Origin: Bacteroidota bacterium
GTDB taxonomy: Bacteria; Bacteroidota; Ignavibacteria; Kryptoniales; JAKASW01
Direction of reading: 5' to 3'
Length of the DNA: 44,141 nt
Assembly: GCA_021818875.1 (NCBI GenBank)
Contig: JAKASW010000003.1
Location: 1-44,141 of the forward strand
Under the pieces are notes generated by a model. The model saw only the letters and a program-made list of their open reading frames with translations, was not told the DNA's origin and did not search any database. A program made the position numbers and the translations under genes. Positions 1-44,141 of this stretch are shown piece after piece (within the stretch, counting starts at the first letter, position 1; the number at the start of each line of letters is the position of its first letter).

Positions 1-284
1 TGCCTCCGGGTAAGCTCAACGTCAAGAAAGAGTTCGTACGCGAAGGGAATCGTTACCTTGTCACGGTTGCGCTGCACAATCCGACAAAGCACCTTGCGTT
101 CATGACATACCTCTCCGTCCGGCCCGGAAATCTCGATGACCCGGTACTTCCGATCTTTTGGAACGAAAACTATGTTTCACTTTTGCCCGGTGAGACGAGA
201 ACGGTGCACGGCTGGTTCTACTCTGAAGATTTGAGAGGAAACAAACCTAAGCTTGAAGTGACAGGTTGGAACATTGAGCAATAA
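1..284 (+). CDS. Glycoside hydrolase family 2 enzyme, C-terminal fragment (exo-glucosaminidase / endo-mannosidase type)
   Basis: Only the last 93 codons are in the window; the frame is open from base 3 to the stop at 282-284. The peptide reads as a beta-sandwich tail, with DDPVLPIFWNENYVSLLPGE followed by a short linker and VTGWN before the end. That pattern (ILP.xWSDNYxSLxPGE ... V.GWN) is typical of the last Ig-like domain of GH2 exo-beta-D-glucosaminidases and mannosylglycoprotein endo-beta-mannosidases. The catalytic TIM barrel would lie upstream, outside the window, so substrate cannot be judged. The next gene starts inside this one (11-base overlap), which suggests co-transcription with the permease. 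Confident about the domain, less about the exact enzyme. Confidence 0.75.
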   Translation, partial: PPGKLNVKKEFVREGNRYLVTVALHNPTKHLAFMTYLSVRPGNLDDPVLPIFWNENYVSLLPGETRTVHGWFYSEDLRGNKPKLEVTGWNIEQ

Positions 285-1611
285 ACCTCAGTTAGAAAGA
301 AGTCTCGGACTTATCCACGCCACGGCAAGCAACATGGCCACCATGGTCGGCATCGGTCCGTTTATCACGATTCCTCTGATTATAAGTGCAATGGGAGGAC
401 CGCAGGCAATGCTCGGATGGGCGGTCGGAGCAATCATCGCAATATCGGACGGGCAGGTCTGGGCTGAACTCAGCACTTCACTTCCGGGAGAAGGCGGCTC
501 ATACATTTATCTTCGCGAAGCCTACAAGAAATACTTCGGAAGACTCGCGGCATTTCTGTTTATCTGGACGTTCCTGCTGAGCGGGCCTTTGGAAATCGCT
601 TCCGGCTTTGTCGGGATGGTACAGTATGCATCTTTCATCTGGCCATTTCTAAATGAGACTAACATAAGGATACTTGCCTTCGGCGTCGGCATCCTGACGA
701 TTATTCTGCATTACAATCGCGTCAAGTTTGTCGGTGCTGTGACGGTCTTCTTGTGGATTGTCATGCTCATTACGGTATCCATCACCATATTTGTAGGGCT
801 GACCCATTTCCATGTCAAAGATGCCTTCGTATTCACCAATGGCTGGTTCAGCTTCTCGTGGGGTTTCGTAGCCGGGCTGGGTTCCGCTACACTCATTGCC
901 ATGTACGATCTGATGGGATACTACAACATCTGTTATTTGGAGGAAGAGGTCAAACGGCCGGAGTATGTATTTCCGCGAGCCATAATATTCTCCGTCATCG
1001 GCGTCACGCTCATATATGCGGTCATGAACATATCCATCCTCGCGACTATGCCCTGGCAGGAGATTGCAAAATCGACCCATGTGGCTTCCGACATGTTCAA
1101 CAAAACGTTAGGCAAGAATGCGGCAGTTGTTCTCACAGTCCTTGTAATTATCACAGCTTACGGCTCGACATATTCTCTCATGATGAGTTATTCCCGTTTG
1201 CCATTTGCCGCGGCACGAGACGGATTCTTCTTCAAGTGGCTCGGAGAGACGCATCCCAAAAAGCACTTCCCTCATTTCTCGCTGTTGACAGTGGGACTCA
1301 TGACGTGCGTCGCCAGCTTATTCAACTTAGACTTCATAATAGCAGCATCTTTATCGAGCAGAATATTGATTCAGTTTCTGGGACAGATTATCGGGTTGAC
1401 ATTACTGAGGAAAAATCAACCCGGGCTCAAAAGGCCGTTCAAGATGTGGCTATATCCGATACCATCCATCATCGCCTTCATAGGATTTTCCTTCATATTC
1501 ATCAGCTCAGGATTCGAGGCGATTGGACTTGGGATCGTTTGGATGATTATTGGAGTCGTATTGTATTTCAAATGGACAGGTAATCGATCACCGAAAGCAG
1601 CGACTGCCTGA
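274..1611 (+). CDS. APC-superfamily amino acid permease
   Basis: A 445-aa, very hydrophobic protein with about twelve membrane segments, the normal size and layout of an APC-family amino acid/polyamine transporter of the inner membrane. The N-terminus has the family pattern of a short charged leader (LERSLGLIHATASNMATMVG) followed by GIGPFITIPL in helix 1, and a GGEGSYIYLREAY-like stretch (PGEGGSYIYLREAYKKYFG) after helix 2. The start is a TTG at 274 that overlaps the previous stop by 11 bases. The next ATG (334) would remove the conserved LxRxLGL leader, so TTG is preferred although no clear Shine-Dalgarno is visible. The substrate cannot be read from sequence. Its position before a murein endopeptidase and a dipeptide epimerase allows, but does not show, uptake of amino acids from cell-wall peptides. 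Confidence 0.85.
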   Translation: MSNKPQLERSLGLIHATASNMATMVGIGPFITIPLIISAMGGPQAMLGWAVGAIIAISDGQVWAELSTSLPGEGGSYIYLREAYKKYFGRLAAFLFIWTFLLSGPLEIASGFVGMVQYASFIWPFLNETNIRILAFGVGILTIILHYNRVKFVGAVTVFLWIVMLITVSITIFVGLTHFHVKDAFVFTNGWFSFSWGFVAGLGSATLIAMYDLMGYYNICYLEEEVKRPEYVFPRAIIFSVIGVTLIYAVMNISILATMPWQEIAKSTHVASDMFNKTLGKNAAVVLTVLVIITAYGSTYSLMMSYSRLPFAAARDGFFFKWLGETHPKKHFPHFSLLTVGLMTCVASLFNLDFIIAASLSSRILIQFLGQIIGLTLLRKNQPGLKRPFKMWLYPIPSIIAFIGFSFIFISSGFEAIGLGIVWMIIGVVLYFKWTGNRSPKAATA

Positions 1612-1700
1612 AAGAGTCGAAAGACGATGGTCCAGTATGGTTGTCAATTCGTGCTATGTTAGATAATTTATAAAAGGAATTACCAATCGAGGTGCCAACA

Positions 1701-2882
1701 ATGAAACGTTTACTGCCTTTGCTTGCGATATCTTTGCTTGCGATATCAATGATTGTCGCGAGCTGTAGTACCACGAACTTGCGCGTGGTCAAGATTAACG
1801 ATATCATAGATTCTCTAAGGACCCAGTTCGCTCCCGACCCGAGGACGGCAGTGTTCGATGTCGCGGTCCGAGATAGCGGCCAGTTTGTTATCCTTCGAGG
1901 AGAAACAGACAGCCTGGCCGCTAAGTTCGATCTACTGTCTGAAGTCCAAAAAGTGGTAGGAGAAAATGTGATAGACTCCGTCAGGGTTCTTCCGGAGCCA
2001 GAACTCGGCGAGAAAGTCTATGGGATTGTCGATGTAAGCGTCGGCAACATTTACCAATATCCCAAATTCGAGTCGCAGCTTGTTACGCAGGTTCTCCTGG
2101 GCCATTGGGTAAGAGTACTGAAGGAACATCATGGTTGGCTGTACATACAGTGTGAAGACAAGTATCTTGGATGGACACAGTCGGGAGTTATTAAAAGGGT
2201 CACTTCGCCGGAGCTCGACGCATACAATACCAAAAAGAAGCTCCTTGTGACTTCCCTTTATTCAACTATCAAGAACGGACCGACTAAAGATAGCGGTACA
2301 ATCTCCGATGCGGTCATGGCAGATCTTTTAATGCCTGTACAAAGAGTAGGATCCGATTTCAAAGTGGAGCTGCCGGATGGAAGGATCGGCTACATTCCTT
2401 CTAATGACGTGGACTACTATGATCGGTACATGTCGACTCACAAGCCAACACCACAGGGAATACAGACAACGGCGGAAAAGCTGATCGGATTCCCTTACCT
2501 GTGGGGTGGTACAAGTATCAAGGGAATGGATTGCTCAGGATTCGTAAAAACGGTCTTCAGGATGAACGGGATACATTTGCCGCGCGATGCCAGCCAGCAA
2601 GTGAACGTCGGTGAGAAAATTGAGGCGGGTCACAATTTCGAGAACCTGAAAAAAGGCGATCTGCTTTTCTTCGGCACGAAGGCACACGACGGGAAGCCGG
2701 AAAAGATAGTGCATGTGGCGATATATCTGGGAAAGGGATATTACATCCAATCAAGCTCGGATGACCGTATACGAATTAACAGCTTGTTAAGAACGGACAC
2801 CGCATTCGACAAGTACAACCTCGACAGGTATGTGACTGCGAGGAGAATACTGCCGGCAAACGAAGTCAGTTCCAAGAATTAA
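1701..2882 (+). CDS. NlpC/P60 murein endopeptidase lipoprotein with SH3-like domains
   Basis: A 393-aa protein starting at ATG 1701 (SD GAGGTG at 1689-1694); an in-frame GTG at 1692 lies inside that SD and is rejected. Residues 1-24 form a lipoprotein signal ending in a lipobox (IVASC), so the mature protein should be lipid-anchored. Residues 40-100 resemble the N-terminal module of bacterial YkfC-type peptidases, residues ~110-255 are two SH3b-like domains, and the C-terminal ~135 residues are NlpC/P60. The catalytic Cys is in GMDCSGFVKTVF and the His in IVHVAIYLG. Family members hydrolyse the gamma-D-Glu to diamino-acid bond of L-Ala-gamma-D-Glu-meso-DAP, leaving L-Ala-D-Glu, the substrate of the enzyme encoded just downstream. 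That pairing mirrors ykfC/ykfB of Bacillus subtilis. The signal peptide carries a 15-bp tandem duplication. Confidence 0.87.
   Translation: MKRLLPLLAISLLAISMIVASCSTTNLRVVKINDIIDSLRTQFAPDPRTAVFDVAVRDSGQFVILRGETDSLAAKFDLLSEVQKVVGENVIDSVRVLPEPELGEKVYGIVDVSVGNIYQYPKFESQLVTQVLLGHWVRVLKEHHGWLYIQCEDKYLGWTQSGVIKRVTSPELDAYNTKKKLLVTSLYSTIKNGPTKDSGTISDAVMADLLMPVQRVGSDFKVELPDGRIGYIPSNDVDYYDRYMSTHKPTPQGIQTTAEKLIGFPYLWGGTSIKGMDCSGFVKTVFRMNGIHLPRDASQQVNVGEKIEAGHNFENLKKGDLLFFGTKAHDGKPEKIVHVAIYLGKGYYIQSSSDDRIRINSLLRTDTAFDKYNLDRYVTARRILPANEVSSKN
1718..1747 (+). repeat. Perfect 15-bp tandem duplication in the signal peptide of the NlpC/P60 gene
   Basis: TTTGCTTGCGATATC occurs twice head to tail (1718-1732 and 1733-1747). 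Fifteen bases keep the frame, so the protein gains a second LLAIS in the hydrophobic core of its signal peptide. The perfect identity suggests a recent slippage or duplication event. Confidence 0.9.
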
Positions 2883-2883
2883 C

Positions 2884-2941
2884 CACACAGAAAGAATAGG
2901 GAACATAGATCATCTCTCTGTGTGATCTATGTTCCTGTGTG
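2884..2941. repeat. Intergenic two-part inverted repeat
   Basis: A perfect 12-bp inverted repeat, GAACATAGATCA (2901-2912) and TGATCTATGTTC (2923-2934), has a 10-base loop. It is flanked by a second pair, CACACAG (2884-2890) and CTGTGTG (2935-2941). A 10-base bulge separates inner and outer arms on the left only. It sits just after the NlpC/P60 stop. No T-run follows, so it is not a canonical intrinsic terminator; an mRNA-stabilising hairpin or a small dispersed repeat is equally possible. Confidence 0.6.
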
Positions 2942-2988
2942 CTGCGAATTTCCAATGACATTTTGATTTCCCAAGCGGACGATAAAAA

Positions 2989-4017
2989 ATGAAACTCGAT
3001 TACTGGCGATACGATCTAAAACTCAAACACACATTCACAATTTCCCGCAGTTCACGAGACGTTGTCCCGGTCGTCCTCCTGAAGTTCGAGAAGGACAACA
3101 TAGTCGCTTTTGGCGAGGCATCTCCTAATGCCCGTTACAACGAGACCCGGGACTCCGTGGAGCAATTTTTCAAGAAGATTGAGGTTGAGGAGATCTCGGA
3201 TCCTTTCAAGCTTGAGCACATAAATGAATACCTCGACTCTCTCGCACCTCACAATGCGAGTGCAAAAGCTGCAATCGATATTGCGATGCACGACTGGATA
3301 GCGAAGAAGTTAGGAATACCTCTCTACAAGTTTTTCGGCGGCGAAAAGCGCAAGGCGCCTCTGTCGACTTTTACGATCGGGATCGACACTCCTGAAGCTA
3401 TGATTGAAAAGGTAAAGGAGGCGTCGAACTACCCGGTTCTCAAGATAAAGGTAGGACTGGCGAACGACGAAGAAATTATCAGGGCTGTCCGAAGCGTGAC
3501 CGATAAGCCGCTGCGTGTCGATGCGAACGAAGGGTGGAAATCAAAGGAAGAGGCGCTTGATCGCATTAACTGGCTCGCGACACAGAATGTTGAATTCATC
3601 GAGCAGCCTATGCCTGCCGAGCAGCTCGACGACACCAGGTGGTTGCGTGAGAGGGTCAAGATACCGGTCATTGCCGACGAAGCTCTAGCGTACCATGATA
3701 TTGGCACGCTCTCGACCGCATATGACGGGATTAACATCAAGCTCCAAAAGAACGGCGGACTTCTCAAATCACGAAAACTTGTCTACACTGCCCGCGCGCA
3801 TGGAATGAGAATCATGTTAGGCTGCATGATCGAGTCTTCCGTCGGAATAAGTGCGGCGGCACATCTCTCGCCACTTGTGGATTGGAACGACCTCGACGGC
3901 AACGTGCTGATCTCCAACGATCCGTACAGAGGAGCGCTCAACGAAGATGGAAAGATAATTCTGAGCGATGAGCCGGGGCTGGGAGTAAAACCGCTAATCC
4001 CAACTACCGATTCTTGA
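2989..4017 (+). CDS. L-Ala-D/L-Glu epimerase (enolase superfamily)
   Basis: A 342-aa member of the muconate lactonising/dipeptide epimerase branch of the enolase superfamily. The N-terminal capping domain covers residues 1-~115, then a TIM barrel. Visible active-site elements are the KxK motif in VLKIKVG, metal ligands in RVDANEGW, FIEQPM and VIADEA, the opposite catalytic Lys in NIKLQKNGG, and a DxD after the last strand (NDLDGN), which marks dipeptide epimerases. It would convert L-Ala-D-Glu from murein to L-Ala-L-Glu so that ordinary peptidases can cleave it. The preceding gene makes exactly this dipeptide. The Shine-Dalgarno is weak. An equivalent gene is ykfB/ycjG in other bacteria. Other dipeptide specificities exist in the family and cannot be excluded. 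Confidence 0.87.
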   Translation: MKLDYWRYDLKLKHTFTISRSSRDVVPVVLLKFEKDNIVAFGEASPNARYNETRDSVEQFFKKIEVEEISDPFKLEHINEYLDSLAPHNASAKAAIDIAMHDWIAKKLGIPLYKFFGGEKRKAPLSTFTIGIDTPEAMIEKVKEASNYPVLKIKVGLANDEEIIRAVRSVTDKPLRVDANEGWKSKEEALDRINWLATQNVEFIEQPMPAEQLDDTRWLRERVKIPVIADEALAYHDIGTLSTAYDGINIKLQKNGGLLKSRKLVYTARAHGMRIMLGCMIESSVGISAAAHLSPLVDWNDLDGNVLISNDPYRGALNEDGKIILSDEPGLGVKPLIPTTDS

Positions 4018-4082
4018 ATCACAAGTAGTATCATGATTCATCCCGGTGCCATTCGAAAATACCTACACAGAAGAATCGTTTC

Positions 4083-4172
4083 AACGGTTTCGTGACCCTG
4101 CGCCGACCGCGAAGACCGATGAAACCGTTTGTGGCTCACGGCGATTACCTGACACCACGATGAATCGTGGTG
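4083..4172. terminator. Hairpins between convergent genes, possible bidirectional terminator
   Basis: The 180-bp gap between the epimerase (+) and the exported Cys-rich protein gene (-) holds two inverted repeats: AACGGTTTC (4083-4091) with GAAACCGTT (4121-4129), and CACCACG (4153-4159) with CGTGGTG (4166-4172). The second is compact with a 6-base loop. A T5 run lies 20 bases further on (4191-4195), too far for a classical terminator. The convergent setting makes a termination role likely. Confidence 0.35.
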
Positions 4173-4197
4173 CTGCGATAGATCGAGGTGCTTTTTA

Positions 4198-4761
4198 TCA
4201 GCTCAGGTGTACCACGAAATGACAGGTCTTCCCGCCGCGCCTTAGAGTCTCGACGATTTCCGTCTTGAAAGGACGTCCCAGCGCTGTCTCGAAAATCGTT
4301 TGATGGGTCATCCGAGTGCACTCGCAGTGGATGTCGTTCGGTTTCGGCGGGATGTTTTGCGCCGCCGGACAGTAACAGAGCTTCGACACCTCTCCATACC
4401 TTATGTGAACCTCGTCGCCATCGCGCCACACTTCAAAGTTCTGCTTGTATGCATCGAGAAGCTTGGCGACATCGCCATGTCCCTTGGCAGCAATATCCTT
4501 CTTAAACTTGTGACGGTTGAAACACCCTACGCCGCATCCTTCAATCAGTTTTACTTTTGTCTCCTGGTTCAACCTCACGTCCATGGTATTTAGCAGATCT
4601 GTCAGCCAATTCACGATGAACTCCTTCTCGTTCTGCAGGCGCTCAAGTTTCTCATCCGTCGTAGTTGCGCTTGCTGCAAGGTTGTCGAGGTTGAGCGCCA
4701 GCAACGCACTTGAACAGAAACCGAGCTTTAGTGAAGTGCTGAGGAATTTCTTACGGTCCAT
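4198..4761 (-). CDS. Exported cysteine-rich protein of unknown function (last gene of the radical SAM/GMC operon)
   Basis: A 187-aa protein with an N-terminal export signal (MDRKKFLSTSLKLGF, then a hydrophobic stretch). DRKKFL resembles a twin-arginine motif with the second Arg replaced by Lys, so Tat export is possible but not certain. The mature part has seven cysteines in tight groups: CGVGC, CYC, CEC and a lone Cys in GGKTCHFVVHL at the extreme C-terminus. The arrangement suggests metal or Fe-S binding. From memory it resembles a family of Tat-exported hypothetical proteins ending in RGxxxCxFxxHL; no function is established that I know of. The C-terminal pattern recurs in the 180-aa protein at 6092-6634. 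It follows the GMC oxidoreductase gene by 41 bases and is probably its partner or a redox carrier (inference). Confidence 0.7.
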   Translation of the reverse strand: MDRKKFLSTSLKLGFCSSALLALNLDNLAASATTTDEKLERLQNEKEFIVNWLTDLLNTMDVRLNQETKVKLIEGCGVGCFNRHKFKKDIAAKGHGDVAKLLDAYKQNFEVWRDGDEVHIRYGEVSKLCYCPAAQNIPPKPNDIHCECTRMTHQTIFETALGRPFKTEIVETLRRGGKTCHFVVHLS

Positions 4762-4802
4762 ATAGTTCCTTCCTTATAGTTTTTATCAACTTTGTCGCTC
4801 GC

Positions 4803-6095
4803 TCAATCCGCAAACTTCTCTATGCAAAGCCTGCTTACTCTCTTGGCCAATGCCATGATGGTGAGTATCGGCGGATTGCCGAGTGAATTGGGAAATAGAG
4901 TAGAATCTGCCACGTACATGTTTTGCGGGAGAATGTTGCTATGACATGTCTCCGCCTCGCTCGCGGTGAGAGGCAGCATTCCCCCGGGGTGGCCTCCGTT
5001 TACGGTCCCGAGGAACGTCTCTTCTGGTTTGACTCCTACATGACGAAAGATTTCTTTGGACAATATGACTCCCTCATCAAGTCTTTGCCGGTCAAGATTA
5101 CTTAGCCCCTTTGTGATTCCTCCGACGGCAATTTCCCCGCAGCTTGAGTCCGCAAGCTTGATCATCAGGCTGTAGATGTCCGGGGAAGGATATTTCCATT
5201 TCTTATTGAAAAAGAAACTCAGCAGGTCGAAATAGGGAGATAGCATAAAATGTTCTCTCTGAACTATGAAGGGCATGGGCATTTCGATATCCTGGTGTGA
5301 GTTCTCCCATTTTGCTGCAACGCACAAGACAGGATCGACGAACAGCTTCGGTTGGCACTTAATACCCGAGTTCTGCAATATGACCGGAGTTCCCAATCCC
5401 CCGGCCGTAATTACCACAAGGTCGGCAGGATAAAACTCCGTCCGAAAACCGCGTCTGGCAACCACTCCCTGTATCACTCCATTTGCGATCACCGCGTGGT
5501 GCACCTTGTGATTCGATAGCAGGTGCGCGCCTTTGCTCACCGCTTGCACCAGGAACTTCCGGGTATCCCATTTGGCTGCATGCTGGCAACCGAACACACA
5601 CCTGCCGCAGGCCGCACACCGATCGCCGTAGGCCATCTTCGGGGTGATCATCGGCTGAAGCTGCATATCACGACAAAGATCGAAAATTTGTCGGGTGTGC
5701 CTGGACCAATGCTTCCGATGCTCAAATGAAATTGGGACTTCGCGATACAGCTCTTCGAATTCTTTGTCGAGATCGATTCCAATCGCTTTCAAGTCGTGGT
5801 CCTGTCTCAATCCGTTGCCCGTACAAATTGTGGTCGTTCCACCTGCTCCAGCGCCGCGCACCAGGACCAACCCCTCATGCGATTTCCTAACCTTCATGTT
5901 CGGGTAGATCAATCCGACCATGCGTTCATCAAAAAGGAGTCCCGTCCTCTTTAGTTTCCCGACCGATGAGAGTTGCATCGTAAAGGGATGGAAACCTCCT
6001 CCTTCTTCGATGACAGTAACATTGAATTTCCCCTGCAGCTCTTTTGCAGCCGTGGCACCGCCTGCTCCGGCCCCGACAACTATCGCTTGTTTCAT
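4803..6095 (-). CDS. GMC-like FAD-dependent oxidoreductase with a four-cysteine motif
   Basis: A 430-aa flavoprotein. The N-terminus is a Rossmann FAD site (IVVGAGAGGATAAKEL, then VIEEGG). A second FAD/GMC element is VRGAGAGGTTTICTGN. The C-terminal part has GTVNGGHPGGMLPLT and ADSTLFPNSLGNPPILTIMALA, the usual GMC ending with the active-site His in GGHPGG. Around residues 157-167 lies CAACGRCVFGC, a CxxCxxCxxxC pattern seen in a subset of GMC-like dehydrogenases and suggestive of an Fe-S cluster or structural metal. At 430 aa it is shorter than classical GMC oxidases (500-600). Such enzymes oxidise alcohols or related groups; the substrate is unknown. The ATG overlaps the upstream stop as ATGA, so translation is probably coupled. 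Confidence 0.82.
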   Translation of the reverse strand: MKQAIVVGAGAGGATAAKELQGKFNVTVIEEGGGFHPFTMQLSSVGKLKRTGLLFDERMVGLIYPNMKVRKSHEGLVLVRGAGAGGTTTICTGNGLRQDHDLKAIGIDLDKEFEELYREVPISFEHRKHWSRHTRQIFDLCRDMQLQPMITPKMAYGDRCAACGRCVFGCQHAAKWDTRKFLVQAVSKGAHLLSNHKVHHAVIANGVIQGVVARRGFRTEFYPADLVVITAGGLGTPVILQNSGIKCQPKLFVDPVLCVAAKWENSHQDIEMPMPFIVQREHFMLSPYFDLLSFFFNKKWKYPSPDIYSLMIKLADSSCGEIAVGGITKGLSNLDRQRLDEGVILSKEIFRHVGVKPEETFLGTVNGGHPGGMLPLTASEAETCHSNILPQNMYVADSTLFPNSLGNPPILTIMALAKRVSRLCIEKFAD

Positions 6096-6634
6096 GTATC
6101 AGCTTCGATTGCAAGATGTGCCCGGCAACACGGATCTCCCTCGGTTATCCTGTTAATAAACCTCAGGTTGCTGCTTCCCGATACCCCCGCCAGGAAACCT
6201 ACATCAAAAGCCGAGATCAACCGACAAACGTGAGACGAATAGAACCGGCTGAAGTAACATCTCCTTATCAGTATCTCTCCGGCTGCTGTACCATAGAACT
6301 CGATCCCAAGGATTCCGTAAACGATTTTGCTCAGCGTCATGGCATGCTTCATATTTTTAACTCCGAAATCTCTTCGTGCTTTGCGCCCGATCTCGCTAGC
6401 GTTCTCATAGAGCCGACGCGCTACTTCCGTTTCACTTCCTAACCGTATTGCTTCCTCTCCTTTTGCGGCGGTGAACGCAGCGTATTTACTCAGGATCCCA
6501 TCTGCGTTCAGCAAATCAATCGACGGTACCTGCACTCCGAAGGAAACCGCGGTCGCATTAAAGATTTCTCGCAGCACCTTCCTGCGGATGAACTGCGGGA
6601 CATAAATCCGTCCAACGTTGAAGAGGAGATTCAT
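6092..6634 (-). CDS. Uncharacterised 180-aa protein with a C-terminal GDPCCRAHL signature
   Basis: I do not recognise a named function. The protein has no signal peptide or clear membrane segment. Its second half holds CYFSRFYSSHVC, a glycine-rich stretch (VGFLAGVSGSS) and RITEGDPCCRAHL near the end. This order (CY..., spaced Cys, then a C-terminal basic-x-T/E-G-x-x-C-x-x-x-HL) matches the exported Cys-rich protein at 4198-4761. It is also reminiscent of the 4-vinyl-reductase-like / L-2-amino-thiazoline-4-carboxylate hydrolase fold group, where a late Cys is conserved; that assignment is tentative. ATGA overlaps at both ends link it to the 138-aa membrane protein upstream and the GMC oxidoreductase downstream, so the three products are probably made in fixed proportion. 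Confidence 0.65.
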   Translation of the reverse strand: MNLLFNVGRIYVPQFIRRKVLREIFNATAVSFGVQVPSIDLLNADGILSKYAAFTAAKGEEAIRLGSETEVARRLYENASEIGRKARRDFGVKNMKHAMTLSKIVYGILGIEFYGTAAGEILIRRCYFSRFYSSHVCRLISAFDVGFLAGVSGSSNLRFINRITEGDPCCRAHLAIEADT

Positions 6635-7047
6635 AGCAAGTGCCTCTTCATTCTGCGATAGAACAGAAGAACAACGACGCCAATAATTCCATCCACTAAG
6701 AAGTTGGTTAAGTAAATCAGATATCGGGCAGCGGCGATAAACAAAATTATAGAGACTACCGAGGAGGCGACTTTGGCATTAATCAGGAGCAATGGGAAAG
6801 TTGTGTTATGCGGATGGTGGTACATCATGAAAGCAAGTAGTGTAACGAGATACATGTAAGCCACGGAGAGAATGAGATAGAAGCGGGCGCCAGCAAGCGG
6901 GGCCTCTGGCATCTGGACTGAGCCGGACATCGAATTGAAGAAGATCAGGACTGCGTCCGGCGCGAGTAAGAAAAGAAGCACTACTATCGCAAAAACAAAG
7001 GACAGTATGAGGGCGGTCAACCTGTAAAGACCCAAACGTCCGTCCAT
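6631..7047 (-). CDS. Small four-helix inner-membrane protein
   Basis: A 138-aa protein with four predicted membrane segments (about residues 9-33, 52-76, 84-108 and 110-130) and a basic C-terminal tail (RRMKRHLL). No family is recognised and no catalytic motif is evident apart from a histidine pair region (MMYHHPHNTT) between helices 2 and 3, which could bind a metal or haem. It starts 2 bases after the stop of the radical SAM gene and overlaps the next gene by 4 bases (ATGA). It could anchor the soluble enzymes of the operon to the membrane or move a lipophilic intermediate; this is inference from position only. Confidence 0.7.
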   Translation of the reverse strand: MDGRLGLYRLTALILSFVFAIVVLLFLLAPDAVLIFFNSMSGSVQMPEAPLAGARFYLILSVAYMYLVTLLAFMMYHHPHNTTFPLLLINAKVASSVVSIILFIAAARYLIYLTNFLVDGIIGVVVLLFYRRMKRHLL

Positions 7048-7049
7048 TT

Positions 7050-8282
7050 CTAGGCAACCATCTTTTTCGGATTCACAGCACGACTGATTTGGTTCGTACC
7101 ATAATATAGCTGAAAGAAGACAGATAATTCGCCGAATCGGACCTCGTCCATAAGCTTGATCGATTCAGCTTTCGGCAGAATTTTCCTGCCCTCAGAGTAT
7201 TTTCTTAATAGTCCGTAATTGCAGTTGATAAAACAGTGCGAGCCCGGTTGAAAATGCGACCTGATCTCGCTGAAAATCTGTCCGATGCCTTCCTCCCTGA
7301 CATTACCGAAATTCATCGGAGTAAACACGCATGGGCTCACATCGCCGAACGCATCCACGTAAATCATCTTGCGACCGGCGTTGCAGCCAAAACACTCTCT
7401 TCCCTCGAAATGACCAAGATAGTTGACGGTCATTTTTCCATCGGAGTTGTATCTATTCTGGAGGTGTACCAATTTCTGCCGGTCCTCTTCCGTAATGACT
7501 ATTCTACGATTCCAGAACGGCTCTATGGTCGGCTTAAGCTCGCTCAGCCAGGCTTCATGGACTCCAAGAGCTGCGATGAACTCAAGGAGTCTGTCCGTAT
7601 CGTCGCTCCTTATCATCTCCGGTGTCAGCACCGCAGAGATTCCGACATCCATCCCGGCCGTGTTCCTGAACATTTCCACTGCCCCGATCGCTTCATCGAA
7701 AGCATTCTTGTAGCCCCTCTGTTTGTTATGAACCTCAGGGTTCCAATGATCCAGGCTGACAGAGACCGAGAATAAACCTGCGTCTTTCAAGGCCGCGGCT
7801 AATTGTGGTGTCAGGCCACAACCGGTCGTGAATAGTTTCACGGCGCAGCCATTCGAAATTGTAGATATTATTTCCACGATGTCTTTATTGAGAAGAGGCT
7901 CGCCTCCGGTGACTCCGAGCCAGACCACACCCATATCCTTTAGTTCTCCCGCAACCCGAAGAATTGTTTCCTTGTTCATTAACCTGCCGGTCCTATCCTT
8001 ATTATAGCAGTATTCGCAATTTTGGGGACAGGCGTTAGTGATGGCAATCTGCGCATGAGAAGGACCCGACACTCTTTTGATCAAATGTTCTTCAACAAAC
8101 TTTGAGTATGCACGACTATTCAGCGGCGGAAGGTGAGAGTGGAGAATCAGATTTTGCCCGACTTTCCGCACACGAAACCTGTTCATATAGGAACACATGA
8201 ATTTCGTGATCGAAGGTTCGACAAAGGCCATCCGCGGATTCCGTAACAGCACCTTTAGCATCGTGGAGATATTTCTCATCAT
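7050..8282 (-). CDS. Radical SAM enzyme with SPASM-like C-terminal domain
   Basis: A 410-aa enzyme. The radical SAM cluster motif CPQNCEYC (about C85, C89, C92) is the canonical CxxxCxxC, followed by the GGEPL motif (GVTGGEPLL). The C-terminal third has further cysteines in ECFGCNAGRK, GDVSPCVF and GSHCFINCN, with MNFGNVREE between them, which fits a SPASM/twitch auxiliary-cluster domain. Such enzymes modify peptides, proteins or small molecules. The N-terminal ~75 residues before the barrel are basic and partly amphipathic. The start is ATG 8282: its A is the last base of the TonB-receptor stop (TGATG), with GGAG five bases upstream; a TTG three bases earlier is less likely. The substrate is unknown. 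No RiPP precursor gene or recognition (RRE) domain is obvious nearby. Confidence 0.88.
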   Translation of the reverse strand: MMRNISTMLKVLLRNPRMAFVEPSITKFMCSYMNRFRVRKVGQNLILHSHLPPLNSRAYSKFVEEHLIKRVSGPSHAQIAITNACPQNCEYCYNKDRTGRLMNKETILRVAGELKDMGVVWLGVTGGEPLLNKDIVEIISTISNGCAVKLFTTGCGLTPQLAAALKDAGLFSVSVSLDHWNPEVHNKQRGYKNAFDEAIGAVEMFRNTAGMDVGISAVLTPEMIRSDDTDRLLEFIAALGVHEAWLSELKPTIEPFWNRRIVITEEDRQKLVHLQNRYNSDGKMTVNYLGHFEGRECFGCNAGRKMIYVDAFGDVSPCVFTPMNFGNVREEGIGQIFSEIRSHFQPGSHCFINCNYGLLRKYSEGRKILPKAESIKLMDEVRFGELSVFFQLYYGTNQISRAVNPKKMVA

Positions 8283-10771
8283 CAAAACTCCGCCTCGATT
8301 CCGGCGACTGGAAGCAGGGCAAACTGGTACACTGTCTCTCTCGTACCATCAGAGTTGTATTGATAGAAGGCAACGTTCTTCCGGTTGTAGATGTTTTGCA
8401 CCGACAACAGGATCACAAGGCTCCAGGCGCGGAAATTGTACCTGCTTGAGAACTCTATGTCAAGCCGGTGATAATCAGGATATCTCGCAGAATTGATGTT
8501 CGACGTCGTTTGCCACGAGCCTGCCGTCCAGGTGGATCCGCCGACCCGGTGTTGCACGTTCGTGGAGTAAACTTCCGGAGTGTAAGGCATGCCGGTTGCG
8601 TATCGCCATCTCAAACTGATCCCCATGTCATTCGAGAAAGGTAGTATATGGCTCGGATACTTTATGTAGAAGGGCATATCGTCAAGGCTGGAACGCAAAT
8701 TGGCGAACCGTTTTCCCGCGATCACGGTGAGCACGTAAGGCGTATCGTACCAGGATGGAAAAGTCCTTCCTTCCCACCCGATTCGCGGGTCGTAGTATTT
8801 AGAGAACATCCTGGAGAGACATATCGTCCCATAAAGATCTTTTACAAGTTTTTGCTGTACGAGAAAGTCAATCCCGTATACATCCTCTCTACCGGCGTTG
8901 ACAATTTGTGCTGACCTCGCGGTTTGATCGCTGAAGAGAATAAAGTTCTCTGAGATTGGAAGGCCGGAGTACTGTTTGTAGTAGCCTTCAATATTGATCT
9001 TCAATCCTTCAACGACAATATCCTCAACTCCAAGGACATAATGGTCCGCTACGCTGCTCGATAGATGCCTGTTGATCCCGGATTGGTATCTGTCCCCGAA
9101 ATCGGGGAGAGGAGGAGTCTGATAGTATTTCCCGAAAGCCATATTTGCTGTCAGGACATTAGGGACGATCGAATAGGAAGCAGATAATCGCGGGCTCAGG
9201 TTTCCTTTTCTGCTGTAAGAAAAGTAGTCATACCTGAGTCCGAGATTGAATACGAGCCGCCCGTCAAAGAGACTTACCTTATCGTTGACGTACGCATAGC
9301 CTTTGTAATAATCGGGAAAACCAAAGTCATAGTTGATGTTCGAAGCAGGTACAACTACTGTAGTATCGTATTCACCAAAATTATACCGAGTGGTGTCGGT
9401 ATCAGCTGATTCGAACGCCTTGAAGTTTATGAATTTCACAGCACCGCCAAGATCACACTGATTTATTCTGTCCACATTCCACATGAATTCAGACTTCAAA
9501 TCGGTTTCTCCCTCATTGTCATCCGCACCGTATATTTTTCTGGTGTTAAGGACGTTCGTGGAGCTTACCTTCCCGTCTCCGCCATAGATCCTCTGTGTGA
9601 ATTCTGAATTGACCAGGACGTTACTGTAATAATTGTTCTTCGAAAGCGTAACAACAGAAACGAGGTCGTCGGACCACCTGCTGTTCAGTGTTGCACCTGC
9701 CGCATACTGGTGCTGCCTGACGCTGACGTTGTAGACATCCACCAAATCGGACTTACCCGCAAGGGCGAGGTTGGTAACCTGTGGCTCGCCCGCAATGTTG
9801 ATTCTGTCGTTGCCGTATATTCCTGAGAGAGAAAACTTGTGATTCTCGGAGAGATCGTATACGGCTTTCCCCTGGAGATCATAGTATTTCGGAACTGCGG
9901 TGAGCCCGACCGCACCTGCAATCATGTCGATGTAACTGTTCCTTGCCGAGATAATCCACGATCCCTTCCCACCGTTCAGCCTGCCTTCCAGCACAGAGCC
10001 ATAGCCTGCCATCGACAGGTTTGCATTCCCGGACAGAAGTTTATCTCGCGTTCCATCTCTTGTCCTAATGTTTATGACCGACGATGACTTGTCGCCATAC
10101 TTGGAAATGAAACCGCCTGTCGAGAACTGCACATCCTGGATCAGATCGACATTCACTATGTTTATCGGGCCACCGGAATTATACTGGTTCGGATAGTGGT
10201 TTGTCGACTGGACTTCCATGTGATCGAGAGTTGTCAGGTTCTCATCCGGTGCCCCACCCCTCACCAGAAGTTCGTTCGTTTGATCAGTTGAGAAAGAGAC
10301 ACCCGGCATTCCTTGAAGTACTCGCTGATAGTCCATGTCGGATCCCGGAGATCTCCTGATCTCCTCCGATCCGAGGGCCACGGTACTTACAAAGTTCTCG
10401 ATCGAAGCTCTCTCGAAATAGTCCGGACTCACGGTCACCTGGTCAAGCTGCAGTGGCATCTCAGTCATCTTCACATTCACCGGGGTCTCGCTACCGGTTC
10501 TTACGATGATGTCTGTCTTCACAACGGGCTGATAACCGACCATGCTGATCCTGAGAGAGTAGCTCCCGACGGGTACAACTACTTTGAACCGCCCGTTGAA
10601 ATCGGTCATCGTCCCGGTATTCTTTAGCTCAACAACAACTGCGGTTGCCCCCACAAGCGGCTCCCCCATTTTCGAATCTGCGACTGATCCAGTGATCGTA
10701 CCGGTCTGTGAATATGCTTCCGAAAATAGAAGAGACAGCACTGCCAATGATCGTGCAATATTGCTCAGCAT
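8282..10771 (-). CDS. TonB-dependent outer-membrane receptor (first gene of the radical SAM/GMC operon)
   Basis: An 829-aa receptor with a signal peptide (residues 1-21, cleavage after AYS). A carboxypeptidase-regulatory-like beta-sandwich follows at ~25-105 (GTITGSVADSKMGEPLVGA), then a plug domain ~115-235 (RVLQGMPGVSFSTDQTNELLVRGG is the core region) and a 22-strand-type beta-barrel to the C-terminal Phe. It imports a ligand too large or scarce for porins using TonB energy. No TonB box is evident by eye, and substrate cannot be inferred. It leads a six-gene operon with a radical SAM enzyme, an unusual place for such a receptor: either it supplies the substrate or cofactor for those enzymes or it recovers their product. 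No strong Shine-Dalgarno precedes the start, as is common in Bacteroidota-like genomes. Confidence 0.9.
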   Translation of the reverse strand: MLSNIARSLAVLSLLFSEAYSQTGTITGSVADSKMGEPLVGATAVVVELKNTGTMTDFNGRFKVVVPVGSYSLRISMVGYQPVVKTDIIVRTGSETPVNVKMTEMPLQLDQVTVSPDYFERASIENFVSTVALGSEEIRRSPGSDMDYQRVLQGMPGVSFSTDQTNELLVRGGAPDENLTTLDHMEVQSTNHYPNQYNSGGPINIVNVDLIQDVQFSTGGFISKYGDKSSSVINIRTRDGTRDKLLSGNANLSMAGYGSVLEGRLNGGKGSWIISARNSYIDMIAGAVGLTAVPKYYDLQGKAVYDLSENHKFSLSGIYGNDRINIAGEPQVTNLALAGKSDLVDVYNVSVRQHQYAAGATLNSRWSDDLVSVVTLSKNNYYSNVLVNSEFTQRIYGGDGKVSSTNVLNTRKIYGADDNEGETDLKSEFMWNVDRINQCDLGGAVKFINFKAFESADTDTTRYNFGEYDTTVVVPASNINYDFGFPDYYKGYAYVNDKVSLFDGRLVFNLGLRYDYFSYSRKGNLSPRLSASYSIVPNVLTANMAFGKYYQTPPLPDFGDRYQSGINRHLSSSVADHYVLGVEDIVVEGLKINIEGYYKQYSGLPISENFILFSDQTARSAQIVNAGREDVYGIDFLVQQKLVKDLYGTICLSRMFSKYYDPRIGWEGRTFPSWYDTPYVLTVIAGKRFANLRSSLDDMPFYIKYPSHILPFSNDMGISLRWRYATGMPYTPEVYSTNVQHRVGGSTWTAGSWQTTSNINSARYPDYHRLDIEFSSRYNFRAWSLVILLSVQNIYNRKNVAFYQYNSDGTRETVYQFALLPVAGIEAEF

Positions 10772-11076
10772 TTCTACAACTTTCTTCTATTGATTTAGGT
10801 GCGGAGAGGAATCTCTGGTCAAAAGACGCCTGTTTCGTCTGCTTTTCGATGGACGAATCAGAAGAATAATACGGAACAGTTTACAAAAGGTTCCCCAGAG
10901 GCTGTCTCCCTGCTGAGAAGGTTTTGGTTCCTATGAAGAACCAGCCTTTGTACCATTGGAGTAAAGACGGTTGTGGAGAATTGCCCTGAGCAGCAAAATC
11001 GCAAGACTCTAGTAATCCGAACTATAATTGAGATACACGAAATGATGGAATGCCTGATCAGGAGGTGCGTCCTGTG
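10772..11076 (-). other. Gene-free leader upstream of the TonB-receptor operon
   Basis: This 305-bp gap on the minus strand must carry the operon promoter and 5' leader. No convincing small ORF was found. Read on the minus strand, AGGCTG (10947-10942) can pair with CAGCCT (10904-10899), and inside it TGGTTC (10944-10939) can pair with GAACCA (10931-10926); the two stems share bases, so they are alternatives. A structured leader is possible. It matches no riboswitch consensus I checked by eye (cobalamin, TPP, cyclic di-GMP). A clear -35/-10 or TTG/TAnnTTTG promoter was not identified. Confidence 0.4.
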
Positions 11077-14000
11077 CTACCGCAGAAGCATCATCTTCTT
11101 AACTGCCCTGTAATTGCCAGCCTGAAAGAGGCAAAGATAAACCCCCGATGCCGACTCCGTTCCATTGTTGTCTCTCCCGTTCCATTGGACGGTGTAGCTG
11201 CCGGGAGCCTGACCCGCATCCACCAGCGTTGCCACTTTTCGACCAAGTATATCGTAAATGTTCACCTTAACCCATTCGCTCCGTGGGAGATCGTACTCTA
11301 TCGTGGTAGATGGGTTAAACGGATTCGGATAATTCTGACTAAGATAAAACCCTTTCGGCACCTTTGAACTTATATCAACTATTCCGGTCACCTCGGTAAC
11401 TACTGCTCTTATCATAAGAGACACAGGGATTGAATAATCAGAGCTGTCAAACTGGTACCATGTGGAATCGCCAGCAATATAAGCCCACGCCCTATTGTTC
11501 CAAACAGTATCTATACCGACACGCGGCTCATCTTTGCCGTCGTATTTGATCCCAACGAAGAAATCGTTGCTTGAAGTTGTTGAAAGGCTGATGTCTTGAG
11601 ATGAAACATCAACTGTGTTCCACCCAAGTGCAGACTTAAGAAGCGGCCCGGTAAAGATGGGACTGGCGGCGGGCACATCAGGCGCCGACGGACTACTGGT
11701 ATACACGACGGGGCAGAAATGAGAAGTGTCTTCTTGCGTCACATTATCTCCGAGTATGTAATATAGAAGACTACTTATCGTTACTGATCTTGTGGGTGCA
11801 GTTAACCTATTCGCAAAGACGTCGCCTGCCGCATTTGTGTACAAATACGCCGCGTACATACCGCCATCATACGATAACAGGTCTCCGCTTGAATTTAAAT
11901 ATTTGCCGCTGCTGAATACGCCGCTCCCGTGTGTCGCTACTACGACTTTACCGTCTGTGTCTCTGCTTATTACCATCTCGCAAACAACATTCCCGATCGT
12001 GCCTGCCCCTTCCTGAGCCCAAACTGTCGAAGTCCCGTTCAACTGCGTTGTGGAGTACAAGCCGGTGGTGGTTGCAACATAATAGAAGGTTGTCCCTCCA
12101 TAGTTTAGTATCGATGCCCAGAGGCAGGCCGGACCATCACCCGATCCATCAGGGTATTGTTCCAGGTTGCCGGCTACGTCTTTCCAGCTGTTGCCTCCGT
12201 CGGTGGTATAATACAGGCTTATCACACCGTAGTTCGAATATACCAGCATCGCGTTGTTTGCATTATCCGGATCGACAGCGATGCAACTCACGTAGGCACT
12301 GTCGGGAAGTCCCTTATTGGACCATACATCGACCGGCATAGGATTACCTGTGTTGGCACTGTCTACACGATACACTTTGCCTGACGCTGTCCCGAAGTAC
12401 AGTATGTTTGCCGGCGTCGTGGATATGCCGAGCGCGGTTATCGGGTCATTGGCAACTGCCGTATTGCTCATCAATGTCCAAGTGACAGAAAGTGAAGAAT
12501 CGTTCCAATCCGGTATCGAACTCAGGGCGTTGTCGCGCCAGATGCTGTCCCCTGCAGCAAAATACATGATGTTGTTGTTATTAGGATCAAGTACATAAGG
12601 AGCAAAGAATAGAAAGTCGGTACCCCCTGCGGGGGTAATCTTTGTAATAGTTAAATTGGTGCCCTCGTTATTCAAAGTGACTCTCCATAGTGATCCGTTC
12701 TGATATTCCACATAATAGAATTTCTTGCCGTTGGCTATATCTGCGTAGCCCCCGTCATCCGAAGGCTGATTTAATATATTCCAGTATGTTGGAGCATCGG
12801 CAGAATTGAAGAAAAGGTCGCCCCAATCTTGTAGGCCTCCGATTACGACATTGTCCCCATTTGCGGATTGATCCATTGCCACACTATAAAATTGCGAAGT
12901 GACATAACCGTTGTTCAAACTTGTCCATGTGACCGGCGTTGAGGTGATGTCATCTGTTTTGTATATCCCTCCGTCATTGCCGACAATGACATGGTCGGAA
13001 TTTGAAGGGAGAAAAACCAGGGTCTGTTGGTCAGGATGCTGGTCGGGATAAAAGCTGTAATTACTGTTCGTGGGAGAAAAGCCTCCGATCCAATCCGAAG
13101 TACCGATGGGGGTTGCAAAACCGTCAGTAGATCTATAAAGATTCGTCCCTCCTATAATCACAAAATTTGGATTATCAGGTTTCACTTTGATTAACATGTC
13201 GTAACCCTGTTGAGCGTCGTAATCACCGCTTTGCCCTCCAAGTGCAGGAATATTAGAAGATCTGTCCTCCCAGGCTCCCCCACTGCCCGCACCATCTCCG
13301 GAAACATAAGTATATTTCCATAGACTGAATCCGTCAGTGCTAAGTCCCTGATATAAATATGCTCCTGGAGTCGGTAGTATCTTGCCTGCTCCGGGCGTCT
13401 CGGCTAAAAAGTAAACTTCGTCTTCGTCCGAAGGCGCTGCCGCAAGCACAATTCTATGGTAAACCTTTGGCCAGCCTGACGGAGTTATATTGACAAAACT
13501 TCCTGCATCTCCTGTCGTCGACCTCCATATACCCGGATCTTTGCCTGCATTACTGCTCAACACTGCATATACAACTCCCGTTGGAGTCACTTCTACATCA
13601 GTCCAAATAACCTGTGATAAGGGTACACCCATATAGCTCGACGCGCTTGGGGCTGTTGTATCTCCCAAAACTAAATTCCAGGTTGAGCCTCCGTCTGTAG
13701 ACTTCATGATTCCCCCGAAAACTGCTGCATAAACTACATCCTCAGAAAAGTTCGAGGGGTCGACTGCAATATCGTAAACAAATTGAAATGCATTGCTAAA
13801 GACCTGAGGAGTGTTGACTTCCGTGGAAATCAACGGCTGCCAACTTTGTCCATCATCGGTCGATTTGAAGATGCCATTCCCTGTTATGCCGGCGCTGTTA
13901 CCGAATATTTCGCCCGTTCCATAGTAGAAAACGTTCGTATGTCCGGGCCGTACATCCTGAGCAACGCAAGAAACGCTTTGTAATTGCTCTGCCCCTGTGG

Positions 14001-14424
14001 TCTTTTGCCAGGTTAGTCCTCCATCCGAAGACCGCCACATGCCACCAGACACGCCGCCGGCAAGAACCACGCTCTCGTTGGACACATCCACGGCTATGGC
14101 TCTTGTTCTCCCGCCTATATTTGTCGGGCCCAGAGGTGTCCATGACGTGCTTTGAACCTCTTCATAACCGTTTTTGATAGGAGACTTCCCCGCTACGGGA
14201 AGCGTTTTTGCATATTGTAATTCAAGATTTCCAATGTTATTAGGAATCTGTCCCGTCTTTGGGTCCCGAAGCCTCATGAACTCGTATCTCCATCGGGACG
14301 AGGCATCTTCACTGTTTCTTCTGATGATCTCGTTTCCGCCTGCCAGCTGTTGCGGCGTTGCCATTTTACTTGCCGCTAAGATCACTGCCGCCGAAAGGGA
14401 CAGTGTCTTAAATAGGTCCTTCAT
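11077..14424 (-). CDS. Secreted Asp-box propeller protein with T9SS type A sorting domain
   Basis: A 1115-aa exported protein with a signal peptide (~1-24). Residues ~85-900 hold repeated Asp-box/BNR motifs, for example WRSSDGGLTWQ, KSTDDGQSWQ, KSTDGGSTWN and YYTTDGGNSWK, which build sortilin/VPS10-like beta-propellers. The last ~100 residues are a type IX sorting domain (NYPNPFNPSTTIEYDLP, YDILGRKVATLVD, GVYLCLFQAGNYRAVKKMMLL). The protein should cross the outer membrane by T9SS and be surface-attached or released. Similar proteins are common and functionally undefined; the sialidase-type catalytic residues are not apparent. It follows the cytochrome gene by 21 bases, so it may belong to the same transcript as the barrel, membrane protein and cytochrome. 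Confidence 0.9.
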   Translation of the reverse strand: MKDLFKTLSLSAAVILAASKMATPQQLAGGNEIIRRNSEDASSRWRYEFMRLRDPKTGQIPNNIGNLELQYAKTLPVAGKSPIKNGYEEVQSTSWTPLGPTNIGGRTRAIAVDVSNESVVLAGGVSGGMWRSSDGGLTWQKTTGAEQLQSVSCVAQDVRPGHTNVFYYGTGEIFGNSAGITGNGIFKSTDDGQSWQPLISTEVNTPQVFSNAFQFVYDIAVDPSNFSEDVVYAAVFGGIMKSTDGGSTWNLVLGDTTAPSASSYMGVPLSQVIWTDVEVTPTGVVYAVLSSNAGKDPGIWRSTTGDAGSFVNITPSGWPKVYHRIVLAAAPSDEDEVYFLAETPGAGKILPTPGAYLYQGLSTDGFSLWKYTYVSGDGAGSGGAWEDRSSNIPALGGQSGDYDAQQGYDMLIKVKPDNPNFVIIGGTNLYRSTDGFATPIGTSDWIGGFSPTNSNYSFYPDQHPDQQTLVFLPSNSDHVIVGNDGGIYKTDDITSTPVTWTSLNNGYVTSQFYSVAMDQSANGDNVVIGGLQDWGDLFFNSADAPTYWNILNQPSDDGGYADIANGKKFYYVEYQNGSLWRVTLNNEGTNLTITKITPAGGTDFLFFAPYVLDPNNNNIMYFAAGDSIWRDNALSSIPDWNDSSLSVTWTLMSNTAVANDPITALGISTTPANILYFGTASGKVYRVDSANTGNPMPVDVWSNKGLPDSAYVSCIAVDPDNANNAMLVYSNYGVISLYYTTDGGNSWKDVAGNLEQYPDGSGDGPACLWASILNYGGTTFYYVATTTGLYSTTQLNGTSTVWAQEGAGTIGNVVCEMVISRDTDGKVVVATHGSGVFSSGKYLNSSGDLLSYDGGMYAAYLYTNAAGDVFANRLTAPTRSVTISSLLYYILGDNVTQEDTSHFCPVVYTSSPSAPDVPAASPIFTGPLLKSALGWNTVDVSSQDISLSTTSSNDFFVGIKYDGKDEPRVGIDTVWNNRAWAYIAGDSTWYQFDSSDYSIPVSLMIRAVVTEVTGIVDISSKVPKGFYLSQNYPNPFNPSTTIEYDLPRSEWVKVNIYDILGRKVATLVDAGQAPGSYTVQWNGRDNNGTESASGVYLCLFQAGNYRAVKKMMLLR

Positions 14425-14445
14425 AACGGCTCATCCAAAATCCTG

Positions 14446-15039
14446 TCAATGATGAACTGTCTGTGCGGGTGGAATTGGATCATGCACCATGTTATGAACA
14501 GGGCGTATGCTTCTTAGATAGGCATAGATGTCGCGTAAGTCGTTATTAGACATTCGACCGATTTCCTGCCATGGCATCGGTGGCAAAAGCGGGCGACCGC
14601 TTCCCCAGTATTGGCCTTTCCGCATGGCGTCAACGAATGTTTTCTCTGTCCAATCACCTATCCCAGTAGCACTATCGGGAGTCAAATTTGCGGCAAAACT
14701 AACTCCCCAAGGACCGGCGAAAATTGTTCCATCACCGGTACCCAGGAATCCCCACCCATTTGGCCCCAGTGTACCTTTCGGTATCTCAGGAACCTTCTCG
14801 TCTGCCGGGGCCCCGGATAACATCCTCTTGAAATCTGGCACCGGACCTTTTGGAGTCATTATTCTGGGTGTGTGGCAATCATTACACCCTCCGATAGTGT
14901 TCACCAGGTATGCTCCCCTCTGTATCTCGGCTCTGGTAAAGTGGTTCGCTGACCGACTACCTTTTTCCTTCGGCAAAACAAACGCCACGAGAAACGCAAC
15001 GCTCACAAACATACCTAGCATGATCGATAAGAGTTTCAT
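14446..15039 (-). CDS. Membrane-anchored monohaem cytochrome c
   Basis: A 197-aa protein with one N-terminal hydrophobic segment (signal anchor, residues ~5-24) and a single haem-binding CNDCH. A candidate distal Met ligand is in LLPPMPWQEIG near the C-terminus, followed by NNDLRDIYAYLRSIRPV, the usual terminal helix of class I cytochromes. The long insert between the haem motif and the Met loop (GPWGVSFAANLTPD) resembles cytochromes of alcohol and aldehyde dehydrogenase type electron chains. The start at ATG 15039 has SD AAGGA eight bases upstream; the upstream in-frame ATG at 15048 overlaps that SD. It should carry electrons in the periplasm. The neighbours are a small membrane protein with conserved His and an outer-membrane barrel. 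Confidence 0.88.
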   Translation of the reverse strand: MKLLSIMLGMFVSVAFLVAFVLPKEKGSRSANHFTRAEIQRGAYLVNTIGGCNDCHTPRIMTPKGPVPDFKRMLSGAPADEKVPEIPKGTLGPNGWGFLGTGDGTIFAGPWGVSFAANLTPDSATGIGDWTEKTFVDAMRKGQYWGSGRPLLPPMPWQEIGRMSNNDLRDIYAYLRSIRPVHNMVHDPIPPAQTVHH

Positions 15040-15100
15040 TTGGGTCATCCTTCTTTTCTTTATGTGTGGTGGATCAAGGAGATTGTTACGATGCCACTCA

Positions 15101-15688
15101 TCAAATGCCCGTAGCGAGATGGGCCATCACAAAGATGATGGCTATCTGCATCACGCCTTGTATAGCGGTGATTCTGACATAATTCTTCATGAGTCTTTGT
15201 ATCTTCCGCCCGTCGGGATTTTCTTTTCTCAGCTCGAAATAAACGCGCAGGTTGGTGGGGAGTAGAAACCCGATGCCCTGTATTGCAAGAACCAGTAGGA
15301 TGAAGTATACGGAGATCATCCACCAGTAGTGCGGAAAACCTGCGTTGAGGTAGCCCAGCATCGATGCAAGAGCGAACCCTGCAGTCGGAGTAATTATGGC
15401 AAGAGTCGGCATATAAAATACCATCTTGGGCATCAACCTCGTGATGAGGTTCTTCCGCGATTGCAGATCAAGTTTTCGCATGATGGGACCCAGAACGAAT
15501 CCCATGAAGAGATCAGTACCGGTCCAAAGTAGACCGGCAAGTACGTGTATGAAATTGATCATCCGGAAGTCACGTAACTCTACGACTGAAATCGTCACGG
15601 CAATTGCGAGAAGAGCCCATATGACGTTACGCATTCTGATTTGTGGCTGCTCGGCCACCGTGCCGGAGACAGCTGCTTCGATACTCAT
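15101..15688 (-). CDS. Four-to-five-helix membrane protein, DUF2269/CopD-like
   Basis: A 195-aa integral membrane protein. Helices lie near residues 20-38, 42-66, 90-112, 120-142 and 170-192. The helix-2 sequence FIHVLAGLLWTGTDLFMGF has the HxxxGxxWxG pattern found in CopD-like and DUF2269-type proteins, where the His may bind haem or copper. A second motif of interest is PHYWWMISVYFI. A good SD (GAGGA, 6-base spacing) precedes the ATG. It lies between the barrel and cytochrome genes and may hand electrons to the cytochrome, but no function is established for this exact family. Confidence 0.65.
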   Translation of the reverse strand: MSIEAAVSGTVAEQPQIRMRNVIWALLAIAVTISVVELRDFRMINFIHVLAGLLWTGTDLFMGFVLGPIMRKLDLQSRKNLITRLMPKMVFYMPTLAIITPTAGFALASMLGYLNAGFPHYWWMISVYFILLVLAIQGIGFLLPTNLRVYFELRKENPDGRKIQRLMKNYVRITAIQGVMQIAIIFVMAHLATGI

Positions 15689-15779
15689 TGCGACTCCTCA
15701 ATTAGGTTTTCAGTTTTTTGTTGGAGATGTCTGGCCTGGAGCAAAAGAATCGATGTCGGAATAATTCAGAGTACAGAAA

Positions 15780-16514
15780 TCAAAAATCAAATCTGACTCC
15801 CGCATCCAGGTTGAAGTAGCCTGGAGCATTCTGGATCGTAAAGACAACGGGTCCACTTCCTCCGCCTGGAGCTGAGGCGTTTGTCGTAAGCTGGTACGAT
15901 CCGGAAAACGGTATCAGGTGTTTGAACTGAATAAATGGTTGAATCCCCGGCAGGACATCAAAGTAGGCACCGTAAAAAATCGATAGACCCACCTGGAAGT
16001 CCGTAGCACCAGTGATGACCGTTCCGGCAGGAAGGTTGGGCGGCCCTCCATCGGTGTTCGTGTTGTCGAACAGGTTTAGAGCCAATCCGATTCCGCCGTA
16101 AGGCGAGAGGAAGAAGCCGGGAATTATGAACCTATGGATAGGCATCAAATCAAGGGAAAAGATTTCGGCGCCTCCGCCAGTGAAACCTGCCGCCGCAAAC
16201 GATCCTGCTCCTTGGTTATTGTCGTAGGCATTCTGAAAGAAATTTATTGCCGACCAACTCACGTTGCCTTCCAGGTCCAGCCGATATATCGGGGTGGGAA
16301 ATTTGAGCTCGTAACCGAGCCCGACTGCCACATTGAATGCTGTTCCACCTCCGTCAGCAGTTCCCATCTGTCCGACCAGCCCTCCGGCATCTTGAGTTGC
16401 TGCTCCGTTCAATCCGTAAACCTTGAAACCGACCTGAGGTGACAGGTAAATTTGTGCCATGGCGCTGCTGAAACTCAACCCGAACATTGTAAGAAATACA
16501 GCAATAGTACGCAT
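15780..16514 (-). CDS. Outer-membrane beta-barrel protein (OmpA/OprF-like barrel)
   Basis: A 244-aa protein with a clear signal peptide (cleavage after AMA, residue ~20). Alternating hydrophobic strands such as IYLSPQVGFKVYGL, FNVAVGLGYELKF, YRLDLEGNVSWSAI and FLSPYGGIGLALNLF follow, and it ends in VRFDF with a terminal aromatic. This is the usual pattern of an eight-strand porin-family barrel. There is no OmpA peptidoglycan-binding domain. The ATG has a strong SD (GGAGG, 4-base spacing). A 20-bp dyad nearly identical to one in front of the response-regulator gene lies 117-136 bases upstream of the start, so it may be a direct target of that regulator. Confidence 0.82.
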   Translation of the reverse strand: MRTIAVFLTMFGLSFSSAMAQIYLSPQVGFKVYGLNGAATQDAGGLVGQMGTADGGGTAFNVAVGLGYELKFPTPIYRLDLEGNVSWSAINFFQNAYDNNQGAGSFAAAGFTGGGAEIFSLDLMPIHRFIIPGFFLSPYGGIGLALNLFDNTNTDGGPPNLPAGTVITGATDFQVGLSIFYGAYFDVLPGIQPFIQFKHLIPFSGSYQLTTNASAPGGGSGPVVFTIQNAPGYFNLDAGVRFDF

Positions 16515-16630
16515 AGGTCCTCCGCCTTCTCAAATTGATACTAGCAAAACCCGCCGATGGTTCTTCAAGCCATATCGTCGCAGGCTTTTAATGTGCGAAT
16601 CGAATTTAGCGAAGTACTTCTCAGGTGAGC

Positions 16631-16650
16631 AATCGCATGAAAATGTGATT
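16631..16650. promoter_or_regulatory. Candidate operator dyad upstream of the barrel gene
   Basis: AATCGCAT (16631-16638), four bases, ATGTGATT (16643-16650): an 8-4-8 imperfect palindrome with one mismatch. Together with two preceding bases (GC) it matches the dyad at 17349-17368 in 21 of 22 positions. It sits between the response-regulator gene and the barrel gene. Probable binding site of the NarL-type regulator or another dimeric factor. Confidence 0.6.
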
Positions 16651-16674
16651 TTGCGTGTTATGGCCGGCCAGGAT

Positions 16675-17304
16675 TCAGGCGGGCTTGTTTCGTCTGCCCC
16701 GCGACAGCAGCTCGTATCGGCTGTTAACATGCAGCTTTTCGTACACATGCCTGACATGAGCCCTGACGGTATCGATGCTGACAAAGAGTCTTTCAGCGAT
16801 TTCCCTGTACCTATACCCCTGGCAAAGAAGTGAGAGGATTTCTCTTTCTCTCTCCGTCAGTTCAGATTGCTCGTCACTACTCGGGCTCTGAAACGCCTCA
16901 ACCACTTTTCGAGCGATACTTGGCGACATCGGAGATCCGCCGTTGTACAGTTCCTTGATAGCAGAGATAAGCCTTTCCGGCGGAGTGTCCTTCAGAATGT
17001 AGCCGCTTGCGCCGGCTTTTAGAGATTCGAAAATTCTTTCGTCGTCTTCGTAAACCGTCAGCATCATGATCAGGATTTCGGGGATTCTCGCTTTTACCTG
17101 CCTTGCTAAGTCGATCCCCGACTGGCCGGGAAGTCCGATGTCCACCAGGATAACGTCAGCGTTCAGAGGACCGATTCTCTGTAATGCCGATTCAGCGTCA
17201 GCGAACTTCGCAACGCAGATTAAGTCGTTGCCTCTTTCCATCAGGGCTGCGATTCCCTCACGGACAGTTTCTACGTCTTCGATTATGGCCGCTCGAATTG
17301 GCAT
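16675..17304 (-). CDS. NarL/LuxR-family response regulator
   Basis: A 209-aa regulator. The receiver domain (1-~120) has the acidic pair E9/D10, the phospho-acceptor D55 in ILVDIGLPG, and the conserved Lys in YILKDTPPERL. The C-terminal LuxR-type helix-turn-helix lies at ~145-200 (LTEREREILSLLCQGY, EIAERLFVSIDTVRAHVRHVY). It lies 72 bases after the propeller sensor-kinase gene on the same strand, its obvious partner. The near-identical dyads at 17349-17368 (45 bp before this gene) and 16631-16650 (before the barrel gene) suggest autoregulation and control of the downstream envelope genes. The native Shine-Dalgarno is weak. Confidence 0.93.
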   Translation of the reverse strand: MPIRAAIIEDVETVREGIAALMERGNDLICVAKFADAESALQRIGPLNADVILVDIGLPGQSGIDLARQVKARIPEILIMMLTVYEDDERIFESLKAGASGYILKDTPPERLISAIKELYNGGSPMSPSIARKVVEAFQSPSSDEQSELTEREREILSLLCQGYRYREIAERLFVSIDTVRAHVRHVYEKLHVNSRYELLSRGRRNKPA

Positions 17305-17348
17305 CGGTTCTTGCTGACAACTAATTAAGAGACTTGGCGGACATTGGC

Positions 17349-17368
17349 AATCGCATGATAATGTGATT
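17349..17368. promoter_or_regulatory. Candidate operator dyad upstream of the response-regulator gene
   Basis: AATCGCAT (17349-17356), GATA, ATGTGATT (17361-17368). It is identical to the dyad at 16631-16650 except for one base of the four-base centre. It lies in the 72-bp gap between the sensor-kinase stop and the regulator start, ending about 45 bp before the latter. Confidence 0.6.
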
Positions 17369-17376
17369 AATCAAGA

Positions 17377-20300
17377 TTAATTCGTAGCCAGCTTTGACAT
17401 TGGGACGACTATGACTACCTTTGTACCCTTGCCGTGGAGTGATTCAATCTTGCAGGTACCGCCGATTTCGGTTGCACGGTCGCACATGTTCCGTAATCCG
17501 TGTCGCAGGTTATGGCCGTTTTCAAAGCCGTTCCCGTCGTCGGATAGCCACATCTCCATATTTTCTTCCGGAAAACCAAATCCGATTTCAAGAGTATGGC
17601 AGTCGGAATGTTTAACTGCATTTGCGAGAGCTTCTTTGAAGATCAGGAGCAAATCCCTTCTAACTACCGAGGACATTTTCATTTCGGGGATATCACCAGG
17701 GGTCTTCCAGCGAATGCTGATATTGATATTCTCAAGATATCGATGAGCGTATTCGTGGAGATATGCGACGAAATGATCGAGAGAGTCATGCTGAGGATTT
17801 ATCGACCATACTATCTCTGAGAGTTTGTCGACAAGCGACCGCGCCAACTCCGCAACCTGACCGATCTGTCCTGATGTCACAGCGGGAACTTCCGCATCCT
17901 GTCGCGAGAGTTCGCTGAGGATGGCGATCTCAGTCAGACCGGCGCCAATCTCATCATGTATATCCCGCGAGAATCTGGTTCGCTCCTTGTCCAGTATGTC
18001 GCGCTCCAACTGGACGACAAGAAGTCGTTTCTTAAACTTCCGGACAGACGCCGCCCTTACAGTTGACACCAAGACACCCAAACAGAAAATGCCCGCGGCC
18101 AACTTAAACCAAAGGGTATCCCAGAAAGGCGGAGGGACAATAATTGCAAGGGAAGCGCCCTTCTGCTCAGGAATCCCGTCAGGGCTTACTGCTCTAACTA
18201 TGAACACATAGCTGCCCGGGGACAGGTGAGTATATTGAATTGATCTTTGGTATTTGAATTTGATCCATGATTGGTCGACACCTACAAGTTTCCCATCGTA
18301 TGTAATTTCGCCCGGGTCGGTCCAGTATGGCGCTATGAAATGAATTGACAGAGTCAGGTTGGAAGAGCTGATTTCCAAAGTATCCACCGGATATCGAACA
18401 ACATATTCACTGTCAGGAAGGGTGACAGTGACAGACTGGATAATACAATGAGGAGCTTGTGTCGGAGTCCACACTTCTGCCGGATCAATGGCGGTCACTC
18501 CATCATTGCCGCCGAAGTAGAGTACGCCATCGGAGCTTTTGAAATAAGCTCCACGATTGAATTCCAGGTTCGCAAGCCATTCGGGATGATTGTAGATACG
18601 AACTTGCGGCGACAGGCTGGTGAGGCTGCTCACGCGCACAATTCCACGATTTGTACTGCACCAGAGGTTCCCGTATTGGTCCGCCAGAACCCCGAAGACA
18701 TTGCTTGATAAGGATTCCGTCAGTGCTCCGATGAAATCGACTTCCCTTCTTGGGTAATCGAGGCGGAAAAGGCCATGGCCTGTCCCAAGATAATAAATCT
18801 GTCCTCCAACTTTTTCCAAAGACCAGACTACGGTTGTCCTGCCGTTCGTTGCCTGGAGAAATCTTTCTGTGGCACCTGATTTCCTGTTAAACCGGAGCAA
18901 TCCGTTCGCGGTTCCGAACCAAATCACACTATCACCCTCGAAACTTATGGATCTTACCTGTTCGTTGGGTTGAAACTTTTTGTAAAGCTTGTACCCCTTA
19001 GTGATGTCCGTTGCGAAGAATTTACCGGTATAAGTCGCACCCCAGAGCCGTCCTGAGTCGTCAGTTGCAAATGCGGTCACAGTATTTAATCCGGGGACAG
19101 AAGTTTGCGGGCCGAAGTAGAAGCTCCTAAAAAGATGTTTCCTCCTATTAACTAAAACGTCAAGACCATCATCTGTGCCTAACCAAACCCGATCGTCACC
19201 ATCAACGCCTGTTGCCCAGATCACGTCGCTGCTCAGGCCAGTTGCCGTACCATCCATCTTCTCCACCAGGTTCGTCGATTTGCCTGAAATGCCGTCATAC
19301 TCATATAAACCTTTACCGTATGTACCGATCCAGAACTTACCTTCTTTGTCCCGGGCTATCGAAAGTACCATCACGTCGGACCGTTCACCTTCGTGCGTGA
19401 GAGTTATGTTATCAAACCCTTTTTGGAAGGGATCATATTCGTATACCCCCCAGATTGTTCCTGCCCAGACAATGCCTTGAGGACCGACACAAATTGAAAA
19501 GACTAGGTCCGCCGCTGACGCCTGTCGTGGCACATCGATCATGGCCTTCTGACATACACTCGTCGCAGGATTATATCTGTAGATATTCTGTCGTGTTGCT
19601 ATCCATACTACTCCGCCCGGGGAAACGCCGTGGCCTACGACATTCTGATGAGCCAGCAGTGATAATGATGCCATCGGTTTTTCCAGAGCAGAACTCCCCG
19701 GATGCCACTCAAACGTACCTTTGTACACATTCAGCAGGTAGGTGGCGGGTCCGATTCGAAAACCCGACAAAAGCTTATGCGAGTGAATTGGAACCGGAGT
19801 ATCTTTTTCCCATACTCTTCCCATCGGTGGAAAGCTGTATATGTTGCCGTCGTTTCCGAAGAGCCAGAAAGTCCCTGTTCTGTCTGCCCAAATGCTCTGC
19901 GGCACGACTGGCAGCCTGATGGCCCCCCGCCGATCGAACATCTTTGCCTGATAGTTATAGCTCTCGAGAAAATGCTTGGTGGCACACCAGACGTTCTTTT
20001 GTCGGTCTTCTAAGATCTCTCCGGGGCATTTGACCCTTAGAATCGTGCTCCTGTTCGGGCTCAGAACTGCCCAGCCCATTGACGTATGAACCCACAACCA
20101 TCCGTGTGAGTCCTCAAAAATACGTCGGACAGTGTTGGAGGGAAGTGAGTTGCTGTCTGTCAGGCTGGCTTTGAACAGCTTCATCTCCTTACCATCCCAC
20201 TCACCGACTCCTTCCAGCGTTCCTAGCCACAGCATCCTCCGATGATCAACGGCTATCGAATAAACAAAATTCTGAGGCAGGAATCTATTAGGGAAAGCGT

Positions 20301-20394
20301 GTTGGAACTTCGGAGGTGCGGACCGTCCATAGGCAAATCCGTCTACGAAGAGATATATGACTGCAAGAAGTAAAAGTCTGGCACTTCTCCTCAT
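17377..20394 (-). CDS. Propeller-type sensor histidine kinase (two-component propeller, Y_Y_Y, HisKA_3)
   Basis: A 1005-aa membrane sensor. After a signal peptide (~1-24) come repeated two-component-propeller motifs (for example GMLWLGTLEGVGEWD-like blades with W.GT..G..) through ~650, forming the periplasmic ligand-sensing propellers. A Y_Y_Y immunoglobulin-like domain (~655-745) is followed by one membrane helix (~755-780). The HisKA_3 dimerisation region has the phospho-acceptor in RDIHDEIGAG (His ~813), and an HATPase domain includes LANAVKHSD and DDGNGF. The start is ATG 20394 with GGAG seven bases upstream; a TTG two codons earlier is rejected. In Bacteroides these sensors recognise oligosaccharides, but the soluble signal here is unknown. 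Unlike the classic hybrid proteins it lacks a fused regulator, which is encoded separately just downstream. Confidence 0.92.
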   Translation of the reverse strand: MRRSARLLLLAVIYLFVDGFAYGRSAPPKFQHAFPNRFLPQNFVYSIAVDHRRMLWLGTLEGVGEWDGKEMKLFKASLTDSNSLPSNTVRRIFEDSHGWLWVHTSMGWAVLSPNRSTILRVKCPGEILEDRQKNVWCATKHFLESYNYQAKMFDRRGAIRLPVVPQSIWADRTGTFWLFGNDGNIYSFPPMGRVWEKDTPVPIHSHKLLSGFRIGPATYLLNVYKGTFEWHPGSSALEKPMASLSLLAHQNVVGHGVSPGGVVWIATRQNIYRYNPATSVCQKAMIDVPRQASAADLVFSICVGPQGIVWAGTIWGVYEYDPFQKGFDNITLTHEGERSDVMVLSIARDKEGKFWIGTYGKGLYEYDGISGKSTNLVEKMDGTATGLSSDVIWATGVDGDDRVWLGTDDGLDVLVNRRKHLFRSFYFGPQTSVPGLNTVTAFATDDSGRLWGATYTGKFFATDITKGYKLYKKFQPNEQVRSISFEGDSVIWFGTANGLLRFNRKSGATERFLQATNGRTTVVWSLEKVGGQIYYLGTGHGLFRLDYPRREVDFIGALTESLSSNVFGVLADQYGNLWCSTNRGIVRVSSLTSLSPQVRIYNHPEWLANLEFNRGAYFKSSDGVLYFGGNDGVTAIDPAEVWTPTQAPHCIIQSVTVTLPDSEYVVRYPVDTLEISSSNLTLSIHFIAPYWTDPGEITYDGKLVGVDQSWIKFKYQRSIQYTHLSPGSYVFIVRAVSPDGIPEQKGASLAIIVPPPFWDTLWFKLAAGIFCLGVLVSTVRAASVRKFKKRLLVVQLERDILDKERTRFSRDIHDEIGAGLTEIAILSELSRQDAEVPAVTSGQIGQVAELARSLVDKLSEIVWSINPQHDSLDHFVAYLHEYAHRYLENINISIRWKTPGDIPEMKMSSVVRRDLLLIFKEALANAVKHSDCHTLEIGFGFPEENMEMWLSDDGNGFENGHNLRHGLRNMCDRATEIGGTCKIESLHGKGTKVVIVVPMSKLATN

Positions 20395-20500
20395 GATCAA
20401 GCTCCGTATGGGTTGATGCTAAGGCGCTCTCGGAAAAATTTAACGGACCCGAGTCGAACTACAAATTAAATTAACAGTCCAACACAATTGGTACTCCCGA

Positions 20501-21583
20501 CTATGGTCGCCGTGAAGCTGCTGGTTGCTCGTGTGTCAGGCAATGTATCGTCCCTAACCCCCAGACAAGATCGAGTGCATGTATCCCGATGACCGGGCGA
20601 TCTGTAACGAGCTCGGCAATGAGCCCGAGTGCTGTCCTGTCATTTGGATCGTCGAAAGTTGGAACGAGGACGGCCGCATTAGAAAAATAAAAGTTCGCAT
20701 AACTCGCAGGAAGTCTTTGACCTTTGAAGAGGACCGGTTCAGGCATCGGGATGAAAGCGACATCCGGCTTCGTTCCGTCCGCCAGCGTGAAGTCGCGAAT
20801 CCTCTCTTTGTTCTCGCAGAGGGGTTTGTAGTTATCGTCGCGCTGATTTCTCTCTTCGACCAGGACCAGTGTCTTTTCATTCACGAACCTGCATAGATCA
20901 TCGACATGTCCGTGCGTGTCGTCCCCGGCAATTCCTTTCCCGAGCCAAAGGACATTGTCAATGCCAATGTAATCGTGAAAGGCCTTTTCATAGTCGTTCC
21001 TTGAAAATCCAGGATTGCGTGTCTGAACCGCCTCATTAAGGAGACATTCTTCTGTGGTTATGAGTGTTCCATTTCCATTGTGGTCGACGGACCCGCCCTC
21101 AAGAATTATCGGTCTGTCATTGTGCGTTGCCCAAAATGTTCGAATGCCGAGTTTTTTCGAGATGAAACCGGGAATTTTTCTATCTTTCTTGTAATCCGGA
21201 TATTTCGCCCACCCGTTGAAGCCGAAATTCACCTGGGCGATTCCACTCGCATTCTTGATGAACTGCGGCCCGGAATCTCGCGTCCATCCTCTGTCCGTTT
21301 CAAAAACAAAGAACTCAACGTCGTTTGTATCGACGTTCGCCGATCTTAGAACTGTTCGTGCATGTCGCTCGTGTTCTCCGGACTCAACAAATATCCGTGT
21401 CTTCTCCCCCGCTGATATTCTCCTCACTATCTCAGCATACACCCACGGTACAGGCGTGAATCTGCCGGGCCAGTCACTCCTGTTATGGGGCCAGCCGAGC
21501 CAGGTAGCTTCGTGATTCTCCCATTCGGCGGGAAGGCGGTAACCGAGCTCCGACGGAAGTTTTTCTAAAATTTGTGATTTCAT
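20501..21583 (-). CDS. aguA: Agmatine deiminase
   Basis: A 360-aa enzyme of the peptidyl-arginine deiminase family. It converts agmatine to N-carbamoylputrescine and ammonia. Family landmarks are EATWLGWPHNRSDW near the N-terminus, GWTRDSGPQF, ILEGGSVDHNG, GDDTHGHVDDLCRF (catalytic His/Asp) and the nucleophile Cys in WGLGTIHCLTHEQPA (about residue 348). Length matches the family. The amidase for its product is encoded 121 bases upstream on the same strand, giving a complete two-step route to putrescine. An arginine decarboxylase to make agmatine is not in the window. Confidence 0.94.
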   Translation of the reverse strand: MKSQILEKLPSELGYRLPAEWENHEATWLGWPHNRSDWPGRFTPVPWVYAEIVRRISAGEKTRIFVESGEHERHARTVLRSANVDTNDVEFFVFETDRGWTRDSGPQFIKNASGIAQVNFGFNGWAKYPDYKKDRKIPGFISKKLGIRTFWATHNDRPIILEGGSVDHNGNGTLITTEECLLNEAVQTRNPGFSRNDYEKAFHDYIGIDNVLWLGKGIAGDDTHGHVDDLCRFVNEKTLVLVEERNQRDDNYKPLCENKERIRDFTLADGTKPDVAFIPMPEPVLFKGQRLPASYANFYFSNAAVLVPTFDDPNDRTALGLIAELVTDRPVIGIHALDLVWGLGTIHCLTHEQPAASRRP

Positions 21584-21704
21584 TCGTTCTTATTGAGGCA
21601 GGCCGGAGAAAAGAGGCAGTAGACAAGATGAACGCTATGACAAGTGAGGCACGGTATTGAGTTACAAGATTCTGTTTCCTTCCTCCTGTCTCCTGTCTCC
21701 TTCA

Positions 21705-22616
21705 TTAGTGCTGGCTCTTTTTGCCTGGGCCAATAAATCTCTCCCCGATCCCGTCATACGCATCTACCCGCCTGTCTCGAAGGAACGGCCAATTCTGACG
21801 GATGTACTCGATTCGACTGAGGTCAACTTCTGCCATTAGAGCTTCTTCTTTGTCAGATGATGCCTGTGCCATGATCTTCCCTTGCGGGTCAGCGATGAAG
21901 GAGTTTCCCCAGAATTCGATTCCTGCCGACGTCTCATTCACTTTCTCAAGTCCAACTCTATTCGCAGCGGCGACATAGACACCGTTTGCAATTGCATGTC
22001 CGCGCTGCACCGTCAGCCATGACTCGAATTGCGCATTTCCGTGTTCGGCTTTTTCATGCGGGTGCCAACCTATTGCAGTGGGATAGAAAAGCACGCTCGC
22101 CCCCTTGAGAGCGGTAAGCCGAGCGGCCTCCGGGTACCACTGGTCCCAACATATGAGCGCTCCGACATCTCCGTATTTGACCCGATACGAATCGAACCCG
22201 AGATCGCCGGGGGTAAAATAAAACTTTTCATAGAAGGCGGGATCATCTGGGATGTGCATCTTTCGGTAAATCCCGGCGATCGTTCCGTCTGCGTCGATGA
22301 TCGCTGCCGTGTTGTGATAGACGCCCGGTGCGCGTTTTTCGAATACCGGTACGATCACCGCTACCGCAAGCTTCCTGGCCAACTTTGAGAGCGCTTCTGT
22401 TGAGGGTCCGGGAATTGTCTCTGCCAATTCGAATTTCCTGATATCCTCGGTCTGACAAAAATATTGTGACCTGAATAATTCAGGCAAGCAGATGATCTTT
22501 GCACCTTCGCGAGCTGCCTTTTGAATGAACGAAATAGCATGCTTGAGGTTAAGGTTCGGATTCTTTTCCATAGCCATCTGGACGAGACCTACTGCAAACT
22601 TGTCTCCAGTGGGCAT
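21705..22616 (-). CDS. aguB: N-carbamoylputrescine amidase
   Basis: A 303-aa nitrilase-superfamily enzyme. The Glu-Lys-Cys triad is visible in ICLPELFRSQYF (Glu), GIYRKMHIPDD (Lys) and ALICWDQWYPEAAR (Cys), with FYFTPGD and EFWGNSFI typical of plant and bacterial AguB. It cleaves N-carbamoylputrescine to putrescine, CO2 and ammonia. The longest frame begins 20 codons earlier, but ATG 22616 is preferred: it has an AGAGGG Shine-Dalgarno and gives the family N-terminus FAVGLVQMAM close to the start. It precedes agmatine deiminase in transcription order and follows a carbonic anhydrase gene by 133 bases. Confidence 0.94.
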   Translation of the reverse strand: MPTGDKFAVGLVQMAMEKNPNLNLKHAISFIQKAAREGAKIICLPELFRSQYFCQTEDIRKFELAETIPGPSTEALSKLARKLAVAVIVPVFEKRAPGVYHNTAAIIDADGTIAGIYRKMHIPDDPAFYEKFYFTPGDLGFDSYRVKYGDVGALICWDQWYPEAARLTALKGASVLFYPTAIGWHPHEKAEHGNAQFESWLTVQRGHAIANGVYVAAANRVGLEKVNETSAGIEFWGNSFIADPQGKIMAQASSDKEEALMAEVDLSRIEYIRQNWPFLRDRRVDAYDGIGERFIGPGKKSQH

Positions 22617-22749
22617 TGTTTTCCCTCTTTGTCTCATCTCACCTTGCTGACGATCCTGCGATGGGCATCCCCGCAAATTTCATTTCCACTTTTACTCTAA
22701 TATTCTCTTTCTGACTTCGTAAGATAGCACACCGGGCAGAATTGCTCAA

Positions 22750-23379
22750 TCAAATTCTCCTCCTTATCGCCGCCGACTCCGCTTTGTTTGTCACAGTGAC
22801 ATCGAGGTCCTTGATCAATCCGTCGGAAATATCATATATCCAACCATGGACATTCAACTGCTGCCCCATCCCCCAGGCGTTCTGGACGATCCCCGTCTGG
22901 CACACGTTCCACACCTGTTCCATGACATTCAGCTCACAAAGCAAATTATATCTTGCAGGTTCGCCGCTGAGAGCCTCCAACACGACCTGATGATTCCTGT
23001 ACACATCCCTTATGTACTGGAGCCAATTGTCAATCATGCCGTACCCCTTCCTTTCCACTGCGGCCATGACGCCGCCGCAGCCATAGTGCCCGCAGACAAT
23101 TATATGTCTTACCTTCAGGACTTCTACCGCAAACTGGATTACCGAGAGACAATTCAGATCGGAATGGACCACTAAATTCGCAATATTCCTATGGACAAAA
23201 ATCTCACCCGGCAGCAAGTCTACAATTTCAGTAGCCGGGACGCGGCTGTCGGAACATCCGATCCATAAGTATTCCGGTGCCTGCTGCTGAGACAGGCGAA
23301 GAAAAAAATCCGGATCCCTTTCCTTCATCGCCGCTGCCCACGTTCTGTTCCTATCAAACAAGTCGCTCAATGTTCTCAT
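22750..23379 (-). CDS. can: Beta-class carbonic anhydrase
   Basis: A 209-aa cytoplasmic zinc enzyme interconverting CO2 and bicarbonate. Zinc ligands C42, H98 and C101 lie in WIGCSDSRVP and VCGHYGCGG, with the Asp44/Arg46 dyad next to C42; the spacing and residue numbers equal those of E. coli Can as I remember them. The HRNIANLV motif is also present. The gene lies 22 bases after the PLP-decarboxylase stop and before the two agmatine-pathway genes. As the decarboxylase and the N-carbamoylputrescine amidase both release CO2, co-expression may keep that CO2 as bicarbonate (inference). Confidence 0.95.
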   Translation of the reverse strand: MRTLSDLFDRNRTWAAAMKERDPDFFLRLSQQQAPEYLWIGCSDSRVPATEIVDLLPGEIFVHRNIANLVVHSDLNCLSVIQFAVEVLKVRHIIVCGHYGCGGVMAAVERKGYGMIDNWLQYIRDVYRNHQVVLEALSGEPARYNLLCELNVMEQVWNVCQTGIVQNAWGMGQQLNVHGWIYDISDGLIKDLDVTVTNKAESAAIRRRI

Positions 23380-23401
23380 TGAATCTCCTGCTAAACCATT
23401 G

Positions 23402-24889
23402 CTACGTCTTAACTTCCTTACTCAGTGCTCTGTCAGCTGCCCGACCGAGCACCTTCCAGATTTCCTCGAGCCAGTCAAGATGCTCCGGTTTCATAAGAAC
23501 AGAGCGAAGGCAAGTAATAGTTTCTGAATTCTTCGTCATACCTGAAGGCTCCGTTTCGAAGAAGGCTGCGGGCAGCTCAACGAGAGCAAGATGCAGATTG
23601 TCTTTCGCTGCCTCATCAAATATCTTTCGCGCATATTCCGAAGATCGAGTGACACTCTCTGATACAGGTGCCCAGATAACAATATCGAGTTCCGGCTGGA
23701 ACGGAGTTATAAATCTCCCATCCGCCTTCAATTTCCTGTGTAGTTCAAGTGCAGCTGTACGACATTTCTCTAACGAGGTTGCAAACTCACCATGATGAAC
23801 AAGCGGAAGAAATCTCTGCGTTGCCCACAAAGCTACTGCCGAAGCACCTGGACGCGAACACTCAAGGCTTATTTCTCCAAGATGCAATCCGACCGGAGAG
23901 GATTCTCCTTCCGAAGATTCATCGCCAGTAAAATAAGTGTATGGCGAATCGTGTTTGTAGAACCTTGCTACCGAAGGGTCGCGAAAGATTACACAACCAC
24001 ACCCGTAAGGTTGAAGGCCATGTTTGTGAGGATCCACAACAATCGAATCGACTTCTGAAATTCGATCGTACGCCTTGCGAGTCTGTTCATCAAGATTACC
24101 AGCGAGAATGAAGTACCCACCATACGCAGCGTCCGCGTGCAACCGAAAGCCGTACTCTCGCTGCAACCCGACGATCTCATCCAGGGGGTCGACCGCACCG
24201 GCCGCTGTTGTCCCAATCGTCGCGACGACGGTTCCGACTTCATAATAGTCGAGATATTTCTTCAGCGCTTCGACATCCATTCGCCCGTTTCTATCGCAGG
24301 CGACGGGCTCGAATTCTAAGCCCAGGACCGCAGTGATCCTTGAATGAGTGTAATGTGCCTGTTGGGAAGCAACAACTTTTTTCCCGGGGTTCAGCTGCCC
24401 TGCAACCCAGAGCGCTTCAAGGTTCGCCATGGTGCCGCCGCCTGTGAGGTGACCAAGATGCTTTTTCCATCCGAACATTCGAGCGATCTCAGCAACTGCC
24501 TCTTTCTCCATATTCGAACTAGCGCGGCCGCCGTCCAACGCATGATTGTTTGGATTGATCCACATGGAAAGCATGTAGGCAATCCTCGCAATTGGATGCG
24601 GCGGCTTGAGCATCTGTCCGGCATAAAACGGATGAAAGTATGGATAGTTGTCTTTCATCCGCTCTGCAGCTTCAAGGATCACTCTCTCGAAAGTCTTCTG
24701 GTCTTCAACAGAAGGGTTATTGGACGGCAGCATGGAATAGCCTTTTTCCATCTCGCCGAGCGCAGTCCGGAGAATTTGAAGAGTGCTTTTTTCAAAAATG
24801 CCAGGCTGTTCCATCTTCCTAGTTGAACGACGGGGCATTTGGCGTGTACCATATTTCTTTTTTCTAATACTCATCTGATGCTTTGTCAA
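23402..24889 (-). CDS. PLP-dependent group II amino acid decarboxylase
   Basis: About 495 aa. The fold-type I PLP site is clear: TGGGTMANLEALWVA (phosphate loop), HADAAYGGYF (Asp contacting the pyridine nitrogen) and VDPHKHGLQPYGCG (Schiff-base Lys). These place it with the glutamate / aromatic amino acid / diaminobutyrate decarboxylases. Substrate cannot be fixed by eye. The start is uncertain: TTG 24889 has a GGAGG Shine-Dalgarno at 24899-24895 with 5-base spacing and is chosen; GTG 24913 and ATG 24874 or 24814 are alternatives. The first ~40 residues are basic and poorly conserved-looking. It heads the run decarboxylase, carbonic anhydrase, N-carbamoylputrescine amidase, agmatine deiminase. 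It is not a recognisable arginine decarboxylase, so it does not simply feed that pathway. Confidence 0.85.
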   Translation of the reverse strand: MTKHQMSIRKKKYGTRQMPRRSTRKMEQPGIFEKSTLQILRTALGEMEKGYSMLPSNNPSVEDQKTFERVILEAAERMKDNYPYFHPFYAGQMLKPPHPIARIAYMLSMWINPNNHALDGGRASSNMEKEAVAEIARMFGWKKHLGHLTGGGTMANLEALWVAGQLNPGKKVVASQQAHYTHSRITAVLGLEFEPVACDRNGRMDVEALKKYLDYYEVGTVVATIGTTAAGAVDPLDEIVGLQREYGFRLHADAAYGGYFILAGNLDEQTRKAYDRISEVDSIVVDPHKHGLQPYGCGCVIFRDPSVARFYKHDSPYTYFTGDESSEGESSPVGLHLGEISLECSRPGASAVALWATQRFLPLVHHGEFATSLEKCRTAALELHRKLKADGRFITPFQPELDIVIWAPVSESVTRSSEYARKIFDEAAKDNLHLALVELPAAFFETEPSGMTKNSETITCLRSVLMKPEHLDWLEEIWKVLGRAADRALSKEVKT

Positions 24890-25567
24890 CGGGTCCTCCG
24901 AAACAGAAAACACTGAAAAAGTGGCTGCAATTCTTGACAGAAATTTACGAATTACAAGCTACTGAATCTAATGTCCGACAGTCGCGCGTGGTCTGGTTGT
25001 AAGGGCTCAGTTGCCGACTCCGGCGAAAACCAAGGCTTTGGAATTCATCGTGGATTCCGGCGCAGGTGTAAAAGAATGAACATAAGGCCGATTGTCAAAA
25101 AAGAATCCGTTTGGCCGACGGCGGCAGGATAACCCGTAGAAAAGGGTCTGTTCTTTTCAGGTACCTGGAGAAAAGGGAAGGGTCCGATGTCATATTCGGC
25201 GAACAGGATGACGCCACTCGCCTTGGTTCTCTGACACTCGAATCTTCGGGTCTCGCACCTGATCCTACTCGTCGTGGACCGAAACCTTCGCCGTTAATAC
25301 TTTTCTCTATTCAGACTCAATAGGCAAAAAGGCGCCGCCAGCTTTGAACTGTGGCTTGGATGGTTTGGTTTTGTGGAGGCCATACGTGTTAAAGCGACGC
25401 CTTTCCCCGCGGACGCGGGCTCCCGTACACCTTGCTCTCACTGAGATGAGCGGGATCGATCCCCTATCTGTTCTAAGATAACCAGCCATCTTTAAGCTAA
25501 GGTAAACTTATCTTTAAGGTGATTATAAATCTTCCAGCGAAAAGGATGGCCAGGACGGAGCCCCCGG
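24890..25567. other. 678-bp interval without a convincing gene; structured RNA candidate
   Basis: The only open frames are short (25111-25323 + and 25307-25489 -), lack Shine-Dalgarno sequences and have arginine-rich, low-quality translations. The interval carries the promoter of the decarboxylase operon on one side and the end of the HflX/135-aa transcript on the other. Between 25326 and 25500 it is rich in pairing: a terminator-like long stem, a GC hairpin CCCGC-GGAC-GCGGG (25406-25419) and a 12-bp palindrome GGGATCGATCCC (25452-25463) inside a longer imperfect stem with AGAT/ATCT ends. I could not match it to tRNA, tmRNA, 6S, RNase P or SRP RNA. Read on the minus strand it could be an independent small RNA or a structured 3' UTR. 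Confidence 0.4.
25326..25402 (-). terminator. Intrinsic terminator on the minus strand with a long loop
   Basis: On the minus strand AGGCGTCGC (25402-25394) pairs with GCGGCGCCT (25338-25330), nine pairs including one G-U. It is followed at once by a T-run (25330-25326). The loop is 55 bases and could itself be structured. Probably ends transcription of the HflX operon or of a small RNA. Weakly symmetrical, so it may also act on the plus strand. Confidence 0.5.
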
Positions 25568-25975
25568 CTATTTTCGCATCTTATGCGGGAGAGTCTGAGG
25601 AGCAGTTTCTCTCTTCAAAATCAATCCATTCAGCCAGGAAAGTAAGACCACGACGAACCCCAACGCTATCAACCAGACAAAGTGAAACCATCCTCCCGCA
25701 AGCATTCCGACAAAACCGATTGACCGAGCAGTATCTGCCGCACGCCCCATATATTTCTTAACATATTTCCCAAGTTTCGATCGCTTCTCTTTCTCGAGAT
25801 CCATCACCCTGATCATGAAAAATGAAATTACAAGGGAAGGAACGAATGCGACCACCAATCCAGGGATCAACAAATTAATCCAGAGTAAGTATACGGCCAC
25901 AAACGCAGCTATCACATCGGTGGCAAGCTTGAACGGATGGATCTGGAGGTAAAGAGCCTTGTCGATAATGTTCAT
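25568..25975 (-). CDS. Small inner-membrane protein of unknown function
   Basis: A 135-aa protein with about four membrane helices: residues ~15-33 and 34-55, then after a charged loop (MDLEKEKRSKLGKYVKKYMG) ~85-103 and 104-120. No family is recognised. The ATG has a good SD (GGGAG, 8-base spacing). It follows hflX by 25 bases on the same strand and is likely co-transcribed with it. The terminator at 25326-25402 lies downstream. Confidence 0.7.
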   Translation of the reverse strand: MNIIDKALYLQIHPFKLATDVIAAFVAVYLLWINLLIPGLVVAFVPSLVISFFMIRVMDLEKEKRSKLGKYVKKYMGRAADTARSIGFVGMLAGGWFHFVWLIALGFVVVLLSWLNGLILKRETAPQTLPHKMRK

Positions 25976-26000
25976 AGCTTTTGCTCCCCTGTCTGTTCCA

Positions 26001-27317
26001 TCATGCGTAAATTTCTCTTTTGAGCTTGTCCCAGTCTTTCTTTCTCATCCTGACTCTCAGTTGGAGCCCGCCGTCCTGCCCGCTCTTTCCGCCGGTTTCC
26101 GACGACTGTACATTTTCCGCCACAGAAAGTATCTTCGCGAGTTTCTCCGATTGAGTAGATTTTATTCGAAACGATCTTTCAATCATGTCCGCACCCATCA
26201 GGGCAAGCATCCGTTCTTTCAATTGACCCAGGTTAATTTGTCTCGCTGCCGAAATAGCAACAGAACTGTCGCTGTACTCGTGAAGCACGCTTCTCACAAT
26301 TCCGAAATCGGAGATCCGATCGACTTTGTTGAAGACAAGCACCTTCGGCTTTGCACTGCATCCCAGGAAGGCAAGTGTTTCGTTCACTATGTCGATTTGT
26401 TCTCTGAATGTCGGGCTTGATATATCGACCACATGCACTATGAAATCGGCAAATTTCACTTCCTCAAGCGTGGATTTGAAGGATGCGACAAGATCAGATG
26501 GCAGCTTGCGGATAAAACCTACCGTATCTACAAGAAGACACTGGATGGATTGTGTAAGGAAGACCTTCCTTGTAAACGTATCTAACGTCGCAAACAGACG
26601 ATCCTCAACGAAAGTTTCCGAGCCGCTCAATGCGTTCATGAGAGTCGACTTGCCAGCATTCGTGTAACCGACAAGAGCAAATTTGCGAAGCTCACTGCGC
26701 CTCGACCTTCTCAATTCACGCTGATGAGTTATGGAATCCAGCTTCTGTCGGAGTGTGGATATTCTCTTCTTGATGGCGCGCCGGTCCATTTCGATCTGTT
26801 TCTCGCCGGGACCCCTCGTTCCGATGATCCCATATTGCTTAGAGAAATGTTGCCATCTACCTGCAAGTCTCGACAGGTTGTACTTGAGCTGCGCCATCTC
26901 GACTTGAAGCTTTGCCTCATGTGTCCTCGCCCGCAGCGCAAAGATATCGAGGATCAGACCGCTCCTGTCGAGGACGCGTTTGCCGATGACGTTTTCCAGA
27001 TTCCGAATCTGTACCCCGGAAAGGTCGTCGTCAAAGATAACCAGGTTGACATCCTCAGCTTCTGCAATTGACTTAATTTCTTCAGCTTTTCCCTTCCCGA
27101 CAAAATAGGCGGGATCAGGAGATTGCCTTTCCTGGAATACCTTCCGCACGGCTTGAGCACCGGCCGTATCCGCAAGCAAAATCAGTTCTTCCACGTATTC
27201 ATCGACTTCGACGCGTTCATCTTTACCAAAGACAACCCCGATGACGAGTGCCCGATCCTTAGAATTACCGGTTGAAATCAACTTAGTTTGTTTCACCTCC
27301 GTTTTCTTCAACAACAA
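26001..27317 (-). CDS. hflX: Ribosome-associated GTPase HflX
   Basis: A 438-aa GTPase. The N-terminal HflX domain (~25-115) ends with the typical YFVGKGKAEEI and FDDDLSGVQIRNLE. A helical linker with GPGEKQIEMDRR and LRRSRRSELRKFALVGYTNAGKSTL-type sequence leads to the G domain: G1 in GYTNAGKST (~residue 213), G2 around LFATLDTFTR, G3 DTVGFIRKLP and G4 FNKVD. The C-terminal ~60 residues form the last domain. HflX splits stalled ribosomes after heat or antibiotic stress. The longest frame begins at a run of three TTG codons (27317). A GGAGGTG lies just inside it, so a start at a later TTG or GTG (within ~12 codons) is possible. Confidence 0.95.
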   Translation of the reverse strand: MLLKKTEVKQTKLISTGNSKDRALVIGVVFGKDERVEVDEYVEELILLADTAGAQAVRKVFQERQSPDPAYFVGKGKAEEIKSIAEAEDVNLVIFDDDLSGVQIRNLENVIGKRVLDRSGLILDIFALRARTHEAKLQVEMAQLKYNLSRLAGRWQHFSKQYGIIGTRGPGEKQIEMDRRAIKKRISTLRQKLDSITHQRELRRSRRSELRKFALVGYTNAGKSTLMNALSGSETFVEDRLFATLDTFTRKVFLTQSIQCLLVDTVGFIRKLPSDLVASFKSTLEEVKFADFIVHVVDISSPTFREQIDIVNETLAFLGCSAKPKVLVFNKVDRISDFGIVRSVLHEYSDSSVAISAARQINLGQLKERMLALMGADMIERSFRIKSTQSEKLAKILSVAENVQSSETGGKSGQDGGLQLRVRMRKKDWDKLKREIYA

Positions 27318-27329
27318 CAGATAATTTAC

Positions 27330-27410
27330 TCAGTTCCACCAAACCGTTCCAATGGCCGCTAGGCCAAGCAATGTGATCACAATTCCGGTGAAGAAATTTA
27401 CCAATGGCAC
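27330..27410 (-). CDS. Possible 26-aa single-helix membrane peptide
   Basis: Between the BatA-type gene and hflX the minus strand has GTG at 27410 with a GGAG Shine-Dalgarno four bases upstream. It encodes a 26-residue hydrophobic peptide, VPLVNFFTGIVITLLGLAAI then GTVWWN. It has the composition of one membrane helix ending in a Trp pair at the interface, a common form of bacterial micropeptide. The frame stays open upstream to near 27520 but that extension looks non-coding. The peptide ends 12 bases before the hflX start, so it might instead act as a leader for hflX. Evidence is only composition, SD and position. Confidence 0.3.
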   Translation of the reverse strand: MPLVNFFTGIVITLLGLAAIGTVWWN

Positions 27411-27523
27411 TAATCTCCGTTTTTCCCGGAATCGAATTCCACGAATCCTCGCTCGATATTCGTGACGATGGAAAACCAATTGTGATTCATTCGTGCTGTT
27501 CGTGTTCAGAAAAACCCATTAAA

Positions 27524-29692
27524 TCACGTTGCCGGATTTTCAGAACCAATCTTCTTCCCGGGTTCAGTCCGACCCGAAAAAGCCTTCGTCCTGGAAATGA
27601 AAATCTCCAATATCAGAAAAACCAGAGCAAGTCCTGCAAAAAAGGAAGACAGGTCCTGGCCTACATCAAGCTTCTCGACAGCAAAGCCGGAATTGCTTGT
27701 TGCATTCATCACAAATACATTCGGTTCAGCGAAACCAAGTCTTCGTGCGAATGCGACAATCTCAGACCGCGGGGCCTGCGAGACATCGGACGCCCGGTGG
27801 TCAACATTCACCGAGATTTCAGTAATTGTATCATTTCCCACGAGCGAATACGTCCCGAGATCATCCATACCATTCAGCGAAAACACTCCCGTCCCGCCTG
27901 CGTACTTCGGAAAGATCTCCGTCCTGTTTCCGTTTGGTGAAAGGAGATCTGCTTGTTTGATATTCCCGGTGGCCAGTCGGTATTCAATCTTCTGACCGGG
28001 TGTCGTTTCCACCGGAGCGTGCCTGACGGCTGCAGAGTAAAAGAGCGCGCGTTGTACCACTACCGGGAAAAAAGGAGACATCGGGAAGTTGCTCGATGCC
28101 GTGTCTGAAGAGGACGTTACCAGGAACACAAATCCCGATCCGGCCTCCCTTCCCAAAAGAAACGGACCCGATGAAGTACTCATCAAAACGTGGTCAAAAG
28201 GATTCGGGCTGACATCGCAGCCGGAGTATATTTTTGTGACGAGCTGGTTTTTGATCTGGTCGGCACTCTCTCTGGAAGAAAACATCCCCGAGAAGAACTT
28301 GTCTCCAACGTCGATTCCTTGAAGTCCGACAAAGCTCCCCGCCGTGTTCGAAAAAAACTTTGTGACCGTTCCCAACCGCATCCGCTCGCACAGGGCGGCA
28401 AATGGTCCACCTTCCGAGATGGGAGGAGCGAAGAGAAGCACTCCTCCTCCACCCTCGACAAAGCGAGTTATCTTCGAGACAAAATTCTCGTTATCCGAAT
28501 ATGACTCCACGACGACAACGTCCAGTCCGGCCAGATTAGAATAAGTAAATGTCTGCGGCGAAAAGACCCTGGTCACTAACTGTGTCGCGTAATTTGCAGC
28601 GGAGTCCGACAGGTCTCCTGAAGGTGAAACGGCGCTTATCGCCTTTAAAACAAAATCTGAAGTCGTATCGCTCGACACGATACCGATGTTCAATTTCTGC
28701 ATCGCATAAAACGAGAAGTAGTACTTGTTATCGCTCTGTATGGAATTGTCTTCGATTTCGACAAAGCCATGATGATATCCACTTGCGGTGACAGTGAACG
28801 AAAGACTTATCTTTTCAGACATTCCTGCGGGTACACTGGCAACTGACTGTGCCACCTTGCGGCTGTCGACGAACAGGGAAACGACCACATCATTTTTCCC
28901 CGAGATTCCGTTATTGTCCACAGTCGCTATGACTTCTGTCGGGACTCCTGCCTCGACCACTGGGTTCGGAAAGAGGACATTAGACACTGAAAGGTTGTCA
29001 TCGGGCAATTTGGCGGTACGAAGGAAAAACAACCGGACGTTTGGAGGAAGCGGTGATCCAGCCTGCGCCTCGGAAATGGAGCCGGCCTCGAATTGCGACT
29101 TCTGAAAATCACCGACGAGATAAATGTCTTTGCTTGCGAACCCGGCACTTCTCAATGTGGTCAGTCCAGCGCGCACGGCGGCGGCGTAACCTCCCCAGAC
29201 ATCTGTGGGTTGTGACCTCGCTATCACGGTGGAGAGTGATTTGGGATTGATCGTAGAATATTCCCGCGATGTATCACCATTGTCGGAAGTAAAGAGAAGG
29301 CTCACGTAATCACCGAGATGAAAGTGGCTCAGCAGGCTTATTGCTGCGGCCTTTTCCTGGGAATATACTTTTCCGAATTCATTTCTGACTGTGGTCGATG
29401 GTGAGTTATCAATTATGAGAACCGATGCACTCTTTGAATTCACTCCGGCAATGCCCTTTATCGCGGGCCGGGCGAATGCCATAACAAGTGCAGCTATCGC
29501 GAGTGTTCTGACGAGGAGGAGAAGATAATCACGAAGTCTAACCTTTCGCGCCGATGCATGCTGGATCTCTTTCAGAAATCTGATGGAAGAGAAATCGACC
29601 TGACGAAGCCTCTTAAGCTGGAGAAGGTGAATGAGGACCGGTATCCCCGCGGCAACCAGTCCGAAAAGCACTAACGGATTGAGAAACGTCAT
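27524..29692 (-). CDS. BatA-type membrane protein with von Willebrand factor A-like domain
   Basis: A 722-aa protein. The N-terminus is the BatA double-membrane-helix domain (MTFLNPLVLFGLVAAGIPVL, then LRQVDFSSIRFL and a second helix near 58-78). A vWA-like domain follows (~88-270) with an intact DxSxS metal site (IIDNSPSTT). Then come a CARDB-like beta-sandwich (~225-310), a glutamine-amidotransferase-like middle region (VVVESYSDN, GGGGVLLFAPP) and a C-terminal helix (~690-712). This architecture is common in Bacteroidota-like genomes; its function is unknown beyond an envelope role. The ATG overlaps the stop of the adenosyltransferase gene by four bases (ATGA). Confidence 0.85.
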   Translation of the reverse strand: MTFLNPLVLFGLVAAGIPVLIHLLQLKRLRQVDFSSIRFLKEIQHASARKVRLRDYLLLLVRTLAIAALVMAFARPAIKGIAGVNSKSASVLIIDNSPSTTVRNEFGKVYSQEKAAAISLLSHFHLGDYVSLLFTSDNGDTSREYSTINPKSLSTVIARSQPTDVWGGYAAAVRAGLTTLRSAGFASKDIYLVGDFQKSQFEAGSISEAQAGSPLPPNVRLFFLRTAKLPDDNLSVSNVLFPNPVVEAGVPTEVIATVDNNGISGKNDVVVSLFVDSRKVAQSVASVPAGMSEKISLSFTVTASGYHHGFVEIEDNSIQSDNKYYFSFYAMQKLNIGIVSSDTTSDFVLKAISAVSPSGDLSDSAANYATQLVTRVFSPQTFTYSNLAGLDVVVVESYSDNENFVSKITRFVEGGGGVLLFAPPISEGGPFAALCERMRLGTVTKFFSNTAGSFVGLQGIDVGDKFFSGMFSSRESADQIKNQLVTKIYSGCDVSPNPFDHVLMSTSSGPFLLGREAGSGFVFLVTSSSDTASSNFPMSPFFPVVVQRALFYSAAVRHAPVETTPGQKIEYRLATGNIKQADLLSPNGNRTEIFPKYAGGTGVFSLNGMDDLGTYSLVGNDTITEISVNVDHRASDVSQAPRSEIVAFARRLGFAEPNVFVMNATSNSGFAVEKLDVGQDLSSFFAGLALVFLILEIFISRTKAFSGRTEPGKKIGSENPAT

Positions 29693-30255
29693 CGCTGTCT
29701 ACCGCCGTGCTTCCCGGAATTCCACGGGACATCCGCCACATTCTCCACCACGTTTGCATACCGCGCCAACTCGAATAGAAGATCCGACAGGCGGTTAAGG
29801 TAAATGACCGTGTGCTCCGATACCTCGCCGGATCTGCAGAGCGTCACGACAAGTCGCTCTGCTCTGCGACATACGCTTCTCGCGTGGTGCAGCATCGCCG
29901 CAGTCTTCGAGCCTCCCGGAAGAATGAACGACTTCAGCGGCGAAAGCCTCTCGTCTATGCTGTCGATAATTCTCTCAAGAGACACTGCGTCATCTGGAAT
30001 TATTCTTGTTGTGCCGTCTTCGTTCACGCCAGGGGGCGCCGCAAGATCAGCACCGAGAACGAAGAGTCGATTCTGAATATCGGTCAAGATTTGGATAATC
30101 TCGTGGTCCTTAGCGAACGCAAGCGCGACCCCGACGACGGAATTTAGCTCGTCCACAGTTCCGTATGCATCGATCCTCGGGGCGTCTTTCGGTACGCGGC
30201 TTCCCCCGAAAAGTCCCGTATCACCTTTATCCCCTGTCTTTGTGTAAATCTTCAA
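29689..30255 (-). CDS. Cob(I)alamin adenosyltransferase, PduO type
   Basis: A 188-aa ATP:corrinoid adenosyltransferase making adenosylcobalamin. The ATP-binding N-terminus KIYTKTGDKGDTGLFGG and the later RRAERLVVTL and LNRLSDLLFELARYAN motifs are typical of the PduO trimeric family. The longest frame extends into the upstream gene. TTG 30255 is chosen because it places KIYTKTGDKGD at the usual position two residues from the start and overlaps the upstream stop as TTGA, the same coupling used by its neighbours. It implies B12-dependent metabolism elsewhere in the genome; no B12 enzyme is present in this window. Confidence 0.92.
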   Translation of the reverse strand: MKIYTKTGDKGDTGLFGGSRVPKDAPRIDAYGTVDELNSVVGVALAFAKDHEIIQILTDIQNRLFVLGADLAAPPGVNEDGTTRIIPDDAVSLERIIDSIDERLSPLKSFILPGGSKTAAMLHHARSVCRRAERLVVTLCRSGEVSEHTVIYLNRLSDLLFELARYANVVENVADVPWNSGKHGGRQR

Positions 30256-31112
30256 ATTGCTGTAAGTCTTTCGATCTCGATGGATAATTCCATAAGTACG
30301 TTGGCCTTCGGCTGGTCGTCCGCAGCCGAGAAAGCACGCGCCAGATTGCGACACGTCCGCGCAAGAATTTCCATGTCGGAAGAGTTCCTCAGGTATCGCG
30401 GCTCAAAAGGAAATCCCATTTCGCCGATGAACTCCTCCGCATCAGCTCTCGACATGACTTTGCCGCCGTTAAAAACATCGACATAAATTTCTTTTCCTTC
30501 AAGCACAAACTTCACGAGGAAATGCGCCGGCGCTCCGACTCCGTAGACGGGGAGATTGAGACGTCGGCCGACAAGAAGATAAATCAAACCGAGCGTGATG
30601 GGAATACCGCGGCGGGTCGCCAACACTCGGTGAAGAACGCTATTGTCAGGGTTGTAGTAATCTTTGGAATTTCCGGCAAAGCCCAGCTCGACAAGAAAGA
30701 AATCGTTGACCGACTGGACAGTGTCATACGGATTGTCCGGGGCAGAGATTCTCTTGCCGAGCTCCTTCGCCAGTTCATTCAAATGAGATTCCACATCGGC
30801 AAAGTCTACGTCGGGGTACAGCGGCCTGGCGAGAAAAAACAGTGCACGTTCCAGCGAAAAGCCGGGCTGCGAGATGTAGTCCATCAGGAGATCGTACTCA
30901 CGCTGGAGCTTATCAAGGTGAATCCTTGAAATCAGCCTCTCGATTCTATCCTTCACATGAAGTTCGGAGTTGTCCTTCTCTACTTCCAGTAAGCGGACAA
31001 CATCCGTCCCCCCGTCGAGAAGCTCTTTTTCAACTGCATCAAGCACCTGTGGGTCGTCATCATCGAGAAGCTTCATCAGAGCGCGAAACTTCGGATAGGT
31101 TTCCTGGTTCAC
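30252..31112 (-). CDS. SirB1-family transglutaminase-like protein
   Basis: A 286-aa protein. Residues ~1-90 are helical (HEAT-like, LMKLLDDDDPQVLDAVEKEL). Residues ~90-240 are the SirB1/Transglut_core2 domain: DYYNPDNSVLHRVLATRRGI, PITLGLIYLLVGRRL, GVGAPAHFLVKF (His) and IYVDVFNGG (Asp). The catalytic Cys of true transglutaminases is not seen, as is usual for SirB1 proteins. The tail (ETCRNLARAFSAADDQPKA-like) suggests a short TPR. The start is set at GTG 31112, with AAAGG eight bases upstream and 13 bases after the LOG-family stop; the longer frame overlaps that gene. Function is unclear; in E. coli it lies with translation-release genes. Confidence 0.82.
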   Translation of the reverse strand: MNQETYPKFRALMKLLDDDDPQVLDAVEKELLDGGTDVVRLLEVEKDNSELHVKDRIERLISRIHLDKLQREYDLLMDYISQPGFSLERALFFLARPLYPDVDFADVESHLNELAKELGKRISAPDNPYDTVQSVNDFFLVELGFAGNSKDYYNPDNSVLHRVLATRRGIPITLGLIYLLVGRRLNLPVYGVGAPAHFLVKFVLEGKEIYVDVFNGGKVMSRADAEEFIGEMGFPFEPRYLRNSSDMEILARTCRNLARAFSAADDQPKANVLMELSIEIERLTAI

Positions 31113-31125
31113 TTGGTTTACCTTT

Positions 31126-32025
31126 CTATCGTAAGCCGTAGTTCTTCTTGAGCTCCCTCGTGAGAATTTCAAATGCCGTATTAGGATCGTCTGCGAAGCT
31201 AAATAGCTTCAAATCAGATTCTGTGATTGCACCGGCTTCCACGAGGGCACCGAAGTTCAGAACTTTTTTCCAATAATCACTTCCGTATATCAACACTGTC
31301 ATTCTCTTTTTTATCTTTCCCGTTTGAAGAAGTGTGAGGACTTCCATCAATTCGTCCATAGTTCCGAATCCTCCCGGGAAAACGACAAGTGCCTTTGCAA
31401 GATAGACAAACCAGAATTTCCGCATAAAGAAGTAATGGAATTCCATGTTCAGATTAGGAGTTATGAAGGGATTCGGATACTGTTCATGTGCAAGGCTTAT
31501 GTTCAGTCCCATCGAGAGTCCACCGGCATTAGAGGCGCCTTTATTTGCCGCCTGCATAATTCCCGGACCGCCCCCTGAGCAGATTACAAACCTTTGCCCG
31601 CCATTTCCGACGAGACTCATCGACCATCTTGTAAGCATCTCGCTCAACTTCACGGCGTCTTCATAATAACGTGCCATCGCCATCCCCGCTTCGGCGAGTC
31701 GCAGTTCCTTCTCAGCTTTCGCTCGATCATGAGCCCCCCGTTCTCCACCTCTTTCAATTTGTTCCATCTTCTTTTCGGCATCTTTGAGTCGCACTCGTGC
31801 CTCGCGAACGTTTGTGTTTCGAGCCGAGCCGAAGAACACAATCGTATCATTGATCTTCAGTCTGCGAAGCCGGGAAAGCGGCTCAAGGTATTCTGAAAGA
31901 ATGCGCACCACTCTGGCGTCCGGGCTGTTCAGAAAGGTGATGTTCTTGTACGCTTTTTGAGGAATAGCAGATCGATGAGCGGTATCTTTTTTTCTCGTAG
32001 ATCGCCTTTCTATTCCATGAAACAC
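31126..32025 (-). CDS. LOG-family (cytokinin riboside 5'-monophosphate phosphoribohydrolase-like) protein
   Basis: About 299 aa. The Rossmann-like core carries ICSGGGPGIMQAANKGA, the substrate Arg/Lys region FFMRKFWFVYLA and the family signature FPGGFGTMDELMEVLTLLQ. These mark the LOG/TIGR00730 nucleotide 5'-monophosphate nucleosidases (often misnamed lysine decarboxylases). It has ~130 residues before the core, including a charged coiled-coil-like stretch (KKMEQIERGGERGAHD), so it is longer than classical LOG (~190 aa). The start is uncertain: GTG 32025, ten bases after the SDR stop with GAAG eight bases upstream, is preferred to ATG 32058, which overlaps the SDR gene. Confidence 0.83.
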   Translation of the reverse strand: MFHGIERRSTRKKDTAHRSAIPQKAYKNITFLNSPDARVVRILSEYLEPLSRLRRLKINDTIVFFGSARNTNVREARVRLKDAEKKMEQIERGGERGAHDRAKAEKELRLAEAGMAMARYYEDAVKLSEMLTRWSMSLVGNGGQRFVICSGGGPGIMQAANKGASNAGGLSMGLNISLAHEQYPNPFITPNLNMEFHYFFMRKFWFVYLAKALVVFPGGFGTMDELMEVLTLLQTGKIKKRMTVLIYGSDYWKKVLNFGALVEAGAITESDLKLFSFADDPNTAFEILTRELKKNYGLR

Positions 32026-32035
32026 AAAATGGTCT

Positions 32036-32785
32036 TCATAGCACAGCCCTTCCTCCATCGACGTAGATGACTTGTCCGGTCACATAATCCGCATGAGCGA
32101 GGTAAAGGACTGCGCCGGTAATATCGTGTGGCTCCCCGTAATGACCGAGAGGGATTTTCTTTTCTTCGAGATGCTTTACTTCGCCGGACTCTTCGCCGGG
32201 GACTATGATTGTACCTGGAGCGATTGCGTTCACGACAATCTTCGGTGCCAGCGCCTTCGATAGCGCCCTTGTCAGCATAATTACCCCCGCCTTCGCAACA
32301 TTATACTCGATATATTCTGTCCACACTTGTAATCCCCCGAGCGAGGCGAAGTTAATCATCTTACCGCCGGACCGTTCCATGGCCCTTGCCGCAGCGCGTG
32401 CACAGTAGAACTGTCCCGTGAGGTTTATGGAGATTACCCTGTTCCACAGCTCGTCGGACAAGTCGGTGATTCTCTTCGGCGGCGGGAATATTGCGGCATT
32501 GTTAACAAGGAGATCAATTTTTGAAAAATGCTGAATCGCATCTTGAAACATTTTGTCTACCTGGTTGGAGTCGCTGATGTCCGCTTTTATGGAGATCGCA
32601 TCGGCACCTGCTCTCTTGATCTCGTTGACTGTCCGTTCGGCCCCGGATGCGGAGTGTGCATAATTAACCGCGATGTCCCATCCATCCCGGGCCAGCGCGA
32701 GCGCCGACTGCCGCCCCAGCCTTCTCCCGCCACCCGTGACGAGAGCAACTTTCCTTCTTGCGCCCAATTGAGAGCTAACTGCCAT
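32036..32785 (-). CDS. Short-chain dehydrogenase/reductase, FabG/pteridine-reductase-like
   Basis: A 249-aa classical SDR. The NADPH-binding motif is LVTGGGRRLGRQSALALA; the RRLG following the glycines is typical of pteridine-reductase-like and related SDRs. LVNNAAIFPP is the second motif, the catalytic Ser is in INFASLGG and the Tyr/Lys pair in EYNVAKAGV. The C-terminus has YVTGQVIYVDGGRAVL as in FabG. The substrate is not predictable. It overlaps the end of the free-Met-sulfoxide reductase gene by 11 bases. Confidence 0.9.
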   Translation of the reverse strand: MAVSSQLGARRKVALVTGGGRRLGRQSALALARDGWDIAVNYAHSASGAERTVNEIKRAGADAISIKADISDSNQVDKMFQDAIQHFSKIDLLVNNAAIFPPPKRITDLSDELWNRVISINLTGQFYCARAAARAMERSGGKMINFASLGGLQVWTEYIEYNVAKAGVIMLTRALSKALAPKIVVNAIAPGTIIVPGEESGEVKHLEEKKIPLGHYGEPHDITGAVLYLAHADYVTGQVIYVDGGRAVL

Positions 32786-33287
32786 TCACCCTCTGAGACC
32801 GACGGGAAAAACATTCTGCAACTATCTCCGCCACTTTAGCGAGGTTTACCGAATCGACAGAGTCGAAAGATGAGTAGGACATACTGTCGAGGTCAAGAAC
32901 CCCGAACGGTGTCCTGTCATTGACTAGCGGCACAACAATCTCACTTTTCGAATCTGCATCACAGAAGATGTGACCGGGGAATTCATAAACATTGGGGACT
33001 ATCAAGGTCTTGTTGTCTTTGAAGGAGGTCCCGCAAACCCCGGCGCCTATCTTTATCCTGGTACAAGCCACCTTGCCCTGGAACGGTCCCAATACCAGCT
33101 CTTCGCCACTTAAGAAGTAGAAGCCGACCCACGACGCATGCCGGAGCGATTGTTTCAAAGCTGCCGAGATATTTGCAGCGTTGGCAATGAAATTCTCCTC
33201 ACCTTCTACCAAGGATTCAAGCTGCGGAATAAGGTCTTGATAGATTGTGACCTTGTCTTCCGCGGCGCTTACTCTAATCTCTTCCAT
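32775..33287 (-). CDS. msrC: Free methionine-(R)-sulfoxide reductase (GAF domain)
   Basis: A 170-aa single GAF-domain enzyme that reduces free L-Met-R-sulfoxide. The three conserved cysteines are in KVACTRIKIGAGVC (C75, C85) and GHIFCDADSKSEIVVP (C109); WVGFYF and PFGVLDLDS are also family features. The start is ATG 33287, five bases after the YgfZ-type stop. The longest frame (from 33359) runs back into that gene and is rejected. It is adjacent to a folate-dependent YgfZ-type Fe-S repair protein, which fits an oxidative-damage theme. Confidence 0.92.
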   Translation of the reverse strand: MEEIRVSAAEDKVTIYQDLIPQLESLVEGEENFIANAANISAALKQSLRHASWVGFYFLSGEELVLGPFQGKVACTRIKIGAGVCGTSFKDNKTLIVPNVYEFPGHIFCDADSKSEIVVPLVNDRTPFGVLDLDSMSYSSFDSVDSVNLAKVAEIVAECFSRRSQRVNGS

Positions 33288-33292
33288 ACTTT

Positions 33293-34399
33293 TCAAACGA
33301 AAAACGGCAACGACGAAAGCACCGCGTCGATATTCCGATTCCCGACTCTTACTACGCACTTCGAGCCGGGAACAAACTCCTTAACCGCCAGGTATCCGAG
33401 AGCAATCTCTTTTTCAAGTCCAGGCGACTTCACGGAGCTTGTAATGACACCGATTTCGGACCCTGCGACTCCGGACTTCGCATCAAAGACCTTTGCGCCC
33501 TGCGGGAGCTTGGATGCCGAAATCAAACCCACCAATCGTCGCCTCACTTTGTCATAGGTTTGCAGCCTTGCGATCACTTCCTGGCCGACGTAACACCCTT
33601 TGTTATTGTGGACCGCATCAAGGATATCTACTGTTAGAGGATTTACTTCCTCGTTCAACTCCGTCGGAGAAAGCGGTGTCCCATTTTCAACCCTGAGCAC
33701 ATCGAAAGTCTGCAACCCGGCCGGTGACCCGCCGATCTTTTTCATTTCACCAACTAGCTCCTGCCATGTGTCGCCGGCCGCTTCCTGTTTGACCATTATC
33801 AGGTAGCCGTTCATCATGACGAGGTTTGTCTTTGAGAGAAATATATCACCCGACTTCAGGAATATCCTTATGAAATCATACCGGCGCATCTTCCCGACAT
33901 CGAGAAATGTCTTGTAACTCGAGTGTGCCACGTTCCTCAGGAAAGTTGCAGACTCTGGTCCGGCAAGAAGAAAGAGCACGAGGTCGTTTGCTGCATCCTG
34001 TAGCTTAACATCCTCCGACACAATAAACTTCTCTATCCATTTCCTCACCTTCTCAGAATTCCCCGGACTCGTGAGGACAAGGACACCATCCTCTCGTGCA
34101 AAGACGGTACAGAGATCGACCACCCTTCCCTTTTCGGTGGCCAGGAAAGCTTGTTTCCCCATGCCCGGCCGTAAACCGTTCAGCTCATTTGTGGATATCC
34201 TGTTGAGTAAATCCAGGGAGTCTTTTCCGGAGATAAAAAGTCTTCCAAAGTGAGAAATATCGAAGAGAGCCGCCGCCTTTCTGGCTATTGCGAACTCTTC
34301 ATCCTGAGATAAATATTTCGCGGGGATGCTCGTTCCGTCCACCTCCACCACCTCAGCGCCGAGCTTCTTATGTATCTCAACGATTGCGCTATCAGACAT
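33293..34399 (-). CDS. ygfZ: YgfZ/GcvT-like folate-binding protein (Fe-S cluster maintenance)
   Basis: A 368-aa aminomethyltransferase-fold protein. The YgfZ/CAF17 signature is NNKGCYVGQEVIARLQTYD (KGCYxGQE). Other GcvT-like features are DISHFGRLFISGKDSLDLLNRISTN and NEEVNPLT. YgfZ proteins use tetrahydrofolate and support Fe-S enzymes such as MiaB under oxidative stress. The glycine-cleavage T protein is less likely because it lacks the KGC motif. The ATG has a GAGGAG Shine-Dalgarno with a six-base spacer. It appears to be the first gene of the long minus-strand run to 25568. Confidence 0.88.
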   Translation of the reverse strand: MSDSAIVEIHKKLGAEVVEVDGTSIPAKYLSQDEEFAIARKAAALFDISHFGRLFISGKDSLDLLNRISTNELNGLRPGMGKQAFLATEKGRVVDLCTVFAREDGVLVLTSPGNSEKVRKWIEKFIVSEDVKLQDAANDLVLFLLAGPESATFLRNVAHSSYKTFLDVGKMRRYDFIRIFLKSGDIFLSKTNLVMMNGYLIMVKQEAAGDTWQELVGEMKKIGGSPAGLQTFDVLRVENGTPLSPTELNEEVNPLTVDILDAVHNNKGCYVGQEVIARLQTYDKVRRRLVGLISASKLPQGAKVFDAKSGVAGSEIGVITSSVKSPGLEKEIALGYLAVKEFVPGSKCVVRVGNRNIDAVLSSLPFFV

Positions 34400-34532
34400 C
34401 CGGTGCTCCTCTACTGTTGAGCTAATATATTATTGGATGGATTTCCAAGCAATGAATACGAAAGACGGGAAGAACCGCGTCACCCGCGTCCTGACACTAT
34501 GATGGGCAACGACAGAGAAAGACGTGTATCAG

Positions 34533-37500
34533 CTAATTGTCAAGAACGTGGCGGACTGCTCTCTCTAGCTGCGTTGGAGTGTAGGGTTTAGGGATGATCT
34601 CCGAGACTCTGCACTCAAATAGTTCAGATCTCTCTTTAGGGTCAAGGTATCCGGATACAACGATGAATTTCACCGACGAGTTGACCCTTCTAATCGCCTG
34701 GAGAGCTTTCTTCCCACCGAGTTTAGGCAGGCCAAGGTCAGACACAATCAACGAGACATCATGGCCGTTGCCTTTGAACAAATTGACGGCTTCCTCACCG
34801 TCGGCGGCAGTGACCACGTTATACCCTTTGCTTGTAAGTACTTCAAGGGCGAGCTCCCGCAGCATTTCCTCATCTTCAACAACAAGGATCGTCTCCCTTC
34901 CTCCCGTCGATTCACGTTCGGAAGTAGTCCGTCGGGTCTCTTCTTTAGGACTCTTTCTCACCGGGAAGAACAGCGACATCGTCGTTCCTTTGCCAACCTG
35001 GCTTTGAACGTCAATGAAGCCTTCATGTTTCTCCATAATTCCGAAGACCATTGCCAGCCCCAAGCCGGTTCCTTTGCCCTGGTCTTTCGTTGTAAAGAAC
35101 GGTTCAAAAACATGCCGTTTTGTTTCCTCGTCCATTCCGCTGCCGGTGTCGCTGACTTGAAGGACTACGTACTCTGGAAACGAGCTATTGGGGAACTGGT
35201 GCCTCAGCGACTCACCGGAAGCGATCGTTGTCGTAATTGTCAGTGTACCGCTGCCGGACATCGCATCTCTGGCATTGACGCTGAGGTTTAGCAACGCCTG
35301 ATGTATTTGTGTCGCATCGCCACTGATTGGGGGCATGTCATTCCCAGCGTTGCACACAAGTGTCATGGTCTTTGGAAAAGTCTCCGCGAACAACTTCTCG
35401 AACTCCTTCACCGAATCATTTATCGACAGCCCGGTGAAATTAGCCTCCGATTTTCTCGCGAAGGTCAGCAGTTGTTTGACAAGCGACGCCCCTCGCTCGG
35501 CAGCGTTCAGAATCGTCGCGAGACTTTTTAACAAAGGATCCGAAGCGGTCAACTTCCTTTGCATTAGGGATGCGTGTCCCAGGATGATCCCTAGTATGTT
35601 GTTGAAGTCGTGTGAAATCCCACTCGCGAGCGTGCCGAGGCTCTCCATCTTTTGGGCCTGCACCAACTGGGCCAGCAGTCCATTCCTTTCGGTAACATCC
35701 TCGAACAATTCAAGCACGGCGGCCTTCCCCTTGTAAATCAAACCCGTGTGGGTAACCTGGAACGTCTTACCACCCAGGACGTCTTTCACTTCTGAGCTTC
35801 TGGATTTACCGACAGCCACAGCATTTCGTAACGGGCAGTCCGCACACTGACTCCTATCGTCCTTTAACACAGACCAGCATTTCTGCCCGATCACTGTGTC
35901 CCCGACATTGTGCCTAAATCTTTCGCTCACGAAAAGAAGCGTCCCTTCCCCGTCGATGATAGAAATTCCGAACGGAAGTGCCTTTATAAGCATCTCATTG
36001 AAGGAATTTAGTTCCCTGAGCGATTCTTCGGCTCTCTTCCGTTCTGTTATGTCAGTGGCTGCAATTTGAAAACCCGTCGGCACTCCGTTTCTCTTTAGAC
36101 CGACTTCTCTTACAAGCATGGAGTGTACTTCGCCGCTCTTTGTGACAAATCGGGCATCATAGACCATCGATTTGTTTCTGGTCCCAGGTAGAAAATCCAG
36201 AGGAAGAAGTTTGCAATCATCAGGGTATACAAAGTCACAGATCTTCTTGCCAACTGTCTCATCGACTTCATAACCAGTCAGTGCTGCGAATCCTTTGTTC
36301 ACCTTCTCGATTTCGCCGTCGAGGTCAATTACGGCGATGGCGTCGGAAGTACTCTCAAGCGCATCGTTGAAAAGCGAGAGTGCATAGTTGGCATCCATAA
36401 CAGCTTCACCATAGGCAAACGTCCCGCGCGCAAACATCGTAATGAAAGTCAAACCGATAATCACCATACCGCCCGGAACGATAGTGTTGACCCACCCAAA
36501 TACGGGATGGCTCACCAGAACCACCAGAGCAGTTGTGGGCAAGCCGATCAACGGAAGCTTGGATTTCTCGATGACGATCGGCAAGAATGCAATTCCGAGT
36601 AAGAGAATCAATTGAGCCGGGGCAAAAGTGAAATTCAAATACCATCCGACAGCTAATATAATGCCATACCTAAATGCAAAGATGGATTTTCCGGAAAGCG
36701 ATCTACTGAAAAACTCGTCGACAATAATTGAAAGTATGTATAATATGTAGACGAAACTCGATCGCAAAGATAAGAAACTGGTGTTGGAGAAAATCGCCGT
36801 AAGAAAAATTGCGACTGAAAATGGGATCCATGCAAACCTTGCAAACAGAGGAGTCGACCGGAGATCCAGTCTGCCATGACTTAGAATCCTTTCCTCGGTG
36901 GTCCTAAGCCAGAGCACAATCCCAAAACCGACTATTCCGATGATTATCAAGATCGGCGGCAAATCGACAGTCCCCCAGCTGAAGCGCACACTTTCAATTT
37001 GAATGGTCGATTGCGTACCGGGCCAAAATGTGAAGTTTACTTCCGTTATGCGGGATGGATCAAAAGGTTCATTGACAGTGGCCCCAGGCCTTTGTACAGG
37101 ATTCAATTTGAACCTGTCAAATGGAATTGAGGTCGTCGTCCATTCTTTCGGTGGAGAGTCCATGTAGACGTAGTAGTTTGTGCCTACAGGGTTGATTCTG
37201 TCACCCGCACCACCTCCCACCGTCAAATCTATTAACACCCGATAGCCCTCTCTACTGGAGCGCCACTGGAGATCAAATGTGCCGTTGTGCGGAATGGCAG
37301 CATTCTGCCCCCAGCTCAGTATCAACCCTGACCACACCTTGTCACCGTTGTTGATCTCTAAATTGATCGCTTTCAAGGGACCAATTCGTTCTATCGCAGG
37401 CTGCAGCGAGTCGGGTCCGAATCCGAAATATTCCATATTACTGCCGAGTTCAGGAATGGGCCCACTAGGATAGGATGAAGCGTCGAAGGGGTCAAAATAG

Positions 37501-37658
37501 GTCGGGAAACCACCCGTGAAAACGAGCCAGATGGCAATCATCACAATGACGATTGGAACAAATAGAAGCAGACTCTTAAAGACTCTAAATGGGAGCGGTG
37601 CTGGTATTTTAGTTGCCTTCACTTTAGAATTCTCTGAGGATGGCACCTCGTTCTTCAT
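34533..37658 (-). CDS. Hybrid histidine kinase with carbohydrate-binding-like sensor, PAS domains and receiver
   Basis: A 1041-aa membrane kinase. One helix (~25-46) is followed by a ~180-residue extracytoplasmic beta-rich domain (~60-225; LEINNGDKVWSGLILSWG, WTTTSIPFDRFKLNP, EVNFTFWPG) that looks like a CBM11-type jelly roll. Several membrane helices (~232-415) come next, then PAS 1 (~425-545) and PAS 2 (~555-660, with the CADCP cysteine pair). HisKA has LGTLASGISHDFNNILG, HATPase has VSDTGSGMDEE and GKGTGLGLAMV, and the C-terminal receiver (~920-1041) has the Asp in LIVSDLGLPKLGG. It phosphorylates its own receiver; an HPt or output partner is not nearby. Start ATG 37658. It stands alone, 133 bp from ygfZ and divergent from the phosphomutase gene. 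Confidence 0.92.
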   Translation of the reverse strand: MKNEVPSSENSKVKATKIPAPLPFRVFKSLLLFVPIVIVMIAIWLVFTGGFPTYFDPFDASSYPSGPIPELGSNMEYFGFGPDSLQPAIERIGPLKAINLEINNGDKVWSGLILSWGQNAAIPHNGTFDLQWRSSREGYRVLIDLTVGGGAGDRINPVGTNYYVYMDSPPKEWTTTSIPFDRFKLNPVQRPGATVNEPFDPSRITEVNFTFWPGTQSTIQIESVRFSWGTVDLPPILIIIGIVGFGIVLWLRTTEERILSHGRLDLRSTPLFARFAWIPFSVAIFLTAIFSNTSFLSLRSSFVYILYILSIIVDEFFSRSLSGKSIFAFRYGIILAVGWYLNFTFAPAQLILLLGIAFLPIVIEKSKLPLIGLPTTALVVLVSHPVFGWVNTIVPGGMVIIGLTFITMFARGTFAYGEAVMDANYALSLFNDALESTSDAIAVIDLDGEIEKVNKGFAALTGYEVDETVGKKICDFVYPDDCKLLPLDFLPGTRNKSMVYDARFVTKSGEVHSMLVREVGLKRNGVPTGFQIAATDITERKRAEESLRELNSFNEMLIKALPFGISIIDGEGTLLFVSERFRHNVGDTVIGQKCWSVLKDDRSQCADCPLRNAVAVGKSRSSEVKDVLGGKTFQVTHTGLIYKGKAAVLELFEDVTERNGLLAQLVQAQKMESLGTLASGISHDFNNILGIILGHASLMQRKLTASDPLLKSLATILNAAERGASLVKQLLTFARKSEANFTGLSINDSVKEFEKLFAETFPKTMTLVCNAGNDMPPISGDATQIHQALLNLSVNARDAMSGSGTLTITTTIASGESLRHQFPNSSFPEYVVLQVSDTGSGMDEETKRHVFEPFFTTKDQGKGTGLGLAMVFGIMEKHEGFIDVQSQVGKGTTMSLFFPVRKSPKEETRRTTSERESTGGRETILVVEDEEMLRELALEVLTSKGYNVVTAADGEEAVNLFKGNGHDVSLIVSDLGLPKLGGKKALQAIRRVNSSVKFIVVSGYLDPKERSELFECRVSEIIPKPYTPTQLERAVRHVLDN

Positions 37659-38013
37659 ATCCTAATCGTTTCAAATGCGCTTTAGCTATAATTTTCCTGA
37701 CAATCTCTCCATATCTATATATCGGCGCCGGTGAACTGAAGTTTAGAAGCCAACTCGTGCTGCAGACTTAGAGAAACCTACGATCTAAAGAATACAGACA
37801 ATTTAACGACCCCAAAGCATTTCCACCGTGATACAGGTCTCTTATTTATCATGAGCCCTACCGGGGAACTCAGAAATTGATCCGAGAAACTACCACGGCT
37901 TAAGGGGGAGCAGTTCCGTGCAGACACTACAACGAGTAGCAGCATTTCCACCAAACATTGTAAGTTTTCCGTCAGGATTTTATTTTGTTTTCAAAACAAT
38001 CAGAGGAACCGCC
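37659..38013. other. 355-bp divergent promoter region
   Basis: The region separates the hybrid kinase (-) from the phosphohexomutase (+). It contains a 12-base direct repeat AGCATTTCCACC (37816-37827 and 37941-37952), 125 bp apart, and a small hairpin CACGG/CCGTG (37894-37898 with 37916-37920). A long-frame extension of the mutase into this region (from 37918) has no family similarity and is not taken as coding. Confidence 0.5.
37958..37987 (+). promoter_or_regulatory. Candidate Bacteroidota-type promoter of the phosphohexomutase gene
   Basis: TTG (37958-37960), 20 bases, TATTTTG (37981-37987). This resembles the TTG / TAnnTTTG promoter of Bacteroidota with one base missing in the -7 element. 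It would give a leader of about 20 bases before ATG 38014. Pattern match only. Confidence 0.35.
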
Positions 38014-39414
38014 ATGGCAAAGATCAAGTTTGGAACTGACGGCTGGCGCGGGGTTATAGCTGAAGACTATACATTCGAGAATGTCTCCAGAGTGGCTCTT
38101 GCTACCGGGAAGTTCTACAAGAAGCACAAGAAGTCAAAGAACGGGATCTTGATCGGATATGATACACGCTTCCTGTCACAGGAATTTGCGGAGAGAACGG
38201 CAGAGGTGATTGCAAATACGGGATTGAAGGTGACTCTATCCGATGGGTATTGTCCCACTCCGGCCCTTTCGCTTGCAATTCCAAAGTATGATGCCGCCGG
38301 AGGCGTTGTAATAACAGCAAGTCACAACCCTGCAAGATACAACGGTTTCAAACTGAAAGCGGACTTCGGCGGACCGGAAGAGGTGGAGTATGTTGCGAAA
38401 GTGGAGAAAGCCGCCAATGCTCTTCCCAAGAAATCACTCGACGAAATAAAGAAGAGTTACGGAGACCTGGTCAAGAAGGGACTGATCACAAAGTCGAACT
38501 TACGCCAGATCTACATTGACGATTTGAGAAAGAAAATCGACATAGAGGCAATCAGGTCTGCACGGTTGAGAATAGTCCATGACGCCATGTATGGTGCTGG
38601 ACAGGGAATCCTAAGGCAACTTGTTGAAGATGCGGTGGTCATTCACAATGAATTCAACCCTTCGTTCGGCGGCGAGCATCCTGAACCCATCGCTGCGCAT
38701 CTCGCTGAGCTCTTGAAGTTCGTGCCGCAGGGAAATTATAACGTCGGTCTTGCCACGGACGGTGATGCCGACCGGATCGGTGCTGTCGACGAGCACGGCA
38801 GCTTCGTCGGACCTCAGGAAGTGTATGCTCTCCTCCTGAAGTATTTGTATGAGACAAAAGGCATGCGTGGAGAAGTTGTCAAGACTGTCTCAGTAGGCGA
38901 GATGCCTGACAAGCTTGCGAAAATTTACGGGCTAAAACTCACAGAGCTTCCTGTCGGATTCAAGCACGTTGCATCAGTAATGATATCGCGCGACGTCTTG
39001 ATAGGAGGTGAAGAAAGCGGAGGTGTGGGACTAAAGGGACACATACCGGAACGCGATGGGTTGTTCCTCGGTCTGACAATTTGTGAGATGATGGTCAAGA
39101 GAGAAAGGACGCTGGGTGAACTCGTAAAGGAACTGTTCGACCAGGTTGGCCCCCACATCTATAGAAGGATAGATGCCCGCACCACGGAACAATACAAGCA
39201 GAAAGTCCTCAGCAAACTAAAGAAAGGGCTGAAGGAAGTTGCCGGGCACAAGGTGGATCACATACTGACCATCGACGGCTACAAGTGCTTCTTTGCAGAC
39301 GGCGGCTGGATGCTGGTACGTGCATCCGGAACCGAGCCTCTGATCAGGTACTACTGCGAGGCTGATTCTAAGGAGAAAGTGGACAAGGTTTTAGAAGCAA
39401 TTACATCCCTGTGA
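38014..39414 (+). CDS. Phosphoglucomutase/phosphomannomutase (alpha-D-phosphohexomutase)
   Basis: A 466-aa four-domain phosphohexomutase. The active-site serine loop is VITASHNPARYNG (Ser103), the metal-binding loop is DGDADRIG (~247), the sugar-binding loop is GGEESGGVG and the phosphate-binding loop RASGTEPLIRYY near the C-terminus. FGTDGWRG at the N-terminus is typical. It interconverts sugar 1- and 6-phosphates for glycogen, envelope sugars or trehalose; Glc versus Man preference is not readable with certainty. ATG 38014 is chosen over the longer frame (37918) because it has an AGAGGA Shine-Dalgarno and begins the family N-terminus at once. Confidence 0.93.
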   Translation: MAKIKFGTDGWRGVIAEDYTFENVSRVALATGKFYKKHKKSKNGILIGYDTRFLSQEFAERTAEVIANTGLKVTLSDGYCPTPALSLAIPKYDAAGGVVITASHNPARYNGFKLKADFGGPEEVEYVAKVEKAANALPKKSLDEIKKSYGDLVKKGLITKSNLRQIYIDDLRKKIDIEAIRSARLRIVHDAMYGAGQGILRQLVEDAVVIHNEFNPSFGGEHPEPIAAHLAELLKFVPQGNYNVGLATDGDADRIGAVDEHGSFVGPQEVYALLLKYLYETKGMRGEVVKTVSVGEMPDKLAKIYGLKLTELPVGFKHVASVMISRDVLIGGEESGGVGLKGHIPERDGLFLGLTICEMMVKRERTLGELVKELFDQVGPHIYRRIDARTTEQYKQKVLSKLKKGLKEVAGHKVDHILTIDGYKCFFADGGWMLVRASGTEPLIRYYCEADSKEKVDKVLEAITSL

Positions 39415-39525
39415 TTTTGACGGTGTGGTCGCACGGACAGCTTGTATGAGGGAAAACCGGTGCAAGAGGTTTGACAATTATGAGAATCGGAAGTCAGGAT
39501 CACGACTTATCATAGTACTAATAAT

Positions 39526-39544
39526 CTTACCTCCCGAGGGTAAG
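39526..39544 (+). repeat. Small hairpin before the bacilliredoxin gene
   Basis: CTTACC (39526-39531) and GGTAAG (39539-39544) form a perfect 6-bp stem with a 7-base loop in the 231-bp gap between the mutase and the bacilliredoxin genes. No T-run follows; role unknown. Nothing else is recognised in this gap. Confidence 0.4.
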
Positions 39545-39645
39545 AACCGATTCACCGGGTACTCATGGGATGAGATCGATCCGATACGAGGCAGAAACCA
39601 ATTCACTAATTCCTGTTGTTTAGAGAAGAAAGACAGGAGCTAACG

Positions 39646-40071
39646 ATGTATGCAACATTTGATTTATTCATAGAAGAGATACGGAGAGAAGTCAGGTCGA
39701 TGGGTCTCCAGGAGCTGCGAACACCCGCCGATGTAGACAATGCGATCACAAATTCTAAGGGTACACTTCTCGTATTTGTCAATTCAACCTGCGGATGTGC
39801 GGGTGGAATAGCAAAGCCGGCTTTGAAAATGGCACTTATGGAAAAGTCGCTGCCGGATAAACTGACCACAGTATTTGCGGGCCAGGATAAAGAAGCCACC
39901 GAAAGAGCACGCAGCTATTTCACAAACCAGCCGCCGTCGTCGCCCTCCTTTGCGCTTTTCAAAGACGGGAAGTTCATCAAGATTATTCATAGGAGTGAAA
40001 TCGAGGGAAGAACTCCTGAGAAAGTAGCAGAGCAGTTGAAAAGTACCTTCGAGACTTATTGCAAGCAGTAA
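39646..40071 (+). CDS. Bacilliredoxin (BrxA/BrxB family)
   Basis: A 141-aa thioredoxin-fold protein of the YphP/YqiW family. The unusual active site is C49-G50-C51 in FVNSTCGCAGGIAKPA, the family hallmark; length matches (~145). It removes bacillithiol or a related low-molecular-weight thiol from oxidised proteins. The start is ATG 39646, with AGGAG six bases upstream; the longest frame starts at a TTG ten codons earlier and is rejected. Its stop (40069-40071) directly abuts the stop of the convergent MFS gene at 40072. Confidence 0.92.
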   Translation: MYATFDLFIEEIRREVRSMGLQELRTPADVDNAITNSKGTLLVFVNSTCGCAGGIAKPALKMALMEKSLPDKLTTVFAGQDKEATERARSYFTNQPPSSPSFALFKDGKFIKIIHRSEIEGRTPEKVAEQLKSTFETYCKQ

Positions 40072-41271
40072 TCATTTTACTTCTGTGTCGCCGGCTTGAA
40101 CGACATCAGGAGTCTTGCCGGACTTCACGCCGAAGAATCTGACATAAAGGTAGAGGTTTGCGGCCATTATTATGCCGTAGATAAAGAACGGGAGTTCAAA
40201 CAGCGCACCTTCCATGAGATAGCCGCTGAGGCCGGTGCCCGTTGAGGACGCCGCAAGCCTCGCCACCTGATTTATCCCCAACGCTCTTCCCATTTCGTCA
40301 TCGTCTACACGTTTCGTCAGTTCCGACTGCTGGATCGGAAGTGCCGCTACTCTCAACGCCGGTCCTATGATATAAATGAATACGGAGAGCGGCAAAAGTC
40401 TTATGACGGGGAAGACAACAAACAGAACCGTTCCAAGCCCTCTTGTGAATACTATGCTCTTCACAAAACCGAAATACCTTTCAAGAAGAGGAGCGCCGAG
40501 TATTGCGAAGGATCCTAAAAGACCACTCGCAAAGGCGTATTCGGACATTTGCGACTTTGGAAGATGGTACACCAATACAAAGAAAGGTATCAGGAACGGC
40601 ACGATAAGCCCCTGGGAAAGGCCGTTCAGCATCCCCGTCAATGTGAATTTTCCTATTGTAGTTCTTGTCCTCAGTTTGCCGATTTTTCCGCGAGCCTCTT
40701 CAACCTTAAGATACCAGAGCCCGGGCATACCAACCGCGGAAATGACGGCGGCAGCGAGGAAGATATCCCGAACGTCAAATACCTTCGCCAGAAGAGCACC
40801 CAGTGCGCCGGTAACTCCGGACAGAAACGTAAAGAAAGAAAAATATTTGGTCCTCGTTTCGTCCGCGGTCAAGTTTGCAAGTACCGCGCTCTGTATTGGC
40901 TGCACTGCCCCGCCTATTCCCCCACCGGCAAGAGAGCCGGTTGCCGAATAGCCGCCGAGCATTGCCGCTGGAATTATCATCCAGAGATTCGATGACGTAT
41001 AAACCATAATGGCGCTGAGCGGCAAGAGTGCGCTTGTGATGATCAACGTCCCGCGCTTTCCCCAGACATCGGTCGTTATCCCGGCCAGGAAACCGAGAAT
41101 AGCAGTTGCAACAGTTGCCGAGACATATATAAGCCCGATTGTGAACGCACCATGATGCAGCGTTGTGAGTATGTAATATGGGAATGCAATGTTGATCATC
41201 CCCGCGGCAACGCTTCTTGCAACGCGTGAAAAGCCAACTAATGTTATATCTCTATTCACTGAGTAATTCAC
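40072..41271 (-). CDS. MFS transporter (copy 1 of a tandem pair)
   Basis: A 399-aa transporter with about twelve membrane helices. MFS motif A between helices 2 and 3 is GITTDVWGKRGTL. It is closely similar over its whole length to the protein at 41388-42584: shared blocks include NGLSQG, PFLIPFFVLVYH, INQVARLAASS and the YLYV tail. The pair therefore arose by tandem duplication. It is the last gene of a run that begins with the tyrosine phenol-lyase. Substrate unknown; import of aromatic amino acids or export of their breakdown products fits the context. The stop codon abuts that of the convergent bacilliredoxin gene with no spacer. Confidence 0.88.
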   Translation of the reverse strand: MNYSVNRDITLVGFSRVARSVAAGMINIAFPYYILTTLHHGAFTIGLIYVSATVATAILGFLAGITTDVWGKRGTLIITSALLPLSAIMVYTSSNLWMIIPAAMLGGYSATGSLAGGGIGGAVQPIQSAVLANLTADETRTKYFSFFTFLSGVTGALGALLAKVFDVRDIFLAAAVISAVGMPGLWYLKVEEARGKIGKLRTRTTIGKFTLTGMLNGLSQGLIVPFLIPFFVLVYHLPKSQMSEYAFASGLLGSFAILGAPLLERYFGFVKSIVFTRGLGTVLFVVFPVIRLLPLSVFIYIIGPALRVAALPIQQSELTKRVDDDEMGRALGINQVARLAASSTGTGLSGYLMEGALFELPFFIYGIIMAANLYLYVRFFGVKSGKTPDVVQAGDTEVK

Positions 41272-41362
41272 TGAGGTTGATTATAGTCCGGAACCAGGAT
41301 CTACCGGGATGAAGTCTCACAATATTCTTCAGTTGTTCATATAGACGAACATCCCTCTTCAG

Positions 41363-41387
41363 CTTCCGAGGCTATATCGGTCGGAAG
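41363..41387 (-). repeat. Hairpin immediately after the stop of MFS copy 2
   Basis: CTTCCGA (41363-41369) and TCGGAAG (41381-41387) form a perfect 7-bp stem with an 11-base loop directly behind the stop codon at 41388. There is no T-run. It could slow decay or partly terminate transcription between the two MFS genes. Confidence 0.4.
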
Positions 41388-42584
41388 TTACGAGACGGAG
41401 GTTATACGCGATTTTTTCGTCCCAAATAATTTAACATAAAGATACAGATTTCCCATCATCAGAATTCCGTAGGCAAGAAAAGGTACTTCATAAAGCGCGT
41501 TTTCCATCAGGTAGCCGCTCAGACCAATACCTGCCGACGAAGCCGCAAGTCTGGCAACCTGGTTTATGCTGAGCGCTCTTCCGAGGTCATCGCTGCGTAC
41601 TCGCTTAGTGAACTCCGATCTCTGAATCGGTGCAGCCATAACTCGCAACGACGGAGCAAGGATGTAAATCGCAATGGCTGCGGGCAGCCAATTTACGGCG
41701 GGCATAAGGGTGAGCAGCACTAATCCGACACCTCTTGTTACCACCACGCTCCTGACAAATCCCAACTTTCTCTCGATCAGCGGCGCTCCAAGAATTGCCA
41801 CCGAGCTGAGCGCTCTTGCCGTGAAGGCATATACGGCCATTTGTGAAATCGGGACATGGTACACGAGCACGAAAAATGGAATCAGGAAAGGAATGACGAT
41901 GCCTTGTGAAAGACCGTTAAGCGATCCGGTCAATGCGAATTTTCCAATGATCGCCTTCGTTTTAAGCCTCACAATCTTCTTCCTTTCGTTCGAAACATGA
42001 AGACACCACAAGCCAGGAAGAGTAAGCAACGAAAGGATCGAAGCAGCGAGAAAGACATCGCGGACGGTCAAGATCTCAGCAAGGAGAGCGCCAAGCGCGG
42101 TTGCTAATCCTGATATGAACGAGAACACTGAGAAGAATTTCGTTCTGTGCTCCTCCAGCGTAAGCTCAGCAAGTACCGCATTCTGGACTGGTTGAACCGC
42201 CCCGTTGACCCCGCCGCCGAGCGAGCCTGTCGCCGAGAAACCGCCCACCATCGCCGCTGCCATGGTCCACCAGAAATCCCGCGACACATAAACGATAACT
42301 GCGCTTACCGGAAGGAGCATACTTACCAGGACGAGAGTGTTGCGCCTTCCCCACGAGTCAGCGACGAAACCGCTTGCGAAACCGATAACCGCCGTCGCTA
42401 TTCTCGCACAGAGAAAAATCACTCCCAGGTTGAGTGCCCCGCAGTGAAGAGTCCTGAGGAGATAATAGGGAAGCGCGACGCCGATCATACCGCCGGAGAT
42501 GCTGCGACCTATCCTTGCCACCGTCAGGAAAACAATGTCGAGATCCCCCCGCCTCGTGAAACGGCTACGCAGGACGATATTCAT
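41388..42584 (-). CDS. MFS transporter (copy 2 of a tandem pair)
   Basis: A 398-aa twelve-helix MFS protein, paralogous to 40072-41271 end to end. Motif A is GFVADSWGRRNTL, and the same internal blocks (NGLSQG, PFLIPFFVLVYH, INQVARLAASS) are present. It is preceded by the tyrosine phenol-lyase gene (48-base gap holding a GC hairpin) and followed by its paralogue after 116 bases. Differences are concentrated in loops and at the N-terminus, compatible with divergence of substrate range. No classical Shine-Dalgarno precedes the ATG. Confidence 0.88.
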   Translation of the reverse strand: MNIVLRSRFTRRGDLDIVFLTVARIGRSISGGMIGVALPYYLLRTLHCGALNLGVIFLCARIATAVIGFASGFVADSWGRRNTLVLVSMLLPVSAVIVYVSRDFWWTMAAAMVGGFSATGSLGGGVNGAVQPVQNAVLAELTLEEHRTKFFSVFSFISGLATALGALLAEILTVRDVFLAASILSLLTLPGLWCLHVSNERKKIVRLKTKAIIGKFALTGSLNGLSQGIVIPFLIPFFVLVYHVPISQMAVYAFTARALSSVAILGAPLIERKLGFVRSVVVTRGVGLVLLTLMPAVNWLPAAIAIYILAPSLRVMAAPIQRSEFTKRVRSDDLGRALSINQVARLAASSAGIGLSGYLMENALYEVPFLAYGILMMGNLYLYVKLFGTKKSRITSVS

Positions 42585-42603
42585 TTACAGGATGTAAAGG
42601 CGC

Positions 42604-42623
42604 GGGGCCTCGCTTGCGGCCCC
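42604..42623 (-). terminator. GC-rich hairpin between tyrosine phenol-lyase and MFS copy 2
   Basis: GGGGCC (42604-42609) and GGCCCC (42618-42623) form a 6-bp GC stem with an 8-base loop in the 48-base gap after the lyase stop. Only a short T3 follows on the minus strand, so this may be a partial terminator that reduces transporter expression relative to the enzyme. Confidence 0.4.
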
Positions 42624-42632
42624 ACGTAAATC

Positions 42633-44084
<1,452 letters not shown>

Positions 44085-44141
44085 TTACCGGAGGGAGGAC
44101 TGAGATTCAATGATGAGTGATGATGGTGGTACATAGCTTCT

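Follow-up and report, generated by a model that had tools for sequence, protein, structure and literature searches.

A recurrent gene quartet encoding a radical SAM enzyme and a GMC-type flavoprotein, with an inner gene pair that appears to exchange partners

The locus and the conserved gene quartet

In the window (the whole stretch of 44,141 nucleotides that was analysed), six open reading frames on the minus strand follow each other closely (Table 1), and the first-pass annotation, which listed these frames and their junctions, described them accurately. The stop codon of the TonB-dependent receptor gene overlaps the start of the radical SAM gene (TGATG at 8282), the latter is separated by 2 bases from the gene for the 138-aa protein, ATGA overlaps join the 138-aa gene to the 180-aa gene (6631-6634) and the 180-aa gene to the GMC gene (6092-6095), and a 41-base spacer precedes the gene for the 187-aa protein. 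A scan for promoters and terminators gave little above shuffled sequence and was uninformative.

Table 1. Genes of the operon in the window, with the evidence for each assignment
Feature	Position	Strand	Evidence
TonB-dependent receptor	8282..10771	-	CarbopepD_reg_2 + Plug (Pfam)
Radical SAM/SPASM enzyme, 410 aa from the ATG overlapping the TonB stop	7050..8282	-	Radical_SAM + SPASM (Pfam)
138-aa predicted membrane protein	6631..7047	-	AlphaFold2 helices; no Pfam match
180-aa protein with predicted V4R/TRAPPC3 fold, remote ATC_hydrolase relative	6092..6634	-	AlphaFold2 + Foldseek; no Pfam match
GMC-type flavoprotein, 430 aa, C-x2-C-x2-C-x3-C motif	4803..6095	-	GMC_oxred_N (Pfam)
Exported Cys-rich protein, 187 aa	4198..4761	-	weak, sub-threshold DUF6144 match (Pfam)

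The same annotation treated the six genes as one unit. This holds for four of them, the order and tight spacing of which are kept across many phyla, but not for the TonB gene, which is adjacent to the others only in the genus of the window, or for the 187-aa gene, which lies beside the module in no sister genome. Accordingly, when the co-occurrence check that had been proposed was run, the radical SAM, 138-aa, 180-aa and GMC genes were found together in at least six phyla, and the set of six as such was not conserved. Judging from gene order, these four genes appear to constitute the conserved functional unit, and their recurrence, with order and tight spacing held across many phyla, is more than chance. 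The quartet is present in the same order in Kryptoniota, KSB1, Calditrichota, Aminicenantes, Acidobacteria, Spirochaetes and Firmicutes.

The contigs of GTDB genomes were scanned with the GMC family, and the analysis was performed on 80 loci, the best 80 of 173 GMC relatives; most of these are metagenome bins, and the counts include near-duplicates, with five loci coming from sister genomes of the window and many from similar Lachnospiraceae. In 35 of these best 80 of 173 loci, the radical SAM and/or 138-aa genes lie ahead of the 180-aa and GMC genes; the hosts are Kryptoniota/Bacteroidota bins, KSB1, Calditrichota, Aminicenantes, Acidobacteria, a Chrysiogenota bin, Spirochaetes and Firmicutes. 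A reverse search from the radical SAM family, with true orthologues defined as those scoring >500 bits, identified such orthologues in 9 of 82 KSB1 genomes, 4 of 299 genomes of the Firmicutes phylum and 3 of 149 Aminicenantes genomes, and the regions around them again contain the module. At three loci (L141, L148 and L149), a longer overlapping reading frame masks one or two module members in a simple gene call, and the L141 and L148 contigs, represented also by L063 and L065, show all members under the latter labels. Two more distant radical SAM relatives (about 215-234 bits) are located elsewhere, outside the module. A 234-bit relative is found inside a Firmicutes type II polyketide-like cluster (L146:9359-19000) that also encodes two ketosynthase-like proteins along with SRPBCC-like, SDR, methyltransferase-like and cyclase-like proteins.

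Within the genus of the window, the GMC gene is present in 8 of 13 genomes, and the order of the four genes is kept in these, with the exception of G002, where an apparent deletion has fused the 5' portion of the radical SAM gene with the 180-aa gene. The join is in frame (L022:10401-11807, minus strand), the 138-aa gene is missing, and the junction falls within a short stretch (VDAFG/ADAFG, about GAyGCnTTCGG) that is common to both genes in the relatives; either a real deletion or an assembly collapse could have produced it.

The TonB gene adjoins the module in G000, G002, G009, G010 and G012, encoding proteins with 64-65% identity to that of the window. Decay at this site is reciprocal within the genus: in G007, the module is intact and the TonB gene is cut down to a short remnant (L021, about 7410-7655), and in G006, the TonB gene is kept (L159, 7961-10640) and the module is lost except for a radical SAM fragment of 45 residues. 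The position of this remnant behind the TonB gene rules out the possibility that the G006 site never held the module. In G005, the TonB orthologue (76%) occupies a different site from the module. Because the TonB gene is a remnant in G007, apart from the module in G005 and alone in G006, the two are separable, and the receptor gene is a co-directional neighbour that has been observed next to the quartet in this genus alone. In the other phyla, where several of the hosts are Gram-positive, the neighbour families around the module yielded no TonB gene (F13). Near the TonB site, several sister genomes share synteny with a polyamine-type cluster of the window (20501-24913), with genes resembling agmatine deiminase, carbon-nitrogen hydrolase, carbonic anhydrase and PLP decarboxylase. 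Farther along the window (40072-42584), two similar adjacent major-facilitator transporter genes (399 and 398 aa) apparently represent a tandem duplication.

The exported Cys-rich protein is probably not a module member: no homologue was found beside the module in the seven sister loci, and its relatives in the sister genomes show only 25-31% identity and are sited elsewhere. Its DUF6144 match, at 18.3 bits, falls below the Pfam gathering threshold of 28.8, and no relation to the 180-aa protein was detectable. A DUF3795-type Cys-rich protein is encoded upstream of the operon site in four sister genomes (L018:15043-15504, L019:15000-15461 and the same site in L021 and L023); it was not seen at the corresponding place in the window.

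An inner gene pair with two partner sets

The 180-aa gene directly precedes the GMC gene in 77 of the 80 loci (the best 80 of 173). Of the three loci that lack it, two stop immediately upstream of the GMC gene, and the third runs on into sequence of an unrelated kind. The only GMC locus among the best 80 of 173 with upstream room but no 180-aa gene is L071:1-1042, and the sequence upstream of it resembles a broken site-specific recombinase gene. In L087, the two genes form a single reading frame (residues 239-418 and 428-853), a single example that is possibly a sequencing error; an attempt to obtain a joint fold of the two proteins from the L087 protein was dropped, given that the aligner laid the two unrelated parts onto each other. 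By its near-invariant arrangement, the 180-aa/GMC pair is the constant inner core.

This pair is accompanied by either of two partner sets that are mutually exclusive, with set 1 in 35, set 2 in 40 and both in 0 of the best 80 of 173 loci. Set 1 consists of the radical SAM enzyme and the 138-aa membrane protein. Set 2 consists of a PS_pyruv_trans-like protein and a fusion of NAD_binding_4, AMP-binding and AMP-binding_C_3 domains (acyl-ligase/reductase), and in the set-2 loci (40 of 80), neither a radical SAM gene nor a 138-aa gene adjoins the pair. The set-2 hosts are mostly Lachnospiraceae and other Clostridia, and also include Chloroflexi, Atribacterota and single Spirochaetes and Betaproteobacteria bins. 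The set-2 fusion was not found in the 22 genomes of the first type that were searched, where only separate ligase-like and reductase-like matches were detected. The 138-aa protein was found only in genomes with the module, with a single copy in each, and the genomes of the second type yielded none. A phytoene-desaturase-like neighbour (F21) was rejected as a feature common to the KSB1-type loci and Formimonas, the L049 protein looking unlike the two KSB1-type ones.

In the maximum-likelihood tree of the GMC proteins, the supported branches force at least 4 changes of partner set. Two loci with set-2 partners in a different gene order (L050 and L052) are lodged inside a fully supported set-1 clade of Firmicutes and Calditrichota; they share 73-78% identity in GMC and 56-65% in the 180-aa protein with this clade, compared to 54-62% and 32-42%, respectively, with the other set-2 loci. 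These relationships show that the two core genes move together and have exchanged their partners again and again, which is the strongest new result of this analysis.

Predicted properties of the module proteins

The radical SAM protein shows matches to Radical_SAM (5e-24) and SPASM (2e-7), both above the Pfam cut-off, and belongs to the radical SAM/SPASM superfamily, having both the cluster motif and C-terminal auxiliary cysteines. The cysteines of the CxxxCxxC motif (C86, C90 and C93) are invariant in 31 of 31 sequences, and the auxiliary cysteines C301, C319 and C351 are present in 31, 30 and 30 of the 31, respectively. Because only three auxiliary cysteines are well conserved, a twitch-like auxiliary site is possible. 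The nearest solved relatives are SkfB, the best match, and MoaA.

The 138-aa protein is confidently predicted to be a helical membrane protein, with an AlphaFold2 model (pLDDT 92.3) of four long helices and one short helix (residues 3-28, 30-43, 54-77, 83-105 and 110-137). A profile search revealed no relatives in Pfam or the PDB, and a fold search with the model gave nothing significant; K92, N115 and D119 are invariant in 35 sequences.

For the 180-aa protein, the AlphaFold2 model (pLDDT 94.0) retrieved matches throughout from the V4R/Bet3-TRAPPC3/PoxR-MopR superfamily in Foldseek, namely, PoxR/MopR, Bet3/TRAPPC3 and the MJ1460 V4R protein, with a probability of 1.00 but at a remote level (best E 2.8e-3, TM-score about 0.5); the sequence profile found no match among PDB sequences. 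Homologues vary widely, with 27-47% identity to the window protein, and C126, C137 and C170 are invariant (72 of 72).

The GMC protein contains the FAD-binding GMC_oxred_N fold (PF00732, 1.2e-14) and the active-site histidine, which identify it as a member of the GMC oxidoreductase superfamily; its nearest PDB entry is cholesterol oxidase 1coy, with which the C-terminal active-site stretch aligns. Among the best 80 of 173 relatives, H369 is present in 80 and N407 in 72, and the four cysteines C160, C163, C166 and C170, with ferredoxin-like spacing, are invariant. A Fe-S cluster is predicted from this spacing.

Possible function of the module and comparison with known systems

The domains of the set-2 fusion are of the carboxylic acid activation and reduction type, and pyruvyl-transferase-like enzymes have been proposed to act on hydroxyls of lipid chains (PMC13291983). 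V4R domains, in turn, are thought to bind hydrophobic ligands (PMC2253512). We read the module best, with confidence somewhat short of an even chance, as a two-component oxidoreductase that would act on a lipophilic alcohol or aldehyde in a small-molecule pathway, with the partner sets preparing or modifying the molecule. The V4R-like subunit would hold the lipophilic substrate near the cytoplasmic membrane and hand it to the GMC subunit, the FAD of which, with His369 and usually Asn407, would oxidise an alcohol group or catalyse the reverse reaction. The four-cysteine site, probably a Fe-S cluster, would relay electrons to an acceptor other than oxygen. The two partner sets could be alternative routes by which one kind of lipophilic molecule is made or altered, set 1 by radical chemistry at the membrane and set 2 by acid activation and reduction along with hydroxyl modification. 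The product would be a small molecule or a lipid rather than a peptide, and, because the set-2 partners are an acyl ligase/reductase and a pyruvyl-transferase-like enzyme, analogy favours a lipid-type molecule.

Partner exchange could also mean that the core pair serves as a general oxidoreductase that two unrelated pathways have each taken up, and that the products of the two partner sets differ. The two sets have no recognised homologous protein in common, and the wide variation of the 180-aa protein would allow for different substrates, but swaps between closely related cores, as in the case of L050 and L052, and the complete lack of loci with both sets agree somewhat better with one set taking over the role of the other; we consider this explanation unlikely. 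A quite improbable alternative is that the radical SAM/SPASM enzyme is a peptide maturase, mycofactocin-like or of another RiPP type, with the precursor encoded elsewhere and the GMC protein acting as the dehydrogenase of a peptide-derived cofactor. SPASM proteins are often peptide maturases, as is SkfB, and there are weak matches to the mycofactocin models. These scores, however, are far below the curated cut-offs, 71.4 bits against 265 for the MftC model (TIGR03962) and 22.7 against 387 and 41.2 against 400 for the MftG-type models (TIGR03970 and TIGR04542, respectively), and MftA (TIGR03969) is missing from 21 of the 22 module genomes, that of the window among them, and lies about 1.7 Mb from the module in the remaining one, Formimonas; mycofactocin itself was thus rejected. 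Next to the radical SAM gene, the overlaps allow no space for a precursor peptide, and the gaps of the module at the locus contain no recurrent or evident peptide frame. Moreover, half of the loci have the core pair but no radical SAM gene, so the pair is not tied to a peptide made by that enzyme. The profile scores, the MftA search and the operon layout thus bear out the first-pass annotation in its view of a tightly coupled radical SAM/GMC pathway that lacks a precursor peptide and is not mycofactocin.

The further suggestion of that annotation, uptake across the outer membrane with a periplasmic Cys-rich partner, fared differently. Under such a six-gene system, the TonB receptor would import the substrate and the exported Cys-rich protein would act in the periplasm; the translational coupling of the TonB gene to the radical SAM gene and its conservation at this position in five genomes of the genus speak for it. 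Yet the TonB gene and the module have been lost independently of each other or sit apart, the module was recovered without an adjacent receptor gene in other phyla, where several hosts are Gram-positive, and the Cys-rich gene is unlinked in the sister genomes. With neither gene conserved along with the quartet, the six-gene system was rejected, and we regard uptake-coupled modification as very improbable.

Returning to the two-component oxidoreductase, a more specific and somewhat unlikely version holds that the V4R-like/GMC pair is a new Fe-S flavoenzyme catalysing the step common to two convergent routes, one radical and the other acid-reducing, to an undescribed lipid or lipophilic cofactor of sediment and animal-gut anaerobes. 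That such a gene set spans many phyla, and that its one enzyme pair is flanked by either of two partner modules but never by both, points to an as yet unnamed metabolite or lipid, and the second form of the module is present in gut Firmicutes; the pattern of partner swaps predicts that both forms act on the same molecule. A literature search that covered open papers, with most of the subscription literature outside it, found no description of either operon, in line with the earlier statement that no described system with this set is known, and the quartet is apparently undescribed.

Several known systems resemble parts of the module. Mycofactocin (MftA-F with MftG; PMC11778925) likewise combines a radical SAM/SPASM enzyme and a GMC flavoprotein in one operon, but the module lacks MftA and has the V4R-like and membrane proteins instead. 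Cholesterol oxidase and the long-chain alcohol branch of the GMC enzymes share with the module protein the FAD fold and the active-site His, usually with Asn, whereas the module protein is shorter (about 430 aa), contains the four invariant ferredoxin-like cysteines and comes with an obligate small partner gene. Carboxylic acid reductases and NRPS-like A-R proteins, like the set-2 fusion, join AMP-binding and NAD_binding_4 domains, but in the fusion the order is reversed, with the reductase first, and no carrier-protein domain was found by Pfam. The C-terminal part of the 180-aa homologues is covered by a match to ATC_hydrolase (PF14196), but the scores (19.2 and 18.6 bits) are below the gathering threshold of 28.1 and nothing points to thiazoline hydrolysis by this protein. 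Finally, the predicted fold of the 180-aa protein resembles that of V4R, TRAPPC3/Bet3 and PoxR/MopR, yet the similarity is remote and the known relatives are sensors or trafficking subunits, whereas the 180-aa protein is paired with a flavoenzyme, suggesting an unusual role, as a flavoenzyme subunit, for a hydrophobic-ligand fold that is shared with the eukaryotic TRAPP complex.
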